Below, piece after piece: positions 1 to 64,000 of a stretch of 64,000 nucleotides of DNA. Numbering within the stretch: the stretch's first letter is position 1; each line of letters starts with the position of its first letter. The position numbers and the translations under genes are program-made. The DNA lies in NCBI GenBank assembly GCA_013298895.1, contig JAAFJM010000013.1, positions 1 through 64,000 of the forward strand, in the 5' to 3' direction. The stretch is from Bacteroidota bacterium. GTDB taxonomy: Bacteria > Bacteroidota > Bacteroidia > UKL13-3. The notes beneath the pieces were generated by a model, which was not told the DNA's origin, did no database searches, and saw only the letters and a list, made by a program, of their open reading frames with translations.

Positions 1-523
1 CTTGCACCAATTTATCAATGTATTCAAGAGAGCCTTGCGAAGCCATAAACTCCCCAGTTGATAAATCTAAAAAGGCAATTCCTGCTTCTTTATCATTGTC
101 TAAATGAATAGCGCAAAGGTAATTATTGCTCTTGTTGTCAAGTATTTTATCGTTATAACTAACACCAGGAGTAATAAGTTCGGTAACCCCACGTTTAACA
201 ATGGTTTTAGTCATTTTGGGATCTTCCAATTGGTCGCAAATAGCAACCCGCTGCCCAGCACGAACTAGTTTTGGCAAATATGTATCTAAAGAATGATGCG
301 GAAATCCAGCCAGTTCAATATGAGAAGCTTGTCCGTTGGCACGTTTGGTTAAAACAATTCCAAGAATTTCGGCAGTTTTCACTGCATCTGCTCCAAAAGT
401 TTCGTAAAAATCGCCCACACGAAACAATAAAATGGCACCAGGATATTTGGTTTTTATCTGGTTATATTGCCTCATTAAAGGCGTTTCATTGTCTGGATTA
501 TCGGGGTTTTGTTTCTTAGCCAT
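1..523 (-). CDS. mutS: DNA mismatch repair protein MutS, N-terminal part (cut by window edge)
   Basis: MutS recognises base mismatches and small loops and starts methyl-independent or MutL-dependent repair. Only about the first 174 residues are present, because the gene runs off the left edge. Seen directly: a start at 523, then [20 protein letters not shown] and GDFYETF (residues 37-43). This is the mismatch-binding motif in which Phe39 stacks on the mispair and Glu41 contacts it. It is followed by [19 protein letters not shown] and [20 protein letters not shown], which are typical of MutS domains I and II. The ATPase half lies outside the window. The match to the family start is very clear. 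Confidence 0.97.
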
Positions 524-630
524 TTTTGCTTTTTTATACTTTATTGCTTCAATAAAATAATGCTTTGCAAAATAGTTAATATGAAACTGAAAGTAATGTG
601 TGTGAACAATTTTTTTGTAGCAAAATCAAT

Positions 631-651
631 AAAAAAGCCCCTTTCGAGGCT
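631..651 (-). terminator. Intrinsic terminator after the DinB-like gene
   Basis: On the minus strand an AGCC...GGCT stem with a short loop is followed by a run of six T. It lies directly after the stop codon of the DinB-like gene. The stem is short, so the strength is uncertain. Confidence 0.5.
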
Positions 652-655
652 GTAA

Positions 656-1156
656 TTAAAAATTATTATCATCGGCAGTTCGGCCATAAAGCGCAGGTAC
701 CATATTTCCTGACGCTCTCAGGTAAGCTACTAACTCGCCTCTGTGATGGTATAAATGATTGAATAAAAAACCTCTTACTACTTGAATTCTAGGCATGGCA
801 GGCATTAATTCATGTCCGTTCATTTCCATTTTCCAAGGAGTCATCATGCTTTCATCTTTTGCATTAGCTAAAATGGCTTGTGCATTTTTTATATTCTCTT
901 CTAACTTAGCTACAATATTTTCAGTTTTTGAAATATCGCCTTTATCGTATTTGTATTCGCTCATTTCCATCACATCCATGTTAAAGGTGCTATGAAACCA
1001 ATTATACACCTCAGCTATATGAGAAGCCAATTGAGCAATTGTCCAATTTTTTTCTTGAGGTTTGTAATCTAAAGCGCTTTCAGGAATGGCTTTTAACAAT
1101 TTGCGGGTGTTTTCTGCTTCAAACATAAATTCGCCCAAAAGAGATTGTACTATCAT
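656..1156 (-). CDS. DinB/YfiT-family four-helix protein, putative metal-dependent hydrolase
   Basis: A 166-residue protein of the DinB/YfiT fold. Proteins of this family are four-helix bundles that usually bind a divalent metal through three histidines; several are thiol-dependent transferases or hydrolases, but many have no known substrate. Visible here are His46 in the ASHIAEV segment and the C-terminal HLYHHRGEL segment (His134 and His137/138), in the expected order and spacing, plus the closing RASG-x6-YG region. The protein has no signal peptide, so it is probably cytoplasmic. It stands alone and has its own terminator at 631-651. Family assignment is firm; the substrate is unknown. Confidence 0.85.
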   Translation of the reverse strand: MIVQSLLGEFMFEAENTRKLLKAIPESALDYKPQEKNWTIAQLASHIAEVYNWFHSTFNMDVMEMSEYKYDKGDISKTENIVAKLEENIKNAQAILANAKDESMMTPWKMEMNGHELMPAMPRIQVVRGFLFNHLYHHRGELVAYLRASGNMVPALYGRTADDNNF

Positions 1157-1531
1157 AGTTTTAAATTTTTTTAAAAATCAAACATAGCATAAATAAGTAA
1201 AAAGAAAATACATAATAGTAAAAACAACAACTGCATCTAAAAAAATAATATTTAGGAAACTTTTTCTTTACAGGAGTAATTTTTTAAATGCCGGGTAACA
1301 TTGGTTTAATTAAGTTCTATATAACTTATTCTTGAGGAGTTGTATTATTATTGGTCTGGCTTTTTCGCATTTTTAGGGCAATATTGATTTGGATTTTTAC
1401 AAAATTTGCTTGTTTATTGGTTTGGATTTTTCTCATAAAAAAATATAATTAGCTGTAATTAAACAATTTGCACAATGTTGAAATTTTACTAATTTATTAG
1501 GTTAAAAATTTAGCCCAAAATCTTAATTAAT
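1157..1531. other. Gene-free intergenic stretch with one operator-like half-site
   Basis: No plausible coding region is seen in these 375 bases, which are very AT-rich. The one notable element is AATATTTAGGAAACTTTTT at 1247-1265. It is identical over 19 bases to the left part of the large palindrome in front of the TetR-efflux operon (33287-33305). The rest shows only low-complexity AT sequence; the upstream DNA of the DinB-like gene is included. Confidence 0.6.
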
Positions 1532-3346
1532 TTACATCACATCAATTCCAAGCTTTTTCACCCTCGACCAAATAGAACCTTTGGTGCGGTTAAATTGTTT
1601 CGATAAATCTGTCATGCTCATGCCGGTTTGATACAAACGTTTTAATAAATCATCTTGCTCTTTGGTCCAAGTTTGATAAGCTTCTTTTGGCTTTTTATTG
1701 GTAACTTTTGGTTCAAATACATCGCCATAAACACTGGCTTCATCTTTATCGTAAATTACTACTCTGCGGTAAGGTTGTTTAACAATTTTATTGTTTTCTG
1801 GTGCTGTTGCTTTTTCAGGTTTTTTCTTTTCAATTACTGTAATTTCAGCAGATTTTTCAAATGCCTTTGGCAATAAATCTTGATGAATTTTTAGCCTATT
1901 TTTAGTACGAGTAACTGCCACATACAAAAGGTTTATTTCTTCATTTAACTTTGGAATATTTAGTTCCAATTCTTTCTCCAACTCTTTTTTATCTTTTAGT
2001 TTTTCAAGCTTGTCTTCGGTAATAAAATCATTTACCAATTCAATGCTATCGTACTCCATGCCTTTGCACCTGTGCACGGTTGAAAATATAATTTCTGCCT
2101 TGTGTTTTTCGGTGTTTTCAACATGTTTGCTTTTAATGGTTTTGATGATATCGTAAATTTCGTTTTCATATTCTTTCACCATTTCCACCATCATGCCCAG
2201 TTGCTTGTCTTCGGTTTTTTCAATATAATCTTCCAATTCACCCATGCTTTTCATTTCTTTAATCATGGGGTCTTTAATCATACTGCGTTTGTTATTGTAT
2301 AAATTTAGTACATCGTAAAGCGATGTTCCATCATCGGCATAAGTGTACGAGTTAAAATTGCCTTCAAAATAAATGTGTTTTACACGCGTGTTTTCGGTTA
2401 TAAACTCAATGGCTTTTAGTATTAAACCCAAGTTGGTTCTGGCAATGATCGCTTTTGTTTTGCCCGTTTTATTTTGTCCTTTTCCTGTAATGGTAAGCTG
2501 TAAAGGCTGGTTAAAATAATTTTTCCATTTTAAAATGTCACTGGCCAATTGTGCCACATTTTGACTAAACCTAAAGCTAACCGAAAGGTTATAGGTTGTA
2601 AAATTGGCTTTTTCCAACGAGTTAACAGCAAAACGCCAACTATAAATTTGCTGATGCGTATCGCCTACAATTACTTTGGTAGCTGTTTGGTTTAAAAAAG
2701 TATCCAACATGGCAGGCGAAGCATCTTGCCCTTCATCAAACAAAATATAATCGTAAGGCAAAGCTGGATTCAATAACTGAAATTTTTTCAAATAAAAATC
2801 GTGTGTAATTTCAATTTCAGCTCTATTCATTTTAGCCAATAATTCACGTGCATTTTGAACAATTAATTCATAATGTTTTTGTACAAAATCTTTGGCTAAA
2901 TCGTCAGTTACCAAATCCAAGTAATTTAGGTCTTGAACCTTGGTTTTATTGCTATTACAAAAGTAAGCTACGAGTTTATTAATATGATTAGCAGCAATGT
3001 ATTCAGCATGTTTTTCGCCCCTAATTCTTAGGTTTAAAAGTTGTACTAATTCTTGGGTTTTGTATTCTTGCGGCCTTACACGGTAATTGCTTTGCATTAC
3101 CACGTATTTAAATGCCAACGAATGCGCTGTTTCCACTTGCACATTATTTAAACCACTATCGGCAAATTTTTTACTAGCTTCTAACTTTACAGATTTATTA
3201 AAAGCCAAATACAAAATGCGGCTATTAGCAGGGCGAGCTTTGGCATATTCAATAATGGTAGTGGTTTTACCCGAACCTGCTACCGCGTTTATTTTAATAT
3301 TTCCTGTTGATTGAACAATGTCAATTTGCTCCTGAGTTAACTTCAT
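1532..3346 (-). CDS. UvrD/Rep-like superfamily 1 DNA helicase with C-terminal HTH tail
   Basis: A 604-residue SF1A helicase-like ATPase. Motifs in order: Q-motif LTQEQIDIVQS at the N-terminus, Walker A AVAGSGKTTT (21-30), Walker B DEGQD (204-208), motif III GDTHQQIYSWRFA (228-240), motif V STVHRCKGMEYDSIEL near 430, and motif VI LYVAVTRTKNRL near 490. The organisation resembles small UvrD-like or Fbh1-like helicases more than full UvrD. The last 50 or so residues (from TWTKEQDDLLKRLY) look like a Myb/SANT-type or HTH DNA-binding module, an unusual addition. It is a stand-alone gene. Likely role: unwinding or remodelling DNA during repair or recombination; the precise task is not known. Confidence 0.85.
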   Translation of the reverse strand: MKLTQEQIDIVQSTGNIKINAVAGSGKTTTIIEYAKARPANSRILYLAFNKSVKLEASKKFADSGLNNVQVETAHSLAFKYVVMQSNYRVRPQEYKTQELVQLLNLRIRGEKHAEYIAANHINKLVAYFCNSNKTKVQDLNYLDLVTDDLAKDFVQKHYELIVQNARELLAKMNRAEIEITHDFYLKKFQLLNPALPYDYILFDEGQDASPAMLDTFLNQTATKVIVGDTHQQIYSWRFAVNSLEKANFTTYNLSVSFRFSQNVAQLASDILKWKNYFNQPLQLTITGKGQNKTGKTKAIIARTNLGLILKAIEFITENTRVKHIYFEGNFNSYTYADDGTSLYDVLNLYNNKRSMIKDPMIKEMKSMGELEDYIEKTEDKQLGMMVEMVKEYENEIYDIIKTIKSKHVENTEKHKAEIIFSTVHRCKGMEYDSIELVNDFITEDKLEKLKDKKELEKELELNIPKLNEEINLLYVAVTRTKNRLKIHQDLLPKAFEKSAEITVIEKKKPEKATAPENNKIVKQPYRRVVIYDKDEASVYGDVFEPKVTNKKPKEAYQTWTKEQDDLLKRLYQTGMSMTDLSKQFNRTKGSIWSRVKKLGIDVM

Positions 3347-3438
3347 AAAGGGCTACGAAAATAGGAAGTATTAATGATAAATTTTGAAGTATGAATTACG
3401 AATTACGAAGTATAAATTGTTATTTTAAACAAATACTT

Positions 3439-3753
3439 TTACTGTAATTTATCTGTTCTTCTTTTCCAAACTTTTTGATTTCTATGTTGATGAATAACGG
3501 TATAAACAACTACTTCTTTTTTAGGTTCATTTACATAATAATAAATGGAATAAGGAAATTTTTCAAGTAGAATATGTCTTGCATCTTTATAAACTAATTG
3601 AAAACTATTGGGGTTTTGACTTATAATAGCAATTGCAGCTTCAAAGTATTTAATGAAAGAAACACCTAGCCCAGCTTGTTCCTTTTCGTACCACGAAATA
3701 ATGTCGTCAATATCTTTTTCAGCATCCTTTTCTATGAGGATTTTATAACTCAT
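3439..3753 (-). CDS. Type II toxin, RelE/ParE superfamily
   Basis: A 104-residue protein with the ParE/RelE toxin layout: EKDAEKDIDDIISWYEKEQAGLG at the start, then RHILLEKFPYSIYYYVNE, and the ending VVYTVIHQHRNQKVWKRR. Family members poison gyrase (ParE) or cleave mRNA at the ribosome (RelE). The YYYVNE and HQHRNQ segments fit the ParE-like side, but activity cannot be told from sequence. The start codon overlaps the stop of the upstream antitoxin gene by 4 bases, the usual coupling of such pairs. Confidence 0.88.
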   Translation of the reverse strand: MSYKILIEKDAEKDIDDIISWYEKEQAGLGVSFIKYFEAAIAIISQNPNSFQLVYKDARHILLEKFPYSIYYYVNEPKKEVVVYTVIHQHRNQKVWKRRTDKLQ

Positions 3754-3971
3754 AAATTATGTTTTTGAACTAATTCTAATTTAAGTTTATCCCAAGTTTT
3801 TAGTTTACTAGTGTCTTTAGTTTTGTTTTTCATTCGCTCTTCCAAAACTTCAATATGCCAATCAGAGACGGTAGATTCATTCTTAGGATTTTCTATACTA
3901 TCCCAAAGGTAATTGGCAAGTTCAAGTCTTTCTTGAGTATTTAGTTTTTCAATATCTATCAAAAGAGCCAT
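3750..3971 (-). CDS. Addiction-module antitoxin component
   Basis: A 73-residue acidic protein beginning MALLIDIEKLNTQERLELANYLWDS. This matches the short putative addiction module component family that usually precedes a RelE/ParE toxin. Its partner toxin starts within its last codons (4-base overlap). By analogy it neutralises the toxin and represses the pair. The genes together form a complete module, transcribed on the minus strand with the antitoxin first. Confidence 0.87.
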   Translation of the reverse strand: MALLIDIEKLNTQERLELANYLWDSIENPKNESTVSDWHIEVLEERMKNKTKDTSKLKTWDKLKLELVQKHNL

Positions 3972-4067
3972 ATTTTTTTATTTCAAAATTAAAGATTCTA
4001 AGTTCAATTAGCAATAGTAATTTATTGTAAATACCGTTATTATTGAAAAAATAAATGAATTTGATAA

Positions 4068-4739
4068 ATGATAAAACAAACCATTTTAATAGTATTTACA
4101 GCTTTAACGATTTTAAGCTGTAACAGTTCAGATAATAAAATAATAGCTGCTCAACAAAGCCAAAGCGAAATAAAAACGCAAATAGATAGCATATTAGATG
4201 AACTTAATAATAAATTTACCATCAACGGTAAGCCAATTAATCCAAGGGTTATTCACGACCTGACTGGAGGTGATTTTGATATGTCGGATGGGCCAATAAT
4301 AACTGCTTTAGATTTAAAAAAGGCCAATGACAGCAACCGTTATTTTTGCGATTCATGTTTAGGTAAATACGAAATTTACTTTGGAACGGATAAAGATGGC
4401 AATAATTTAGGCCATTTTTCGTATAAGTACTTAGGCAAAACCGCCAATAATATTCATGTGGTTCAAACATCAAGCAATGGGGGAGGTTCTGGCTCTTGGA
4501 GTTTTGTTTTGTTTTTAAGTGTTCAAAAACGAAATGCCTATGTAATGGGCGAAAAACAAGAGCAATTGATATTGAACTTGGAAGGAAGTGCTGACGGTCC
4601 TTCTGGTAGTGGTTTATACGGTACCAATTCAAAAATAGTTATAAAACAAAACACGGTTACCATTGATTACGAAACCAATGAACCTGACGAAAATGGAAAA
4701 GAAAAAATAACCAAAAATAGTAAACAATTTGAGTTTTAA
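4068..4739 (+). CDS. Putative lipoprotein of unknown function
   Basis: A 223-residue protein with a lipoprotein signal peptide: a hydrophobic segment and lipobox ILSC with the acylated cysteine at position 18. The mature part contains a paired-cysteine segment (FCDSCLGKYEIYFGTDKDG), a glycine/serine-rich turn (SSNGGGSGSWSF) and a C-terminal lysine-rich end. I do not recognise the family. It is probably anchored on a membrane facing the periplasm or on the cell surface. It is monocistronic and is followed by a palindromic repeat. Confidence 0.75.
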   Translation: MIKQTILIVFTALTILSCNSSDNKIIAAQQSQSEIKTQIDSILDELNNKFTINGKPINPRVIHDLTGGDFDMSDGPIITALDLKKANDSNRYFCDSCLGKYEIYFGTDKDGNNLGHFSYKYLGKTANNIHVVQTSSNGGGSGSWSFVLFLSVQKRNAYVMGEKQEQLILNLEGSADGPSGSGLYGTNSKIVIKQNTVTIDYETNEPDENGKEKITKNSKQFEF

Positions 4740-4756
4740 GGTACGCTTTTCATTAG

Positions 4757-4826
4757 ATTTTGGCATCCTTGCCAACATCAATTAGGCCATTTTATTGCAG
4801 GCGAGGACAGGCTGCAATGCCAAAAT
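4757..4826. repeat. Nested palindromic repeat (REP-like) downstream of the lipoprotein gene
   Basis: An inner hairpin TTGGCA-TCCT-TGCCAA lies at 4760-4775, followed by CATCAATTA. A second stem ATTGCAG/CTGCAAT is at 4794-4800 and 4812-4818. The whole unit is bounded by ATTTTGGCA (4757-4765) and TGCCAAAAT (4818-4826). The segment GCGAGGAC at 4801-4808 is the reverse complement of the core of the related copy at 6375-6399. Confidence 0.75.
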
Positions 4827-4859
4827 TTCTAGTATTGAATAAAATTAAGTTCACAAATT

Positions 4860-5609
4860 ATGATTAATGAAATAACCAATAGAGAGTATTTAATTACATT
4901 GTTGGAAAATTATAAATTAAAAGATTTAAACATTTTTTCAGAAGCAATTCAAGCTGCAGAAAATGAAATTGATGGTGAACTTTATGAAATAAAGAATCGG
5001 ATTGATGAAATAAATCGGAAAATCCCTCCAGTAGTAAATAGGCAACCTACTGAAGAACATTATGAAATTTGGGATGAATTAAGTGAAGAATATTTTGAAC
5101 AAAGTTTAAAAAGCGACTATTTAAATGCATTTGCAGAAATGAAAGTGATATACTTTTTTAAAAATTTAGAAATAAATATGAAATCCTTAATAGTTTTAGC
5201 ATATCCGAATGTTATTACTAAAGGTTTTTACAAATGGGAAAACATGATTTCTTTTTTTAAATCAATAGATATTGATGTATCAAAAATTTCTGGCTATAAT
5301 GAGGCAATGCTGCTAAAACAACTAAATAACTCAATAAAACATTCCGAGGTAATAAACAATGATTTAAAAAGAATTCCTGAGTTTTCATCAATAGAATATT
5401 TTACACCAGAAGCAATAAATTTGTTTTTAGAAAGAATAGAAGATAATGTGAAGTTATTCTTTAAGTCTTTAATTGATGAAATTATTAAAGAACGATTTGA
5501 ATTTGACGATACAAAAATGGATAAGATTTCTGAGGATTTATATAACAGAATGGATAAAGAAACCTTTGAAAAATTTTCAGAAAGTATTACAAGTAAACTA
5601 AGTAAATAG
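4860..5609 (+). CDS. Hypothetical alpha-helical protein, possibly HEPN-like
   Basis: A 249-residue, charged and mostly helical protein with no signal peptide or membrane segment. The N-terminal 60 residues are predicted coiled coil (EIKNRIDEINRK). The central part has YFFKNLEINMKSLIVLAYP and, near 158-164, NNSIKHS. That segment resembles the N/R-x4-H element of HEPN-type domains, although the usual arginine is replaced. This is only a weak hint. The gene is convergent with the unknown gene at 5617-6246. The two lie between the pckA block and a TA module, a setting common for accessory genes. Function unknown. Confidence 0.6.
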   Translation: MINEITNREYLITLLENYKLKDLNIFSEAIQAAENEIDGELYEIKNRIDEINRKIPPVVNRQPTEEHYEIWDELSEEYFEQSLKSDYLNAFAEMKVIYFFKNLEINMKSLIVLAYPNVITKGFYKWENMISFFKSIDIDVSKISGYNEAMLLKQLNNSIKHSEVINNDLKRIPEFSSIEYFTPEAINLFLERIEDNVKLFFKSLIDEIIKERFEFDDTKMDKISEDLYNRMDKETFEKFSESITSKLSK

Positions 5610-5616
5610 AAAAGAT

Positions 5617-6246
5617 TTAAATAAATCCTATTAACTCTTTTTTCAAATAGTAGAAAGTGCATCTTTTTGTATTATCTTCAAAATAGGATTCAGGTTCAAA
5701 TATATTTTCTTCTGAAAACAAATCATCAGTTTCAATGAACCGACACATCAATTCATAATCTATTGATTCACTTTTTTCAAATCCATCAATTATATAGTCA
5801 ACACTAACGTAACCTCTATACTTAGTTTGGAAACTATCGTAATATGAACGTCCAATATTCCTAATTTTAATAATTTCAAGTTTTATTTTAGGACTATACT
5901 TTAGGTCTTCTGTCATATCTAATTTGAAATTCATAAAATCATCAATATTGATTTTTATTGGTCCATCAATTTTTTTTACTTTTTTTCTTGCAAAAAAAAC
6001 AATGTTATTATTTACATGATTTATTGGAGTAAGTTCAAATTCATCAGATTTGATTCTAAAGAAAACTTTAAAAAACTTTCTTTGCAATTCAACATTTTCA
6101 AAAAAATATCCTTCTTCATTTTTATCAATTATATTTTTTAAATATAATTGATAATTAGGTATTGGTGATTTATATTTCTTACCATCTTCAAGAATATAAG
6201 GGGCTTTTATGTGCCATGAATTATTTTCTATTTCGTTCTCTTCCAT
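5617..6246 (-). CDS. Hypothetical protein
   Basis: A 209-residue acidic protein with no signal peptide, membrane segment or motif I recognise. It has alternating charged and aromatic segments (GYFFENVELQRKFFKVFFRIKSDEFEL, SVDYIIDGFEKSESIDYELMCRF) that suggest a mixed alpha/beta fold. It is very AT-rich with many Asn/Lys/Ile codons. It converges with the gene ending at 5609, with 7 bases between stops. Its upstream side faces the pckA terminator. No function can be given. Confidence 0.6.
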   Translation of the reverse strand: MEENEIENNSWHIKAPYILEDGKKYKSPIPNYQLYLKNIIDKNEEGYFFENVELQRKFFKVFFRIKSDEFELTPINHVNNNIVFFARKKVKKIDGPIKINIDDFMNFKLDMTEDLKYSPKIKLEIIKIRNIGRSYYDSFQTKYRGYVSVDYIIDGFEKSESIDYELMCRFIETDDLFSEENIFEPESYFEDNTKRCTFYYLKKELIGFI

Positions 6247-6333
6247 TTTTTACTTTTATGAATTGTTTAATTTATTTGTTTAGCTATTCAATAACTAGAA
6301 AAGCGGTTTATATCAATATTTTCTTTGAAAATC

Positions 6334-6364
6334 AAAAAAAGCGACCCTTTCGAGTCGCTTTTTT
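6334..6364 (-). terminator. Strong, nearly bidirectional terminator after pckA
   Basis: AAAAAGCGAC (arm ending at 6345) pairs with GTCGCTTTTT (6354-6363) around the loop CCTTTCGA. Read on the minus strand it gives a G/C-rich stem followed by seven T and lies 47 bases after the pckA stop. It can also work on the plus strand. Confidence 0.85.
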
Positions 6365-6374
6365 ATTGCCGATG

Positions 6375-6399
6375 TTGGCGTCCTCGCCAATATCAATTA
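6375..6399. repeat. Hairpin repeat related to the copy at 4760-4784
   Basis: TTGGCG-TCCT-CGCCAA at 6375-6390 followed by TATCAATTA. It matches the 4760-4784 copy except for paired changes: G-C in the stem here replaces A-T there, so base pairing is kept. It lies between pckA and its terminator. Confidence 0.75.
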
Positions 6400-6410
6400 T
6401 TACATTTTTC

Positions 6411-8006
6411 TTAGTTAGTTTGACTAGCTTTTGGAGCTGCGTCTAATATTTCTTGGCTTACACCGCTAGCGTATTGCTCAAAGTTTTTAACAAACATAGT
6501 AGCTAATTTATTAGCTTGTGCATCATATCCATCTTTATCAGCCCAAGTATTGCGTGGGTTTAAAATTTCAACAGGTACGTTAGGGCAAGTAGTTGGCATT
6601 TGGTAACCAAATACTGGGTGTTGCTCAAATGTTACATTGTTTAACTCGCCATTTAAAGCTGCGGTAATCATAGCACGAGTGAAAGATAATTTCATACGTG
6701 AACCAGTTCCGTAAGCACCACCGCTCCAGCCTGTGTTAATTAACCAAACGTTTACATTAGGATTTTCTTTTAATTTTTTACCTAACAATTCAGCGTATTT
6801 ACCTGGGTGTAAAGGTAAAAATGCTTTACCAAAACAAGCAGAGAAAGTAGCCGATGGCTCAGTAACTCCAGCTTCTGTACCAGCTACCTTAGCAGTGTAA
6901 CCGCTTATAAAGCTGTACATAGCTTGACCTACATTTAATTTAGAAATTGGAGGTAATACACCAAAAGCATCAGCTGTTAAGAAGAAAATGTTTTCAGGAG
7001 TTTTTCCTACCGAAGGTACAGCTATATTATCAATTAAATCAATTGGATAAGCAGCACGTGTATTTTCAGTTACTGAAATATTGGTATAATCAACTGTAGA
7101 AGTTCCAGGAATAAAACGAGTATTTTCTACCAATGAACCAAAACGGATGGCATCAAAAATTTGAGGCTCTTTTTCTTTAGTTAAATCTACACATTTTGCG
7201 TAGCAACCACCTTCAAAGTTAAATACTGAATCTTCAGCCCAACCGTGCTCATCATCACCAATTAACTTACGTTCAGGATCAGCACTTAAAGTAGTTTTAC
7301 CAGTTCCTGATAAACCAAAGAATACAGCAGTATCGCCATTTTTACCAATATTTGCTGAGCAGTGCATTGATAAAGTATTGCGCTCTTGCGGTAACACGTA
7401 GTTTAATACAGTAAAAATACCTTTTTTCATTTCGCCAGTGTAACCACTACCACCTACTAAAATAATTTTTCTTGAAAAATCAATGATAGAGAAATTGTGT
7501 TGACGGGTTCCATCTTCGGCAGCTACTGCTTTAAAACTTGGTGCATTTAAAATTAACCATTCAGTTTCAAAAGTTGGTAATTCGCTAGCTTCAGGGCGAA
7601 GGAATAAGTTATTGCAAAATAAGTTATGGTAAGCAGTTTCGTTCACTACGGTTACGTTTAATCTGTAACGAGGGTCAGCACAAGCGTAAGCATGACGCAT
7701 GTAAACTTTTTTACCTGCATAATGAGCAATTACTTTGTTCATTAATTTTTCAAACTTGTCGCTCTCGAAACGATTATTAACATCGCCCCACCAAACAGTA
7801 TTTTCTGTTTTGCTATCTACCACACAAAATTTGTCTTTAGGCGAACGACCAGTAAATTCACCAGTATCAGCCATTAACGCGCCAGTATCAGTTAATACGC
7901 CTTCGCCATTAATAATTGCATGGCTTACTAACTCGGCAGGGGTAAGGTTTTGGTGTGCTGCAGAAGCACTTTTCAAAATCCTATCTAAGATAGAAATGTT
8001 TGTCAT
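6411..8006 (-). CDS. pckA: Phosphoenolpyruvate carboxykinase (ATP)
   Basis: This enzyme converts oxaloacetate and ATP to phosphoenolpyruvate, CO2 and ADP, the committed step of gluconeogenesis; in some Bacteroidota it also runs in the carboxylating direction. The 531-residue length is normal. Visible motifs: GRSPKDKF (53-60), the substrate loop YTGEMKKGIF (189-198), the kinase P-loop GLSGTGKTTLS (231-241) and the metal-binding LIGDDEHGW (248-256). It has its own terminator at 6334-6364. The upstream DNA at 8038-8045 reads TACTTTCG on the minus strand, a one-mismatch match to the Bacteroidota -7 box. Identification is certain. Confidence 0.98.
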   Translation of the reverse strand: MTNISILDRILKSASAAHQNLTPAELVSHAIINGEGVLTDTGALMADTGEFTGRSPKDKFCVVDSKTENTVWWGDVNNRFESDKFEKLMNKVIAHYAGKKVYMRHAYACADPRYRLNVTVVNETAYHNLFCNNLFLRPEASELPTFETEWLILNAPSFKAVAAEDGTRQHNFSIIDFSRKIILVGGSGYTGEMKKGIFTVLNYVLPQERNTLSMHCSANIGKNGDTAVFFGLSGTGKTTLSADPERKLIGDDEHGWAEDSVFNFEGGCYAKCVDLTKEKEPQIFDAIRFGSLVENTRFIPGTSTVDYTNISVTENTRAAYPIDLIDNIAVPSVGKTPENIFFLTADAFGVLPPISKLNVGQAMYSFISGYTAKVAGTEAGVTEPSATFSACFGKAFLPLHPGKYAELLGKKLKENPNVNVWLINTGWSGGAYGTGSRMKLSFTRAMITAALNGELNNVTFEQHPVFGYQMPTTCPNVPVEILNPRNTWADKDGYDAQANKLATMFVKNFEQYASGVSQEILDAAPKASQTN

Positions 8007-8366
8007 ATTCAGAGTTTTATATTAAATAAATATAATGCGAAAGTATTTTTTATTTTGATTTATAAAAGCACTTTTTGAGCTTCAATGCCTTGCAATGATT
8101 AAAATCAAAATAAACATTGCGTGCTGAAATGGTTTATAGGTTTGTTTTAAAATATTGTATACTAGTAGTTTAGGTTAAATATTTGTATTAAAATAATAGA
8201 GCATAAAGTTTGTGATTTAGGCTAAATCGCGCATAAATCATTTTTTAAAAACTGAAAAATCAGGTCTTTGTTAGGCTATATTACACTAGCAATTTTTAGG
8301 TTTTTACACCAACAATATTTTAAATAAAATAATTACTTTCGCTCCTTCAAAAAAAGTAACAATTGA
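8007..8366. other. Divergent intergenic region between pckA and a methyltransferase gene
   Basis: This 360-base AT-rich stretch has no coding potential. It contains two copies of TACTTTCG, a one-mismatch version of the Bacteroidota -7 box TAnnTTTG. One (minus strand, 8038-8045) lies upstream of pckA and one (plus strand, 8334-8341) upstream of the methyltransferase gene. A clear -33 TTG is not seen for either. The size leaves room for regulation of pckA, but no repeat or operator is evident. Confidence 0.5.
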
Positions 8367-9140
8367 ATGTTTGATAGAGAAAGACCTAGTTTTGAGGATA
8401 GCAATAATGTAACAGTTCAAAGATGTTTTTATGCTTACGAATTTGCCAAACCATATATAACTAATAAAAATACTGCTGATATTGGCTGCGCTGATGGTTA
8501 CGGAACTCAGTATTTAGCCGATTTTACCATTAGTACCATTGGTGTTGATTACAGCGAAGTTACCATAGCCGATGCGCGCCAAAAGCATGCTGCTAAAACC
8601 AATTTAACTTTTAAAGCAGGCAAGGTTCCGCCCATTCCATTAGAAACTGAAAGTGTAGATGTAGTAACAGCATTTCAATTTATTGAACATATTGAACAAC
8701 GCAAAGCATTTATGGAAGATGTAAAACGTGTATTAAAGCCAGGAGGTGTTTTTATTTGTACTACTCCAAATGTAAAAATGAGCATTGCACGTAATCCGTT
8801 CCATGTGCATGAATATACTTTTGACGAAATGCAAAAAGAAGCATCAAGCGTGTTTTCTAAAATTGAATTACAAGGTTTGCAAGGCAATGAAGTGGTAAAT
8901 AAATATTACGATGATAACTCCAAATGGGCCAAACGTATATTAATGTTCGATCCATTGGGTTTACACAAATTGGTTCCAGCTAATTGGTTGGTGGCTCCTT
9001 ATAATTTTTTAACCAGCCTTATGCGCAAAAATTTAAAAGAAACCAATAACGATACTTTAAAAATAACTACTCAAGATTTTTATTTAACCAAAGATAATTT
9101 GGATAAAACTTGGGACATTTTCTTAATAGCACACAAATAA
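8367..9140 (+). CDS. Class I SAM-dependent methyltransferase
   Basis: A 257-residue protein with the Methyltransf_11-type Rossmann fold. Motif I is TADIGCADGYGTQYLA, followed by the acidic strand GVDYSEV, motif IV VDVVTAFQFIEHIEQR and the post-IV segment VLKPGGVFICTTPN. It resembles the small methyltransferases found in sugar, lipid or quinone pathways. The substrate cannot be read from the sequence. dapA follows 32 bases downstream on the same strand, so the two may be co-transcribed, but no functional link is obvious. Confidence 0.88.
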   Translation: MFDRERPSFEDSNNVTVQRCFYAYEFAKPYITNKNTADIGCADGYGTQYLADFTISTIGVDYSEVTIADARQKHAAKTNLTFKAGKVPPIPLETESVDVVTAFQFIEHIEQRKAFMEDVKRVLKPGGVFICTTPNVKMSIARNPFHVHEYTFDEMQKEASSVFSKIELQGLQGNEVVNKYYDDNSKWAKRILMFDPLGLHKLVPANWLVAPYNFLTSLMRKNLKETNNDTLKITTQDFYLTKDNLDKTWDIFLIAHK

Positions 9141-9172
9141 TAAACCTTAAAACTTAACAAATTGATTAAACC

Positions 9173-10045
9173 ATGAAAGGCACAGGATTAGCATTAGTAA
9201 CCCCTTTTAAAGCCGATTTCTCTATTGATTTTGATGCATTGTCAAACTTAATAGAGCACGTAATTACGGGAGGAGTGGAGTATGTGGTAGCATTAGGCAC
9301 CACAGGCGAAAGCGTTACTTTAAGTAAAGACGAAAAGAAGCAGGTTTATCAATTTATTCAACAACAAGTTAAAGGCAGAGTACAATGTGTGGCTGGTCTA
9401 GGTGGAAACGATACTGCTGAGTTAACTGATTATATCAAATCGTTTGATTTTACTGGTTACGATGCTGTACTTTCGGTTAGTCCTTATTACAACAAACCAA
9501 GTCAAGAAGGCATTTACCAACATTTCATGAAAGTGGCTGAAGCTAGCGCTAAGCCTATTGTTTTATATAATGTTCCTGGTCGTTCAGGGAGTAACATGAC
9601 AGCTGATACTACTTTGCGTTTAGCTAAAGCTAGCAGCAAATTTATAGCTGTAAAAGAAGCGAGCGGTAACGCAGAACAATTCATGGATTTAATTCATCAA
9701 GCACCTGTTGGTTTTTCGGTAGTGAGTGGCGATGATAATTTAACCGTTCCTTTTATGTCAATGGGTATGACAGGCGTAATTTCGGTTATTGGTCAAGCAT
9801 ATCCTAAAAAGTTTTCTAATATGGTTCGCGCTGCTTTGAATAACGATATTGTAACCGCTCGTACTTTGCATTTTGAATTGTACGATGTAATGAAATCAAT
9901 TTATTTAGATGGAAATCCTGGTGGAATAAAAGCATTATTAAGCTTAATGGGTATTTGCCAAAATGTAGTTCGTTTACCATTAGTGCCTGTAAATAATGGT
10001 GCTTTCGAAACCATTAAAAAACATTTCAATGAAACTAAAGCTTAA
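9173..10045 (+). CDS. dapA: 4-hydroxy-tetrahydrodipicolinate synthase
   Basis: DapA condenses pyruvate with aspartate semialdehyde, the first committed step of lysine and diaminopimelate synthesis. The 290-residue length is standard. Catalytic features are visible: TTGES (43-47), Tyr106 in YYNKP, YNVPGR (132-137, catalytic Tyr132) and the Schiff-base Lys161 in AVKEASG. The end GNPGGIKALLSLMGI is typical. The 3' end overlaps the start of a lipoprotein gene by 17 bases, which suggests translational coupling. Identification is certain. Confidence 0.98.
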   Translation: MKGTGLALVTPFKADFSIDFDALSNLIEHVITGGVEYVVALGTTGESVTLSKDEKKQVYQFIQQQVKGRVQCVAGLGGNDTAELTDYIKSFDFTGYDAVLSVSPYYNKPSQEGIYQHFMKVAEASAKPIVLYNVPGRSGSNMTADTTLRLAKASSKFIAVKEASGNAEQFMDLIHQAPVGFSVVSGDDNLTVPFMSMGMTGVISVIGQAYPKKFSNMVRAALNNDIVTARTLHFELYDVMKSIYLDGNPGGIKALLSLMGICQNVVRLPLVPVNNGAFETIKKHFNETKA

Positions 10046-10781
10046 TTCGGTTTTATTTATAGCGCTTTTAGTTTTGGTTGCGGCTTGTAATCAAAAACCA
10101 AAGGAGCTTAAGTTTACCAATTTTATAATTGCAAATACGCAATATCCAATTGCTGGAGATAGCTCTCGAAGCTGCACTTTTGAGGCAAGTATTCCAATTT
10201 TTGAGGATGGAAACCAACAATTAATTGATTCAATCAATACTTTTATTGCACAAACATTTTTTGAACATGAAAGCAAAATTACCGATTTAAAGCAATTGGT
10301 TAAAGCTGAATCAGATAGTTTTTATAAAAATTATTTGCGTGATTTTTCGGAGTTTAACGAAGCTGATTTCCCACTTACTTACGACTATAATTTAAAATTG
10401 GCTGTTGCATTTCATAACGAAAAATATGTAACACTAAAAAACGAAAATTATGAATACACAGGCGGTGCTCATGGCAATTACGCTACATTGTACCATGTGT
10501 TTAATGCTAAAAATGGCAAACATGTTTCTATTAACGAATTAGTGGAGGATACTTTAAAATTAGAGCAATTGGCAAAACAACAGTTTTATACCTTGAAACA
10601 AATTGATAGCACTAAGTCAATTAATGATCAAGGATATTGGTTCGAAAAAAATGTATTTAGTTTAAACAGTAATTTTGGTTTGATAAACGATACGTTGGTT
10701 TTTACTTATAATCCTTATGAAATTACCAGTTATGCCGAAGGTCAAATTGATTTAAAAATACCTTTGAATCTATTAAAATAA
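10029..10781 (+). CDS. Lipoprotein with DUF3298 (RsiV/PdaC-like) domain
   Basis: About 250 residues from the start chosen at 10029, which gives a clean lipoprotein signal (KLKLNSVLFIALLVLVAAC). A longer reading from 9996 would add 11 residues inside dapA before this signal and is less likely. The C-terminal half contains YTGGAHGNYATLYHVFNAKNGKHVSINELV, the hallmark of DUF3298, preceded by a DUF4163-like segment. Related domains in RsiV and PdaC bind or act on peptidoglycan and lysozyme, but for Bacteroidota lipoproteins no function is established. The gene overlaps dapA by 17 bases. Confidence 0.82.
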   Translation: MKLKLNSVLFIALLVLVAACNQKPKELKFTNFIIANTQYPIAGDSSRSCTFEASIPIFEDGNQQLIDSINTFIAQTFFEHESKITDLKQLVKAESDSFYKNYLRDFSEFNEADFPLTYDYNLKLAVAFHNEKYVTLKNENYEYTGGAHGNYATLYHVFNAKNGKHVSINELVEDTLKLEQLAKQQFYTLKQIDSTKSINDQGYWFEKNVFSLNSNFGLINDTLVFTYNPYEITSYAEGQIDLKIPLNLLK

Positions 10782-10875
10782 AAAATAGTTAATTCACGCT
10801 TGCGAATTAATTGGTATGTTTTTTGGCTAGTTATTAAAGTTAGTAAATCCGAATTTTAGCAAAATCAACAAAACA

Positions 10876-12756
10876 ATGAAACAATTTTTTAAATATATTT
10901 TAGTCATACTTAGCATTATTTTTTCGCAAAATATTTTTGCACAGATTGATACAAGTATATTTACCAGTCCAATTACCACTTTTGTAATTTCAGAAAAACA
11001 AATAGATAGTCATCAAAAATGGGTGATATTAGATACGAGCATTACTAAAAATGAAATTTTTCACCCTATGTATGCTAAGTATGGTTTGTTTCAAGATATG
11101 GGAAATATTGGCTCTGCAGGGCAATCTTTGATATTTGATGCTAATAGAAATTTTGGATATCGATTTACTCAAAATCCTTGGAACAGTTATTTTTTTAAGC
11201 CTGAAGAAAGAATTTATTACAATTCAAAGTCACCGATAACGGATATTACTTATGTGCAAGGCGGTGTAGAAACGGTTAACTTAAAGGTTAAACTAGCAAT
11301 TAATGTTACTCCAAGATGGATGATTGGTGTGGATTACCATAGGCTAACATCCACAGGTAATTTTGTGCGCCAAAGAAATGGAGCTTATTACACACAAGCA
11401 TTCACTTATTATCAGTCAAAAAATGCAAAATATGCTATGTTGGCTAATTTAACTTGGAACTTAGGATATAATGAAGAAAGTGGTGGGTTAAAAAGCGATT
11501 CGAGTTTTGAGGCACTTTCAGGTACAAATAAAACAGGAAACAGTAATTTAAGTAATTCAGAAAATGGGTTTAGAAACAGAAGTTTTTATTTGAAGCAGTA
11601 TTTTTATTATGGTAAAAGTACAACAGAAATAAATAAAGAAGATACCATTGAAAAGTTCGTTAGTTATGGTCACTTTAGCCATACTTTAAAAGCAGAAGAT
11701 GAGGTATATTATTTGCGTGTTAATGGCGATTCTAATAGTGTTATTTTTCCTAATGGATTAATAAAAACTTTTACTGATTCGGTTACTTCGCAAACTATTA
11801 CCAACAAATTTGCCTACACACTTTATAATACCGATAGAAAAAATGAAATGCGGTTTATTGAATTAGCGGCAAGCCATCAATTTGTAAATACCGATGTGCA
11901 AACCAATCAGCGAAGTTTTAATAATGTAATTTTTGAAGGAACCATTGAACGTGAAGTTTTTAAAAATTATGGAATTTCATTCAGGGCAAATGGCGCCTAT
12001 TCACCGTTGGGTTATAACCAAAATGATTTGAAATTAATTGGAGATATTAACTACAAAACTCCTTGGCTAATATTTAGTGGTGGAATCTTTAATAATTTGT
12101 ACTCGCCAGATTATACTTTTACTTTTTTTAAAAGCAATCAATTTAATTGGGATAATCAAAATTTCAATAAAATAAATGTAAGTAATTGGCATGGAAGTAT
12201 TGAAACACGCACTCTAAAAAACAACTTTAAACTAACCTTTAATCAGAATATATTGGCTAATTGGGTTTATTTTGGTACCGATGCTACTCCAAAACAAAGC
12301 AGTAACGTGGCATTAGTTCAAACCATTGAACTTCAAAAAGTATTTAAACTTTGGAAATTTTATTTCGATAATAAAATTTTGTACCAAAAAAGCACAGAAG
12401 ATTTTGTGCGTTTACCTGAGTTTGGTGCGGTGTTGCGTTACTATTTCCAACAAGTATTGTTTAAAAAAGCGTTGAATTTACAGTTTGGTTTTGATGCCTT
12501 TTATAACACAGCTTTTTATGCGCAAGCCTATAATCCTGCTACAAGAGGATTTTACCTCCAAGACCAAAAGCAAATTGGTAACTATCCATTAATTAATGTG
12601 TTTTTATGTGGCGAAATTCGCCATGCAGTAATTTTTGCTTCTTACGAACACCTTAATCAAGATTGGTTTAAATCAACAGGATTTTATAGTACACCCAATT
12701 ATCCATTAGCATTATCAACCTTAAGAATAGGCGTAAGATGGAGGATGTATAATTAA
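10876..12756 (+). CDS. Putative outer-membrane beta-barrel (Porin_10-like)
   Basis: A 626-residue exported protein with the Sec signal peptide FKYILVILSIIFSQNIFAQ. The mature part has the features of the Bacteroidota putative porin family: the early segment YGLFQDMGNIGSAGQSLIFD, then EERIYYNSKSPITDITYVQGG, followed by many alternating beta strands and ending in an aromatic residue region (LRIGVRWRMYN). It most likely forms a large barrel in the outer membrane; the solute is unknown. Its stop codon is followed directly by an array of 8-base repeats (12757-12867). Confidence 0.82.
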   Translation: MKQFFKYILVILSIIFSQNIFAQIDTSIFTSPITTFVISEKQIDSHQKWVILDTSITKNEIFHPMYAKYGLFQDMGNIGSAGQSLIFDANRNFGYRFTQNPWNSYFFKPEERIYYNSKSPITDITYVQGGVETVNLKVKLAINVTPRWMIGVDYHRLTSTGNFVRQRNGAYYTQAFTYYQSKNAKYAMLANLTWNLGYNEESGGLKSDSSFEALSGTNKTGNSNLSNSENGFRNRSFYLKQYFYYGKSTTEINKEDTIEKFVSYGHFSHTLKAEDEVYYLRVNGDSNSVIFPNGLIKTFTDSVTSQTITNKFAYTLYNTDRKNEMRFIELAASHQFVNTDVQTNQRSFNNVIFEGTIEREVFKNYGISFRANGAYSPLGYNQNDLKLIGDINYKTPWLIFSGGIFNNLYSPDYTFTFFKSNQFNWDNQNFNKINVSNWHGSIETRTLKNNFKLTFNQNILANWVYFGTDATPKQSSNVALVQTIELQKVFKLWKFYFDNKILYQKSTEDFVRLPEFGAVLRYYFQQVLFKKALNLQFGFDAFYNTAFYAQAYNPATRGFYLQDQKQIGNYPLINVFLCGEIRHAVIFASYEHLNQDWFKSTGFYSTPNYPLALSTLRIGVRWRMYN

Positions 12757-12867
12757 TTTTTGATTTGGAGATTTATTGATTTAAAGATTGCTAAATTGTT
12801 GTTACCCAAGGAGTGATTGATTTGGAGATTTTAAATTGTTGGATTGTAGAATTGATGATTTGGATTT
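12757..12867. repeat. Octad tandem array starting at the porin stop codon
   Basis: Directly after the TAA stop (12754-12756) the DNA reads as phased 8-base units ending mostly in GAT or AAT: TTTTTGAT, TTGGAGAT, TTATTGAT, TTAAAGAT, TGCTAAAT, TGTTGTTA. After a 9-base interruption come TGATTGAT, TTGGAGAT and further 7- and 8-base units. The unit TTGGAGAT occurs twice. The consensus is roughly TTNNNGAT. Confidence 0.75.
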
Positions 12868-12928
12868 TTCAGTCGGCTAGCATCTCGAAACGAATATTAT
12901 TTTAGATTAATAGCCTACCTTAATTACA

Positions 12929-13459
12929 ATGAATACTAGTTTTTCAATTACAGATTTCTACAAAGAACTAGCATATTCATTGCCAAAAAGCACTTCTCAT
13001 ACCAGAAAAATATGGGTAAATAAAATTATTACCGAAGATATTGCTATCAAAGATATTGCTAATTTATTAAAGTGTGAGCAGAAAACAGCTACTCGTTTTC
13101 AATGGTTAATAAGTGAAATAGGAATAGCAAACCCCAATAGGTTATTAGCAGAACTTCCCTTTTTATTGCCTTTTTTTGATCAACTCAATCCAATTTACAA
13201 ATCTTCTTTAGCATCTTATTGGCTTATTGCAGGTGTTCCAACAGAAAACGAAGGTGTGGCAATTGACTTATTGTTTCAATGGCTTTTATCAAATCATGTA
13301 AATGTTACCATTAAATCGAGAAGCATTATGGTGCTATTCAAACTCACCAAAAAATATCCTGAACTAAAAAATGAATTTGTATTGTGCTTACAAAATCAAC
13401 AACACAAATACTCCAAAGATTTTGAAAAAAGAGTATCCAAAATATTGAATAAATTATAA
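12929..13459 (+). CDS. Hypothetical helical protein, HEAT-like
   Basis: A 176-residue protein without signal peptide. The sequence is a series of amphipathic helices (LAELPFLLPFFDQLNP, SLASYWLIAGVP, SIMVLFKLTKKYPELKNEF), and the last third looks like a HEAT-type repeat pair. I cannot assign a family. It converges with the tryptophan dioxygenase gene, ending 32 bases before that gene's stop. A role as a protein-protein scaffold is possible but unproven. Confidence 0.6.
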   Translation: MNTSFSITDFYKELAYSLPKSTSHTRKIWVNKIITEDIAIKDIANLLKCEQKTATRFQWLISEIGIANPNRLLAELPFLLPFFDQLNPIYKSSLASYWLIAGVPTENEGVAIDLLFQWLLSNHVNVTIKSRSIMVLFKLTKKYPELKNEFVLCLQNQQHKYSKDFEKRVSKILNKL

Positions 13460-13490
13460 GAATAAAGGATAATGAATTTGATTGGTTGAA

Positions 13491-14423
13491 TTATTGTGTT
13501 AAGTTATTATTTTCTGTTCCCCAATTTTGTTTTTCGTTTTCGTTCCAAAGGTTTGGAAAAAACTTACGTTGCTGAAATTGTGGATGTAAATATTTTTTCC
13601 ATTCAGAACCTCCTGTTGCTTGCTGGTTCTCGTTTTTGCTATCTAAAAAATGTTTAGCTGTGTTTAAATGTGTCATTGGCCAAACTACATTGTATAAGTT
13701 ATCAAACTCTTTTAGCTTAATTAATAACTCGTTCGACAAATTGGGCATTTGACTGATTCTATCAGCTATGGTTTTGCCTTTCATGGTGGTAGCTAAACCA
13801 ATAAACTGCGCTAAATATTTTTCTTCAAATAAGGTAAGCGTTAATGTTTTATTTCCCGTTTTTCTATTTAACCCAGCATCTTTCCAATAAATATGGTCAA
13901 AATAATCTGTAATACTTGGGTTTAAAATGGTTTTTAAACGCTCTTTTCCAGCTTCGTTTATCAAGTTTTCAAGGCCTGTGCAGTGTAATTCTATAAACCT
14001 AAACTGCGCACTTTGAAAACCACTTGCTGGCGCTAAAGTAGCTCTAAAAGTATTGTAGTCATCGTAATCCATGCCATCTTTCATTATATCGAAAGAATTA
14101 ATAAGCATTTGGGTGTAGCGAATAATACGCGTGAATTTATTCAATAAAAAACCTTCGGTTAATTCAGGTTCTGCGGCTACTTGTTTTACCTCGTGCAACA
14201 TCAGTTTTAAAAACAATTCAGTTACCTGATGGTACATTATAAAAATTTCTTCGTCTTTAAAATCTGTACGAGGTTTTTGTAACGAAAGTAAAGTATCAAC
14301 TTCTATGTAATCCCAATAATTAATAGGTTTTGCGTGTAATAAACCTTTCAAATAAGTTTCAGGGTTTTCACCTAGGTTTTGGTACTTATCATTAATTTTA
14401 TCAATAATTGGGTTTGAAGTCAT
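13491..14423 (-). CDS. kynA: Tryptophan 2,3-dioxygenase
   Basis: This heme enzyme opens the tryptophan indole ring to N-formylkynurenine, the first step of the kynurenine route. The 310-residue protein shows the family blocks: EEIFIMYHQVTELFLKLMLHEV (active-site histidine in MYHQ), FRATLAPASGFQSAQFRFIE, and the C-terminal WPMTHLNTAKHFLD (likely heme-ligand histidine) followed by ATGGSEWKKYL, which lines the substrate pocket. The segments diverge from the classic HQTYELWFK form but keep the spacing. No other kynurenine-pathway gene lies within the window. Confidence 0.9.
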   Translation of the reverse strand: MTSNPIIDKINDKYQNLGENPETYLKGLLHAKPINYWDYIEVDTLLSLQKPRTDFKDEEIFIMYHQVTELFLKLMLHEVKQVAAEPELTEGFLLNKFTRIIRYTQMLINSFDIMKDGMDYDDYNTFRATLAPASGFQSAQFRFIELHCTGLENLINEAGKERLKTILNPSITDYFDHIYWKDAGLNRKTGNKTLTLTLFEEKYLAQFIGLATTMKGKTIADRISQMPNLSNELLIKLKEFDNLYNVVWPMTHLNTAKHFLDSKNENQQATGGSEWKKYLHPQFQQRKFFPNLWNENEKQNWGTENNNLTQ

Positions 14424-14524
14424 GTTGCTATTTTTTTATTTATGCTAAGCAACAAATATGTCATTAAGGTTAAACCCAAATAATGATGGCAGTCAATATT
14501 AATATAGACTTTTTATAGTTTGTA

Positions 14525-15007
14525 TTAGTTTTTATCCTTAATCGGAATCCACACTTCTTCTTCCGATTCAGGGCTTGTATTGCTATATTTTTCGCCTAAA
14601 ATTTCAAAATGAGGCCTATTATCTAATTCATAAACAGAATTTGGAATCCACTCGGTAAATATAAAGTTGAAGAAAGGCGCTGCATTGCTAGCCAATCCTT
14701 TATAGTTAAAAACGGCATACTTGCCAGCAGGCAAAATATAAGTATGCATTCCTGATGGAATCACATCAAAACCAGATACTTCCAAGCAAGACCATTTTGT
14801 AAATTCGTTATGAGGATTAAATGCTACAAAATGTTCGTTACTATAAATTTGCATGGAGATAAGATGGCTTCCAATTGCATTAGTAATTTGATGGCGTTTA
14901 GGCATAAAAGTTTGCCAAAGCATGGCAGTTTTGTTATTAACTAAATTCATGCTTTGGCTTATGCCTATTAGTTTTTTAGGCTCAATAACTTGAATAGAAG
15001 GAGTCAT
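14525..15007 (-). CDS. GyrI-like small-molecule-binding protein
   Basis: A 160-residue protein of the GyrI/AraC effector-binding fold. It begins with the family segment IQVIEPKKLIGISQSMNL. Later parts include GFDVIPSGMHTYILPAGKYAVFNYKG and the ending TEWIPNSVYELDNRPHFEILGEKY, both typical. There is no DNA-binding domain, so it is a stand-alone ligand-binding module of the kind found in SbmC/GyrI or in isolated effector proteins. It lies 101 bases upstream of the dioxygenase gene on the same strand; a shared transcript is possible. Confidence 0.85.
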   Translation of the reverse strand: MTPSIQVIEPKKLIGISQSMNLVNNKTAMLWQTFMPKRHQITNAIGSHLISMQIYSNEHFVAFNPHNEFTKWSCLEVSGFDVIPSGMHTYILPAGKYAVFNYKGLASNAAPFFNFIFTEWIPNSVYELDNRPHFEILGEKYSNTSPESEEEVWIPIKDKN

Positions 15008-15143
15008 TTAATTTATTGTTTTATTGTCTGTTTTCAAAGTAAGCAATTAAGCAGTTGAACATATATTGGGCTTAGTCTGAAAAAGCTTAATTATAAAATA
15101 GTTAAAAATTATTTTCACTTTTGTTCAAACTAAATTTGCCTGC

Positions 15144-15163
15144 GGTTGGTGTTTTCACCAACC
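15144..15163. repeat. Perfect hairpin GGTTGGTG-TTTT-CACCAACC
   Basis: An 8-bp perfect stem with a TTTT loop. Its stem shares the GTTGGTG/CACCAAC core with the longer hairpin repeats at 45112-45143 and 63900-63931, so it may be a reduced member of the same family. Confidence 0.6.
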
Positions 15164-15359
15164 TTACTTCTATCAGTAGTTTCTGCCAAGCCTTAACAAA
15201 TGGATTCGTAAGCTTTCGGACTGCGGATTTTAAATGAATAAGAGTAGTAACTAGTAATAATTAAAACAAGCAATAGAAACTCCTTTCATTTTATATTCTT
15301 AAAGCACTCTACAATATATAAGGTTACAAGGTGTTAGTTTTTTGTTGTCCTAAAAAGTA

Positions 15360-15396
15360 AAAAACCTCATCATCTTGTAGATAATGAGGTTTTTTA
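15360..15396 (-). terminator. Terminator of the tRNA operon
   Basis: ACCTCAT (ending at 15370) pairs with ATGAGGT (15384-15390), flanked by A and T runs on both sides. Read on the minus strand it directly follows tRNA-Leu and ends in a T run. It is bidirectional in form. Confidence 0.8.
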
Positions 15397-15397
15397 G

Positions 15398-15482
15398 TAC
15401 CCGGGGCGGGACTTGAACCCGCACATCTTTAAAGGATACAGGATTTTAAGTCCTGCGTGTCTACCAATTCCACCACCCGGGC
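15398..15482 (-). tRNA. tRNA-Leu (anticodon TAA)
   Basis: An 85-base class II tRNA on the minus strand: acceptor GCCCGGG paired with CCCGGGT, D-arm with GGTGGAATTGGTAGAC, anticodon stem CAGGA/TCCTG around loop CTTAAAA-type sequence with TAA anticodon, a long variable arm (TATCCTTTAAAGATG), and the T-arm GCGGGTTCAAGTCCCGC. CCA is not encoded. It follows tRNA-Gly after 42 bases in the same transcript. Confidence 0.95.
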
Positions 15483-15524
15483 GTACTAATTAAAATTTCC
15501 GTTAAAAGAAACAGTGATTAATAT

Positions 15525-15600
15525 TGGAGCGAAAGACGAGGTTCGAACTCGCGACCTCAACCTTGGCAAGGTTGCGCTCTACCAGCTGAGCTACTTTCGC
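15525..15600 (-). tRNA. tRNA-Gly (anticodon GCC)
   Basis: A 76-base tRNA on the minus strand including an encoded CCA end. The acceptor GCGAAAG pairs with CTTTCGC. D-arm GCTCAGCTGGTAGAGC, anticodon stem CAACC/GGTTG with loop TTGCCAA (anticodon GCC), and T-arm GCGAGTTCGAACCTCGT are all visible. It is the first gene of the two-tRNA operon, 29 bases downstream of the -7 box. Confidence 0.96.
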
Positions 15601-15629
15601 ATTTGATATTTTGTATCGTTTTGGTGGTG

Positions 15630-15659
15630 CAAAAGTATACAAAGGATTTATACTTACAA
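15630..15659 (-). promoter_or_regulatory. Bacteroidota-type promoter of the tRNA operon
   Basis: On the minus strand: TTG (15657-15659), 19 bases, then TACTTTTG (15630-15637). This is an exact match to the TTG-N19-TAnnTTTG consensus and sits at the right distance from the 5' end of tRNA-Gly at 15600. Confidence 0.85.
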
Positions 15660-15774
15660 GTGCTTTCTGATTTTTTTTATTCCTTTTTCCTAAATAAATC
15701 AAAATCAGGTGGGTAATTTTTTATTTATTTAACGATTTGTTTATTTTAAGTAGCTGAAATTATTTTTTGAAGTA

Positions 15775-16542
15775 CTATTTTATTAAAAAACGGATTACTT
15801 TTTCATAAAATTCTTTTGGATTTTCAGCATGTAACCAATGCCCCGCCCCTGAAATAGTTTCAATTTGAGCGTTGATAAAATGCTCTTGAATTTCTAGTTC
15901 ATCACTTGGTTTTATGTAGGTTGACAACTCCCCACGTAAAAACAAAGCTGGTTTCAAGAATACTCCATCATATTCTATTGGTTTGATAATTTCCTCATAA
16001 TCTCTTTCTAAAACATTTAAATTAACTCTCCAATTATACCCGCCATTTGCAGTCGTTGTTAAATTTTTTAGTAAGAATTGTCTTGTTCCAAAATCAGGAA
16101 CCAAATGCATCATTATATCTTCAGCATCTTTACGTTTGGTAACTTTGGTGAAATCAACTGCGTGCAAGGCTTCAAGCACTGAATCGTGACCTCGTTTATA
16201 CTGCCTTGGGGCAATATCAGCTACAATTAGCTTTTCAACTTTATCGGTATAATCAAAAGCAAATTGCATAGCTACTTTTCCTCCCATGCTATGGCCTAAA
16301 ATATTGGCTGAAGCAATGTTTTGTTGCTCCATAAATTCGGCCAAATCGTTCACCATTAGTTTAATATTATGGCTTTCGGTATGTGGCGATTTCCCATGAT
16401 TACGCATATCAACCGTGTAAACACTAAAATCTTTCGAGAACTCAGTAGCCAATGTATGCCAATTATCTAACGAACCTAAAAATCCATGAATAATAATTAA
16501 GGTTTCTAGGCCTTCGCCATATTTTTTAAAATTTAAATGCAC
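15775..16542 (-). CDS. Alpha/beta-fold hydrolase (YbfF-like esterase)
   Basis: A 255-residue alpha/beta hydrolase. Oxyanion segment HGFLGSLDNW (19-28), the strand-turn VYTVDMRNHGKSPH, the nucleophile elbow GHSMGG with Ser85, and the C-terminal catalytic histidine in GAGHWLHAENP (His235) are visible. The DMRNHGKSP and VADIAPRQYKRGHD segments place it with the YbfF-type esterases that act on short or medium acyl esters or acyl-CoA. No signal peptide, so cytoplasmic. It is the next gene after ftsE on the minus strand, separated by a tandem-repeat array. Confidence 0.88.
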   Translation of the reverse strand: MHLNFKKYGEGLETLIIIHGFLGSLDNWHTLATEFSKDFSVYTVDMRNHGKSPHTESHNIKLMVNDLAEFMEQQNIASANILGHSMGGKVAMQFAFDYTDKVEKLIVADIAPRQYKRGHDSVLEALHAVDFTKVTKRKDAEDIMMHLVPDFGTRQFLLKNLTTTANGGYNWRVNLNVLERDYEEIIKPIEYDGVFLKPALFLRGELSTYIKPSDELEIQEHFINAQIETISGAGHWLHAENPKEFYEKVIRFLIK

Positions 16543-16557
16543 TTTTTTTTGATTGAA

Positions 16558-16639
16558 TTGCTTTATTGTTAAATGGTTAGATTGTCGGATTGTTAAATTA
16601 CTAATTGTCTATTGCCATTTGCTTATTGCTTATTAAACA
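16558..16639. repeat. Heptad-then-octad tandem array after the ftsE stop codon
   Basis: Read on the minus strand from the ftsE stop (TAG, 16640-16642), the first six units are 7-mers: TGTTTAA, TAAGCAA, TAAGCAA, ATGGCAA, TAGACAA, TTAGTAA. Five 8-mers follow: TTTAACAA, TCCGACAA, TCTAACCA, TTTAACAA, TAAAGCAA. The phase is unbroken over 82 bases and almost fills the gap to the hydrolase start at 16542. Nearly all units end in AA, most in CAA. Confidence 0.8.
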
Positions 16640-17341
16640 CTAGTTTCCCATTAGTTTTTCTTCTAACATAGCCATTTCAAAAATGGTCCCTTTCTCGCAT
16701 CTTATTATGCGTCCAGGATATTTGCTTATCAACCTATAATCATGAGTAGCCATCAAAATTGCTGTTCCATTTTTAGCAATTTGATGTAACAATTCCATAA
16801 TCCCATTACTGGTTTCAGGGTCTAAATTTCCTGTAGGTTCATCTGCTAATATTACGGCAGGTTTATTTAATAATGCTCTAGCAATTACCAAACGTTGTTG
16901 CTCACCACCACTTAACTCGAATGGCATTTTAAAACTTTTGGTATCAAGCCCAACCATTTCTAAAACTTCATTGATGCGGCTATCCATTTCAGCTTTGTTT
17001 TTCCAATCGGTAGCTTGTAATACAAAATACAAATTTTCATAAACACTTCTATCGGTAAGTAATTGAAAATCTTGAAATACAATACCAATTTTTCTGCGCA
17101 AAAATGGAATTTGATTTGTTTTTAACTGATGTAAATTAAAATTAGCTACTCTGCCATCGCCTTGTGTTAAGTTTAAATCAGCATACAAGGTTTTTAATAA
17201 GGTTGATTTTCCGCTGCCTGTTTGACCTATTAAATATATAAATTCAGATTCGTAAATTTCTAAGTTAACACTTGAAAGTACTAAAGTATTTTGTTGGAAA
17301 ATACTCACATTATTTAATTGAATTACCGATGATTTATTCAT
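16640..17341 (-). CDS. ftsE: FtsE-like ABC transporter ATP-binding protein
   Basis: A 233-residue ABC ATPase. Walker A GQTGSGKST (39-47), Q-loop Gln90 in VFQDFQLL, signature LSGGEQQR (143-150), Walker B VILADEPTG with Glu168, and H-loop His200 in ATHDYRL are all intact. The FQDFQLLTDRSVYENL and DEPTGNLDPETS segments match FtsE, which with FtsX controls peptidoglycan hydrolases at division. ftsX is not next to it in this window. The stop codon begins a phased heptad array. Confidence 0.88.
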   Translation of the reverse strand: MNKSSVIQLNNVSIFQQNTLVLSSVNLEIYESEFIYLIGQTGSGKSTLLKTLYADLNLTQGDGRVANFNLHQLKTNQIPFLRRKIGIVFQDFQLLTDRSVYENLYFVLQATDWKNKAEMDSRINEVLEMVGLDTKSFKMPFELSGGEQQRLVIARALLNKPAVILADEPTGNLDPETSNGIMELLHQIAKNGTAILMATHDYRLISKYPGRIIRCEKGTIFEMAMLEEKLMGN

Positions 17342-17376
17342 TATTCTGTATTGTTCTTTTTTGTAAATTTATGTAA

Positions 17377-17580
17377 CTAAAATGCAATTGGTGTTACTTG
17401 TCCAAATGGTATTTGGTCCATTAATTCTTTAATTTTTTCAATTTTATCGCCAAGTCCACATTTCTCCAATGCCTTTTCAGGCCTATCAGTGCGGGTGTAA
17501 CAAATTAGAGTAAAGTTATCATCCCTTACTTGTAAATAATCTGGAATTTTTGCAACACCTTTAATTTTAACAATATACAT
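17377..17580 (-). CDS. Small conserved-looking hypothetical protein
   Basis: A 67-residue protein (starts MYIVKIKGVAKIPDYLQVRDD; ends QIPFGQVTPIAF). It has no signal peptide or membrane segment. A pair of cysteines (Cys27 and Cys41) is visible. The start at 17580 is an ATG and the gene lies 35 bases upstream of ftsE on the same strand, so it is probably the first gene of the ftsE transcript. Family not recognised; a small alpha/beta fold is likely. Confidence 0.7.
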   Translation of the reverse strand: MYIVKIKGVAKIPDYLQVRDDNFTLICYTRTDRPEKALEKCGLGDKIEKIKELMDQIPFGQVTPIAF

Positions 17581-17591
17581 AAATAATTTAA

Positions 17592-17624
17592 TTGAGTAAT
17601 TTTAAACGAAAATAATTATAATTG
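17592..17624 (+). promoter_or_regulatory. Candidate promoter of the OmpA-like/TPR lipoprotein gene
   Basis: TTG (17592-17594), 22 bases, then TATAATTG (17617-17624), one mismatch from TAnnTTTG. It lies 22 bases upstream of the start codon at 17647. Confidence 0.45.
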
Positions 17625-17646
17625 CGGCACAAAACTAAAAAATAAT

Positions 17647-19374
17647 ATGAGAGATATGAGACAAGTTATTTTAGCGGCTTCATGTGTTAGCTTAATTGCT
17701 GCATGTAGCGTAAAAAACAACTTTACTAAGAACAATTACACTGTTACTCCGAATCCATTAGAATTAAAAGGCGACAGCGTTGAAATTACCATTAATGCTA
17801 CCGTTCCAGCAAAATCAATCAATCCTAAAGCTGTAGTTACTTTTTCACCTTATTTAAAATGTGAAGATGGAACCATCATAAATTTAAAAAGCAAAACAAT
17901 TAAAGGAACTAAGGCTAAAGGTGCTGCAGATGAAACAGTAGATACCAAAGTTGGTGGTAATGTTTCATATACTGACAAAATAGCATACGTTCCAAGTATG
18001 AAACGTGCATCGTTAATGCCTAAATACACAGCATTAAATATTGAAGTTCCAGTTGGAATTGGTGCATTAGCAGAAGGTACCATCGTTACTCCTTTATTGT
18101 TAAATAATTCTGATTTAACAATTTTTTCTAGCGATGATTACAAAGTAGAGTTAGTTAACAAATCGGTAAATATTTACTTTCCTTTAGATGTAGATAAATT
18201 TAACCCGAACTTCAAAGCTGGGAAAAATTTAAGCAACAAAACTCAAATTGCTGAATTACGTAAATTATTAAAAGCTGACAAAAACTTTGTAGCTCGTGGT
18301 ATAGCAATTAACGCTTATGCTTCGCCTGATGGAGAGTTAGATAGAAATACTAACTTATCAAAAGGTAGAGAAGAATCTACTTTTACATTCTTCAAAAAAG
18401 AATTGAAAAAACTAGGTTTTAGTGAAGTAAATGATGAAAACTTTACACGTGGTTACAGCAGTGCTGAAGATTGGATGGGGTTTGAAAAAGCTATTGTAAG
18501 TAGTGATTTAAAAGAGAAAAATGCAATTTTAGAAATCATAAGAAACAAAAGTATTAGTGATGAAGAAAGAGAAGGTTTAATTAAACGTAGTTTTCCAAAA
18601 GTTTGGGAAAATGCTAAGGCTAATATTTTACCTACTTTGCGCAGAGCAGAATTAGTAATTAAAGGTGCAAACCCTATGAAAACCGATGCTGAATTGATGA
18701 CTTATTACGGTAAATACGATACATTAACAGCTAAAGAATTATTTCATTTAGCAGTTATTACAACTGATAATGCTAAAAAACAAGAAGTATTAAACGCATA
18801 TAACGCCAAGAATTCAACTGATTGGAGAAGTTTTAATGATTTAGCCATTGCTAATATGCAAGATAAAAACTTTGATGCTGCTAAACAAAATTTAGATAAG
18901 GCATTGGCAGTTAGCCCAGAAAATCCAACTGTTTTAGCTAATTATGGTGTTGTTTACAAATTAACCGGTAACTATAAAGAAGCTATTAAATTTTACAACA
19001 TGGCCGGAACTAAAGGTGCTGATGTTAGCTACAATTTAGGTTTATTAGCTGTTAAAAACGGAAACTATAGCGAAGCTGTATCATCATTTAACAAAAGCGG
19101 AATCAAAGATTTTAACACTGCTTTAGCTCAATTATTAAATGGAAATGCTGCTGGTTGCAAAGCAATTATTGATGGTTTAAACCCTGATGAATTAAAATGG
19201 AATCACTATTACTTAAGAGCTGTAGCTGCTGCTCGCTCAGGTAATGCAGATGATGTAGCTGCTAACTTAATTAAAGCTATTGGTGCTAACAGTGAAGTTC
19301 GTAACTTAGCTAAAAGCGATATGGAATTTGCTAAATTATTTAGCAATCCATTGTTCCAAGGTGCAATAAGATAA
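17647..19374 (+). CDS. Lipoprotein with OmpA-like region and TPR repeats
   Basis: A 575-residue protein with a lipoprotein signal (RQVILAASCVSLIAAC); translation could also begin at the second Met (residue 4). The middle contains INAYASPDGELDRNTNLSKGREESTFTFFKKELKKLGF, which resembles the OmpA-like peptidoglycan-binding fold. The region 390-480 has two or three TPR units (DWRSFNDLAIANMQDKNFDAAKQNLDKAL, TVLANYGVVYKLTGNYKEAIKFYN). Such proteins are common abundant cell-envelope lipoproteins in Bacteroidota. Likely role: outer-membrane anchoring or scaffold; not proven. It has its own promoter candidate and a strong terminator. Confidence 0.82.
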   Translation: MRDMRQVILAASCVSLIAACSVKNNFTKNNYTVTPNPLELKGDSVEITINATVPAKSINPKAVVTFSPYLKCEDGTIINLKSKTIKGTKAKGAADETVDTKVGGNVSYTDKIAYVPSMKRASLMPKYTALNIEVPVGIGALAEGTIVTPLLLNNSDLTIFSSDDYKVELVNKSVNIYFPLDVDKFNPNFKAGKNLSNKTQIAELRKLLKADKNFVARGIAINAYASPDGELDRNTNLSKGREESTFTFFKKELKKLGFSEVNDENFTRGYSSAEDWMGFEKAIVSSDLKEKNAILEIIRNKSISDEEREGLIKRSFPKVWENAKANILPTLRRAELVIKGANPMKTDAELMTYYGKYDTLTAKELFHLAVITTDNAKKQEVLNAYNAKNSTDWRSFNDLAIANMQDKNFDAAKQNLDKALAVSPENPTVLANYGVVYKLTGNYKEAIKFYNMAGTKGADVSYNLGLLAVKNGNYSEAVSSFNKSGIKDFNTALAQLLNGNAAGCKAIIDGLNPDELKWNHYYLRAVAAARSGNADDVAANLIKAIGANSEVRNLAKSDMEFAKLFSNPLFQGAIR

Positions 19375-19413
19375 TATTAAGTTTAAGCAAAATTTAAAGC
19401 TTACATTTTTTTA

Positions 19414-19457
19414 AAATACCCTCAAATAGTGATAAATTGTTTGAGGGTATTTTTTTA
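19414..19457 (+). terminator. Intrinsic terminator after the OmpA-like/TPR lipoprotein
   Basis: AAATACCCTCAAA (19414-19426) pairs perfectly with TTTGAGGGTATTT (19440-19452), followed by a T run to 19456. A 13-bp stem with a 13-base loop, 40 bases after the stop codon. Confidence 0.88.
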
Positions 19458-19546
19458 TGGAAACTAATGAACTAACAAAGCTATTTTGATTTGATTAGAA
19501 TGCTTTCTTTGTAAACGAAAGCCAAGTATATTTTATCCAATTCTTT

Positions 19547-20485
19547 TTAACTAATTGGGTCTAACCGCTCTCCTTCTATGTTAATTTGGCTTATTATTGT
19601 TGTAATTTTTTTAATAATATCTTCTTTTAAAACCGCTAATAATTTTTTCTTTACAAAATGCCTATGTACCACCAAACCTACAGTTCTGTATGGAACAGGT
19701 GAAATAAAATTACCTAAATGCATTTTTTCATTGGCCGAAAAGTCAATAGTAGCCAAATGTGGGAGTAAAGTGGTGGCTTTATTTGCTTTGACAAATCGTA
19801 GCAAACTATCAATGGAACCAGCTTTGTATTCAAAATTTAACTTGGAGCCTAATTGGTTTTCATCGTAATCGCAAAGCTGTAACACTTGGGTACGCATACA
19901 ATGGCCTTCTTCCATTAAGCATATATTTTTCATTTTTATATTTTTAAAAGTAATAGGCTCATTCATCTCATTTTCTGCATCAAAAAACAAAAATGGTTCA
20001 TCATATAACTTTATTTCAATAATTTCTTTATCGTTTAATGGAACTGAAAGTATACCAATATCCAATTCCCTACTTTTTAGTTTTCTTACTATTTCGGAGG
20101 TAGTTTCTTCTCTTATCTTAATTTTTAAATTGGGGAATTTAGTAGCAAAATCTTGTAAAAATAATGGCAATAAAAATGGCGCTATGGTAGGAATAACCGA
20201 AAGTGTTAAGCTGCCAGTAACTTCACCCTTTACTTCGTTGGTTAATTCTTTTAGTTGGTCAATATTGTTTACTATTATGGTTAACTGTTCTAAAATTATT
20301 TTGCCTTCGTTCGTAAGTTGAACAGGCTTTTTTTTTCTATCAAAAATTTTAAAACCTATTTCATCCTCAAACTTCGAAATCATGGTGCTTAAGGTAGATT
20401 GTGTTATGAAGCATTTTTCGGCAGCAATCTCAAAATGCTTGTGTTCAGCAACTGCTAAGATGTATTGAAACTGTTGTATGTTCAT
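19547..20485 (-). CDS. oxyR: Peroxide-sensing LysR regulator OxyR
   Basis: A 312-residue LysR-type regulator: N-terminal winged HTH (FQYILAVAEHKHFEIAAEKC, TQSTLSTMISKFEDEIG) and a C-terminal sensing domain. The redox pair of OxyR is present: Cys196 in EEGHC and Cys205 in LQLC, with the same eight-residue spacing as Cys199/Cys208 of the E. coli protein. It is divergent from katG across a 95-base gap, the classical arrangement in which OxyR activates catalase on peroxide stress. Identification is firm from the cysteine pair plus context. Confidence 0.93.
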   Translation of the reverse strand: MNIQQFQYILAVAEHKHFEIAAEKCFITQSTLSTMISKFEDEIGFKIFDRKKKPVQLTNEGKIILEQLTIIVNNIDQLKELTNEVKGEVTGSLTLSVIPTIAPFLLPLFLQDFATKFPNLKIKIREETTSEIVRKLKSRELDIGILSVPLNDKEIIEIKLYDEPFLFFDAENEMNEPITFKNIKMKNICLMEEGHCMRTQVLQLCDYDENQLGSKLNFEYKAGSIDSLLRFVKANKATTLLPHLATIDFSANEKMHLGNFISPVPYRTVGLVVHRHFVKKKLLAVLKEDIIKKITTIISQINIEGERLDPIS

Positions 20486-20541
20486 CTATACTATGAATGT
20501 TATTATTGAAAATATCGTTTTTATCAAACAAATGTATAGGT

Positions 20542-20549
20542 TATGTTTG
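20542..20549 (+). promoter_or_regulatory. Candidate -7 box of katG
   Basis: TATGTTTG matches TAnnTTTG exactly and is 31 bases upstream of the katG ATG. No TTG is found at the usual -33 distance, as would be expected for a promoter that needs an activator such as OxyR. No ATAG-type OxyR operator is clear. Confidence 0.5.
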
Positions 20550-20577
20550 TATTATAAAAGAAAAATAAACTAGATAG

Positions 20578-22857
<2,280 letters not shown>

Positions 22858-22865
22858 TCGAATAA

Positions 22866-22901
22866 AAAAAAAGCCTGAATTATTAAATTCAGGCTTTTTT
22901 T
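22866..22901. terminator. Bidirectional terminator between katG and pdhB
   Basis: AGCCTGAATT (22872-22881), loop ATTA, AATTCAGGCT (22886-22895), flanked by A and T runs. It serves both convergent genes. Confidence 0.92.
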
Positions 22902-22921
22902 ATTTATTATAATATTCTTGA

Positions 22922-23899
22922 TTATTTGTACATCACACTTTTAACAGCATCCATCACTTGTTTTACACTAGGTAAAAATGCTTCAACAAAAGTTGGAGCA
23001 TATCCAAGAGGAGTATCAGCTGTGTTTACTCTAATTATTGGAGCATCTAAATAATCGAAAGCACGTTTTTGAACCATATAAGTTATTTCTGTACTGATAT
23101 TGGCTAAAGGCCAAGCTTCTTCTAATATAACTAAGCGGTTAGTTTTTTTAACTGATTCAATAACAGTATCGTAATCAATAGGGCGCACAGTACGCAAATC
23201 AATTATTTCTACATTTACACCTTCTTTTGCCAATTCTTCAGCAGCAGCATAAGCTACTTTTATAATTTTACCAAACGAAACAATGGTAACATCAGTTCCC
23301 TCGCGTTTTACAACCGCTTTTCCAATTGGAATTAAATATTCCTCCTCAGGTACTTCACCTTTATCGCCATACATTTGCTCACTTTCCATAAAAATAACAG
23401 GATCGTTATCTCTAATAGCAGTTTTAAGTAAACCTTTTGCATCGTATGGATTAGATGGTACCACCACTTTTAAACCAGGGCAGTTTGCATACCAATTTTC
23501 AAAAGCTTGGCTATGTTGTGCTCCTAATTGGCCTGCACTTGCAGTTGGACCTCTAAATACCATAGGCATATTAAACTGACCACCACTCATTTGATACATT
23601 TTAGCAGCTGAATTAATTACTTGGTCGATAGCAACTAACGAGAAGTTGAAAGTCATAAATTCAACAATTGGACGCAAACCATTCATGGCAGCACCAACAG
23701 CAATACCTGCAAAACCAAGTTCCGCAATTGGGGTATCTATGATGCGTTTTTCGCCAAACTCATCAAGCATACCTTGACTAACTTTGTAAGCACCATTGTA
23801 TTCGGCCACTTCCTCGCCCATTAAAAATATATCTTTATCTCTGCGCATTTCCTCGTTCATTGCTTCGCGAAGCGCTTCTCTAAATTGAATTACTCTCAT
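22922..23899 (-). CDS. pdhB: Pyruvate dehydrogenase E1 component, beta subunit
   Basis: With the alpha subunit this thiamine-diphosphate enzyme decarboxylates pyruvate in the PDH complex. The 325-residue protein starts MRVIQFREALREAMNEEMRRD and has the typical segments GEEVAEYNGAYKVSQGML, IIDTPIAELGFAGIAVGAA, FMTFNFSLVAIDQVINSAAK, GAQHSQAFENWYANCPGLKVVVPS and FMESEQMYG. The alpha subunit gene is not adjacent. Branched-chain or acetoin E1 beta proteins are similar, but the RGPTASAGQLGAQHSQ block fits PDH. It converges with katG. Confidence 0.93.
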   Translation of the reverse strand: MRVIQFREALREAMNEEMRRDKDIFLMGEEVAEYNGAYKVSQGMLDEFGEKRIIDTPIAELGFAGIAVGAAMNGLRPIVEFMTFNFSLVAIDQVINSAAKMYQMSGGQFNMPMVFRGPTASAGQLGAQHSQAFENWYANCPGLKVVVPSNPYDAKGLLKTAIRDNDPVIFMESEQMYGDKGEVPEEEYLIPIGKAVVKREGTDVTIVSFGKIIKVAYAAAEELAKEGVNVEIIDLRTVRPIDYDTVIESVKKTNRLVILEEAWPLANISTEITYMVQKRAFDYLDAPIIRVNTADTPLGYAPTFVEAFLPSVKQVMDAVKSVMYK

Positions 23900-24151
23900 G
23901 TATGTTTTTTAAAAAGTGTTGCAAAAATAATCGGATTACAATGCTTTCAAATAGTTGTTTGAAAGTTTTTTTTAATAAGTACAAAATAATCCAATTCTAA
24001 ACCTAAATCTCTGAAAAATAAACCAATTGTTTTGCGTTTATTGTCTCAAAAGTTGTAATCTTTAGTGCGCAAACTACTAAAAAATGTGTAAAAATTAAGA
24101 AAATAAATGAAAGCATGGATGTTTATTTGTAACATAATTTAATTATTAGTT

Positions 24152-24652
24152 GTGGGAAAAATATTTTCAGTTTTTGTGTTCATTTCATTGGTCTTTGCAT
24201 GTCAATCGCCTAAAGAAAAATTGTTAAATCAAATAACCGAATTAGAGAATAGCGATAGCGCTTTTAGCATTGGTCAAATAACAGATTTATATTGGTCTTA
24301 CGCATCGTTTGTAGATAAATATCCTGACGATGACCATGCCCCTGAGTTTTTATTTAAGGCTGCACAACGAAGTAATATTTTAAATAAAGCTAGTGAGGGA
24401 ATTGGATTTTTTGAAAAACTAATTACCAATTATCCAAACTCAAAATTTTGTGAACAGGCATTGTTTTCAATAGCTTTTAGCTATGAAAATAACTTGAATG
24501 ATTTTGTAAATGCACGAAAATTCTACGACCAATTTTTACAAAAATATCCTAATAGTGAATTGGCTGAAGATGCAAAACTTTCAATTGAAAATTTAGGCAA
24601 ATCTGATGAAGAGTTTTTAGAATCTATTAATAAAGACAGTGTAATTAATTAA
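24152..24652 (+). CDS. Short TPR lipoprotein (BamD/CpoB-like)
   Basis: A 166-residue lipoprotein: signal KIFSVFVFISLVFAC with the lipobox cysteine at position 17, then TPR-like pairs (YASFVDKYPDDDHAPEFLFKAAQR, FFEKLITNYPNSKFCEQALFSIAF, FYDQFLQKYPNSELAEDAKLS). These resemble the repeats of BamD or YbgF/CpoB, though the protein is shorter than either. The start is GTG at 24152; no ATG fits before the signal peptide. The end overlaps the convergent glycosyltransferase gene by 4 bases. Probable envelope role. Confidence 0.8.
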   Translation: MGKIFSVFVFISLVFACQSPKEKLLNQITELENSDSAFSIGQITDLYWSYASFVDKYPDDDHAPEFLFKAAQRSNILNKASEGIGFFEKLITNYPNSKFCEQALFSIAFSYENNLNDFVNARKFYDQFLQKYPNSELAEDAKLSIENLGKSDEEFLESINKDSVIN

Positions 24653-26610
24653 TTACCCCAACTTCTTAGAGAACGAATCAATATTAAAAAGTCTTTTTCA
24701 ACCGAATAATCTTTGGCGTATAAAAAGTTTAATTTTTGAATTGTAATTGGATTATAGCTTTTGCCTGTAAGGTTATCAATTGGATTTAAAACTCCTTGAC
24801 GTAAAATTGGCAATAGTTTAATATTATCGGCTTTGGCATAACCAACCCAAGTTTTTTCGCCTAAAAGTACCTCAACCCAATTTTTGAAAAATTGTGTTTT
24901 ATTTTTAATTATTAAACTTACAAAGGGAATAAATGGTAGAATAAAAATGGCAAAAAATACATCAAACAATCTTTTCTTTTGTTGCTCCCAAGCCTTGCTT
25001 AATGATAAGTTCAACTCAATGGTATAAAAATCGCCAGGTGTGTTTCTATTATTACTTCCAATTATAAATAAACTTTCTTCAGGTACAATTTTAAACAATA
25101 ATTCTTGTTGTTTCATACGTCCCATCCATTCAATAATTTGCGATGCGGCTAAATCTTTAGAGCAAAAAATTATTTCTTCAATTTTCAGTACATCTACTAT
25201 TTCGCTCAATTGGTTTACATTACCTAAATATTGGTTATCAGTTACGCTTTTATCGTCAATAGCAATAAAACCAAAATAATCGGCTTTAGCTTTTGACTTT
25301 ATCAATAAATCTTGCACTCGATTTACTTCATTGTAATTACCTACTATGGCAGTGCGCAAGCGGTTACTGAAGCTAAAACTTAACTTGCCATTTTTTAACC
25401 AAAACAATAAAAACCTATCAAAATAGGCCATCACAATGGTGCTTAAAGTTCCTAAAACTATAATGGCGCGACTAAAACGATAGGAATCGTTTAGGAACGC
25501 ATAAAAAACTGCTATGGCTAACGAACCAGCTAAAATACCTTTGGTAACACTTAAAAATGTTTTGCGTTTATTGTAAGCGCCTGCAAGGTAAAGGCCTGCC
25601 ATCCAAAGTGCACCATATATGCAACTATTGGCTAAAACCACGTTATTGCTATAAGCCGAATCGGTATCGTATTTAAAAATGGAGTAACCTTTGCTTATAA
25701 AAAGCATACTTACCAATATCAATAAAAAATCAATTATGGGTAAATAAACTGCATTTAAAAAGCGTAAAACTATAGCTGCTGTAGCTCTTAAGTAAATGGC
25801 AAAATTAATCAGTAAGCCAAATGTGCGAGCATGTTTTTGCGAATAATGTTTTTGTGCAAAAATTATCATAGCACGATAAAACGTAAAAACAAAGTTTACA
25901 CTTGTTTTTTTAGTACTCTCACCTTTGTAATGTATAATGGTTGTATCGTGAAAATAGTAGTTGAAATAGCCAGCTTTGGTTACTCGATAGCTTAAATCTA
26001 TGTCTTCGCCATACATAAAATATTCTTCATCGAGCATACCAATTTTTTCGATAACTGTTTTACGTAGCATCATAAAAGCACCTGCCAAAACATCCACTTT
26101 ATGAGTTTCGTTTTTATCTAAAAATCCGAGGTGGTATTTGCCAAATCGTTTTGATTTTGGAAAAAGAGCAGCTAAGCCAAAAATTTTGTAAAAAGCTACA
26201 TCAGGAGTAGGTAAACCACGTTTACTTTCGGGTAAAAATTTACCTGAACCATCAATCATTTTTACACCAACAGCGCCAGCATCGGGCATTTGGTTCATGA
26301 ACGAAACTACTTTGTTAAAGCATGCTTCTTCTACTACAGTATCGGGGTTTAATAGTAAAATGTATTCGCCTTTGGCTATTTTTATAGCTTGGTTATTGGC
26401 TTTGCTAAATCCTACATTTTCTTTGTTTTCAATTAAAATTACATCGTTGGCAAACTTGTGTTTTACCATCTCGCAGCTACCATCTACAGAGTTGTTATCT
26501 ACTACTATAATTTCTGCACTCATTCCATTACAAGCCTTTCTAACCGAGTAAAGGGCTTGCTCTAAAAAATATTTTACATTATAGTTTACTATTACAACTG
26601 AAAGTTTCAA
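24649..26610 (-). CDS. Family 2 glycosyltransferase fused to a polyprenyl-glycosylphosphotransferase-like membrane region
   Basis: A 653-residue protein. Residues 1-260 are a GT2 domain of the rhamnosyltransferase type: SVVIVNYNVKYFLEQAL, VVDNNSVDG, the metal motif NPDT (89-91 region) and YGEDIDLSYRV. Then come several membrane segments (about 265-410), a Rossmann-like CoA_binding_3 type segment (LRTAIVGNYNEVNRV), and a C-terminal KRLFDVFFAIFILPFIPFVSL that resembles the start of WbaP-type transferases. The catalytic core normally following (GPVFFxQxRxG, KFRSM) is absent, so the second half is probably not an active phosphotransferase. Likely involved in surface polysaccharide assembly; donor unknown. 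Confidence 0.85.
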   Translation of the reverse strand: MKLSVVIVNYNVKYFLEQALYSVRKACNGMSAEIIVVDNNSVDGSCEMVKHKFANDVILIENKENVGFSKANNQAIKIAKGEYILLLNPDTVVEEACFNKVVSFMNQMPDAGAVGVKMIDGSGKFLPESKRGLPTPDVAFYKIFGLAALFPKSKRFGKYHLGFLDKNETHKVDVLAGAFMMLRKTVIEKIGMLDEEYFMYGEDIDLSYRVTKAGYFNYYFHDTTIIHYKGESTKKTSVNFVFTFYRAMIIFAQKHYSQKHARTFGLLINFAIYLRATAAIVLRFLNAVYLPIIDFLLILVSMLFISKGYSIFKYDTDSAYSNNVVLANSCIYGALWMAGLYLAGAYNKRKTFLSVTKGILAGSLAIAVFYAFLNDSYRFSRAIIVLGTLSTIVMAYFDRFLLFWLKNGKLSFSFSNRLRTAIVGNYNEVNRVQDLLIKSKAKADYFGFIAIDDKSVTDNQYLGNVNQLSEIVDVLKIEEIIFCSKDLAASQIIEWMGRMKQQELLFKIVPEESLFIIGSNNRNTPGDFYTIELNLSLSKAWEQQKKRLFDVFFAIFILPFIPFVSLIIKNKTQFFKNWVEVLLGEKTWVGYAKADNIKLLPILRQGVLNPIDNLTGKSYNPITIQKLNFLYAKDYSVEKDFLILIRSLRSWGN

Positions 26611-26870
26611 ATGGGCAATGAATTAAAGTTAACAAATATATAGGTTTGAAGAATTGTTTTAGTTTTTTTTTGCCATTATAAATAAGTTTACAATTTTAAA
26701 TTCAACGTTATGAATTTCAGTTTTAGTATTAAGTGATTGTTATATTATTTATTATCAGCGTCATAGTTATTTTTCGAAATAATTAAAGCCCAAATAAGCT
26801 CAACGAATTTTTGTAAAAAATAAGTTTAAGAGGAATTAACAATTATAATTATTTTATTTGAAGCATTATT

Positions 26871-27956
26871 ATGAAAGTATTTAACAAAATAGTTTTGTTT
26901 TTAAATTGGGCGCTAATATTACTTTTATTAGGTGCATATTTAGCAGCTTTTATTAGTCCTGTTCAATTGTGGTTTGTGGCATTCTTAGGATTGGCATTTC
27001 CTATCATTTTTATTGCCAATTCATTTTTTGTGCTGTATTGGTTAATAAATTTGAATTGGAATATTATTTATTCATTGGTAGCCTTAATTATTGGAATTAA
27101 TGTTAGCCAACGTTTTATACAATTTGGCACAAAAAAAGAAAATGTCATTGATAACTATATCAATATTGTTGACTTTAATACACATGCTTTTGATGCTTTT
27201 GAAGACAAAGATTATGTACCGGAATTATTTTTCGAAACATTAAATGATATTAAACCAGATGTAATGTGTTTTCAAGAATTTGTGTCGTACGATACCAAAA
27301 AAGACAAAGCCATGTTTAAACAATTAGTCACTGAATACAAAGATTTTTATACGCATAATATGCAAGCTAATGAAGATAAAATTACAGGCTATAGCATTAG
27401 TATTTTAAGTAGGTATCCTATTGTAAATTCAGGTTTTGTGGAGCGAGTGAACTCGAATGGAAATGCCACTATTTTTGCCGATATAAAATATAAAAACGAT
27501 ACCATCAGGATTATCAATACTCATTTAAAATCAATTGCTTTTGATAAAAAAGATTTTCAAACTGTGGCCGAAATTGAGACAGATAAAAACGAAAAAGAAG
27601 TTGGTTTGCTCGATATAAAAAGTATTGCAGGAAAGTTAAAACGTGCCTTTATCAATCGGTCGAAACAAGCAGAGGCCATTCAGAAATTTATTGAAAAAAG
27701 TAAGCATAAAATTATATTAACTGGCGATTTTAACGACTCACCGGCTAGTTACGCTTATAACATTATTAAGGGTGATATGAAGGATGCTTTTATTGAAAGT
27801 GGTTCAGGTTTTAGCTCTACTTATACAGGTAAAATGCCGTCTTTCAGAATTGATTACATTTTGGCCGATAAAGGTTTTGAAATAGTAAATTATAAACCTT
27901 ACCAATTAAACTTTAGCGATCATAAAATGCTAAGTGCTACCGTAAAAATCAAGTAG
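26871..27956 (+). CDS. Membrane-anchored endonuclease/exonuclease/phosphatase family protein
   Basis: A 361-residue protein. The first 85 residues contain three hydrophobic segments. The rest is an EEP fold: IVDFNTHAF, PDVMCFQEFVS (metal Glu), INTHLKS, the catalytic LTGDFNDSP, and the end RIDYILADKG plus FSDHKMLSATV (catalytic His). Members cleave phosphodiesters in nucleic acids or lipids. The membrane part places the catalytic domain at the membrane; which side is unclear. It is 33 bases upstream of rnz and probably co-transcribed with it. Confidence 0.87.
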   Translation: MKVFNKIVLFLNWALILLLLGAYLAAFISPVQLWFVAFLGLAFPIIFIANSFFVLYWLINLNWNIIYSLVALIIGINVSQRFIQFGTKKENVIDNYINIVDFNTHAFDAFEDKDYVPELFFETLNDIKPDVMCFQEFVSYDTKKDKAMFKQLVTEYKDFYTHNMQANEDKITGYSISILSRYPIVNSGFVERVNSNGNATIFADIKYKNDTIRIINTHLKSIAFDKKDFQTVAEIETDKNEKEVGLLDIKSIAGKLKRAFINRSKQAEAIQKFIEKSKHKIILTGDFNDSPASYAYNIIKGDMKDAFIESGSGFSSTYTGKMPSFRIDYILADKGFEIVNYKPYQLNFSDHKMLSATVKIK

Positions 27957-27989
27957 TTTTTTATAATTTTAATTCTTTATAATTGTAAA

Positions 27990-28907
27990 ATGGCTTTTGA
28001 AGTAACAATTTTAGGCAATAGCAGTGCATCGCCAGCACCCAATAGGCATCCAAGTGGTCAGTATTTAAATATATTGGATCATCATATTCTTATTGATTGT
28101 GGCGAAGGAACTCAAATGCAATTGCAACGCTACAAAATTAAAAAATCGCGCATTAATCAAATATTTATTAGTCATGTTCATGGCGATCATATTTTAGGCT
28201 TACCCGGTTTGTTACTCAGTATGAATTTAATGGGTCGTGAATCGCCTGTTCATATTTATGGTCCAAAAGAATTGTTCGAAATTTTAAATGTTTTTTTTAA
28301 ATACAGCGATACGCGTTTTAGCTTTGAATTAAATTATCACACTGTTGACCCCAACAAAACCGAAGTTATCTTCGAAAATATTTATTACAAAGTAATATCT
28401 TTTCCATTGTTTCATAGGGTTCCAACTGCTGGTTTTTTGTTTCAAGAACGCAGCAAATTACGCAAGTTAAATGTGGAGGCATGTGAAAAAACGAAAGTTC
28501 CATTTACTCATTTTAACGATTTAAAACGTGGACGCGATTATTTAAGTCCTGATGGAAAGACGCACATCAAAAACGAATTATTGACTTTTGATCCAGGAAA
28601 ACCAATTACCTACGCTTATTGCAGCGATACTATTTTTGACGAAAGAGTAATTAAATCAGTGCAAGACGCAGATATTTTATACCATGAAGCTACTTTTATG
28701 CATGATAAATTATCAAGAGCCATTGATACCATGCATACTACTGCCAAACAAGCTGGAATAGTAGCTAGCAAGGCTCATGTAGAAAAATTAATTATTGGCC
28801 ATTTTAGTGCGCGTTACGATGATTTGCAACCTTTGTTAACTGAGGCTAGAACGGAGTTTGCCAATACCGATATTGCTGACGAAGGACGCACTTTTATTAT
28901 GGAATAA
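27990..28907 (+). CDS. rnz: Ribonuclease Z
   Basis: RNase Z trims the 3' ends of tRNA precursors. The 305-residue metallo-beta-lactamase-fold protein has the short-form (ElaC-type) layout: TILGNSSASPAPNRHPSGQYL at the start, ILIDCGEGTQMQL, the zinc motif HVHGDH (His62, His64, Asp66, His67), FPLFHRVPTAGFLF, YCSDT and GHFSARY. In this window tRNA-Leu lacks an encoded CCA, so 3' processing by such an enzyme is needed. Length and motifs fit well. Confidence 0.95.
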   Translation: MAFEVTILGNSSASPAPNRHPSGQYLNILDHHILIDCGEGTQMQLQRYKIKKSRINQIFISHVHGDHILGLPGLLLSMNLMGRESPVHIYGPKELFEILNVFFKYSDTRFSFELNYHTVDPNKTEVIFENIYYKVISFPLFHRVPTAGFLFQERSKLRKLNVEACEKTKVPFTHFNDLKRGRDYLSPDGKTHIKNELLTFDPGKPITYAYCSDTIFDERVIKSVQDADILYHEATFMHDKLSRAIDTMHTTAKQAGIVASKAHVEKLIIGHFSARYDDLQPLLTEARTEFANTDIADEGRTFIME

Positions 28908-29047
28908 CTAACTCAGATGAGCTGATTAAATGATTTTCTAATTGTTTAATAGGCATGATTTGAATGCTTGGATGTAATATTTTTCAAACCTTTTTATTTT
29001 TAATTTAATTAAATGGTTTTGTAAAATATACAAAGCAATAAAAAACT

Positions 29048-29055
29048 TATATTTG
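29048..29055 (+). promoter_or_regulatory. Candidate -7 box of the downstream methyltransferase gene
   Basis: TATATTTG matches TAnnTTTG exactly and lies 18 bases upstream of the ATG at 29073. The nearest TTG (29019-29021) is 26 bases before it, longer than the usual spacing, so the -33 element is uncertain. Confidence 0.5.
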
Positions 29056-29072
29056 CCCTCTTTTATTTATAC

Positions 29073-29951
29073 ATGCAAACATTTACACCTACCAATTGGC
29101 AACAATACGAACTTTTAGATTGTGGCGATTTTGAAAAGCTAGAAAAATTTGGTTCATTGGTTTTACGCAGACCTGAACCTCAAGCTTTATGGAGTAAAAA
29201 ATGGAGCGAACAAGAGTGGCAAAAATTAACCGATATTACTTTTAAACCTCGCACTAGCCATAGTGGCGAATGGATAAAAAAGAATAAAGCAGCAGGCGAA
29301 CGTTGGAAAATGAATTACAAACACTACGATTTGAACCTGAACTTTAATTTAGCACTTACTTCGTTTAAGCATGTTGGCATTTTTCCAGAACAAGCCGCTA
29401 ATTGGGATTATATTTTCCAAAACTTGAAAAAAGTAAAAGGCGAGCAACCTAGGTTTTTAAATTTGTTTGCCTACACAGGTGGCGCAAGCATAGCTGCTAA
29501 AGCAGCAGGTGCTGACGTAACCCACGTTGATAGTGTAAAACAAGTAATTACTTGGAGTAAAGAAAACATGGAATCTTCAGGATTAAGCGATATACGTTGG
29601 GTGGTGGAAGATGCCATGAAATTTGTAAAACGTGAAGTAAAACGTGGTAAAACTTACCATGGAATTATTTTAGATCCTCCTGCTTACGGAATTGGTGCCA
29701 ATGGCGAACGTTGGCAGTTAGAAAATAGCATCAACGAATTGCTACAAGATGTGGCCAAAATTTTAGAGCCCAATAATCACTTTTTGATTTTGAATGTTTA
29801 CTCATTAGGTTTAAGTGCATTGGTGGTTCAAAATTTAGTGGAAAGTAACTTTAAACAAACCAAAAACCTAGATTTTGGTGAATTGTACTTACAAGGAAAA
29901 TCGGGCATTCAATTGCCTTTAGGAATAGTTGGCAGGTATAGTTTGTTGTAA
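29073..29951 (+). CDS. Class I methyltransferase, RlmI/RlmK-like
   Basis: A 292-residue protein with an RlmI/RlmK-type (Methyltrans_SAM) catalytic domain. SAM-binding segment FLNLFAYTGGASIAAKAAG, the acidic loop HVDSVKQVITWSKENM, and catalytic-loop GIILDPPAYGIG (DPPAYG) are visible. The N-terminal 90 residues contain RRPEPQALW and GEWIKKNKAAGERW, common in Bacteroidota members of this group. They probably methylate rRNA; the exact base is not shown. It has its own promoter candidate and no partner gene. Confidence 0.87.
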   Translation: MQTFTPTNWQQYELLDCGDFEKLEKFGSLVLRRPEPQALWSKKWSEQEWQKLTDITFKPRTSHSGEWIKKNKAAGERWKMNYKHYDLNLNFNLALTSFKHVGIFPEQAANWDYIFQNLKKVKGEQPRFLNLFAYTGGASIAAKAAGADVTHVDSVKQVITWSKENMESSGLSDIRWVVEDAMKFVKREVKRGKTYHGIILDPPAYGIGANGERWQLENSINELLQDVAKILEPNNHFLILNVYSLGLSALVVQNLVESNFKQTKNLDFGELYLQGKSGIQLPLGIVGRYSLL

Positions 29952-30043
29952 GGATTTAAGCTCTTCTTAACTTCAGTTTATTATCCTACAATTAATAGTC
30001 GATTATCTAATTGAGTTCGGAAAATATTCTATTCAGTAAATTT

Positions 30044-30631
30044 TTACAATTTTCCAGCCAATCGTAACTTTTCATTTATGTTGGCAGCATTCAATTGAAT
30101 TTGAGGCCTAATTTTATTGAACGCATCTAATATTGCATCAGAATAAGATTTTCTCGCTGCATTTGATAGCGAATAACCATAATACATTGCAGCTTTTACT
30201 CTTGATTCACCTATTGCAGAGTATTTACTAACTAATTTATTATCTCTATCCATTATTCTAATTTCTACTTCTACTTTATAGCTAATATTCGAGCAAGGAA
30301 ACCCAAATAAAGTGGGAACATATAGTAAAATTGCTGATGGAATAAGATAGCCCATTCCGTGATTCACTTTAATAATATTTTTCTTTAAAGCTATATATCC
30401 ATATTTGTCACCATAAGGATCTATAAGGTTATTTTCTACTTCTTTAGTAAATAGTATTAACTCATCTCCATTTGCAACTACAGTTGTATTTGATAAATCC
30501 TCTATTCTTCTTTCTAATGTAAGAAGTTTGGGAGTTAATGGATCATTTTTGGGCATTAACATTGAAGAATCCCATGATTTGCACCCAGTAAAAATAACTA
30601 GACTTAATAAATAGAAAATTGTTTTGTTCAT
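30044..30631 (-). CDS. Putative lipoprotein of unknown function
   Basis: About 195 residues from the ATG at 30631; a 15-base longer frame would need a TTG start. The N-terminus NKTIFYLLSLVIFTGC is a lipoprotein signal. The mature part contains a hydrophobic stretch (HGMGYLIPSAILLYVPTLFGFPC) and a helical C-terminus (AARKSYSDAILDAFNKIRPQIQ). Overall it resembles Bacteroidota lipoproteins with an N-terminal beta-rich domain, but I recognise no family. The orphan antitoxin gene follows upstream on the same strand, 93 bases away. Confidence 0.7.
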   Translation of the reverse strand: MNKTIFYLLSLVIFTGCKSWDSSMLMPKNDPLTPKLLTLERRIEDLSNTTVVANGDELILFTKEVENNLIDPYGDKYGYIALKKNIIKVNHGMGYLIPSAILLYVPTLFGFPCSNISYKVEVEIRIMDRDNKLVSKYSAIGESRVKAAMYYGYSLSNAARKSYSDAILDAFNKIRPQIQLNAANINEKLRLAGKL

Positions 30632-30724
30632 TTTATAACCTTTCAATAATAATTCTAATCAACAATAATAATAATTTTCATTCAATTTTTTTTAAGTTTA
30701 TTACCAATTATTAGATTATGATAG

Positions 30725-30976
30725 CTAGGCATTCTTTTTCCGTTTTTTCTTCATCATTTCTATATGATTTTGAGGTTTAAAATCAGAATTTATTCCACTA
30801 TTTACACCTTCGTCAATAGCTTTTTTAAGCGCAATTAGTTTGTTTTCCTCTATTTCAAGTAAACGTAATCCTGCTCTAATTACTTCACTCGCATTTTGAT
30901 AACGGCCTAATGAAAGACTTTCTTCTACAAAGTTTTCAAAATGATCCCCAAGTGATATTGATGTATTTTTGGCCAT
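30725..30976 (-). CDS. ParD-family antitoxin without an adjacent toxin
   Basis: An 83-residue ribbon-helix-helix protein of the ParD type: SISLGDHFENFVEESLSLGRYQNASEVIRAGLRLLE is the classic segment. ParD antitoxins bind ParE toxins through the C-terminal half and repress the operon through the N-terminal half. No ParE reading frame is found on either side: the 93 bases downstream are non-coding and the upstream neighbour is a DUF4256 gene. The C-terminus is lysine-rich (MMKKKRKKNA), unlike the acidic tails of many ParD proteins. It is therefore an orphan antitoxin or a stand-alone repressor. Confidence 0.85.
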   Translation of the reverse strand: MAKNTSISLGDHFENFVEESLSLGRYQNASEVIRAGLRLLEIEENKLIALKKAIDEGVNSGINSDFKPQNHIEMMKKKRKKNA

Positions 30977-31057
30977 AATTATTTTTTATACAAAATTACC
31001 AAATTTTGATAGCTTTCAAATTTCTTTTATTTACCCCAAACTAACTTTGTAATTAAA

Positions 31058-31621
31058 CTAAACCTTCAACATTCCTCTAAATCCTCTTGCTGCGTAGTAA
31101 GATTGTGCGCCATTGTGATACACAAACACATGATTATACCTAAAATCGGCAAATAAGGCTCCACCAAGTTTTCTTATGGGTGATGGGGTTTCTATCCAAC
31201 TTGATGTTTTTGCATCAAAATTTCCTAACTGTAATAAGTTTCGGTATTGGGTTTCGTTTAAAATAGTGATGCCCATTTCTGCTGCCATTTTTAATGCGCT
31301 ACCCGCAGGTTTATTTTCTTTTCGGGCTTCTAAAGCTTCGTTGTCAAAACATAAACTCCTGCGTCCACTTGGGCTTTCGGCTGAACAATCTACAAAAATA
31401 TATTCGTTGGTTTGAGCATCAAAGTCTGTCACATCAGGCTCGCCTCCGGTAATTTCCATTTGGTTAAGCGACCAAAGTTTTTGTTTATTCTCACTCAACT
31501 CTAGCTTGGCTTGCACCATTTCCCAATCTGTATTTGAGTGACGGTTTACATATTTTTCGAAACGTTTTTTCAAAGTTTCTATCAACTTTTCAGCATCTGC
31601 TGCGGATAATTCCTTTTTCAT
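31058..31621 (-). CDS. DUF4256-family protein
   Basis: A 187-residue cytoplasmic protein matching the DUF4256 family, with MEITGGEPDVTDFD, CSAESPSGRRSLCFDNEALEARKENKPAGSA, and the aromatic end FADFRYNHVFVYHNGAQSYYAARGFRG. No function is known for this family. It is 23 bases upstream of no other same-strand gene except the DUF1801 protein that precedes it at 31645-32223; the two may share a transcript. Confidence 0.87.
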   Translation of the reverse strand: MKKELSAADAEKLIETLKKRFEKYVNRHSNTDWEMVQAKLELSENKQKLWSLNQMEITGGEPDVTDFDAQTNEYIFVDCSAESPSGRRSLCFDNEALEARKENKPAGSALKMAAEMGITILNETQYRNLLQLGNFDAKTSSWIETPSPIRKLGGALFADFRYNHVFVYHNGAQSYYAARGFRGMLKV

Positions 31622-31644
31622 AAAATGTACTTAGCGCTAAATGT

Positions 31645-32223
31645 TTAGTCGTTAAATCCTTTGCCTTCAAAAATTTGGGGAATACATTTTTCAATCCTAG
31701 CCTCACGCGTTTTAGCTTGTTTGGGTTGCGCAAAGTGTAATAAATAACCTCGTTGTCTGCCCGGAGTTAGTGCTTCAAAAGCATTTTTTAATTTAGCGCT
31801 TTCATTTAGCTTTAGTTGAAACTCTTCTGGAATTTCGTAATCAGTAGTTTTTTTAAGTGTAACTTTTAAGCCTGCTTTTTCTATCTCAATGGCTTCAAAA
31901 ATATATGCTTTGATGATAGCTTCTTGCTCGGTTACTTGGGCTAAATTTGTAAACCTAATTTGGCGTGTAGCTTGTACATTTTTAGATTGTTGAATTAAAA
32001 TATCTTGGGTATCATTAAGCAACGCACCTTTAAAAAATAAAAATGCACAATACTCCTTAAAAGTATGAATAAGCACTATGTTATTTTCCTGAAAAGTATA
32101 ACAAGGCGTTCCCCATTTTAACTCTTCGGTTAAATTGCAGCTTAAGGCTATGGCTCGCATTTGGGTAATTTCTTGCTGCCATTTTTGTTCTTTGGTAAAA
32201 TAAAAATCAACCTTTGGGTTCAT
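31645..32223 (-). CDS. DUF1801 / YdeI-like (OmdA) family protein
   Basis: A 192-residue protein. The first half has the DUF1801 fold (TEELKWGTPCYTFQENNIVLIHTFKEYCAFLFFKGALLND), the second half the YdeI/OmdA element (PEEFQLKLNESAKLKNAFEALTPGRQRGYLLHFAQPKQAKTREARIEKCIPQIFEG). Such proteins are widespread and probably cytosolic. Function is not established. It lies 23 bases upstream of the DUF4256 gene. Confidence 0.87.
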   Translation of the reverse strand: MNPKVDFYFTKEQKWQQEITQMRAIALSCNLTEELKWGTPCYTFQENNIVLIHTFKEYCAFLFFKGALLNDTQDILIQQSKNVQATRQIRFTNLAQVTEQEAIIKAYIFEAIEIEKAGLKVTLKKTTDYEIPEEFQLKLNESAKLKNAFEALTPGRQRGYLLHFAQPKQAKTREARIEKCIPQIFEGKGFND

Positions 32224-32284
32224 AGAGGTTATTAATTATTCAAACTTAGGTTTTTTATTAAAAAGATAAATATTGTTACCACAA

Positions 32285-32315
32285 AAAAATCCGAAGTTTT
32301 TGGCTTCGGATTTTT
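32285..32315. terminator. Terminator after the LytTR regulator
   Basis: AAAAATCCGAAG (32285-32296) pairs with CTTCGGATTTTT (32304-32315). On the minus strand it follows the stop of the LytTR gene at 32321 directly. Confidence 0.87.
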
Positions 32316-32320
32316 AGTTA

Positions 32321-33058
32321 TTACATTTTGTATTTTTTCTTAATTTGGAAGAAATAACTGCGGCTTATTTCAAAAGGTTTTTCTACTCCTTTTAAGTGCA
32401 AGCGGCCTGTATCGTTGGTCCATTTTTCAATTTTTTGAACATTCAATAAATTAACTATGGTAGAGCGGTGTATTTGAATAAACACATCAACCGGTAATTT
32501 TGCATCCCAATTTTTAATTGAATTATAGGTAATACTTAATTTTCCATCAGTCATATAAACTTTAGTGTAGTTTCCATAAGCCTCTATGTAGTTAATGTCG
32601 CTTATTTTTATAAAATTCATTTTATTATCAAAGTTTAATAAAATGATTTGATCTGATTGGAAAGTTTCATCGTTTTCGTTACCATTTTCTGCAGTTTCAT
32701 CAACTGGAGTTGTAATTCGTTCAATGGCCTTGCTGATACGTTTTGAGCTTACTGGTTTAATGATATAATCGACAGCATTTAATTCAAATGCCTTAATGGC
32801 AAAGTTTTCGTGAGAAGTAATGAATATGATTTTAGGTGTACAATTAATTTCACCAATTAAATCAATAGATGTTAATCCATTTAAATCAATATCTAAAAAT
32901 AATAAATCGGGTTGTAATAGGTTTATTATATCTTTAGCTTCATCAAAAGTGGAAGCTTCGCCTACTAATTCTATATGTGGAAATTGCTCTAAAACTTTCT
33001 TTAAAGTAATACGCATTACTTCCACATCATCTACTAAAACTGCTCTAATATTTTTCAT
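32321..33058 (-). CDS. LytTR-family response regulator
   Basis: A 245-residue response regulator. The receiver domain has acidic residues Asp10 and Asp11, the phospho-acceptor Asp56 (LLFLDID), and the switch residues in FITSHENFAIKAFELNAVDYIIKP with Lys101-like lysine. The C-terminal LytTR DNA-binding domain spans about 140-240 (DINYIEAYGNYTKVYMTDGK, FIQIHRSTIVNL). No histidine kinase gene lies next to it, so its partner is elsewhere or it is an orphan. LytTR regulators usually bind direct repeats in the target promoters; none is evident here. Confidence 0.92.
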   Translation of the reverse strand: MKNIRAVLVDDVEVMRITLKKVLEQFPHIELVGEASTFDEAKDIINLLQPDLLFLDIDLNGLTSIDLIGEINCTPKIIFITSHENFAIKAFELNAVDYIIKPVSSKRISKAIERITTPVDETAENGNENDETFQSDQIILLNFDNKMNFIKISDINYIEAYGNYTKVYMTDGKLSITYNSIKNWDAKLPVDVFIQIHRSTIVNLLNVQKIEKWTNDTGRLHLKGVEKPFEISRSYFFQIKKKYKM

Positions 33059-33369
33059 TGTAATTCAAAATTACATGCAAACAATTTAACTTTTATGTTT
33101 TACATGCCTCTAGTTAGCAAATTAAATACTTTCTTTTCACATCTGCATTAAATTCTATCAAAAAAAATTCACAGGTTAAAGTTATCGAAAAAAATTTATA
33201 CCTAGTTTTTTTCTTGAGATTTATCAATTTTAAATGAAAGCATAAATCTTAATACATACAAAATCAATAGATTAATGGAAACAAAAAATATTTAGGAAAC
33301 TTTTTTTATAAAAAAAGTTTCCTAAGTTCATAAAGTTTCTCACATTTGCAAACGAATTAAGGTAAAATA
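33059..33369. other. Regulatory stretch between the LytTR and TetR genes
   Basis: About 310 bases with no gene. The left two-thirds is AT-rich and shows nothing clear. The right part has the 34-bp palindrome (33292-33325) and CACATTTG at 33341-33348, a one-mismatch -7 box for the efflux operon. The gap probably contains divergent promoters. Confidence 0.6.
33292..33325. promoter_or_regulatory. 34-bp perfect palindrome, probable TetR operator
   Basis: The left arm TTAGGAAAC plus seven T, the centre AT, then seven A plus GTTTCCTAA. The palindrome is perfect over 34 bases. It ends 45 bases upstream of the TetR start codon and about 15 bases upstream of the -7-like box CACATTTG (33341-33348), the expected location for an operator. 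Confidence 0.8.
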
Positions 33370-33990
33370 ATGGAACCCAAAGATAAAATATTGTTAGGTG
33401 CTAATGGCTTGTTTATGAAATATGGCTTTAAGAGCATTACTATGGACGATATAGCCAGAGAGTTAGGTGTTTCAAAAAAAACATTGTATCAATTTTTTGA
33501 AGATAAAAACGATTTGGTTAATCAAACCATAGATTTTCATATAGAATCAGACATGCAAATTTGTTGTAGCATTGAAAACGAAGGTCATGACCCAATTGAG
33601 TTTATGCTTGAAATGAGTAAGTCAATTACAGAGAAACACCGAAAAGTAAATGTTTCTGTGCTTTTTGATTTGAGAAAATATTTTAAAGCTGCTTGGGATA
33701 AGTTTGATAATTTCAAATCGAATTTTATTTACACCCAAATGCTAAATAATATAAATAAAGGAAAAGAACTTGGTTTATACAGACAAGATATTGCTTCAGA
33801 ATTAATAGCAAAATTATATGTACATAGCATTGACTTCATGATGAAACCCGAACTTTACCAAGAAATTAGTACCGATTTTCAGTATATACACCAAGAAATT
33901 TTAAGACACCATTTACGAGGAATCTGCACTGAAAAAGGCTTAAAGAGAATTGATAAATTAATAGAAAACCAACACAATAACACAAAATAA
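33370..33990 (+). CDS. TetR/AcrR-family repressor of the efflux operon
   Basis: A 206-residue TetR-type regulator. The N-terminal HTH is typical: ILLGANGLFMKYGFKSITMDDIARELGVSKKTLYQFFEDKNDLVNQ. The rest is an all-helical ligand-binding core. It is the first gene of the TolC-adaptor-permease operon (6-base gap to the next gene) and faces the 34-bp palindrome. By family rules it represses its own operon until a substrate of the pump binds. The ligand is unknown. Confidence 0.93.
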   Translation: MEPKDKILLGANGLFMKYGFKSITMDDIARELGVSKKTLYQFFEDKNDLVNQTIDFHIESDMQICCSIENEGHDPIEFMLEMSKSITEKHRKVNVSVLFDLRKYFKAAWDKFDNFKSNFIYTQMLNNINKGKELGLYRQDIASELIAKLYVHSIDFMMKPELYQEISTDFQYIHQEILRHHLRGICTEKGLKRIDKLIENQHNNTK

Positions 33991-33996
33991 ATAAGT

Positions 33997-35337
33997 ATGA
34001 TTACTAGAAGTATTATCGTAATAGTAAGCGTTTTATTAGGAGTAAATTTGGCTATTGCGCAGCAAAATAACGAAACCAAAAAGTTTTCGTTAAATGAGGC
34101 AGTAAGCTTTGCTCTTAAAAATAACGACTCACTCAAAAATGCAGTGCTTGATGAACAAATAGCACAAAAGAAAGTAAAGGAAATTACAGCTAATGGTTTG
34201 CCTCAAATTAACGCAACCTCAAGCTTAAATCATTTTATTAAAGTTCCTTCTGTAGAAATTCCAAATCCATTTTTGTCTCCATCAAATCCTAGCCCAACCT
34301 TGTCATTTCCTCAAGGTATTCCATACTCGTGGAATAATACCATTCAGGCTAGTCAGTTGCTTTTTGATGGAACTTTCTTTTTAGGTTTAAAAGCCGCAAA
34401 GGAGTTTGTAGAAATGAGTAAAATTGATATTAAACGTTCTGAAATTGATGTAGAAAACAATGTAACTAAAGGTTATTACGCTGCTTTAATTATTGACGAA
34501 AACATTCAATTGTTTGAAAACACACTTAAACGTATTGAAAAAACTTATTTTGATATTAACGAACTATATAAAAATGGTTTGGTTGAAAAAATTGAAGCAG
34601 ATAGGTTAAGATTAACTTTAGCCAATACACAAACTCAATTTAGCCAATTAAAAGACCAAAAAGAATTGGTTTACTATAGTTTAAAAATGCAAATGGGCTT
34701 AAGAGTTAACGATAAAATAGAGTTAACCGATAAGTTAAACCAATTAATGGTAACCGATAATGGTACAGCTGCTAACGAAAAAGCAAGCTACGAAAACCGC
34801 ATTGAATACCGTAAGTTATTATTAGCCGAAAAACTAAACAACTTAGATAAAAAACGCTACCAATATGGTTATTTACCAAGTTTAGCTGCTTTTGGAAATT
34901 ATACTTACAATACATTTGGTGTGGAGTTTAGTAACTTAGGTAACAAGTTTTTTGATGGTAGTTTGGTTGGCGCACAATTAACCTTACCAATTTTTGATGG
35001 TTTACGTAAATCAGCTCAAATTCAGCAGGTAAAGCTTAATGCGCAAAAGTTATCTAATACTAAAAAAATGGTAGAAAACTTAATTGACTTAGATAGAACC
35101 AATGCACAAAGCCGCTATGAAAGAGCTAAAGAGCAATTAGTAATTCAAAAAGACAACTTTAGTTTAGCTCAAGATATTTACAATAAATCAAGTCTAAAAC
35201 TAAAAGAAGGTGTGGGTTCAACTTTAGAGTTAACTAATGCTGATAACGATTTGAAACAAGCACAAACCAATTACCTAACTTCTATTTACAATTGGTTAAA
35301 TGCTCAAATAGAGTTAAAAAGAGCTGTAGGTAAATAA
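33997..35337 (+). CDS. TolC-family outer-membrane channel of an RND pump
   Basis: A 446-residue outer-membrane efflux protein with signal SIIVIVSVLLGVNLAIAQ. The sequence is mostly helical with the repeated coiled-coil halves of TolC proteins (FSLNEAVSFALKNNDSLKNAVLDEQIAQKKV; RYEYAKEQLVIQK-type second half), and ends LTSIYNWLNAQIELKRAVGK. It is the exit duct for the pump encoded downstream. It follows the TetR gene by 6 bases. Confidence 0.92.
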   Translation: MITRSIIVIVSVLLGVNLAIAQQNNETKKFSLNEAVSFALKNNDSLKNAVLDEQIAQKKVKEITANGLPQINATSSLNHFIKVPSVEIPNPFLSPSNPSPTLSFPQGIPYSWNNTIQASQLLFDGTFFLGLKAAKEFVEMSKIDIKRSEIDVENNVTKGYYAALIIDENIQLFENTLKRIEKTYFDINELYKNGLVEKIEADRLRLTLANTQTQFSQLKDQKELVYYSLKMQMGLRVNDKIELTDKLNQLMVTDNGTAANEKASYENRIEYRKLLLAEKLNNLDKKRYQYGYLPSLAAFGNYTYNTFGVEFSNLGNKFFDGSLVGAQLTLPIFDGLRKSAQIQQVKLNAQKLSNTKKMVENLIDLDRTNAQSRYERAKEQLVIQKDNFSLAQDIYNKSSLKLKEGVGSTLELTNADNDLKQAQTNYLTSIYNWLNAQIELKRAVGK

Positions 35338-35369
35338 AACAAAACATAAAAAATTAAAATATAAACAAA

Positions 35370-36506
35370 ATGAAAAACGGAAAAGTAATAATTGCCATTA
35401 TTTCAATTATAAGCATCATTTTAACCTCGTGCGGAGGTGGCAATGCAATTGAAAAGAAACAAGCACAGCTTGAAAAATTAAAGGCTGAACAAGCTGATTT
35501 AGCTATTAAAGTTAAAACCCTTGAAGACGAAATAAAAGCTGGTGGTGCAACAATTGAAAAACGCGAAAAAGTAGTAAATGTAGCAGTAACAAATGTTGAA
35601 ACTTCAAACTTCAAACATTTTATTGATGTACAAGGAAGAGTTGATGGCGATGAAAACACTACTATCAGTGCTAAAGTTCCAGGATTGGTTTTAAATGTAT
35701 TGGCTAAGCCAGGTTCGGTAGTTAAAGCTGGTCAAGTATTAGCAGAGTTGGATGGTAATGCAATTCGTAAGCAAATTCAATCAATGGAAACTAACTTAAG
35801 TTTAGTAACTGAATTGTACAACAAACAAAAAGCTTTATGGGAAAAACAAGTAGGTTCTGAAATTCAGTACAAACAAGCAAAAACCAATAAAGAATCGTTA
35901 GAGCAACAAATTGCTTCAATGCGCGAACAATTGGCTATGTACAAAATTACTTCTCCAGTTAACGGAACTATTGATGTAGTAAATTTAAAAGTAGGTCAAA
36001 CTGCTGCACCAGGAATGCCATATTTCTCAATAGTGAACTTTAATAAATTAAAAGTAAAAGCTGACGTAGCTGAAAGTTATGCCAATAAAATTAAGCAAGG
36101 AAATGATGTGGTTATTACTTTCCCGGATATTGACAAAACTATTAATACCAAGATTACTTACAGTGGAAAAGGTATTAGCGCTTTAAACAGAACTTTTGGT
36201 GTAGAAGTAGCTTTACCAAGCGATGATAGCTATTTACCAAATATGATTGCAGTAGTTAAAATTATTGATTATGCAAAAAACGATGTAATAGTAATTCCTG
36301 TAAATTGTATTCAAAATGCAGATGGCGAAAACTTTGTTTACGTTGCAGTTAAAGAAGGTAACAGAACCATTGCAAAAAAACGTGTGGTAAATGTTGGTGT
36401 TACTTATAATGACAAAGCTGAAATTATTGGTGGTTTAGATAAAGGTGAACAACTAATTACCGAAGGTTATAGCGACTTAAACGATGGTGAGCTAATCAAG
36501 TTTTAA
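35370..36506 (+). CDS. RND efflux periplasmic adaptor (membrane-fusion) lipoprotein
   Basis: A 378-residue adaptor with the lipoprotein signal IIAIISIISIILTSC. After a short coiled coil (KKQAQLEKLKAEQADLAIKVKTLEDEI) come the HlyD-type barrel-sandwich (VDGDENTTISAKVPGLVLNVLAKPGSVVKAGQVLAELDG), a helical hairpin (IRKQIQSMETNLSLVTELYNKQK), the second lipoyl half (PVNGTIDVVNLKVGQTAAPG) and a beta-barrel C-terminus. It links the inner-membrane permease with the TolC partner. Third gene of the operon. Confidence 0.93.
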   Translation: MKNGKVIIAIISIISIILTSCGGGNAIEKKQAQLEKLKAEQADLAIKVKTLEDEIKAGGATIEKREKVVNVAVTNVETSNFKHFIDVQGRVDGDENTTISAKVPGLVLNVLAKPGSVVKAGQVLAELDGNAIRKQIQSMETNLSLVTELYNKQKALWEKQVGSEIQYKQAKTNKESLEQQIASMREQLAMYKITSPVNGTIDVVNLKVGQTAAPGMPYFSIVNFNKLKVKADVAESYANKIKQGNDVVITFPDIDKTINTKITYSGKGISALNRTFGVEVALPSDDSYLPNMIAVVKIIDYAKNDVIVIPVNCIQNADGENFVYVAVKEGNRTIAKKRVVNVGVTYNDKAEIIGGLDKGEQLITEGYSDLNDGELIKF

Positions 36507-36569
36507 GGATTAGGCAACGCAAAAAGAACTAAATAAAAAATCAAATAATTTTATAAATGCCAGTGGCCA

Positions 36570-36587
36570 TCCCGATAGCTATCGGGA
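36570..36587. repeat. 18-bp perfect palindrome between adaptor and permease
   Basis: TCCCGATAGCTATCGGGA is perfectly self-complementary. It lies 63 bases after the adaptor stop and 24 bases before the likely permease start. Related palindromes: TGCCGAAAGCTTTCGGCA at 62068-62085 and a degenerate form near 47495-47513. Confidence 0.8.
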
Positions 36588-36610
36588 GCCAGAGGCTAGA
36601 AGCTAAAAAT

Positions 36611-39600
36611 ATGCTAGATAAAATAAAAGAATTTAAGCCCTCGAGTTGGGCTATAGATAACAAAACAAGTATTTATATTATGACCATTATTATAACCTTA
36701 GCTGGTTTAATGAGTTATAATAGCTTGCCAAAAGAACAATTTCCGGAGGTAGTATTTCCGCAAATTATTGTTAGTACTGTTCAGGCTGGAACATCGCCTA
36801 AGGATATGGAAAACATTGTAACTAAACATTTAGAAAAGAGTTTGAAATCTATTTCGGGTGTTAAAAAAATTACAAGTAATACCATACAAAATATCAGTTT
36901 AATTACTGTTGAATTTAACACCGATGTGCAGATTCCAATTGCAAAGCAAAGGGTAAAAGATCAAGTAGATAAAGCACGTAAAGATTTACCTCAAGTGCTT
37001 ACCAGTGAACCTTCGGTAATGGAAATTGATGTATCGCAAATGCCTATTATGTTTGTGCATTTATCGGGCGATTATCCATTAGATAAGCTAAAAGTTTATG
37101 CCGAAGATTTACAAGATAGAATTGAAGGTTTAAAAGAAATTACACGTGCCGATATAGTTGGAGCATTAGATAGAGAGGTTCAAATTAACCTTGATATGTA
37201 TAAAATGCAATCGGCTGATGTAGCTATGTATGATGTAATGCAGGCTATTGGAAACGAAAACGTTACTATTAGTGGTGGTTCTGTAAAAATGGACGGTTTA
37301 TTACGTGAAATTAATGTGGTGGGTCAATATGCCGATCCTAAAAAAATTGGTGATTTAACGATACGTTCTGCGAGTGGTGCCGTTGTATACTTACGTGATA
37401 TTGCTGAAGTGAAAGATGGTTTTAAAGAGCAAGAAAGTTTTGCACGTTTAGAACATAAAAATGTAATTACTTTAAATATAGTAAAAAAGAGTGGTCAAAA
37501 CTTAATTGATGCAAGTGATAAAATCAGGAAATTAACTGAAGAGTTAAAGGAAAGTCACTTTCCTAAAGGCTTAAAAATTACAATAACAGGAGATCAATCA
37601 GAGAAAACACGTGTAACCTTACACGATTTAATAAACACCATTATTATTGGTTTTGTATTGGTAACAATCATTTTAATGTTTTTTATGGGTGCTACCAATG
37701 CATTGTTTGTGGCTATGTCGGTACCTTTATCAATGGCAGTTGCATTTTTAGTATTACCAAGTTTAGGTTTTACTTTAAATATGATTGTATTGTTTGCTTT
37801 CTTGCTCGCATTGGGTATTGTGGTGGATGATGCCATTGTGGTTATTGAAAATACGCATCGTATTTTTGAAAATGGAAAAGTGCCAATTAAAAAGGCTGCC
37901 AAACTAGCGGCAGGCGAAGTGTTTTTACCTGTACTTTCAGGTACTTTAACTACTTTAGCTCCGTTTATTCCATTGGCATTTTGGCAAGGTGTAATTGGTA
38001 AATTTATGTTCTTTTTACCAGTAACTTTAATTATTACCTTATTGGCTTCATTGGTTGTTGCTTATATTATTAATCCTGTGTTTGCGGTTGATTTTATGAA
38101 AACCCACGAAGAAGAGGCAGAAGAACGTAAAAACACCAAAGGTTTTAAAATTACTTCTGTTGTATTTGCAGTAATAGCATTGGTATCTTATTTATCAGGT
38201 AATTTTGGTTTAGGCAACTTTACTGTTGTTATTTATTTATTGTATTGTTTCAATCGTTTTGTGCTGTATAAAACAATTGGTAAATTCCAAAATAAAACTT
38301 GGCCTAGCATTCAAGAAAAATATAAAAAATTAATTACTTGGTGCTTAGCTAAAAATCGTCCTGTTTTTATTTTATTAGGAACTATTGGATTATTGTTTTT
38401 TAGTTTTTTCCTAGTATCGGTTCGTACTCCTAAAATAGTTTTCTTCCCTCAAGCATCACCCAATTTCGTTTATACTTATATTCAAATGCCCGTAGGTACC
38501 GACCAAGTTAAAACTGATTCAATAACAAAAATTGTAGAAGAAAGAATATACAAAGCAATTGGTGATAGCAATAAAATTGTAGAGTCGGTTATTTCAAATG
38601 TAGCTATTGGGGCAGGCGATCCAAGCCAGTTTGAAGCAGGAGCACAATCGCATTTGGGTAAAGTTACTGTTGCATTTGTTGAATTTGGCAAGCGTAATGG
38701 TGAAGAAACTTTACTTTATTTAGATAAAATTAGAAAAGCGGTAAATAATATTCCTGGCGCACAAATAACAGTAGAACAAGAACAAGGTGGACCTCCAACT
38801 GGTAAGCCAGTAAATATTGAAATTATTGGTGATAATTTTAATGAATTAACTGCTGTTTCTAAAGATTTAAAACGCTACTTAGATTCGTTACAAATTCCCG
38901 GTATTGAAGAGTTGAAATCAGATTTGATTACCAATAAACCAGAAATATTAATTGAAATTGATAGGGAGCGTGCTAACCGTGAGGGCATTACTTCGGCTCA
39001 AATTGGTCAAGCTTTACGTGGTGCCATTTTTGGTATTGAGGTATCTAAATTTAAAGATGCCAACGATGATTATCCAATTCAAGTGCGTTACAACGAAAGC
39101 CAACGTAATAATATTGATGCATTGATGAATTTAAAAATTACTTACCGCGATATGAATATGGGTGGTATGTTACGTTCTGTTCCATTATCATCGGTAGCTA
39201 AGTTAAAATACAGCCAAACCTATGGTGGTATTAAGCGTAAAAATCAAAAACGTTTGGTTACTTTAGGTTCTAATGTACTTACAGGTTACAATGCTAACGA
39301 AGTGGTTGATGCAGTTAAAAAAGCCGTTGCTAAATTCAATTTACCTTCTACCGTAACAACTGATATGACAGGTGAGCAAGAACAACAAGCTGAAACAGGT
39401 GCATTCTTGGTTAACGCTATGATGATATCTCTAGGTTTAATTTTCTTGATTTTGGTAACGCAATTCAACTCTATTTCAAAACCAATTATTATTTTAAGTG
39501 AAATTATTTTTAGTATCATTGGTGTATTATTAGGTTTTTCTATCTTCAAAATGGATATGTCAATATTAATGACAGGTATTGGAGTTGTTGCGCTGGCGGG

Positions 39601-39982
39601 AATTGTGGTGCGAAATGGAATTCTCTTGGTTGAGTTTACTGATATATTAATTGAAAATGGAATGGAGGTAAAAGAAGCAATTATTGAGGCAGGTAAAACC
39701 CGTATGACTCCTGTAATTTTAACTGCTTCGGCTACCATGTTAGGTTTAATTCCTTTAGCAGTTGGTTTAAACATTGATTTTGTAACATTATTTACTCATG
39801 GAAATCCTCATATTTTCTTTGGTGGTGATAGTGTTGCTTTCTGGGGTCCTCTATCTTGGACCATGATTTTTGGATTATTATTTGCCACAGTTTTAACTTT
39901 AATTTTGGTTCCTGTAATGTTATTAATCTCAGAATCAATTAAAAAGAAAGTTTTTCCTAAAAGGGCAAACAAAGTTCACTAA
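36611..39982 (+). CDS. RND-family efflux permease
   Basis: About 1123 residues from the ATG at 36611 (MLDKIKEFKPSSWAIDNKTS). A longer frame from 36557 would translate the 18-bp palindrome, so it is unlikely. Motifs: DxxxxxxxK-like early segment, LPKEQFPEVVFPQIIVSTVQAGTSPKDMENIV, first large periplasmic loop, TM4 proton relay GIVVDDAIVVIENTHRIFENG, and the TM10 relay VALAGIVVRNGILLVEF. The twelve-helix plan and two periplasmic loops are intact. The HAE/HME-type divide cannot be settled. Last gene of the operon, with a strong terminator. Confidence 0.94.
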   Translation: MLDKIKEFKPSSWAIDNKTSIYIMTIIITLAGLMSYNSLPKEQFPEVVFPQIIVSTVQAGTSPKDMENIVTKHLEKSLKSISGVKKITSNTIQNISLITVEFNTDVQIPIAKQRVKDQVDKARKDLPQVLTSEPSVMEIDVSQMPIMFVHLSGDYPLDKLKVYAEDLQDRIEGLKEITRADIVGALDREVQINLDMYKMQSADVAMYDVMQAIGNENVTISGGSVKMDGLLREINVVGQYADPKKIGDLTIRSASGAVVYLRDIAEVKDGFKEQESFARLEHKNVITLNIVKKSGQNLIDASDKIRKLTEELKESHFPKGLKITITGDQSEKTRVTLHDLINTIIIGFVLVTIILMFFMGATNALFVAMSVPLSMAVAFLVLPSLGFTLNMIVLFAFLLALGIVVDDAIVVIENTHRIFENGKVPIKKAAKLAAGEVFLPVLSGTLTTLAPFIPLAFWQGVIGKFMFFLPVTLIITLLASLVVAYIINPVFAVDFMKTHEEEAEERKNTKGFKITSVVFAVIALVSYLSGNFGLGNFTVVIYLLYCFNRFVLYKTIGKFQNKTWPSIQEKYKKLITWCLAKNRPVFILLGTIGLLFFSFFLVSVRTPKIVFFPQASPNFVYTYIQMPVGTDQVKTDSITKIVEERIYKAIGDSNKIVESVISNVAIGAGDPSQFEAGAQSHLGKVTVAFVEFGKRNGEETLLYLDKIRKAVNNIPGAQITVEQEQGGPPTGKPVNIEIIGDNFNELTAVSKDLKRYLDSLQIPGIEELKSDLITNKPEILIEIDRERANREGITSAQIGQALRGAIFGIEVSKFKDANDDYPIQVRYNESQRNNIDALMNLKITYRDMNMGGMLRSVPLSSVAKLKYSQTYGGIKRKNQKRLVTLGSNVLTGYNANEVVDAVKKAVAKFNLPSTVTTDMTGEQEQQAETGAFLVNAMMISLGLIFLILVTQFNSISKPIIILSEIIFSIIGVLLGFSIFKMDMSILMTGIGVVALAGIVVRNGILLVEFTDILIENGMEVKEAIIEAGKTRMTPVILTASATMLGLIPLAVGLNIDFVTLFTHGNPHIFFGGDSVAFWGPLSWTMIFGLLFATVLTLILVPVMLLISESIKKKVFPKRANKVH

Positions 39983-40040
39983 TACTACGTTGTATTTTTA
40001 TTACACTTAGGGGTAGAGGTGTAATTTGTTTCATAGGCTA

Positions 40041-40072
40041 AACGAGGTTTCCGCAAGGAGGCCTCGTTTTTT
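40041..40072 (+). terminator. Terminator of the efflux operon
   Basis: AACGAGG (40041-40047) pairs with CCTCGTT (40062-40068); an inner TCC/GGA helix closes a GCAA tetraloop. A T run follows. About 60 bases after the permease stop. A weaker ATTACAC/GTGTAAT hairpin precedes it (40000-40025). Confidence 0.85.
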
Positions 40073-40119
40073 CATTTTATAATACTTTTAATTATCTTGC
40101 CATTACAAAGTTTTTTATA

Positions 40120-40473
40120 ATGATACAGAATAAAGATTTTAAGCAATATCCATTATCGTTTCCTGAAACTGTGGAAGCCGAACATTTCGAAAATGTATCG
40201 TATAAAGTTAAGAACAAAATATTTGTAACACATAATGCCAAAGAAAACAGGTGTTGCGTAAAGCTAAGTGCCGAGGAACAATCTTTGTTTTGTATGATTG
40301 ATAAAGAAATTATTTTTCCTGTACCCAATAAATGGGGGAAACATGGTTGGACATTGGTAAACCTAAAATTAGTTAATGAAGAATTATTGATGGAAGTTTT
40401 AACCGCAGCTTACTGCAATGTGGCTCCTCCAAAACTTTCAGCACCATTTTTAAAGCAAATTGATTCGTTTTAA
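40120..40473 (+). CDS. MmcQ/YjbR-family protein
   Basis: A 117-residue protein of the MmcQ/YjbR fold: EAEHFENVSYKVKNKIFVTHNAKENRCCVKLSAEEQSLF, then PVPNKWGKHGWTLVNLKLVNEELLMEVLTAAYCNVAPPKL. These proteins resemble a double-wing DNA-binding fold; the biochemical role is unknown. It is alone between the efflux operon terminator and dnaX. Confidence 0.88.
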   Translation: MIQNKDFKQYPLSFPETVEAEHFENVSYKVKNKIFVTHNAKENRCCVKLSAEEQSLFCMIDKEIIFPVPNKWGKHGWTLVNLKLVNEELLMEVLTAAYCNVAPPKLSAPFLKQIDSF

Positions 40474-40585
40474 AATGTTTAGAAGTTTTTATACAACATG
40501 CTTAGGCCTTAAACACAAATTCTCAATTTATCAACAATTAGCAGTTTAATTTTATTATATCGAAAAAATCAAATTAATTGCAGGC

Positions 40586-41722
40586 ATGGAAAATTTTGTG
40601 GTTTCGGCCCGTAAATACCGTCCGGCTAGTTTCGATACAGTAATTGGCCAGGGCCATGTAGTACAAACTTTAAAAAATGCCATTAAAAACAAGCATTTGG
40701 CGCACGCATTTTTATTTTGCGGACCACGTGGTGTAGGTAAAACTACCTCTGCTCGCTTGTTAGCTAAAACTATAAACTGTACCAACTTAACTGCCGATTT
40801 AGAGGCTTGTAATAAATGCGATAGCTGCAATGCTTTCAATAACAATGCATCGTTTAATATTTATGAGCTTGATGCTGCAAGCAATAACTCAGTTGACGAT
40901 ATTAGAGCCTTGGTTGACCAAGTGCGTTACGCGCCACAAGGCGCTACTTATAAAATTTATATTATAGATGAGGTACACATGTTAAGTGCGAACGCCTTCA
41001 ATGCATTTTTAAAAACATTGGAAGAACCACCTCCATATGCCAAATTTATTTTAGCAACTACTGAAAAACATAAAATACTCCCAACTATTATTTCTCGTTG
41101 TCAAGTATTCGATTTCCATAGAATTAAAATTGAAGATGCAGTTAAGCAATTAAAAGCCATTTGCGAAAAAGAAAATATTACTGCCGATGAAGATGCGCTG
41201 CATGTAATTGCCCAAAAAGCTGATGGAGCCATGCGTGATGCACTTTCTATTTTTGATAGAATAGTAAGTTTTAGTGGAACAAACATTAAATACCAAGATG
41301 TAATTAATAACCTAAACATTCTTGATTACGATTATTACTTTAAAGCAGTAAACTTACTTTTAAATGAAGATTTAGCGGGCTTACTTTTATTGTTTGATGA
41401 AATATTGAACAATGGCTTTGATGCATTACATTTTGTTGGCGGATTTAGCGAACATATCCGTAATTTGATGGTTTGCAAACATCCTGATACAGTAAAACTA
41501 TTAGAAGTATCGCAAACGGTAGCTGTTAAATTTAATGAGCAAGCCAAAGCTTGCAATTTAGCGCTTATGCTGAACGCATTGAATATTTTAAATAAATGCG
41601 AATTAGACTACAAAACATCGAAAAATGCTAGGCTGCATGTGGAGCTGTGCTTAATGAAATTAAGCCATATCCAATCCTATATCAACCTACAAAATAATGG
41701 TGTTGACTTAAAAAAAAAATAG
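40586..41722 (+). CDS. dnaX: DNA polymerase III gamma form (DnaX, N-terminal ATPase)
   Basis: DnaX loads the sliding clamp as part of the clamp-loader complex. This reading frame gives 378 residues. Walker A GPRGVGKTT (46-54), the zinc-binding Cys65, Cys75, Cys78 and Cys81, Walker B IIDEVHML (127-133) and the sensor segments ILATTEKHKILPTIISRCQVFDFHRI are intact. It stops at TAG (41720-41722) right after an A10 run at 41710-41719. A second frame, open from that run to 42402, holds the tau-specific tail. Shifting by -1 at the A run gives a 605-residue tau. The gene is therefore probably read in two forms. Confidence 0.95.
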   Translation: MENFVVSARKYRPASFDTVIGQGHVVQTLKNAIKNKHLAHAFLFCGPRGVGKTTSARLLAKTINCTNLTADLEACNKCDSCNAFNNNASFNIYELDAASNNSVDDIRALVDQVRYAPQGATYKIYIIDEVHMLSANAFNAFLKTLEEPPPYAKFILATTEKHKILPTIISRCQVFDFHRIKIEDAVKQLKAICEKENITADEDALHVIAQKADGAMRDALSIFDRIVSFSGTNIKYQDVINNLNILDYDYYFKAVNLLLNEDLAGLLLLFDEILNNGFDALHFVGGFSEHIRNLMVCKHPDTVKLLEVSQTVAVKFNEQAKACNLALMLNALNILNKCELDYKTSKNARLHVELCLMKLSHIQSYINLQNNGVDLKKK

Positions 41723-41742
41723 TTGATTTTTCTGATTCAACT
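41710..41742 (+). promoter_or_regulatory. Slippery A10 run and following hairpin in dnaX
   Basis: Ten consecutive A (41710-41719) end the gamma frame (Leu-Lys-Lys-Lys-stop). Directly after, AGTTGA (41721-41726) pairs with TCAACT (41737-41742) with a 10-base loop. This is the layout of known dnaX recoding sites, where -1 ribosomal frameshifting or transcriptional slippage on an A run joins gamma to the tau tail. Confidence 0.8.
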
Positions 41743-42402
41743 CAAACAGAACCTACTGAAAATAAACCCATTGACAATCCATCTATTGTTAATACATCAG
41801 TAAACACTGAACCCGCCATTACTCCTACAATAGTTCAGGAACAGCCAATTGCTCTTCCTGAAAATAAAGTTGTTTCAAATAATCTTCCTCCAATGCCTAA
41901 AACTGGAGGTTTGTTTGGCAAAAAATCGGGAGATTCAATTGCTCAATTGAAGGAGCAAATGGCCGAAAAACTTAAAAACGAAATCCAAGAAACGCAAAAA
42001 GAAACTGAAGAAAAAATTCTCGAAATTGAAGATTTCAGTAAAGATGAATATTATTCAGATTCAGATATGAACCGTGTTTGGGTTGATTTTGTAGTACAGT
42101 TAAATAAAGGTAGTTTAAGTTTTTTAAAAGAGCGTAAGTTAAAAAACGATAGCCACAAAATAACCTTAGTACTTGCTAGTAACCATGAAAGGAGTTTGTG
42201 TGAAGAACATCGATTAAACGCGTTGCAATATTTTAGAATTAATTTAAAAAACACCCAAATAAATTTAGATTTTGAGGTGGATACCACATTAATTCCTGAA
42301 ACAAAATCGCTTTCTGTGGAAGATAAGTTTAACAAAATGGTAGAACAAAATCCCGATTTAGCCACACTTCGTCAATTGCTTGAATTGGAAATTGAATATT
42401 AA
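41719..42402 (+). CDS. dnaX: Tau-specific C-terminal part of DnaX, -1 frame
   Basis: The frame is open from the A run through 42402 with no ATG before 41893. It begins IVDFSDSTQTEPTENKP, a Thr/Pro/Asn-rich linker with repeated acidic stretches, and then a structured C-terminal part (KSGDSIAQLKEQMAEKLKNEI, VWVDFVVQLNKGSLSFLKERKL, PDLATLRQLLELEIEY). The linker then polymerase-binding region plan matches tau tails. Translated from the first internal ATG it would give only 169 residues, which is unlikely to be an independent gene. The -1 fusion from 40586 has an exact codon count. Confidence 0.8.
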   Translation: MVDFSDSTQTEPTENKPIDNPSIVNTSVNTEPAITPTIVQEQPIALPENKVVSNNLPPMPKTGGLFGKKSGDSIAQLKEQMAEKLKNEIQETQKETEEKILEIEDFSKDEYYSDSDMNRVWVDFVVQLNKGSLSFLKERKLKNDSHKITLVLASNHERSLCEEHRLNALQYFRINLKNTQINLDFEVDTTLIPETKSLSVEDKFNKMVEQNPDLATLRQLLELEIEY

Positions 42403-42406
42403 TCAA

Positions 42407-42652
42407 ATGAAATTAATACTTGAATTTATTGGTGCTCTCTTCCGTTTTTTATATGGAACTGTTATTAGAAAATTAAACATTTCCCAAAGTCCATATTATT
42501 CTTTTTTTGAATACTTAAATGGTTCTGAAAAAAAGGAAGACGACCATTGGGATAAAAACCAAGGAATAATTGCATCAGTAAATATTGTTGTTGGTGCAAT
42601 TGTACTAGTGATTATTTTTTTTTGTATCAATTATTTGATGTATTATATATAA
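42407..42652 (+). CDS. Small membrane protein
   Basis: About 81 residues from the ATG at 42407, 4 bases after the tau stop (a longer frame starts at 42380 inside dnaX). It has hydrophobic stretches at the N-terminus (LILEFIGALFRFLYGTVI) and at the C-terminus (IVVGAIVLVIIFFCINYL) with a charged segment between (GSEKKEDDHWDKNQ). Probably a two-helix membrane protein. No family recognised. It may be co-expressed with dnaX. Confidence 0.65.
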   Translation: MKLILEFIGALFRFLYGTVIRKLNISQSPYYSFFEYLNGSEKKEDDHWDKNQGIIASVNIVVGAIVLVIIFFCINYLMYYI

Positions 42653-42686
42653 AAATAAAAATTTCCAAAGGCGTTTTTCAAATAAA

Positions 42687-42739
42687 CCATCAATCAACTA
42701 CTATCAACCATCAACTAAATTAACTTCACAAACAATTAA
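42687..42739. repeat. Mixed 7/8/9-base tandem array before the PorV-like gene
   Basis: Four units of 7 (CCATCAA, TCAACTA, CTATCAA, CCATCAA) are followed by CTAAATTAA (9), CTTCACAA and ACAATTAA (8 each). CCATCAA occurs twice. The unit endings (CAA, TAA) resemble the arrays at 16558-16639 and 48069-48252. It starts 34 bases after a stop codon. Confidence 0.55.
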
Positions 42740-42788
42740 CCTTTAGAATATAAAATAATGTTTTATTTTGCACGGCTTTTATAAAACA

Positions 42789-43793
42789 ATGAAGTTTAAA
42801 TTCAAATTATTATATATTTTATTAATTACTGCCCCTTTTGCGCAAGCACAAATATTGCCAACCTTTGGTAATAGCCGCACAGGAGGAAGTGGTATGCAGT
42901 TTTTAAAAATTGCTCCTGATGCACGTTCGGCTGCAATGGGCGGTGCTGTGGTAGGGTTAACCAACGATGCAGCTGCCATGTATTGGAATCCTGCGGGAAT
43001 TACCGGAATTGATACAGGCAAAGTTACTGCGCAGTTTTCGCATATACGTTGGTTTGGAAATAGCCAAGTAAATTATGGTGCGGTGGCTTTTAAAGCTGGT
43101 AAATTAAGTTATGTAGGCGTTAATGTAATGAGTTTAGGCTTTGGCGATACCAAAGAAACAACAGAGTTTGAACCAAACGGAACAGGCCGAAATGTATTGA
43201 TGGGAAGCACTTCTATAGGTGTTAGTTTTGCAAAAATTTTAACCAATAGTTTTAGTTTTGGCTTACAAGCCAAATTTGCGCAAGAGGTTATAGCTAACGT
43301 ATCCGTTAATAATGTACTTTTCGATTTAGGTTTAACTTATAATATTGGTATCAAAAACGCTCGTTTTGGAGTTACGTTTTCTAATTTTGGCGTAAATGTA
43401 GCACCAACAGGAAGTGTTACTATTTTAAAATTAAATGGCGAAACTCAAAAAAACGATTTTACACCAGTTTCGGCACCTGCTGTATTTAGGTTAGGTTTTG
43501 CCATTGACCCAATTAGCAATAAAACGCACGTATTAACTACTGCTGCGCAATTAAATCACCCAACTGATAACAACGAAACAGTAGGACTAGGAGTGGAGTA
43601 TAGCTGGAAAAAAATTCTTTATGGCCGCAGTGGTTGGGAGTTTGGCTTAGACGAAGCTAATAATTTTCCAAGTTTAGGTTTTGGAATTAAATTGCCTCGT
43701 AGTTTTGGTAACTTTGGTATTGATTATGGTTTGGTGAGCAAATCGCGCATTGGCAACATCCATAGAATTGGTTTATTATTTACCATTAAATAA
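42789..43793 (+). CDS. PorV/PorQ-family outer-membrane protein (type IX secretion)
   Basis: About 334 residues from the ATG at 42789; the longer TTG frame at 42768 would lie within promoter-like sequence. Signal FKLLYILLITAPFAQAQ. The mature start NSRTGGSGMQFLKIAPDARSAAMGGAVVGLTNDAAAMYWNPAGITG is the PorV/PorQ signature. Such 14-strand barrels act as shuttles or anchors for type IX secretion cargo in the outer membrane. A type A sorting cargo is encoded at 49751. It is followed after 8 bases by a lipoprotein gene. Confidence 0.87.
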   Translation: MKFKFKLLYILLITAPFAQAQILPTFGNSRTGGSGMQFLKIAPDARSAAMGGAVVGLTNDAAAMYWNPAGITGIDTGKVTAQFSHIRWFGNSQVNYGAVAFKAGKLSYVGVNVMSLGFGDTKETTEFEPNGTGRNVLMGSTSIGVSFAKILTNSFSFGLQAKFAQEVIANVSVNNVLFDLGLTYNIGIKNARFGVTFSNFGVNVAPTGSVTILKLNGETQKNDFTPVSAPAVFRLGFAIDPISNKTHVLTTAAQLNHPTDNNETVGLGVEYSWKKILYGRSGWEFGLDEANNFPSLGFGIKLPRSFGNFGIDYGLVSKSRIGNIHRIGLLFTIK

Positions 43794-43800
43794 TTTAAAA

Positions 43801-45039
43801 ATGAAATCAACTTTTATAAAATATATATTTTTAACTGCATCTGTTATTGGTTTAATATCATCGTGTTCGGTGTTTGGTGGTAAACAAAACGATACTGTTG
43901 ATCAGGTATTACAACAAGGACAAATTGATCCAAATTTGGTTCCTAAAGCAGTTAGCTATGTTCCGGTGTTTCCGTTTTTTAAAGGTTTCCAAAATCCGGT
44001 AGATGTATATGTAGGTTTTGATGAAATGATATATGTAGTTGATGACAAAGGTCTAAATGTGCTTGATCAAAAAGGTACGTTAGCATATACCATTGCCATA
44101 CCAGGCGCAAAAGAAATAACACAAGATAGAAGATTACACACTTATGTAATTGGAAAAGTATTTGATGCTAAACTAAATGCTACTGTTACTTGTGTATATC
44201 ACTTAGAAGGAACAGGTCAGGGAAATTATAAATTCATTGATACGATGGCTCATCCGTTTTGCGATGCTTCACGCCAAAGTACTCAGTTTAGAGGTGCTGC
44301 AGATGAAGAAGTAGAATTTACAGGAATAGCTTGCTTGAGCGATAATACGTTGTATGTAAGTAGAAAAGGTCCTCGTAATCAGGGTAACTCATTTGTAAGA
44401 CCTGATAATGCAGTTTTATTATTTGACCAAGATGGCGTAAATACTGGATATGCAGCAGGATTAAATGCAACAGAATCGGGTTTAAAAACAGCCATAGATA
44501 TTTCTGGAATTGCTACATTTTCAGCTCCACCACAAAGATTGCAAGGAATGAGTACTTCTAAAAATTTCTTAATTACTTCTAGTAATCAAACCAATAATTT
44601 AGAATATAAGTCGCTACTAATAACCGTTTTTGATGATCCTGATTTAGGTCCTCAATACACAGAAACTTCAAGTTTGCTAAATTTTGATATTTCGAAGGCT
44701 AATAGTTTTATGTATGAGCCATTCAGATTTAAAAAACCAGAAGATTGTTTTATAGCGCCTGATGCCACAGGTTATTATTTTGTGGTGGATAGTGAAACAG
44801 ATTCAGTTTATGTATTCACTAACCAAGGTTTTGAAGGAGTAAATCCTCCCGCCAATTCAACCATCAAAAAGCAAGTAAATGTATCGTTTGGCGGAAGAGC
44901 TGCCGATGGAAAACCACTTGATGGTCCGTTTAATTTTAACGACCCAATGGGAATTTGTTATAACCGTAAAACGATTTATGTAGCCGATAAAGGCAATAAC
45001 CGCATTTGCCGTTACAAACTGAATACTGATTTAGAATAA
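43801..45039 (+). CDS. Beta-propeller (NHL-like) lipoprotein
   Basis: About 412 residues from the ATG at 43801; the frame from 43750 would start inside the PorV-like gene. Lipoprotein signal YIFLTASVIGLISSC. The mature part shows NHL or 6-bladed propeller strands: FQNPVDVYVGFDEMIYVVDDKGLNVLDQKG, DCFIAPDATGYYFVVDSETDSVYVF, and FNDPMGICYNRKTIYVADKGNNRICRYKLN. It follows the PorV-like gene by 8 bases, so the two are co-transcribed and may act together at the outer membrane. Direct partner function is unproven. Confidence 0.83.
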   Translation: MKSTFIKYIFLTASVIGLISSCSVFGGKQNDTVDQVLQQGQIDPNLVPKAVSYVPVFPFFKGFQNPVDVYVGFDEMIYVVDDKGLNVLDQKGTLAYTIAIPGAKEITQDRRLHTYVIGKVFDAKLNATVTCVYHLEGTGQGNYKFIDTMAHPFCDASRQSTQFRGAADEEVEFTGIACLSDNTLYVSRKGPRNQGNSFVRPDNAVLLFDQDGVNTGYAAGLNATESGLKTAIDISGIATFSAPPQRLQGMSTSKNFLITSSNQTNNLEYKSLLITVFDDPDLGPQYTETSSLLNFDISKANSFMYEPFRFKKPEDCFIAPDATGYYFVVDSETDSVYVFTNQGFEGVNPPANSTIKKQVNVSFGGRAADGKPLDGPFNFNDPMGICYNRKTIYVADKGNNRICRYKLNTDLE

Positions 45040-45067
45040 AATAAAATTCGAAATTCGAAGTGACAAA
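45040..45067. repeat. Short heptad array directly after a stop codon
   Basis: After TAA (45037-45039) come AATAAAA, TTCGAAA, TTCGAAG, TGACAAA, all 7 bases and in phase. The unit TTCGAAG also occurs twice in the array at 61885-61940. Confidence 0.5.
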
Positions 45068-45111
45068 AATGCGGAGTTGGATGGTACTGAATATTCCTGA
45101 ATTCTATGCCA

Positions 45112-45143
45112 TTGTTGGTGTTTTAGCGAAGCGACACCAACAA
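45112..45143. repeat. Dispersed hairpin repeat, copy 1
   Basis: TTGTTGGTGT (45112-45121) pairs with ACACCAACAA (45134-45143) around a 12-base loop that contains AGCGAAGCG. The same stem, loop core and preceding GCCA occur at 63900-63931; a degenerate copy is at 46389-46427. Confidence 0.85.
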
Positions 45144-45256
45144 AATTTTATCACTAGAATTTCAACACACCAACAGTTACATTTCGATGCATTTAAATGT
45201 TTGCAAGGACGAAAACATCCACTAAAAGTGAAAGTGACTTGTTTATTTCGCTCTGT

Positions 45257-45613
45257 TTAAACACCAATTAGGGCGAAAATTTCTTGTTCATTTAAAAATA
45301 TCAATTCCTCTAAGTAACATGCGCCACTTCCTCCGTTTGGATTTCTATAACCAATGATAACTCCTTGAGTTGTTGATTCTGCTTGAATTGCAACAATAAG
45401 TTGTTGTGTGTTATTTTCTAAATCCAATAAATATGCTAATTGGGGTAAGTCTATTTCATAAACATCATGGCTAGAATCAGTATCCTTAATACAAAAAATG
45501 GCAATACCACTTATGGCTTCTTCTTCATTTGCAATTTTTCCATTGAATGATGGAATATCTTTCCACGATTTAATATCAAAAGCTGGCCAATTATCATTAG
45601 TTTCTTCAGGCAT
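45257..45613 (-). CDS. Hypothetical protein
   Basis: A 118-residue acidic protein (start PEETNDNWPAFDIKSWKDIPSFNGKIANEEEAISGIAIFCI; end GSGACYLEELIFLNEQEIFALIGV). No signal peptide or recognised motif. The size and acidic, beta-rich feel would fit a small immunity or effector-associated protein, but nothing nearby supports this. It is monocistronic on the minus strand between two repeat elements. Confidence 0.6.
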   Translation of the reverse strand: MPEETNDNWPAFDIKSWKDIPSFNGKIANEEEAISGIAIFCIKDTDSSHDVYEIDLPQLAYLLDLENNTQQLIVAIQAESTTQGVIIGYRNPNGGSGACYLEELIFLNEQEIFALIGV

Positions 45614-45770
45614 TTTCTTAAAATTTTTATCTCAATTAACTTAATTTATCTCGGTTTATTCCAGACTTTACCTATGTTTTGGCAAAGCAACACCAACCTT
45701 TTACAATGATTACAAATCGTTTATTAAATAATTTTGAGTTGGAAAACTTGAAAGGCTGGTGTTATAAATA

Positions 45771-46358
45771 TTAGTCAAAGTTTAAATTGGTAGGTTCGTT
45801 TAATATGGCAGAGCAAACATTGCAGTCTTTATTGGTTGTAGGAATTGAAGCGTCAACTATTTCAAAGTTAATATTACTGAACCAAACTTGCCCTTGCCCT
45901 ACAAGCAATGAACCATAAGCAAGGTTACTTGCATTAGCCGGAACATCCATAATAATTTCATATTTTTTCCAATCAGTAGTTTTTTTAATTGGTCTATTTC
46001 CCATGTTGTCAAAACCTAAAGGTTTACTACCGTATGCTGCTTCATCTACTCTTAACCACAAGCCAGCCCAACCTTTAACATCTTCCGTTTTTACATATCC
46101 AGTCATTTTAATTCTTTTACCCAAATATTTTTCAGCATTGCAACTTTGCATTAATGTTCCAAAACCTCCTTTTGTTTTTTTAGAAATTGATTTTATGGTT
46201 GCAGCATTTTTTCCATTAGGTCCTACGCCTTTGTCTAAGCCCATATCATAACATTCTGGACTACTGCCTGCTTTGTGCCAACCATTTGGTATGTCGAAAG
46301 AGAATAATATTGCCGTTAACAAAACGATTACTGCATTTTTTAAAATTTTAGTGTTCAT
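45771..46358 (-). CDS. Secreted beta-sandwich protein, carbohydrate-binding-like
   Basis: A 195-residue protein with signal ILKNAVIVLLTAILFS. The mature part (GWHKAGSSPECYDMGLDKG, FGTLMQSCNAEKYLGKRIKMTGYVKTEDVKGWAGLWLRVDE, GNRPIKKTTDWKKYEIIMDVP, GQGQVWFSNINFEIVD) looks like a jelly-roll or CBM-like fold used to bind small ligands or polysaccharides. A short C-terminal tail with Cys-Asn-Val-Cys follows. No partner gene. Exact ligand unknown. Confidence 0.72.
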   Translation of the reverse strand: MNTKILKNAVIVLLTAILFSFDIPNGWHKAGSSPECYDMGLDKGVGPNGKNAATIKSISKKTKGGFGTLMQSCNAEKYLGKRIKMTGYVKTEDVKGWAGLWLRVDEAAYGSKPLGFDNMGNRPIKKTTDWKKYEIIMDVPANASNLAYGSLLVGQGQVWFSNINFEIVDASIPTTNKDCNVCSAILNEPTNLNFD

Positions 46359-46498
46359 TTTTTTTGTTTAGATTGTTTATGTTTATTTATTGTTGAAAGT
46401 GTTATAACGAAGCGACACCAATAATATTATATTTTTTACTATTTCAATACGGCTACAATTATATTTCAATACATTTATATGTTAGTTTTTGAGTTAAT

Positions 46499-46957
46499 CT
46501 ACTCTTCACATATTTCTTTCAACTTTTCTAGTGCCTTGGGGTAGGTTTCGTTCATATAATCTAAAAAATCTTCTGTTGTGTCTAAGTCAACAGTTACGGT
46601 AGTAGTTTCGTTATTTTCTTCAAACGTGTAGTTTTCAAAACCATTTGCCCATTTTTCTACTTCTGGTCCTTCTGTTATTTCTTCATTTGCTTTTACAAGT
46701 CCGTAATGGCGAATAGAAATAAATTGGTTAGGTATATTTTCCATTATTTCCGAAACCATTCCACCCTTTTCTCCATTTTCATCAGTTCCTACAAATAACA
46801 TTTTGCTGCCCTTATTCCAATTCCCTTCGTAGCTAGATGTAGGATTGAACAACGCAGTCCATTGTTCATAAGTTAGTTTTTTGCCAATGCCTAGCATTAA
46901 ATCATATACTTTGTTTGCAGGGGCATTTATTTTTACAATGAATTGTACTCTTTTCAT
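46499..46957 (-). CDS. SRPBCC/START-fold protein (AHSA1-like)
   Basis: A 152-residue protein of the SRPBCC fold. Opening VQFIVKINAPANKVYDLMLG, then YEQWTALFNPTSSYEGNWNKGSKMLFVG, MVSEIMENIPNQFISIRHYGLVK, and a terminal helix (TVTVDLDTTEDFLDYMNETYPKALEKLKEICEE). Such proteins bind hydrophobic ligands or act as co-chaperone-like modules; the ligand is unknown. It overlaps the DUF1801 gene by 4 bases (downstream on the minus strand), so the two form an operon. Confidence 0.82.
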   Translation of the reverse strand: MKRVQFIVKINAPANKVYDLMLGIGKKLTYEQWTALFNPTSSYEGNWNKGSKMLFVGTDENGEKGGMVSEIMENIPNQFISIRHYGLVKANEEITEGPEVEKWANGFENYTFEENNETTTVTVDLDTTEDFLDYMNETYPKALEKLKEICEE

Positions 46958-47367
46958 AAGCTTTGATTATTTACTAAATTTATTTTTTCTAATTTTCCTT
47001 TTCTTTTCACTATGTTTTTATAGTCCCACTGAATTTCCCTTGATTTTTTGAGCCAACGGTTCAAATCATTTACGTTAATGTCAGAAATTTTGTTAATGAA
47101 AACAGATGCGTCTTTAAATTTTTCGCCTCTTACACTTAATTCTTCTTCTTCAAAGTCTGCACCGCTCCAAAACATAAGTCTGATACCTGCTTTTTGTTTG
47201 CTATATCCCACAATAGGGTTACTATTTAAAAACCAAACCGGATGCCCATGCCAAATTTTATTTTCTGCTTCGGTTAGTTCATTGCAAATAATTGTTGCAA
47301 GATGGTCGCAAATTTCTTTATCGTCCAGTGTTTGTTTGTTATTGTATTCAATAATTTTATCGTTCAT
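46954..47367 (-). CDS. DUF1801-family protein
   Basis: A 137-residue protein of the DUF1801 fold: CDHLATIICNELTEAENKIWHGHPVWFLNSNPIVGYSKQKAGIRLMFWSGADF, the C-terminal part basic (YKNIVKRKGKLEKIN). It overlaps the SRPBCC gene by 4 bases, a common pairing of two small putative ligand-binding proteins. Function unknown. A second DUF1801 relative is at 31645-32223. Confidence 0.82.
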   Translation of the reverse strand: MNDKIIEYNNKQTLDDKEICDHLATIICNELTEAENKIWHGHPVWFLNSNPIVGYSKQKAGIRLMFWSGADFEEEELSVRGEKFKDASVFINKISDINVNDLNRWLKKSREIQWDYKNIVKRKGKLEKINLVNNQSL

Positions 47368-47389
47368 TTTTTCAATGTTAAATAACTAA

Positions 47390-47708
47390 TAAAAATTCAC
47401 CAATTCCAAACATGCAATTTAAATTGCCAAGGCAAAATATTTAACTATCCTTAGCGTTAGTGAAGCGCTCTAAGGATTCTAAATAAATTGTAGTTTCCGA
47501 TTGCTATCGAAAACTGATAAGGGCTTTTACAAATGAGCTTTGAAATCTTTTTTCATTTTAATAGCGCTGTCACTGTTAAGACTGAGGATATTAATTTTAA
47601 CAATTTTAAAACAAATATTTCAAAATAAAAATAGGCCGATTAAAATGGCTAATTTCCTTACCTTGCTGCAAATAGATTGTAATTAGTAAGATAGATAAAT
47701 ACCGAAAA
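47390..47708. other. Gene-free stretch with two palindromic elements
   Basis: No coding region in these roughly 320 bases. ATCCTTAG (47447-47454) pairs with CTAAGGAT (47470-47477) around a loop containing AGTGAAGCG, similar to the loop of the dispersed hairpin repeats. CGATTGCTATCG near 47498-47509 is a degenerate copy of the 18-bp palindrome at 36570-36587. The rest is AT-rich. Confidence 0.6.
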
Positions 47709-48071
47709 ATGAAAAATTTAAAAAAAATATTAACCCTAGTTTTTGGCGTAATCATGATTTTAGCAGGAGTAATGCATTTTATTAATCCAGCAGTGTATTT
47801 GCCTTTTTTCCCAAATCAATGGCCTCAAGAAGCAATCATTTATGGTAGTGGAATTGTAGAAATGGTAGTTGGTATTTGTACTTTAATTCCTCGTTATAGC
47901 AAGTATGGTACTTTAGGAATTTTTATTTTGATGTTGGCGTTTTTACCACTTCATGTAATAGACGTTTTTAAAGAAAATCCTGTGGTAGGCAGTAAGTTAG
48001 TAGCATACATACGCTTACCATTTCAGTTTGTATTAATAGCTTGGGCTTGGTTTATTTTTAAAAAGGAATAA
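47709..48071 (+). CDS. DoxX-like integral membrane protein
   Basis: A 120-residue protein with four hydrophobic segments in the DoxX layout: [71 protein letters not shown] and [10 protein letters not shown]. DoxX-like proteins are small quinone- or redox-related membrane proteins; activity is not known here. No neighbour on the same transcript. Its TAA stop is the first three bases of a heptad array. Confidence 0.85.
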
Positions 48072-48252
48072 GCAATGTGCAATTGGCAATGGGCAATAAG
48101 CAATTGACAATATGCAATGGGCAATAGGCAATAGGTAATGGGCAATGAGCAATTGGCAATAAGCAATTCAATAATCCAACAATCTATCAAATTAACAACT
48201 CAACCAATCTCAATCACTTAATTAACTCTATCAACATAATTAACTTTATCAA
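48069..48252. repeat. 7/8/9-base tandem array starting at the DoxX-like stop codon
   Basis: Phase is continuous over 184 bases. First come 14 units of 7 (48069-48166), all but one ending GCAA or ACAA, for example TAAGCAA, TGTGCAA, TTGGCAA, TGGGCAA; the first TAA is the stop codon. Then four of 8 (TTCAATAA, TCCAACAA, TCTATCAA, ATTAACAA; 48167-48198). Then six of 9 (CTCAACCAA, TCTCAATCA, CTTAATTAA, CTCTATCAA, CATAATTAA, CTTTATCAA; 48199-48252). Confidence 0.85.
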
Positions 48253-48347
48253 CTATTAACTTTTCTTCACTAAAACAATTGATTTTTATTTGAGTTTATA
48301 ATAGTATCTTATAAAATTATATATTCGCAACAAACTAAAATACATAT

Positions 48348-49487
48348 ATGAATTTTCAATTTACCGAAGAACACTTAAATGTGCAACAAGCAGCTCGCGA
48401 TTTTGCTCAAACAGAATTATTACCAGGCGTAATTGAGCGCGATGAGCACCAAAAATTCCCAATGGAACAAGTTAAAAAATTGGGTGAACTTGGATTTTTA
48501 GGTATGATGGTTGACCCAAAATACGGTGGAAGCGGAATGGATACCATTAGCTACGTATTGGCAATGGAAGAATTTTCGAAAGTGGATGCTTCAGCTTCGG
48601 TTGTCGTATCAGTAAATAATTCATTGGTGTGCTGGGGTTTAGAAACTTTTGCTAACGAAGAACAAAAACAAAAATATTTAGTGCCTATGGCTAGCGGAAA
48701 ATGTTGGGGTGCTTTTTTACTTTCGGAGCCAGAAGCAGGTAGTGATGCTACAAGCCAAAGAACTACTGCTGAAGATAAAAGTGATTATTACTTGTTAAAT
48801 GGTACCAAAAACTGGATTACCAATGGCAGTACAGCTGAGTATTACTTAGTAATTGCTCAAACAGATGTTGAGAAAAAACACAAAGGTATCAATGCCTTTA
48901 TAGTTGAAAAAAACTGGCCAGGTGTAACAGTTGGTAAAAAAGAAGATAAAATGGGTATTAGAGGAAGCGATACACACTCTATTATGTTTACCGATGTAAA
49001 AGTTCCAAAAGAAAACAGAATTGGTGAAGATGGTTTTGGGTTTAAGTTTGCTATGAAAACATTAGCTGGCGGTCGTATTGGTATTGCTGCGCAAGCACTA
49101 GGTATTGCAAGCGGTGCATATGAGTTGGCATTAGCTTATTCAAAACAACGTAAAGCATTTGGAACTGAAATTATGAATCACCAAGCTATTCAGTTTAAAT
49201 TAGCTGATATGGCTACTAATATTGAAGCAGCTCGTTTACTTTGCTTAAAAGCGGCTTATTTAAAAGATACACATGGCGATTATGCTTTAGTTAGTTCAAT
49301 GGCTAAATTATATGCATCGCAAGTAGCTATGGACACTACGGTAGAAGCAGTTCAAATTCATGGTGGTTATGGTTTTGTTAAAGAATACCATGTAGAGCGT
49401 TTAATGCGTGATGCTAAAATTACCCAAATTTACGAAGGAACTAGCGAGGTTCAAAAAATTGTAATTTCAAGAGAAATTTTAAAATAA
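48348..49487 (+). CDS. Acyl-CoA dehydrogenase
   Basis: A FAD enzyme that oxidises acyl-CoA to the trans-2-enoyl-CoA in fatty-acid or branched-chain breakdown. The 379-residue length is typical. Visible: AFLLSEPEAGSDATSQRTTA (FAD and substrate site), GTKNWITNGSTAEYYLVIAQT, KMGIRGSDTHSIMFTDVKVP, and the end QIHGGYGFVKEYHVERLMRDAKITQIYEGTSEVQ with catalytic Glu363. It resembles short-chain (butyryl) forms. TATATTCG at 48320-48327 is a near -7 box. Strong terminator follows. Confidence 0.95.
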   Translation: MNFQFTEEHLNVQQAARDFAQTELLPGVIERDEHQKFPMEQVKKLGELGFLGMMVDPKYGGSGMDTISYVLAMEEFSKVDASASVVVSVNNSLVCWGLETFANEEQKQKYLVPMASGKCWGAFLLSEPEAGSDATSQRTTAEDKSDYYLLNGTKNWITNGSTAEYYLVIAQTDVEKKHKGINAFIVEKNWPGVTVGKKEDKMGIRGSDTHSIMFTDVKVPKENRIGEDGFGFKFAMKTLAGGRIGIAAQALGIASGAYELALAYSKQRKAFGTEIMNHQAIQFKLADMATNIEAARLLCLKAAYLKDTHGDYALVSSMAKLYASQVAMDTTVEAVQIHGGYGFVKEYHVERLMRDAKITQIYEGTSEVQKIVISREILK

Positions 49488-49503
49488 TTTTTTAAACAGA
49501 TAT

Positions 49504-49538
49504 AAAAAACCTTGGTCTTTGGACCGAGGTTTTTTTTT
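49504..49538 (+). terminator. Terminator after the acyl-CoA dehydrogenase gene
   Basis: A-run plus CCTTGGTC (49510-49517) pairs with GACCGAGG (49522-49529) and a following T run; one G-T wobble. It begins 17 bases after the stop codon. Confidence 0.88.
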
Positions 49539-49658
49539 GAGTTCAATTTTTGAATTTAAATATAAAAAACTTAAATGTTTGAGGTTTAAATCAGTTCCTA
49601 ATTTTTAGAAAAAAAATAAAGCACTGAAAGCAACCTTTTTGCAATTAAATATTACTAT

Positions 49659-49687
49659 TTGAATTATTCAGGCAAAGGTTATATTTG
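49659..49687 (+). promoter_or_regulatory. Bacteroidota-type promoter of the DUF4397 gene
   Basis: TTG (49659-49661), 18 bases, TATATTTG (49680-49687): an exact consensus match, 63 bases upstream of the start codon, with an AT-rich leader between. Confidence 0.82.
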
Positions 49688-49750
49688 CCAATATCTAACC
49701 TTATTTTTAATAAATAAGTAATTTTAAAAATAAATACTAAAATATAATAG

Positions 49751-52249
49751 ATGAAACACTTTAACATAATCAAGAAATCATTATTTGCTGTGATGGCAAG
49801 TGCAGTTTTTTATTCTGCCAATGCTCAAACGGCACGTTTTCAATTAATTCATAATGCTGCTGATCCTATTTTGGATACTGTTGATATTTATATTGATGGA
49901 AATAAGCTAGATAACGTAGCTTTTAGACAAGCTACTGGTATTATGACAGCTGCTTCATCATCGGTAAAAATTAATATTAACGATAAAAATAGTGCTGATA
50001 GTAGTGATTTAGTTTTGGTTCGTTTTAGCCAAAATGTGGCAGCTAACTCAAATACTGTAATGATGGTAACTGGAGTAGCTAATACTGCTAGTTTTGCTGT
50101 TAATCCAAACTCGCTAAGCACAGCTGTGCAGTTGGTTACTAAAACAATTACTAATTGGGCTGCTGCAGCTAACAGAGTTCAAGTAAATGTATTTCACGGT
50201 GTAACAGATGCTCCTGGAGTTGATATAGTTTCTCGCCCCGCATTAGCAACTGGTACCTTACCAACTAATTTACGTTTTGCTCAAGCTAATGGTGGTGCAC
50301 AAGCATTGTTTTTTAACAATACTGCTACCTATTTAGAAGCTCGTTTAACAGGAACTCGTTCGGTAATTAAAGCATACAGCGCTAATTTGGCCTTATTTAA
50401 CCAAAAATTGATTACAGTTTTTGCTTCAGGTTTTGTAAATCCAACGGCTAATCAAAATGGAAAAGCATTTGGTATGTTTGCAGTTGATACCAACGGAACA
50501 GTAATTGAATTACCAGAAGCTACTAGAATTCAATTTATTCATAATGCTCCAGATGCAGCTTTAGGTAATGTAGATATTTATTTTAACCAAGTTAAGGTTG
50601 TTTCTAATTTAGCTTATAAAGCAGCAACTCCATTTATCACTGCAAATACAGGTAATACTGAGGTGTTGGTTTCTAGTGTTGGTCAAAATGATACATTATT
50701 CAGAATTCCTGCAGTTAATTTAGTTTCGGGTAAATCATATTTAGCCATGGCTTTAGGTTTAAAAGATACCACGAGTTTTGAGAGTAATCCTGAAGGTTTA
50801 AACAGAATGTTTAATATTATAGCGAATGATAGTATGCCTGAGGGTTCATTAGTTACAGGCAGTTTTCAATATTTAGTAGCTAACGGTTGTACCGATGCTC
50901 CGCAACTAAATTTTAATAATGTAGCTAATCAAGCAAGTTTAATTGGTAGTTTGTCTTATTCTTCATTGTCTTCGTTGAAAACTACTAGTTCTAATGTAAT
51001 ATTTAACATTAGTAACAATGATAAAACAAAATATAACGGTGCATTTTTATTAAATGGTGCTACTTTATCAAATCAATCAGGTGTTATTTTTACAACTGGA
51101 TTTTTTAACACAGCATCATTTAAAGTTATGTTAGCTTTAAACAGTGGTTCGGTTATAGAACTTCAACGTTTAAAAAATAAATTACAAATTATTCATAATT
51201 CACCTGATACAACCATTCGCATGGTTGATATTTATGCAAATGGTTCAAAAATAGTAGATGATTTAGGTTTCAGAAAAACCACAGGAATTGCCTCAACTGA
51301 TGCTTATGTTCCTGTAAGAATTAATATTGTGAATGGAAATGCAAGTGATACAGTTAATTCACTTTGGTCTGCAAGCATGTTACCTGATTCTAATTTCAAT
51401 ATTGCTATTGCTCATGGTTTTGTTGGTGCTGCTTATAGAGTAAATCCTGAAGCAATTTCAACTAATTTTAGTGTAAAACTAATTAGTCCTGCTAAATTGA
51501 CTTCTTCATTCCCTAACCCAACTAATGAAGTTATTTTCTTCCATGGAGGAACAAACGTTGGTAAATTAAATATGCAAGGCGACCAAGAGCCATTATTCGT
51601 AGCTAAAAACAATTCTTATGGATCTGTTTATAAGTACATGCCTACAAAAGGAAATGCTGGAGCTGCTTATACAGTTACAGATGCAAATACAAATACTGGT
51701 TTGTTTACTTATTCTGTTAATTTAGTAGGAAAAAATGGATTAGCAGGAGTATTATTTGCTTCAGGGGTTAACTTAAATTTGGCTGTAAATTATAAAGATA
51801 CCACCATCAATATTGGCACTATTCAAAATCCAATAAACAAAACTTATGTAATAGCACGAGCAGCTAATAAGGCTGATTCTATTTTAAATGCTTTAGATAA
51901 AAATTTGAATATAGGTTTTTACATAGCTTGGAGCAATGGAAAAGTTGATACTTTTACAAGAGAACGTGGAACTAATGTTAAAAATGTTGCCTCAAACGAG
52001 AATGGTTTAGTAATTTTCCCAAATCCTGCAAATGATAAAGTTTCGGTTATGGTAAATGCTACTAACAGCAATAACGCTCAAATAAACATTATTGATATTA
52101 AAGGTGCTATTGTAAAATCAATGGATAATAAATTGGTTTCTGGTGTAAATGTAGTGGAACTTTCTGTTGCTGATTTACCTAAAGGAATGTACTTTGTTCA
52201 AGTAACTTCAAACGAAGGAACAAGTACTAAAAAATTAGTGATTGAATAA
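49751..52249 (+). CDS. DUF4397 surface protein with type IX (type A) sorting tail
   Basis: An 832-residue secreted protein with a Sec signal (residues 1-26). It has three paired units of alternating DUF4397-like strands: IHNAADPILDTVDIYI (33-48), IHNAPDAALGNVDIYF (263-278) and IHNSPDTTIRMVDIYA (481-496) open the first halves; HGVTDAPG (149-156), NGCTDAPQ (378-385) and the divergent HGGTNVGK open the second halves. The repeat spacing is about 220-230 residues. The C-terminus (IFPNPANDKVSVMVN ... KGMYFVQVTSNEGTSTKKLVIE) is a type A sorting domain, so it is exported through the type IX system. Adhesion or cell-surface role is inferred. Confidence 0.88.
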   Translation: MKHFNIIKKSLFAVMASAVFYSANAQTARFQLIHNAADPILDTVDIYIDGNKLDNVAFRQATGIMTAASSSVKININDKNSADSSDLVLVRFSQNVAANSNTVMMVTGVANTASFAVNPNSLSTAVQLVTKTITNWAAAANRVQVNVFHGVTDAPGVDIVSRPALATGTLPTNLRFAQANGGAQALFFNNTATYLEARLTGTRSVIKAYSANLALFNQKLITVFASGFVNPTANQNGKAFGMFAVDTNGTVIELPEATRIQFIHNAPDAALGNVDIYFNQVKVVSNLAYKAATPFITANTGNTEVLVSSVGQNDTLFRIPAVNLVSGKSYLAMALGLKDTTSFESNPEGLNRMFNIIANDSMPEGSLVTGSFQYLVANGCTDAPQLNFNNVANQASLIGSLSYSSLSSLKTTSSNVIFNISNNDKTKYNGAFLLNGATLSNQSGVIFTTGFFNTASFKVMLALNSGSVIELQRLKNKLQIIHNSPDTTIRMVDIYANGSKIVDDLGFRKTTGIASTDAYVPVRINIVNGNASDTVNSLWSASMLPDSNFNIAIAHGFVGAAYRVNPEAISTNFSVKLISPAKLTSSFPNPTNEVIFFHGGTNVGKLNMQGDQEPLFVAKNNSYGSVYKYMPTKGNAGAAYTVTDANTNTGLFTYSVNLVGKNGLAGVLFASGVNLNLAVNYKDTTINIGTIQNPINKTYVIARAANKADSILNALDKNLNIGFYIAWSNGKVDTFTRERGTNVKNVASNENGLVIFPNPANDKVSVMVNATNSNNAQINIIDIKGAIVKSMDNKLVSGVNVVELSVADLPKGMYFVQVTSNEGTSTKKLVIE

Positions 52250-52270
52250 TTAATCATTTCAAAATAATTT

Positions 52271-52303
52271 AAAACGAGCTAAGGTTTCTTAGCTCGTTTT
52301 TTT
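52271..52303 (+). terminator. Terminator after the DUF4397 gene
   Basis: AAAACGAGCTAAG (52271-52283), loop GTTT, CTTAGCTCGTTTT (52288-52300), then more T. A perfect 13-bp stem, 22 bases after the stop codon. Confidence 0.92.
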
Positions 52304-52318
52304 ATGTAATACCATTTG

Positions 52319-52717
52319 ATGTTTATGCAACGCAATAGAAAGATATATTTACTTTTAATTCCCCTTGTAATGGCTTTAGGTATACTATCGCGGAAGTTTA
52401 GTTACCTATTGCCTGATATAATAAATACATATTTAGGCGATGCCATTTGGGCTGCTATGATTTATGTAATGATGGCATTTGTATTTGCCAATAAATTGCC
52501 TAAACATATAGCAGTTTTTAGTTTGTTATTTTGCTATGCAATTGAGTTAAGCCAATTATACCAATCACCTTGGATTAATGACATTAGAAACACTACCCTA
52601 GGTGCTTTGGTATTAGGTTCTGGCTTTCTTTGGAGCGATTTATTGGCTTATGCTTTAGGCATTCTGTCAGTTACTTTATTAGAAATGATTACAATAACTC
52701 CCAAAAACAAAAGTTGA
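52319..52717 (+). CDS. DUF2809-family membrane protein
   Basis: About 132 residues from the ATG at 52319 (another ATG at 52325 is equally possible; a TTG frame at 52316 is less likely). Four membrane segments with the DUF2809 signature LSRKFSYLLPDIINTYLGDAIWAAMIYVMMAFVF and the later IELSQLYQSPWINDIRNTTLGALVLGSGFLWSDL. The function of the family is unknown. It is 21 bases upstream of the PagL-like gene, so the two may be co-transcribed. Confidence 0.83.
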   Translation: MFMQRNRKIYLLLIPLVMALGILSRKFSYLLPDIINTYLGDAIWAAMIYVMMAFVFANKLPKHIAVFSLLFCYAIELSQLYQSPWINDIRNTTLGALVLGSGFLWSDLLAYALGILSVTLLEMITITPKNKS

Positions 52718-52738
52718 TGAATAAGTGTTTTAAGGTGA

Positions 52739-53818
52739 ATGAAATGGAAAATTTTATTTGTATTTCTACTAACTGTATCTGATTTATGTGCTCAGTTAGA
52801 TAAGCCGCTTGAACTAAAAGGTTTTACGCTTGGTTCTCATTATGGTTTTATTTTTGCGCATAGCGAAGACGTTCAAAATACAGCAGGTGCCAATCCTTTT
52901 GGGGCAGAGTTAATTTATACTACTCAAAACCTAACTGAAAAAGCTTGGCAAAATTGCAACTGTTTTTTAAATACAGGTTTTGGAGTTAATTACTTTAATT
53001 TTGATAATGCGGTTCTTGGTAAAGCAGCTTCTGTATTTTACAATTTTGAACCACAATTTAAACTTACTAAAAAATCTAAATTACTTTTTGATGCCTATGG
53101 AGGCCTTTCATTTTTAAGTAATCCTTATGATGCTAACTCAAATCCAAGCAATAGAAGTTATAGTTTGCCAGTTAGTATTTACGTTGGTTTAGGAGTAGGA
53201 ATACAATATGCTTTAACCAAACAATTTCAGTTATCACTAATTGGTAACTATTTGCATATTTCAAATGGTGGGATTAAAGACCCAAACAAAGGCATTAATT
53301 GGCCAACGGCTAATATTAGGTTAACTTATAATCCAACTAATAATGAGTTACCTAGTTTTACTAAAAAGAATGCGAGTTACTTAAAACAAAAAAGACTGGA
53401 TGTTGGCACTTTTGTTAGTTCTAAAACCATTGCAATTGGCGAAAAAGAACGGTTTTTAATTTATGGTGTCAATGCAAATTATAGCCATCAAATTGGACCT
53501 ATAAATGCATTAACATTGGGTAATGAACTTATTATAGATAATGCATTGAAAGAAAATCTGAGGCGTGATGGTTCCAATAAAAGCAATATACGATATGGGT
53601 TAACCTTTGGGCACGAATTTTTATTGGGTAATTTTATTTTCTCGCAGCAACTAGGTTATTATGCCTTTAACGAATCAACTTATTTTAGTAATATGTACCA
53701 CAGATGGGGCCTATTATACAAAACTAAAAGCAACCTGAACATGGGTATTAATTTATTAGCCCATGCCCAAGTTGCTAATTTTATTGATTTTAGAGTGGTT
53801 TATTCATTTAGAAAATAG
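52739..53818 (+). CDS. PagL-like lipid A deacylase / acyloxyacyl hydrolase family barrel
   Basis: A 359-residue outer-membrane protein with signal KWKILFVFLLTVSDLCAQ. The C-terminal half has LSLIGNYLHISNGGIKDPNKGINWPTANIRLTY, which carries the PagL active-site pattern HxSN (His173, Ser175, Asn176). PagL removes an acyl chain from lipid A at the outer membrane. The protein is about twice the length of classical PagL, and the second half looks like another barrel region, so activity is likely but not certain. Confidence 0.8.
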   Translation: MKWKILFVFLLTVSDLCAQLDKPLELKGFTLGSHYGFIFAHSEDVQNTAGANPFGAELIYTTQNLTEKAWQNCNCFLNTGFGVNYFNFDNAVLGKAASVFYNFEPQFKLTKKSKLLFDAYGGLSFLSNPYDANSNPSNRSYSLPVSIYVGLGVGIQYALTKQFQLSLIGNYLHISNGGIKDPNKGINWPTANIRLTYNPTNNELPSFTKKNASYLKQKRLDVGTFVSSKTIAIGEKERFLIYGVNANYSHQIGPINALTLGNELIIDNALKENLRRDGSNKSNIRYGLTFGHEFLLGNFIFSQQLGYYAFNESTYFSNMYHRWGLLYKTKSNLNMGINLLAHAQVANFIDFRVVYSFRK

Positions 53819-53838
53819 GTTAACTTGGAATCGTTAAT

Positions 53839-54555
53839 TTAAATTTTTTCTTTTTTTAAATGATCACTCCAAAGCAAATAGCCTCCGTAAGTAATAGTTA
53901 TAAAACCAATTATAAAAAAACTCCAGTTGTAGTGTGTAGGTTCGTAATGTTTAAATACTACCAACATTTTTTCAGGTGCTAAATTGTTTTTACCTAAAAA
54001 TAATAGTTGCAAATAATCAATTACAAAAGTGCCAATTATAATGAGGCAACCTCCGGTTAAAACCAAATGGTGTTTTACTTTAAAGCGTACTTCATAGTTT
54101 TTACTTTCGAGCCACAGTACTAAAAATGTTAAAGCTATCATACTAAGCGATACCAAACAAGGCGCCAATACTGGACCAATCCAAGGCACAGGTAGTAAAA
54201 ATAAAATATCCCAAGTAAAAACACTTGCCGGCCAGTTTAAAAATATTTTTAAAAATACGTAGTAAAAAATATCCCAAACGCCAAAACTAAATAAGAAAAA
54301 TACAAAGCGTTGTGCTTTGGTTTTTCCTGTTAAATAGCCAATTGCTGCAAGCATAATAATAGTTGCTAATTCGCGCCATAGTTCAACAACCACAATATTT
54401 CGTTTTATATCAACCAAAGGAAAATTGAATCCTGCCGGGTAATACATTTCGCGGATATAAATTACTACCGCACTCTCTAAAAAGCCCATGGCAATGCTAA
54501 AGGCTGTAAGCCAAACTATAGTTTTGGTCATGTTGGTTTGATGGTTGTTATTCAT
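53839..54555 (-). CDS. Multi-pass membrane protein of unknown function
   Basis: A 238-residue protein with seven or so membrane segments (WLTAFSIAMGFLESAVVIYI, LATIIMLAAIGYLTG, FVFFLFSFGVWDIFYYVF, VLAPCLVSLSMIALTFLVLWL, LVLTGGCLIIIGTFVIDYLQLLFL, WSFFIIGFITITYGGYLLW). No enzymatic motif. It is the last gene of the 57864-to-53839 minus-strand operon and lies 6 bases after the DUF4173-like gene. Role unknown. Confidence 0.75.
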   Translation of the reverse strand: MNNNHQTNMTKTIVWLTAFSIAMGFLESAVVIYIREMYYPAGFNFPLVDIKRNIVVVELWRELATIIMLAAIGYLTGKTKAQRFVFFLFSFGVWDIFYYVFLKIFLNWPASVFTWDILFLLPVPWIGPVLAPCLVSLSMIALTFLVLWLESKNYEVRFKVKHHLVLTGGCLIIIGTFVIDYLQLLFLGKNNLAPEKMLVVFKHYEPTHYNWSFFIIGFITITYGGYLLWSDHLKKEKI

Positions 54556-54561
54556 GTTTTT

Positions 54562-56109
54562 TTAAAAGTTTAAGTTTCTGTATTTGGCATAAATTTTTAA
54601 ATTGCTGATGGGGTGTATTTGCAATAAATGACTGTATTTGTCAAGCAAAGGCACTATTTCGTCATATGTTTTGCAGCGAGCCACGTTATATGATTGCCAA
54701 CCATAACTGTTTTCATTGGTGCTAAAATCAACCAGTTTGTTAAATAACTTTTGCTGCGAAAAAGTTCCGTTGTTATAATAAGTTATTGCTGGATTGGTAA
54801 ACGTATCAGGTTGTTTGGTTAATTGGTATTTTAACAACACTGGCAAAGCTTGATAGGAGAGGCTTGACAAATAATTGACATCGGGTTCTTTACCTTTGCT
54901 TTCGGCTTGGTAAATGTTAAATTCAGCTATCATTTTATCCCAACCTATTGGCACTGCCATTACTAAAATTACATACCAAACCAATGAGTTGGCTTTTACT
55001 AAATAAAAATTGCTTCGCTTGTTTACTATTTTTATAAAAGTAAGAATTAAGCCCGCTATGGTACAAAGTAAAAAGGCATAAACACCAATACGTTTGTAGG
55101 TTAGTGAAAACTCGTTGATGTATAAATTATTTTTGTAAGCTGCGCTCAATAACATGATTAAGTTTTGCGCAATCCATAAATAAGCCAATGTTTTAAGTGT
55201 TTTTTGCTGTGCAAAATTTTGACTTCCTCTAAAATACCAAAGTATAATGGCAATGGCTATTATTATAGAAAGTATCAAACTAAATATACCTTGATGCACA
55301 TAATCGGCATACGATATATTGGCAGGTAAAAGCGCGCCCCCAAACATAAACTGTAGGTCAATTATATTTACTAAAAGCAATAATCCATTTAATAAGCTGA
55401 GCATAACTACTCCTGTTTTAAACTCGGTTTCTTCTTCTACATTATTGCCTAAAAACGAATAACTTTGGTAACCATCAGAAGTAATGTTTAAAGGAATCAT
55501 TTTTTCGTAAATGGCCAATACTGCTAAAATACGCGGACGAAAAAATGCATACATTACTATAAAAGATGTGGCATAAAAAAATATTAACTTGGCAGTTAAA
55601 AATTTTAAGCTAAACTGTTGTATAAAACTACTGAAAGCAGCGTTGGAGGCTTGGTATAAAATTACAAATAATACAAATACCAAAGTGCTACTTAAGTAAA
55701 TAACTATGCGTTTGCGTAAGTTTCCGTTTTGTTCATTTTCTGAAAAATACTTTTGTTTGAACCTACGAAATATTTGTGCTATGGATGTTATGTAAGAGTA
55801 AAAAATATGCAATAAACTGGTTAAAACAGATTGTTGTTTCAAACTTACTGAAATTGATAAAAGCGTAAGTGACAAAATATTGGCAATTACAGTTAATACA
55901 TGTCCGTTCACATAAGCAAATACTGAACTTAAAATAGCTCCAGCAGTAAACAGCAACGACAATTTGTTTTTTAAATAATTAGGGTTTGAAATGAATAAAC
56001 CTGAGATAAGAATAAGGTTAAGAAGGAGCACGTTAGCACCAATGCCTTGCATGTAAAGTAAATAGGTGTAAACAATTGACGAAATGAAAATAATAAATCC
56101 GTTTTTCAT
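54562..56109 (-). CDS. DUF4153/DUF4173-like multi-pass membrane protein
   Basis: A 515-residue protein with about eleven membrane segments. The middle stretch STLVFVLFVILYQASNAAFSSFIQQFSLKFLTAKLIFFYATSFIVMYAFFRPR is characteristic of DUF4173. The C-terminal 130 residues (DKMIAEFNIYQAESKGKEPDVNYLSSLSYQALPVLLKY) are probably outside the membrane. In Bacteroidota such genes are found next to small winged-helix regulators, as here. Substrate or function is unknown. Confidence 0.8.
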   Translation of the reverse strand: MKNGFIIFISSIVYTYLLYMQGIGANVLLLNLILISGLFISNPNYLKNKLSLLFTAGAILSSVFAYVNGHVLTVIANILSLTLLSISVSLKQQSVLTSLLHIFYSYITSIAQIFRRFKQKYFSENEQNGNLRKRIVIYLSSTLVFVLFVILYQASNAAFSSFIQQFSLKFLTAKLIFFYATSFIVMYAFFRPRILAVLAIYEKMIPLNITSDGYQSYSFLGNNVEEETEFKTGVVMLSLLNGLLLLVNIIDLQFMFGGALLPANISYADYVHQGIFSLILSIIIAIAIILWYFRGSQNFAQQKTLKTLAYLWIAQNLIMLLSAAYKNNLYINEFSLTYKRIGVYAFLLCTIAGLILTFIKIVNKRSNFYLVKANSLVWYVILVMAVPIGWDKMIAEFNIYQAESKGKEPDVNYLSSLSYQALPVLLKYQLTKQPDTFTNPAITYYNNGTFSQQKLFNKLVDFSTNENSYGWQSYNVARCKTYDEIVPLLDKYSHLLQIHPISNLKIYAKYRNLNF

Positions 56110-56137
56110 GATGTGTTATGGTTTTTATGTTGATGTT

Positions 56138-56833
56138 TTAGTTTTTAATTAATTTAGGAATAAATCCATTGTGAGATTCGGTAAAAGCTTTGATTAAGCT
56201 ATAGTTTTCGGCCTTGAAAAAGGAAAGTGCAAACTGAAAAAGAATGATATAAACCAAAGCTATAAAAGTACTTAGCAGCAAACTTGATTTGATACTTATG
56301 AATTTATTTGGTGTGTTTTTTAAATAAAACATCAGTATTGCAGTAAACAAGAATATATTGATGATTGGGGCAATAAGTAGGAAACCTATAAAAGGAATGG
56401 CTGTTAGTAATAGCCCGATTGGCCCAAGTTGAATAGAACTAATTATACTTAAAATAATTAAACTGATTACTAAACCGTTTCTTAATAACTCAATAAATAG
56501 TTGGTTTTTAGAAAAATGAGAACAAATTACCACAATACCTAATGTGGTAAAATAGAAAATAGCGATATCTGCTAAATATTTAGGGGCAAATAACCTAAAT
56601 ATATCATCTCCACCCCACGATTCTGCACTTTGGTAATTTTCACTGGCATGAAGACTAAAACCCAAGAGTGGCGCTATAACTGCCATTGCTACAAGCAGCA
56701 ATAACCAATTATTATTTTTCAAAAATAATGAGTCATTTGATTTTAAATCATTAACAATCGATTTGATTAATTTATAGAATAACCAAATAATGAATATTGG
56801 TTGAATTAATAAGAATGGTATGGCTAGTATCAT
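56138..56833 (-). CDS. Multi-pass membrane protein of unknown function
   Basis: A 231-residue protein with about six membrane segments (ILAIPFLLIQPIFIIWLFYKLI, WLLLLVAMAVIAPLLGFSLHA, LADIAIFYFTTLGIVVICSHF, LLLTAIPFIGFLLIAPIINIFLFTAILMFYL and others). It lies 63 bases after the winged-helix regulator gene and 28 bases before the DUF4173-like gene on the same strand. No motif is recognised. Confidence 0.72.
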   Translation of the reverse strand: MILAIPFLLIQPIFIIWLFYKLIKSIVNDLKSNDSLFLKNNNWLLLLVAMAVIAPLLGFSLHASENYQSAESWGGDDIFRLFAPKYLADIAIFYFTTLGIVVICSHFSKNQLFIELLRNGLVISLIILSIISSIQLGPIGLLLTAIPFIGFLLIAPIINIFLFTAILMFYLKNTPNKFISIKSSLLLSTFIALVYIILFQFALSFFKAENYSLIKAFTESHNGFIPKLIKN

Positions 56834-56896
56834 ATAATTATTTTATTTTTTTAAAAGTACTTTTAAATTCAAAGTGAATAGACAAAAAAATATAGT

Positions 56897-57190
56897 TTAT
56901 CCTTTTATTAATTTTTCAAGCGCGTCTAAATGAGCTTTAAACGCAGTTTTTCCATCTAAAGTTGCCTCAAAAGTGGTGTTGGGTTTTTTGCCTACAAATT
57001 GTTTATTGATGGCTATATAACCTTGTTTTTCAAGGCCAGTAATATGGCTGGCTAGGTTACCATCAGTTAAGTTTAGTAACTCTTTCATGGTGTTAAAATC
57101 TACTTTATCGTTTACCATTAATACGCTCATAATGCCTAAGCGTATTCGGTTTTCAAAAGCTTTGTTTAAATTGTCAATATCAATTTTCAT
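56897..57190 (-). CDS. Winged-helix transcriptional regulator (HTH_34 type)
   Basis: A 97-residue protein consisting of one winged HTH: FENRIRLGIMSVLMVNDKVDFNTMKELLNLTDGNLASHITGLEKQGYIAINKQFVGKKPNTTFEATLDGKTAFKAHLDALEKLI. It matches the short regulators that Bacteroidota place in operons with integral membrane proteins. The likely role is repression of the surrounding genes. No effector domain, so it may sense through dimer or redox state, which is not visible. Confidence 0.88.
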   Translation of the reverse strand: MKIDIDNLNKAFENRIRLGIMSVLMVNDKVDFNTMKELLNLTDGNLASHITGLEKQGYIAINKQFVGKKPNTTFEATLDGKTAFKAHLDALEKLIKG

Positions 57191-57219
57191 ACTATGGTTG
57201 CGTTATAAAAATTGATGAA

Positions 57220-57864
57220 CTAAGCTTGTTTACGTTCGTATTTAAAATACATGCCAATGCCATAAATAATGTGCATTAAGCCAAAACCAATGGTCCAAAA
57301 AAGGAGTCCGTTGGCTAAAAAAAACATTGCCAATAATCCAATAAGTATTTCAATAATGCCCAATTGGAAAATATCGTTATAGGTATATTTACTCACGTTT
57401 ACCAAAGCCAAACCATAAAAAATTAAAGTAGCTGGCGCAATAAAAATACTTTGTCCATGGTAAATTAATAACAAACAAAAAATACCGCCAGTTGTCAAAG
57501 GAACCATCATGTTTATAAAAACACGTTTGGTTAAACTGTTCCAAATGCTATCTCCTGATTTCTTTGCTTTTCTGTAACTTAACCAAAAACTAGTACTTAA
57601 AGATAAAAAAAGGACTAATAACGCATCTACAAAACAAAACTCTTGAAATTTTAAACCAAATAATTTCATGGCAACTCCATCTTCGCCAATGCAACGTGTT
57701 ATGCCAACCACATTGATAAAAAACCAAACACCAAATGCTCCTAAAAGTGCATAAGTTCCTGCAAAAACTCCTGAAAGTCCGCTTAACGAAACAAATTTGG
57801 TGCTGCGTTCCATTAACTGGCGGATATGTGCTAGGTCGTTTAAATTGTGGTTTGAATTACTCAT
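57220..57864 (-). CDS. Multi-pass membrane protein, first gene of the membrane operon
   Basis: About 214 residues from the ATG at 57864. A longer frame starts at 57906, but that start lies within the promoter (57885-57914) and is not supported. Four or five membrane segments (LSGVFAGTYALLGAFGVWFFINVV, FCFVDALLVLFLSLSTSFWLSY, FINMMVPLTTGGIFCLLLIY, LGIIEILIGLLAMFFLANGLLFWTIGFGLMHIIYGIG). It is 29 bases upstream of the winged-helix regulator and probably of related function. Confidence 0.78.
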   Translation of the reverse strand: MSNSNHNLNDLAHIRQLMERSTKFVSLSGLSGVFAGTYALLGAFGVWFFINVVGITRCIGEDGVAMKLFGLKFQEFCFVDALLVLFLSLSTSFWLSYRKAKKSGDSIWNSLTKRVFINMMVPLTTGGIFCLLLIYHGQSIFIAPATLIFYGLALVNVSKYTYNDIFQLGIIEILIGLLAMFFLANGLLFWTIGFGLMHIIYGIGMYFKYERKQA

Positions 57865-57884
57865 ATTAAAAGTACTTTGTATTG

Positions 57885-57914
57885 CAAAGCTAATTTTAAA
57901 ATTCAATTTGTCAA
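57885..57914 (-). promoter_or_regulatory. Promoter of the membrane/winged-helix operon
   Basis: On the minus strand: TTG (57912-57914, within TTGACA), 19 bases, TAGCTTTG (57885-57892). An exact match to TTG-N19-TAnnTTTG, 20 bases upstream of the ATG at 57864. Confidence 0.83.
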
Positions 57915-57932
57915 GTATTTTTTTAAATAAAA

Positions 57933-57961
57933 AAAGCCTACATTTAAAAAATGCAGGCTTT
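57933..57961 (-). terminator. Terminator of the PKD-like secreted protein pair
   Basis: AAAGCCTACATTT (57933-57945) pairs, with one mismatch, with AAATGCAGGCTTT (57949-57961). Read on the minus strand it follows the stop of the gene at 57982 and is followed by T-rich sequence. Confidence 0.8.
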
Positions 57962-57981
57962 ACTAGGGGTTGAGGTATAAA

Positions 57982-58596
57982 TTAATATTTTAAAATAGTA
58001 AGTGCTCCAGGTTTTGGAAACACGGTAATGTTTCCGCTTCCACTTATATTGGCTGGGCAGCTCCCAAGTCCAGTAGCTGAGGTTATGGTAAATGTTTTAA
58101 TACCTGCCGTAGCATAAACTGGAGAGTTGATTAAATATGGACTAGAAGTAATACCATTTACAGTTACTGGCGTAGTTCCATCAGTGTAGGTTACATTCCA
58201 AGGACTTGTTCCCGATAACGTAATGTTTAATTTTGCCAAACTCGAGTTATTAATACAAATTGAATCGGTACCACTTATGGTTGCGTTTACAGTTGGTAAA
58301 ATAACAATACTCATTTTTACAGTATCACCAAAACAACCTGATGGCCCAATTTCAACTAAACGTAAAGTGTCGATTCCTGCAGTGGTTCCATAATTAATTA
58401 AAATACTATCTGTTCTGCCCGCAACAGTATTTATGGTTCCTAATCCATTTTTTAACGACCAACTGTAGGTTGAACCAAGTGATGGACTCACATCATAAAT
58501 TTTATTATTTGCGCCCGAACATACTGAATCTGATTGAGCAAAAGCAGTGGTTGTAATTAACAAAACCAAACTAAAAAGTGTAAATATTTTTTTCAT
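57982..58596 (-). CDS. Secreted PKD-like protein with short C-terminal tail
   Basis: A 204-residue secreted protein with signal KKIFTLFSLVLLITTTAFAQ. The mature part begins with a PKD-like unit (DSVCSGANNKIYDVSPSLGSTYSWSLKNGLGTINTV, SILINYGTTAGIDTLRLVEIGPSGCFGDTVKMSIVILP), followed by a second Ig-like unit (VNATISGTDSICINNSSLAKLNITLSGTSPWNVTYTDG). It ends PKPGALTILKY. The gene lies 9 bases after the one at 58606 and shares a terminator, so the two are one operon. Likely surface or extracellular structural protein. Confidence 0.75.
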   Translation of the reverse strand: MKKIFTLFSLVLLITTTAFAQSDSVCSGANNKIYDVSPSLGSTYSWSLKNGLGTINTVAGRTDSILINYGTTAGIDTLRLVEIGPSGCFGDTVKMSIVILPTVNATISGTDSICINNSSLAKLNITLSGTSPWNVTYTDGTTPVTVNGITSSPYLINSPVYATAGIKTFTITSATGLGSCPANISGSGNITVFPKPGALTILKY

Positions 58597-58605
58597 AATG
58601 AATAA

Positions 58606-59370
58606 TTAATAAGCTTGAATGGTAGGTGTAGTAATTGCTGGTCTAACATAAATTAAATAATTAGTAGGAATTGCAGCTAAAGTTGCAGCCGCATTTCCAC
58701 CTGCATAACTTCCGGGAGCAGGGTTTGATGCAGTAGCTGTTAAATTTGATGCAAAGCCTGTAATAACTAAATAATAGGTTCCTGCTGATAAACTTGAAGT
58801 AGGAATAGAGGTTAAAGAAATACTTCCACTTGTGGTAGGCAATGTAACAGCCGTTCCTAGAACATTTGTTCCTGAGGTTGAACCACTGCGTAATTCGAAA
58901 GTAATATTAAACTCGCCTAAATTACTTGCTCCCCCAATGGTTGCATAATTTGAAACCGATAAGGTTTTTGTACCTAAAACAGCACTTAAACAAATTGTGT
59001 CATTTGCTCCAACTGTTACTGTGGGCTTAGGATAAACATCAATAGGTTTATTTACTAAATTACTTGTACATCCAAATAAGGTTTCAAATGCTTTAATAGT
59101 ATCTCTAATCATAGCTGCAGTGGTATTGCCCCATGTTACGGTTGTTAATCCACTTCTGCCACCACCATCTAATTTTGAACTAGCACTACCTGCACCTAAA
59201 GTTAGGTTCCATGTAACTTGCGAGCCTGCATTTACCGTGGTGTCAATTCTAAATCCACTGGTGTTACCATTCCAAGTTTTTTGATTTTGTGCAAATGAGT
59301 TAAAGTAAAATATGGTCAATATTGTTAATAGAAATATTGTACTTAAAAAGGATGATTTTTTTTGTATCAT
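58606..59370 (-). CDS. Secreted PKD-like protein, partner of the gene at 57982
   Basis: A 254-residue secreted protein with signal FLSTIFLLTILTIFYFNSFAQ. The mature start (KTWNGNTSGFRIDTTVNAGSQVTWNLTLGAGSASSKLDGGGRSGLTTVTWGNTTAAMIRDTIKAFETLFGC) resembles a PKD-like unit. A second beta-rich unit follows. The protein ends VRPAITTPTIQAY, similar in length and character to the end of the partner (PKPGALTILKY). First gene of the two-gene operon. Function unknown; could be a pair of filament or adhesin subunits. Confidence 0.75.
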   Translation of the reverse strand: MIQKKSSFLSTIFLLTILTIFYFNSFAQNQKTWNGNTSGFRIDTTVNAGSQVTWNLTLGAGSASSKLDGGGRSGLTTVTWGNTTAAMIRDTIKAFETLFGCTSNLVNKPIDVYPKPTVTVGANDTICLSAVLGTKTLSVSNYATIGGASNLGEFNITFELRSGSTSGTNVLGTAVTLPTTSGSISLTSIPTSSLSAGTYYLVITGFASNLTATASNPAPGSYAGGNAAATLAAIPTNYLIYVRPAITTPTIQAY

Positions 59371-59590
59371 AAATTCCTAATTTAAGCATGCAATTTAAAC
59401 CATAATTCGTTTTTTACAATAGTTATATAAAATAGTACATTTTTATTTTAACCATACCTTTGAATTGAGCGCAATTCGTACAATTTAACTAACAAAATTT
59501 TTAATAGTGTAAAATTAAATATTTTGCTATTTGAGTATTTTCTATATTGCATATACTATTTTGTATTGATTAACTTATTTATTGCTTGTA

Positions 59591-60166
59591 ATGAATAGAA
59601 AAAAATTTATTGCTACATTATCCATTCTAGGCATTGGGTCGGTGGCAGGTTATTATGGTTTTCAGTTTGCCAAAACCAAAGGCACGCCCGATTTAAATTT
59701 TTTGGATAACAACAAAGATTTATTAGCCGACTTATGCGAAACCATTATTCCTAAAACCAATACGCCAGGCGCTAAAGAAGCCATGGCGCATGAGTTTGTA
59801 ATTTATTCATTAAAGCATTCAAAAGAGGAGGCTTTGGTAAATAATTTTATCAATGGACTTAAAGATGTGCAATCGTACTCGTTGAGCAAATACGATAAGC
59901 CTTTTACACAATTGGCCAAAAACGAGCAAATACAAGTAGTAGCCCATTTTCAAGAAATTGGCAAAAACTTTAGTGGTGGTTTGGGCAAAGTGCGCAATAA
60001 AATTTTAGGCAAATCATTCTTTTCTATACTAAAAGAAAAAACCAGCGTAGGTTATTGCACCTCTATGCTTGGCGCAAAACAAGGTTTGGCATACGAGTAT
60101 GTTCCTACTCGTTTTATAGGCTGTACCGATTTATTACCGGGACAAAAATCGTGGGCTACTAAATAA
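59591..60166 (+). CDS. Gluconate 2-dehydrogenase subunit 3-family protein
   Basis: About 191 residues from the ATG at 59591 (a TTG frame at 59582 adds three residues). N-terminal signal or anchor MNRKKFIATLSILGIGSVAGYYGFQFA. The mature part starts LADLCETIIPKTNTPGAKEAMAHEFV, the typical subunit-3 segment. In known GMC dehydrogenases this small subunit partners the large flavoprotein and helps export it. The GMC gene follows after 9 bases. Confirms the pair. Confidence 0.87.
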   Translation: MNRKKFIATLSILGIGSVAGYYGFQFAKTKGTPDLNFLDNNKDLLADLCETIIPKTNTPGAKEAMAHEFVIYSLKHSKEEALVNNFINGLKDVQSYSLSKYDKPFTQLAKNEQIQVVAHFQEIGKNFSGGLGKVRNKILGKSFFSILKEKTSVGYCTSMLGAKQGLAYEYVPTRFIGCTDLLPGQKSWATK

Positions 60167-60175
60167 AAAAAACAC

Positions 60176-61891
60176 ATGAGCGATTCATTAAACGTAAACT
60201 TAAATATAAAAGCTGAGGCACAAATTACTTACGATGCCATAGTAGTTGGAAGCGGAATTACAGGCGGTTTGGCTGCTAAAGAATTATGCGAAAAAGGGCT
60301 AAAAACTTTGGTTTTGGAGCGTGGCCGCAATGTAGAACACATTAAAGATTATACCACAGCCATGAAACATCCGTGGGAGTTTGAAAATAGGTTAGAAATA
60401 ACCGATGAAGATAGAACTACCAATCCGGTACAAAGCATGAGCTACGACCCTGGAAACAAACACTTTTATGTAAACGATCAAGACCATCCATACATTCAAC
60501 AAAAGCCTTATAACTGGATTAGAGGTTACCAAGTAGGTGGCCGTTCTTTAACTTGGGGCCGTCAAGTTTATCGCTTTAGTGATTTAGATTTTGAAGCCAA
60601 TTTAAAAGATGGACATGGAGTTGATTGGCCAATTAGATACAAAGATTTAGAACCTTGGTATAATTATGTAGAGCAATTTATTGGGGTGAGCGGCTGTGCC
60701 GATGCCATTCCTCACTTACCTCATGGCGATTATTTACCTGCCATGGATATGAATTGTATTGAAAAACATTTGGCCGAATCAATTAAGAAAAATTACGACC
60801 AACGTTGGCTAATTAGCTCGCGAGTAGCTAATTTAACCAAAGGTTTTAAAGATAGAGGTCCTTGTAATTTTAGGAATTTATGTAGCCGTGGTTGCCCTTA
60901 TGGTGGTTATTTTAGCAGTAATTCGGCTTCATTGCCTGCAGCAAATGCTACAGGAAATTTAACCATTAGGCCACATGCTATTGTACAAGAAATAATTTAC
61001 GACCCACAAACCAAAAAGGCCAAAGGTGTTCGTATTATTGATGAATTGACCAAAGAAACCATGGAGTTTTATGCTAAAATTATTTTCTTAAATGCATCAA
61101 CCATTGCTACTGCATCTATTTTATTAAATTCAAAATCGAGTTATTTTCCAAATGGATTTGGCAATAGTAGCGGACAGGTGGGTTTAAATTTAATGGACCA
61201 TCACAAAGGGGTAGGTGCAACGGGTATGTACGAAGGTTTTAAAGATAAATATTACGCAGGCCGCAGACCCGCAGGAGTTTATATACCAAGGTTTAGAAAC
61301 TTAAATGAACAAACCAAACATCCTGATTTTGTGCGTGGTTATGGTTATCAAGCTGATGGCGAACGCAGCGAATGGCCTGATGTAATGAAAGATGATGATA
61401 GTTTTGGTGAAGGTTATAAACAAAAATTGAGTACTCCAGGCCCGTGGACTATGTGGATGGGTGCTTGGGGCGAATGTTTACCAAACAGCGAAAATAAAAT
61501 TTGGCTCGATGCGGAGAAAAAAGACAAATGGGGAATGCCATTGGTAAATGTAAACTTTGAGCATGGTGCAAATGATATGGCCATGCGTAAAGATGCCAAA
61601 GAAAGTGCGCAGGAAATGTTAGAAAAAGCAAACTTCAAAAATATTAAGCCTTTTGAGTTTTTGTTTCCGGGAACAGCCATACACGAAATGGGAACAGCCC
61701 GCATGGGACGAGACCCTAAAACTTCGGTTTTAAATGCACATAACCAAATGCATGATGTAAAAAATGTATTTATAACCGATGGTAGCGCCATGGCTTCAAG
61801 TGGCTGTCAAAATCCATCATTAACATATATGGCATTAACTGCTCGTGCGTGCGATTATGCTGTAAGCGAATTGAAAAAAGGGAATATTTAG
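60176..61891 (+). CDS. GMC-family oxidoreductase (large subunit)
   Basis: A 571-residue FAD oxidoreductase of the glucose-methanol-choline family. The FAD Rossmann start YDAIVVGSGITGGLAAKELCEKGLKTLVLERG, RGYQVGGRSLTWGRQVYR, and the C-terminal catalytic block AIHEMGTARMGRDPKTSVLNAHNQMHDVKNVFITDGSAMASSGCQNPSLTYMALTARACDYA are visible. The lack of its own signal suggests export with the partner subunit. Substrate unknown: sugar, sugar acid or alcohol. Its TAG stop forms part of the heptad array at 61885-61940. Confidence 0.92.
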   Translation: MSDSLNVNLNIKAEAQITYDAIVVGSGITGGLAAKELCEKGLKTLVLERGRNVEHIKDYTTAMKHPWEFENRLEITDEDRTTNPVQSMSYDPGNKHFYVNDQDHPYIQQKPYNWIRGYQVGGRSLTWGRQVYRFSDLDFEANLKDGHGVDWPIRYKDLEPWYNYVEQFIGVSGCADAIPHLPHGDYLPAMDMNCIEKHLAESIKKNYDQRWLISSRVANLTKGFKDRGPCNFRNLCSRGCPYGGYFSSNSASLPAANATGNLTIRPHAIVQEIIYDPQTKKAKGVRIIDELTKETMEFYAKIIFLNASTIATASILLNSKSSYFPNGFGNSSGQVGLNLMDHHKGVGATGMYEGFKDKYYAGRRPAGVYIPRFRNLNEQTKHPDFVRGYGYQADGERSEWPDVMKDDDSFGEGYKQKLSTPGPWTMWMGAWGECLPNSENKIWLDAEKKDKWGMPLVNVNFEHGANDMAMRKDAKESAQEMLEKANFKNIKPFEFLFPGTAIHEMGTARMGRDPKTSVLNAHNQMHDVKNVFITDGSAMASSGCQNPSLTYMALTARACDYAVSELKKGNI

Positions 61892-61940
61892 TTGCTAGTT
61901 CTTAGTACTTAGTTCGAAGTTTACAGTTCGAAGTACTAAG
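61885..61940. repeat. Heptad tandem array over the GMC stop codon
   Basis: Eight in-phase units of 7: TATTTAG (containing the stop TAG), TTGCTAG, TTCTTAG, TACTTAG, TTCGAAG, TTTACAG, TTCGAAG, TACTAAG. Every unit starts with T and ends in AG. Confidence 0.75.
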
Positions 61941-62029
61941 TTTGGTTACTGAGCGCGGTCACTGAGCGTAAGTAGCCGAAGTGAATTATTTTAAGAATAC
62001 TTTATTAACAACCAAAGCCGCGCGGTAAC

Positions 62030-62094
62030 CATTCCCCCTTGTGTTAAGCCAAAGCAAGGCCGAAGGATGCCGAAAGCTTTCGGCAAGGGGGATG
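62030..62094. repeat. Nested palindromic element with perfect core
   Basis: The core TGCCGAAAGCTTTCGGCA (62068-62085) is a perfect 18-bp palindrome. The element is bounded by CATTCCCCCTTG (62030-62041) and its near-complement CAAGGGGGATG (62084-62094). The core shares the CCGAnAGCTnTCGG plan with the palindrome at 36570-36587. Confidence 0.75.
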
Positions 62095-62213
62095 TAAATA
62101 TCGAACAACAAAGTAAGAATAACTGAAGTTTTAGATGTGTGTTTTTCTGAAGCGGTTAGAAATAAACTTTGTATTTGATGATTTGTAGTTAAATAATACA
62201 ATTGAAAAAAGCC

Positions 62214-62260
62214 TTTTATGAGACCTATCTAACCAAATATAGGAGATAGGTCTTATAAAA
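62214..62260. repeat. 17-bp inverted repeat upstream of the cassette
   Basis: TTTTATGAGACCTATCT (62214-62230) pairs with AGATAGGTCTTATAAAA (62244-62260), one G-T wobble, 13-base loop. The sequence ATGAGAC recurs right after it (62260-62266). It may be a terminator or a boundary of an inserted segment. Confidence 0.6.
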
Positions 62261-62291
62261 TGAGACATATATATAAGTTAGGTGTAATTAT

Positions 62292-62852
62292 ATGAAAGCA
62301 TTAATTATTTTTTTATTTCCACTTTTAACTTTTGGTCAGACAAATGACAGATGGTGTATTGAGGACTTTTGGAAAGGAATAGATACTACTAAACTTAATA
62401 CGATTACCATTTATGAAAGATATAGCATGTGCATTAAGCAATTGCCAGACAATTTTTATCAAATGAAAAATTTAAAGACAATTTATATGGACACAGAAAC
62501 TCAACTTTTATTATTGTCTCCAAAAATTAAAAACTTTTCAAAACTTGAGACATTATTAATTCATAAATCAAAGATTAAAACTTTACCTAGAGAAATAGGT
62601 GACCTAAAAACACTTAAAAGTCTTAGTATAGCTTGGGGTGGAGGATTGACAGAAATTCCGAAAGAAATAGGTAAACTAGAAAAATTAGAATACCTAGATT
62701 TGTGGAGAAATAAGCTGACCACATTACCAGAAGAAATAAAGAACTTAAAAAAATTGAAAACGCTTAGACTGGGTGAAAATCAGTTTAGCAACTCAGAAAA
62801 AGAAAGAATCAAGAAACTACTACCAAATTGCAAAATACAGTTTGACTATTAG
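62292..62852 (+). CDS. Leucine-rich-repeat protein (cassette gene)
   Basis: A 186-residue exported protein with signal ALIIFLFPLLTFGQ. The mature part has leucine-rich repeats of the LP-x-E-I-x-x-L type: NLKTIYMDTETQLLLL, KLETLLIHKSKIKTLPREIGDL, TLKSLSIAWGGGLTEIPKEIGKL, KLEYLDLWRNKLTTLPEEIKNL, KLKTLRLGENQFSNSEK. LRRs bind other proteins. It is the only gene in the putative cassette and its start is 7 bases after the cassette's left boundary. Target unknown. Confidence 0.8.
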   Translation: MKALIIFLFPLLTFGQTNDRWCIEDFWKGIDTTKLNTITIYERYSMCIKQLPDNFYQMKNLKTIYMDTETQLLLLSPKIKNFSKLETLLIHKSKIKTLPREIGDLKTLKSLSIAWGGGLTEIPKEIGKLEKLEYLDLWRNKLTTLPEEIKNLKKLKTLRLGENQFSNSEKERIKKLLPNCKIQFDY

Positions 62853-62859
62853 AATAACT

Positions 62860-62986
62860 ACACCTAACAGCACCTACAATAAATTGGCGATTTTGTGTTA
62901 CGTAGAAACATTTGGGTTTTATGGAAATTTGGTTCTTCGCAACTATATTCGTGCTGAAAGCCGCCAACTTCTTGTAGCTGCGGAAC
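62860..62986. repeat. attC-like inverted repeat
   Basis: The left arm 62868-62889 (contains CTACAATAAATTGGCG) and right arm 62962-62983 (contains CGCCAACTTCTTGTAG) match at 18 of 22 positions when paired. The outer box ACACCTAAC fits RYYYAAC. The right outer box reads CATTATA, one substitution at the G expected for cleavage. Total length about 127 bases, within the range of long attC sites. Confidence 0.55.
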
Positions 62987-63056
62987 ATTATAAAATATTT
63001 TTGTATTAAAAACGAACAACGAATATCGAACAACGAAATAAATAATTTGATAAACT

Positions 63057-63545
63057 ATGAAACTAATAATTATAATTTTAGGGGTGTTGTTTTTTATTGC
63101 ATGTAATCCTGATGTGGTTAGAAATAAAGTTCCTGTTTATGTGGTAAACGATGTTCCTTGCAAAGAAGAATGGAATAATGCTGTTTGCTTTGATACTTTA
63201 TTGCTGAATAATATCCAATTTAAAATGACTTCTCATTGCCAATCGAAAATAGATTATATTGATACCACGGAGATTAATACTGATACCTTTTCAATCAATA
63301 AATTGCATAATTTGGAGTTTAGAATTAGGTGCAGTTTGTTCAATAATGAATTAATTATTACAAAAAATAATTTCAAAGATTCCCTAGCATCAGATTTAAT
63401 TAAAGATGGCTTTTTAACTCCTCCTTATGAAATGATTTTTAACGAAAAAGACTCTTCTTTTGTTTTTAAAACCTTTATAGGTCATGCAGATTCTGATGTT
63501 GGAGATATTTATGTATTGAAAGTAAATAAAAATGCTTTTACCTAA
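63057..63545 (+). CDS. Putative lipoprotein of unknown function
   Basis: A 162-residue protein with lipoprotein signal KLIIIILGVLFFIAC (Cys16). The mature part includes a cysteine-containing beta-like region (VPCKEEWNNAVCFDTLLLNNIQFKMTSHCQ) and an end VFKTFIGHADSDVGDIYVLKV. No family recognised. It follows the cassette and precedes a membrane protein; both may be accessory. Confidence 0.7.
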   Translation: MKLIIIILGVLFFIACNPDVVRNKVPVYVVNDVPCKEEWNNAVCFDTLLLNNIQFKMTSHCQSKIDYIDTTEINTDTFSINKLHNLEFRIRCSLFNNELIITKNNFKDSLASDLIKDGFLTPPYEMIFNEKDSSFVFKTFIGHADSDVGDIYVLKVNKNAFT

Positions 63546-63584
63546 GTTATAGCTGTAGAAGATTTAGAAATGGGAGAATAAAAA

Positions 63585-63869
63585 TTGAACTACATTAAGT
63601 TTGCTATCAATAGTTTGGTAATAATGCTTTGCATTTTAGGCTTATGTTTTATAGATTTTTATATGATAACTCCTTTGCTACCAATGCCTCAGGATATTTG
63701 TTATTGCCATTCTCACGAGCCATCGTTTTTTATAAAACACTTTTATTTAGATAGTTCAGGTCATATAGAGCCACCTTTTAGTGCTATTCATATGTTGTTT
63801 TTATTTGTATTAGGATGTTGGCTTGGTTATTTTGTCAATTTAAAATGGAAAAAATTTCTAAAAAAATAA
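63585..63869 (+). CDS. Small membrane protein, start uncertain
   Basis: A 94-residue frame with hydrophobic N-terminus (FAINSLVIMLCILGLCFIDFYM) and C-terminus (AIHMLFLFVLGCWLGYFVNL). The only start giving the full first segment is TTG at 63585, 8 bases after GGGAGA; an ATG at 63624 is the alternative. A histidine/cysteine-containing middle (ICYCHSHEP) is notable. Function unknown. Confidence 0.5.
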   Translation: MNYIKFAINSLVIMLCILGLCFIDFYMITPLLPMPQDICYCHSHEPSFFIKHFYLDSSGHIEPPFSAIHMLFLFVLGCWLGYFVNLKWKKFLKK

Positions 63870-63878
63870 TGGTTTTGT

Positions 63879-64000
63879 ATGAAGTTAGTATTTTCGCCAT
63901 TGTTGGTGTTAAAGCGAAGCGACACCAACAAGAAATTCCATAAACTACTAATAATTTACACTTTGTTTTTTATGCTTTTATCTGCATGTTTGAATACAGT
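63879..64000 (+). CDS. Start of a lipoprotein gene read through a repeat hairpin (partial)
   Basis: From the ATG at 63879 the frame stays open to the window edge. Residues 20 onward (KFHKLLIIYTLFFMLLSAC) form a lipoprotein signal with a lipobox cysteine. The first 18 residues are encoded by the hairpin repeat at 63900-63931 and its flank, so the true start may be elsewhere, such as the ATG at 63972. The body of the gene is outside the window. Confidence 0.4.
   Translation, partial: MKLVFSPLLVLKRSDTNKKFHKLLIIYTLFFMLLSACLNT
63900..63931. repeat. Dispersed hairpin repeat, copy 2
   Basis: TTGTTGGTGT (63900-63909) pairs with ACACCAACAA (63922-63931) around a 12-base loop containing AGCGAAGCG. 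Matches the copy at 45112-45143 apart from two loop bases; the preceding GCCA is shared too. Confidence 0.85.

Follow-up and report, generated by a model that had tools for sequence, protein, structure and literature searches.

Intergenic heptamer repeats are known from cyanobacteria as STRR heptamers, and surveys of long simple sequence repeats and of STRR seek near-perfect repeats. Among the long simple sequence repeats of Mrazek et al. 2007 with 5-11 nt units, as summarised in PMC4679880, heptamers are the commonest length and are intergenic. Rehm et al. 2015 (PMC4692102), where STRR heptamers are also treated, described arrays of GGGAATC in Xanthomonas and of GGGGA(C/T)T in Nostoc, which vary in copy number and lie between codirectional ORFs, either in sense within 50 bp of a stop codon (stop overlap included) or in antisense within 50 bp of a start codon. 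In these repeats the G strand is nearest its 5′ neighbouring gene, inverted pairs occur, 83% are found at the same site in a sister species, and most are transcribed in Xac; quadruplexes were discussed in the same study (PMC4692102). MacGregor 2015 (PMC4679880) reported TAACTGA direct repeats in Beggiatoaceae, Cyanobacteria and five Bacteroidetes, mostly just upstream of start codons, as well as mixed heptamer arrays in Gramella, Aequorivita and Elizabethkingia, with stop-codon overlaps. Gene-edge heptamer arrays have so far been explained by quadruplex formation or by binding sites.

Here we analyse an array in a Bacteroidota draft genome of 3.6 Mb and 32% G+C, within a window of 64,000 nucleotides (the whole stretch of DNA analysed; contig JAAFJM010000013.1). 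The earlier note called the array an unrecognised class, a description that gives way to the published record, as heptamer arrays with matching placement rules are found in Xanthomonas and Nostoc (Rehm et al. 2015, PMC4692102) and others in Bacteroidetes (MacGregor 2015, PMC4679880). Like the Rehm repeats, the arrays of this genome are intergenic tandem heptamers kept out of coding sequence, prefer codirectional spacers, and carry the G strand in sense near stops and in antisense near starts (49:15; 23:4 in sister genomes). Unlike them, they have AT-rich and highly degenerate units of many types, include octamers as a second class, show unit replacement at orthologous sites and occur in Bacteroidota. 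No GGGNATC/GGGGAYT pairs are found in the 1.59 Mb examined and a G3 quartet motif is present in just 2 of 118 arrays, arguing that the arrays follow the Rehm placement rules with a different sequence family. They share with the TAACTGA repeats a dispersed intergenic location and overlap with stop codons, yet that class has a single fixed unit placed mostly just before start codons, and the same 1.59 Mb holds 0 TAACTGA direct-repeat pairs. In contrast to the Mrazek and STRR repeats, units here are merely ~70-75% identical to each other, so strict criteria would miss many of the arrays. The feature is thus a variant of a repeat class already known but poorly explained, rather than an unrecognised 3′-UTR class, and such function as we ascribe to it is one that we infer.

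The array and its surroundings

The array lies in the spacer between two + strand genes, one DoxX/MauE-like and the next for an acyl-CoA dehydrogenase (Table 1); the nearest relatives of the dehydrogenase are in Bacteroidota metagenome assemblies, some labelled Chitinophaga. The unit parse given in the earlier note is exact, with fourteen 7-base units (48069-48166), four 8-base units (48167-48198) and six 9-base units (48199-48252); the array begins at the TAA stop of the upstream ORF, which is located within repeat unit 1 (AATAAGC). The phase is unbroken across the three blocks because the block lengths were chosen that way. In the period-7 block, lag-7 identity is 0.74, a value reached by 0 of 1000 dinucleotide shuffles, and the period-8 block has an identity of 0.71 (P=0.003). 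The period-9 block reaches just 0.51 (P=0.01, or 0.05 once any lag from 5 to 12 is allowed); it scores higher at lag 18 (0.67), and TRF returns an 18-bp unit in 2.6 copies. A counterpart of this 18-bp-unit stretch is present in genome G003 and absent from G006 and G009. That the array as a whole reflects chance periodicity or an assembly artefact is extremely improbable: the weak 9-base block, with its corrected P of 0.05, would fit such a reading, but the shuffle result for the heptamer block, the genome-wide enrichment of arrays and their recurrence at the same site in independent genomes contradict it. Chance or artefact is refuted for periods 7 and 8, and stands for the 9-base step.

Table 1. 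Features of the array locus, in window coordinates
Feature	Position	Strand	Basis or remark
DoxX/MauE-like membrane protein, 120 aa	47709..48071	+	Pfam MauE PF07291, 27.3 bits, barely over cut-off
G-type heptamer array, 14 units, consensus GCAATNG	48069..48166	+	TRF, lag-7 identity, mismatch distribution
Octamer array (CAAT + 4), sense strand without G, facing the downstream gene	48167..48209	+	Period-8 array, spacer positions 93-138
Stretch first read as 9-mers (48199-48252)	48199..48263	+	Better described as 18-bp unit TAATTAACTTTATCAACA x2.6 (48219-48263)
Promoter-like block ACAATTGATTTTTATTTGAGTTTATAATAGTA..TATATTCGC before the acyl-CoA dehydrogenase	48277..48331	+	Four-species alignment; Bacteroidota-like -7 element TANNTTYGC
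Acyl-CoA dehydrogenase, 379 aa	48348..49487	+	ORF and domain search

Mismatches within the heptamer array are distributed unevenly over the unit (z 9.5, P 0.005): the five columns of GCAAT account for 2 of them and the two columns that follow for 13. Three consecutive GCAATNG units with at most two mismatches match the genome 110 times, versus once for the reversed pattern; with one mismatch allowed, 8 of the genus's 9 other genomes contain the triple, which is rare outside the genus. Composition switches sharply at 48167, a change that the first reading missed, from G26/C13 in the heptamer part to G0/C21 in the remaining 86 bases. No intrinsic terminator (a GC hairpin followed by a T run) is found in 48072-48347, the spacer folds with a z of +2.0, and a scan of 46000-50000 gives no Rfam family above gathering score over the array. 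The promoter-like block is probably the promoter of the acyl-CoA dehydrogenase gene. Elsewhere in the window, other degenerate heptamer/octamer arrays lie at 61888-61942, 3358-3418, 16543-16639, 42685-42717 and 63011-63037, with the different unit types AGTTCGA, GAAGTAT, GCAATAA/AACAATCT, AACCATC and AACGAAC.

Placement and polarity of arrays across the genome

Arrays were counted in a genome sample of 1.59 Mb (44%), with genes from a home-made Markov caller; the largest contigs were included nearly whole and several smaller ones were picked for carrying the motif, so that array densities are somewhat high, although orientation tests should be unaffected. Codirectional spacers (113 kb) hold 54 period-7 and 31 period-8 arrays versus 0.8 each in shuffles, other periods being near background, and period-7/period-8 counts elsewhere are 1/1 in convergent spacers, 11/6 in divergent spacers and 10/2 in genes. 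With 10 heptamer arrays in 1296 kb of genic sequence and 0.8 in shuffled spacers, the earlier note's expectation that arrays should be rare in both is borne out. Counted by spacer, arrays occur in 65/526 codirectional, 12/161 divergent and 2/93 convergent spacers (codirectional versus convergent, P 0.0017). After the stops of codirectional spacers, mean autocorrelation has its maxima at lags 7, 14 and 21 (+9, +8 and +8 SD), and upstream of starts it has them at lags 7 and 8; no lag-7 or lag-8 signal is detected upstream of divergent starts, and gene interiors display the codon period only.

Anchoring on stop codons, also proposed from the single locus, holds for period 7: 28 heptamer arrays begin between -20 and +9 of a stop, against 13.0 ± 2.8 under random placement, and start codons have no excess (13 against 12.9 expected). 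Among these 28, a stop triplet recurs at +7, +14 and +21 in 7, 5 and 5 arrays, respectively. The stepwise rise from 7 to 8 to 9 does not extend beyond this locus as a general gradient and is rejected, as period 9 is not enriched genome-wide and the 7/8 step joins two arrays of opposite G/C polarity. One genome carries many unrelated unit types, and mismatches are uneven over the unit in 22 of 73 arrays. The arrays are a dispersed, degenerate intergenic repeat class with 7-base and 8-base units of several interchangeable types.

For polarity, each array was oriented by its G-richer strand and scored for whether the 5′ end of that strand is closer to its gene edge. In the present genome (G000), the G-richer strand runs inward from the closest gene edge in 49:15 heptamer arrays (n=64, P 2e-5) and 28:7 octamer arrays (n=35); the sister genomes G003 and G006 together give 23:4 and 11:2, and other families 7:2, which with so few arrays is not significant. 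Start edges are as polarised as stop edges (heptamers 22:8 versus 27:7), and convergent spacers, despite containing two 3′ ends each, carry arrays in just the 2/93 given above, both of which argue against the proposed 3′-UTR element. The two unit lengths differ in edge preference, with stop/start counts of 27/22 for heptamers and 7/21 for octamers (P 0.016). Where a spacer holds both, the octamers lie inside of the heptamers (14:2) and the two have opposite skew (13:3), indicating that the 7-to-8 step is the meeting of two inward-facing arrays; at the DoxX locus, a stop-side G-type heptamer array meets a G-poor octamer array that faces the next gene.

Depletion of G before start codons is seen in all spacers, so start-side polarity has a general reason; G excess after stops is confined to array spacers, and general composition therefore cannot account for polarity on the stop side. 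On reasoning, supply of stop codons also fails as the cause: it does not cover start edges, and GGGAATC contains no stop on either of its strands. Quadruplex formation is rejected as the cause as well, since 106 of the 118 arrays lack even a GG-quartet motif and polarity persists among arrays without any such motif (69:19, P 8e-8).

Spacers with an array have less structure than the rest (z -1.0 versus -1.9), a result on which a long hairpin pairing the G arm with the C arm is rejected. Intrinsic terminators are present in 18% of array spacers versus 34% of others, with the caveat that an array occupies spacer room and alone reduces the chance of a terminator; convergent spacers have them in 70%. 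The fewer terminators, the lower structure and the near-absence from convergent spacers place the arrays mostly where genes may be co-transcribed. The motif TANNTTYGC is sense-enriched and lies mostly 10-50 nt before start codons; it is neither enriched nor depleted in array spacers (7/56 versus 45/339 in others), and an association of arrays with promoters is rejected.

Turnover at orthologous sites

In the DoxX-dehydrogenase spacer of four species, the order of stop, heptamers, octamers and promoter-like block is kept, and units and copy numbers differ. The promoter-like block (within 48277-48347, ending TATATTCGC) is nearly invariant in the four species beside an array that turns over. The heptamer/octamer junction of this spacer carries a palindrome in two of the species (G006 and G009). 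In G009, the array extends upstream of the present stop, ~15 repeat codons are translated and the stop is supplied by the array. Erosion of C termini by arrays as a general process is rejected, with length changes in 10% of 10 ortholog pairs versus 10% of 103.

Over 112 comparisons of orthologous spacers, both species have an array in 10/15 where G000 has one and in 3/97 where it has none. Units are nevertheless replaced at sites whose proteins are ~97% identical, with GCTGGCT changing to GATGGGA at C3:43658 and TGAATTT to CTAGCTT at C14:22602; at some other orthologous sites the array is unchanged between species. Sites that are kept while their units change offer natural experiments on how such arrays act. 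A 74-bp spacer (G000 C67:39605-39678 and G003 C48) consists of heptamers over its whole length between stop and start (CTTCTGG..CTAAAAA) and is identical in both species, whereas turnover elsewhere is fast. At 80 acyl-CoA dehydrogenase loci of other genera, a period-7/8 array lies at -6..+6 nt of the stop in 5, and period-7 arrays dominate the same loci (17 versus 0-2 per other period).

Explanations for the arrays

Read jointly, these results lead us to rate at somewhat better than even the account in which the locus is one of a dispersed intergenic repeat class, spread by slippage and exchange and tolerated as a low-structure linker. Arrays would lengthen and shorten through replication slippage, would also be changed by exchange between dispersed copies, may grow across a stop codon, after which the array itself provides the stop (the case in G009), and would persist where the transcript is not harmed. 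Because each arm is G-rich and C-poor or the reverse, it would contribute little structure to the mRNA between co-transcribed genes, and start-side polarity may simply reflect the general depletion of G ahead of start codons. However, stop-side G polarity, the preference for 7 and the far lower variability of the GCAAT core than of the last two positions are beyond what slippage, exchange and a linker role explain. Slippage alone is disfavoured because mismatches should then spread evenly, yet 22/73 arrays are uneven, which hints at selection on the core or shuffling of a limited unit set. The lack of an age gradient along arrays also counts against this account, as does the finding that C-terminal erosion is not general, and growth from one end with such a gradient is rejected, the two array halves being alike (30 versus 29).

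A phased binding site, as the earlier note suggested, in which a protein reading one 7-base step per subunit binds, on DNA or RNA downstream of stops, a GCAAT core with free linkers, would account for a core much more conserved than the linker, for stop anchoring in excess of chance and for sites conserved between species. It is unlikely nonetheless, given that orthologous sites swap to unrelated heptamers, which a sequence-reading protein would not tolerate, that start edges have the same polarity, and that one genome carries many unrelated unit types. We consider it very unlikely that the arrays punctuate transcription as hairpin-free (e.g., Rho-dependent) terminators or as insulators between transcription units: their spacers are poor in intrinsic terminators and the right-hand arm, unstructured, rich in C and devoid of G, resembles a Rho loading site, but the arm next to the stop is rich in G, contrary to what a Rho site would be, and convergent spacers, where termination matters most, rely on hairpins and seldom hold arrays. 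A mobile composite, a REP/MITE-like cassette in which the heptamer and octamer arms move jointly with a palindromic hairpin, is quite unlikely too. Three loci do share the same array and flank CAAAACGAATTTTTCT..CTTATTAACCTATCAAC, three families of short palindromes lie mostly in array spacers, and the palindrome CCGTT-GGCTTTAGCC-AACGG is found in 4/79 array spacers versus 0/701 (P 1e-4); yet most arrays do not share flanks, unit types mix freely, and neither terminal inverted repeats nor, in an unsystematic look, target duplications were seen.

The distant phyla represented by Bacteroidota here and by Xanthomonas and Nostoc in published work may share a 7-base positional grammar, with the G-richer strand inward, that is independent of unit sequence and of quadruplexes, a generalisation we regard as possible but doubtful. 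If true, it would point to a common process at translation/transcription boundaries or in replication that makes and maintains 7-base (here also 8-base) arrays and swaps their sequence. The arrays here show the same polarity and anchoring at stops although they are AT-rich, variable and for the most part quadruplex-free, which uncouples the placement rule from unit sequence and makes that rule testable; degenerate arrays of this kind are easily overlooked by strict repeat finders.

The palindromes CCGTT-GGCTTTAGCC-AACGG, CACGC..GCGTGA and CCCGATTTATCGGGA are found chiefly in array spacers, frequently at the point where heptamers give way to octamers, with examples at G000 C11:61583-61736 and C1:36844-37008 and in the DoxX spacers of G006 and G009. 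At G000 C3:57806-58220, a ~90 bp composite of a heptamer array and the palindrome AGCCGTTAGGCTTTAGCCAACGGTAAAAA is present in ~4 tandem copies, forming a higher-order repeat made of array and hairpin.
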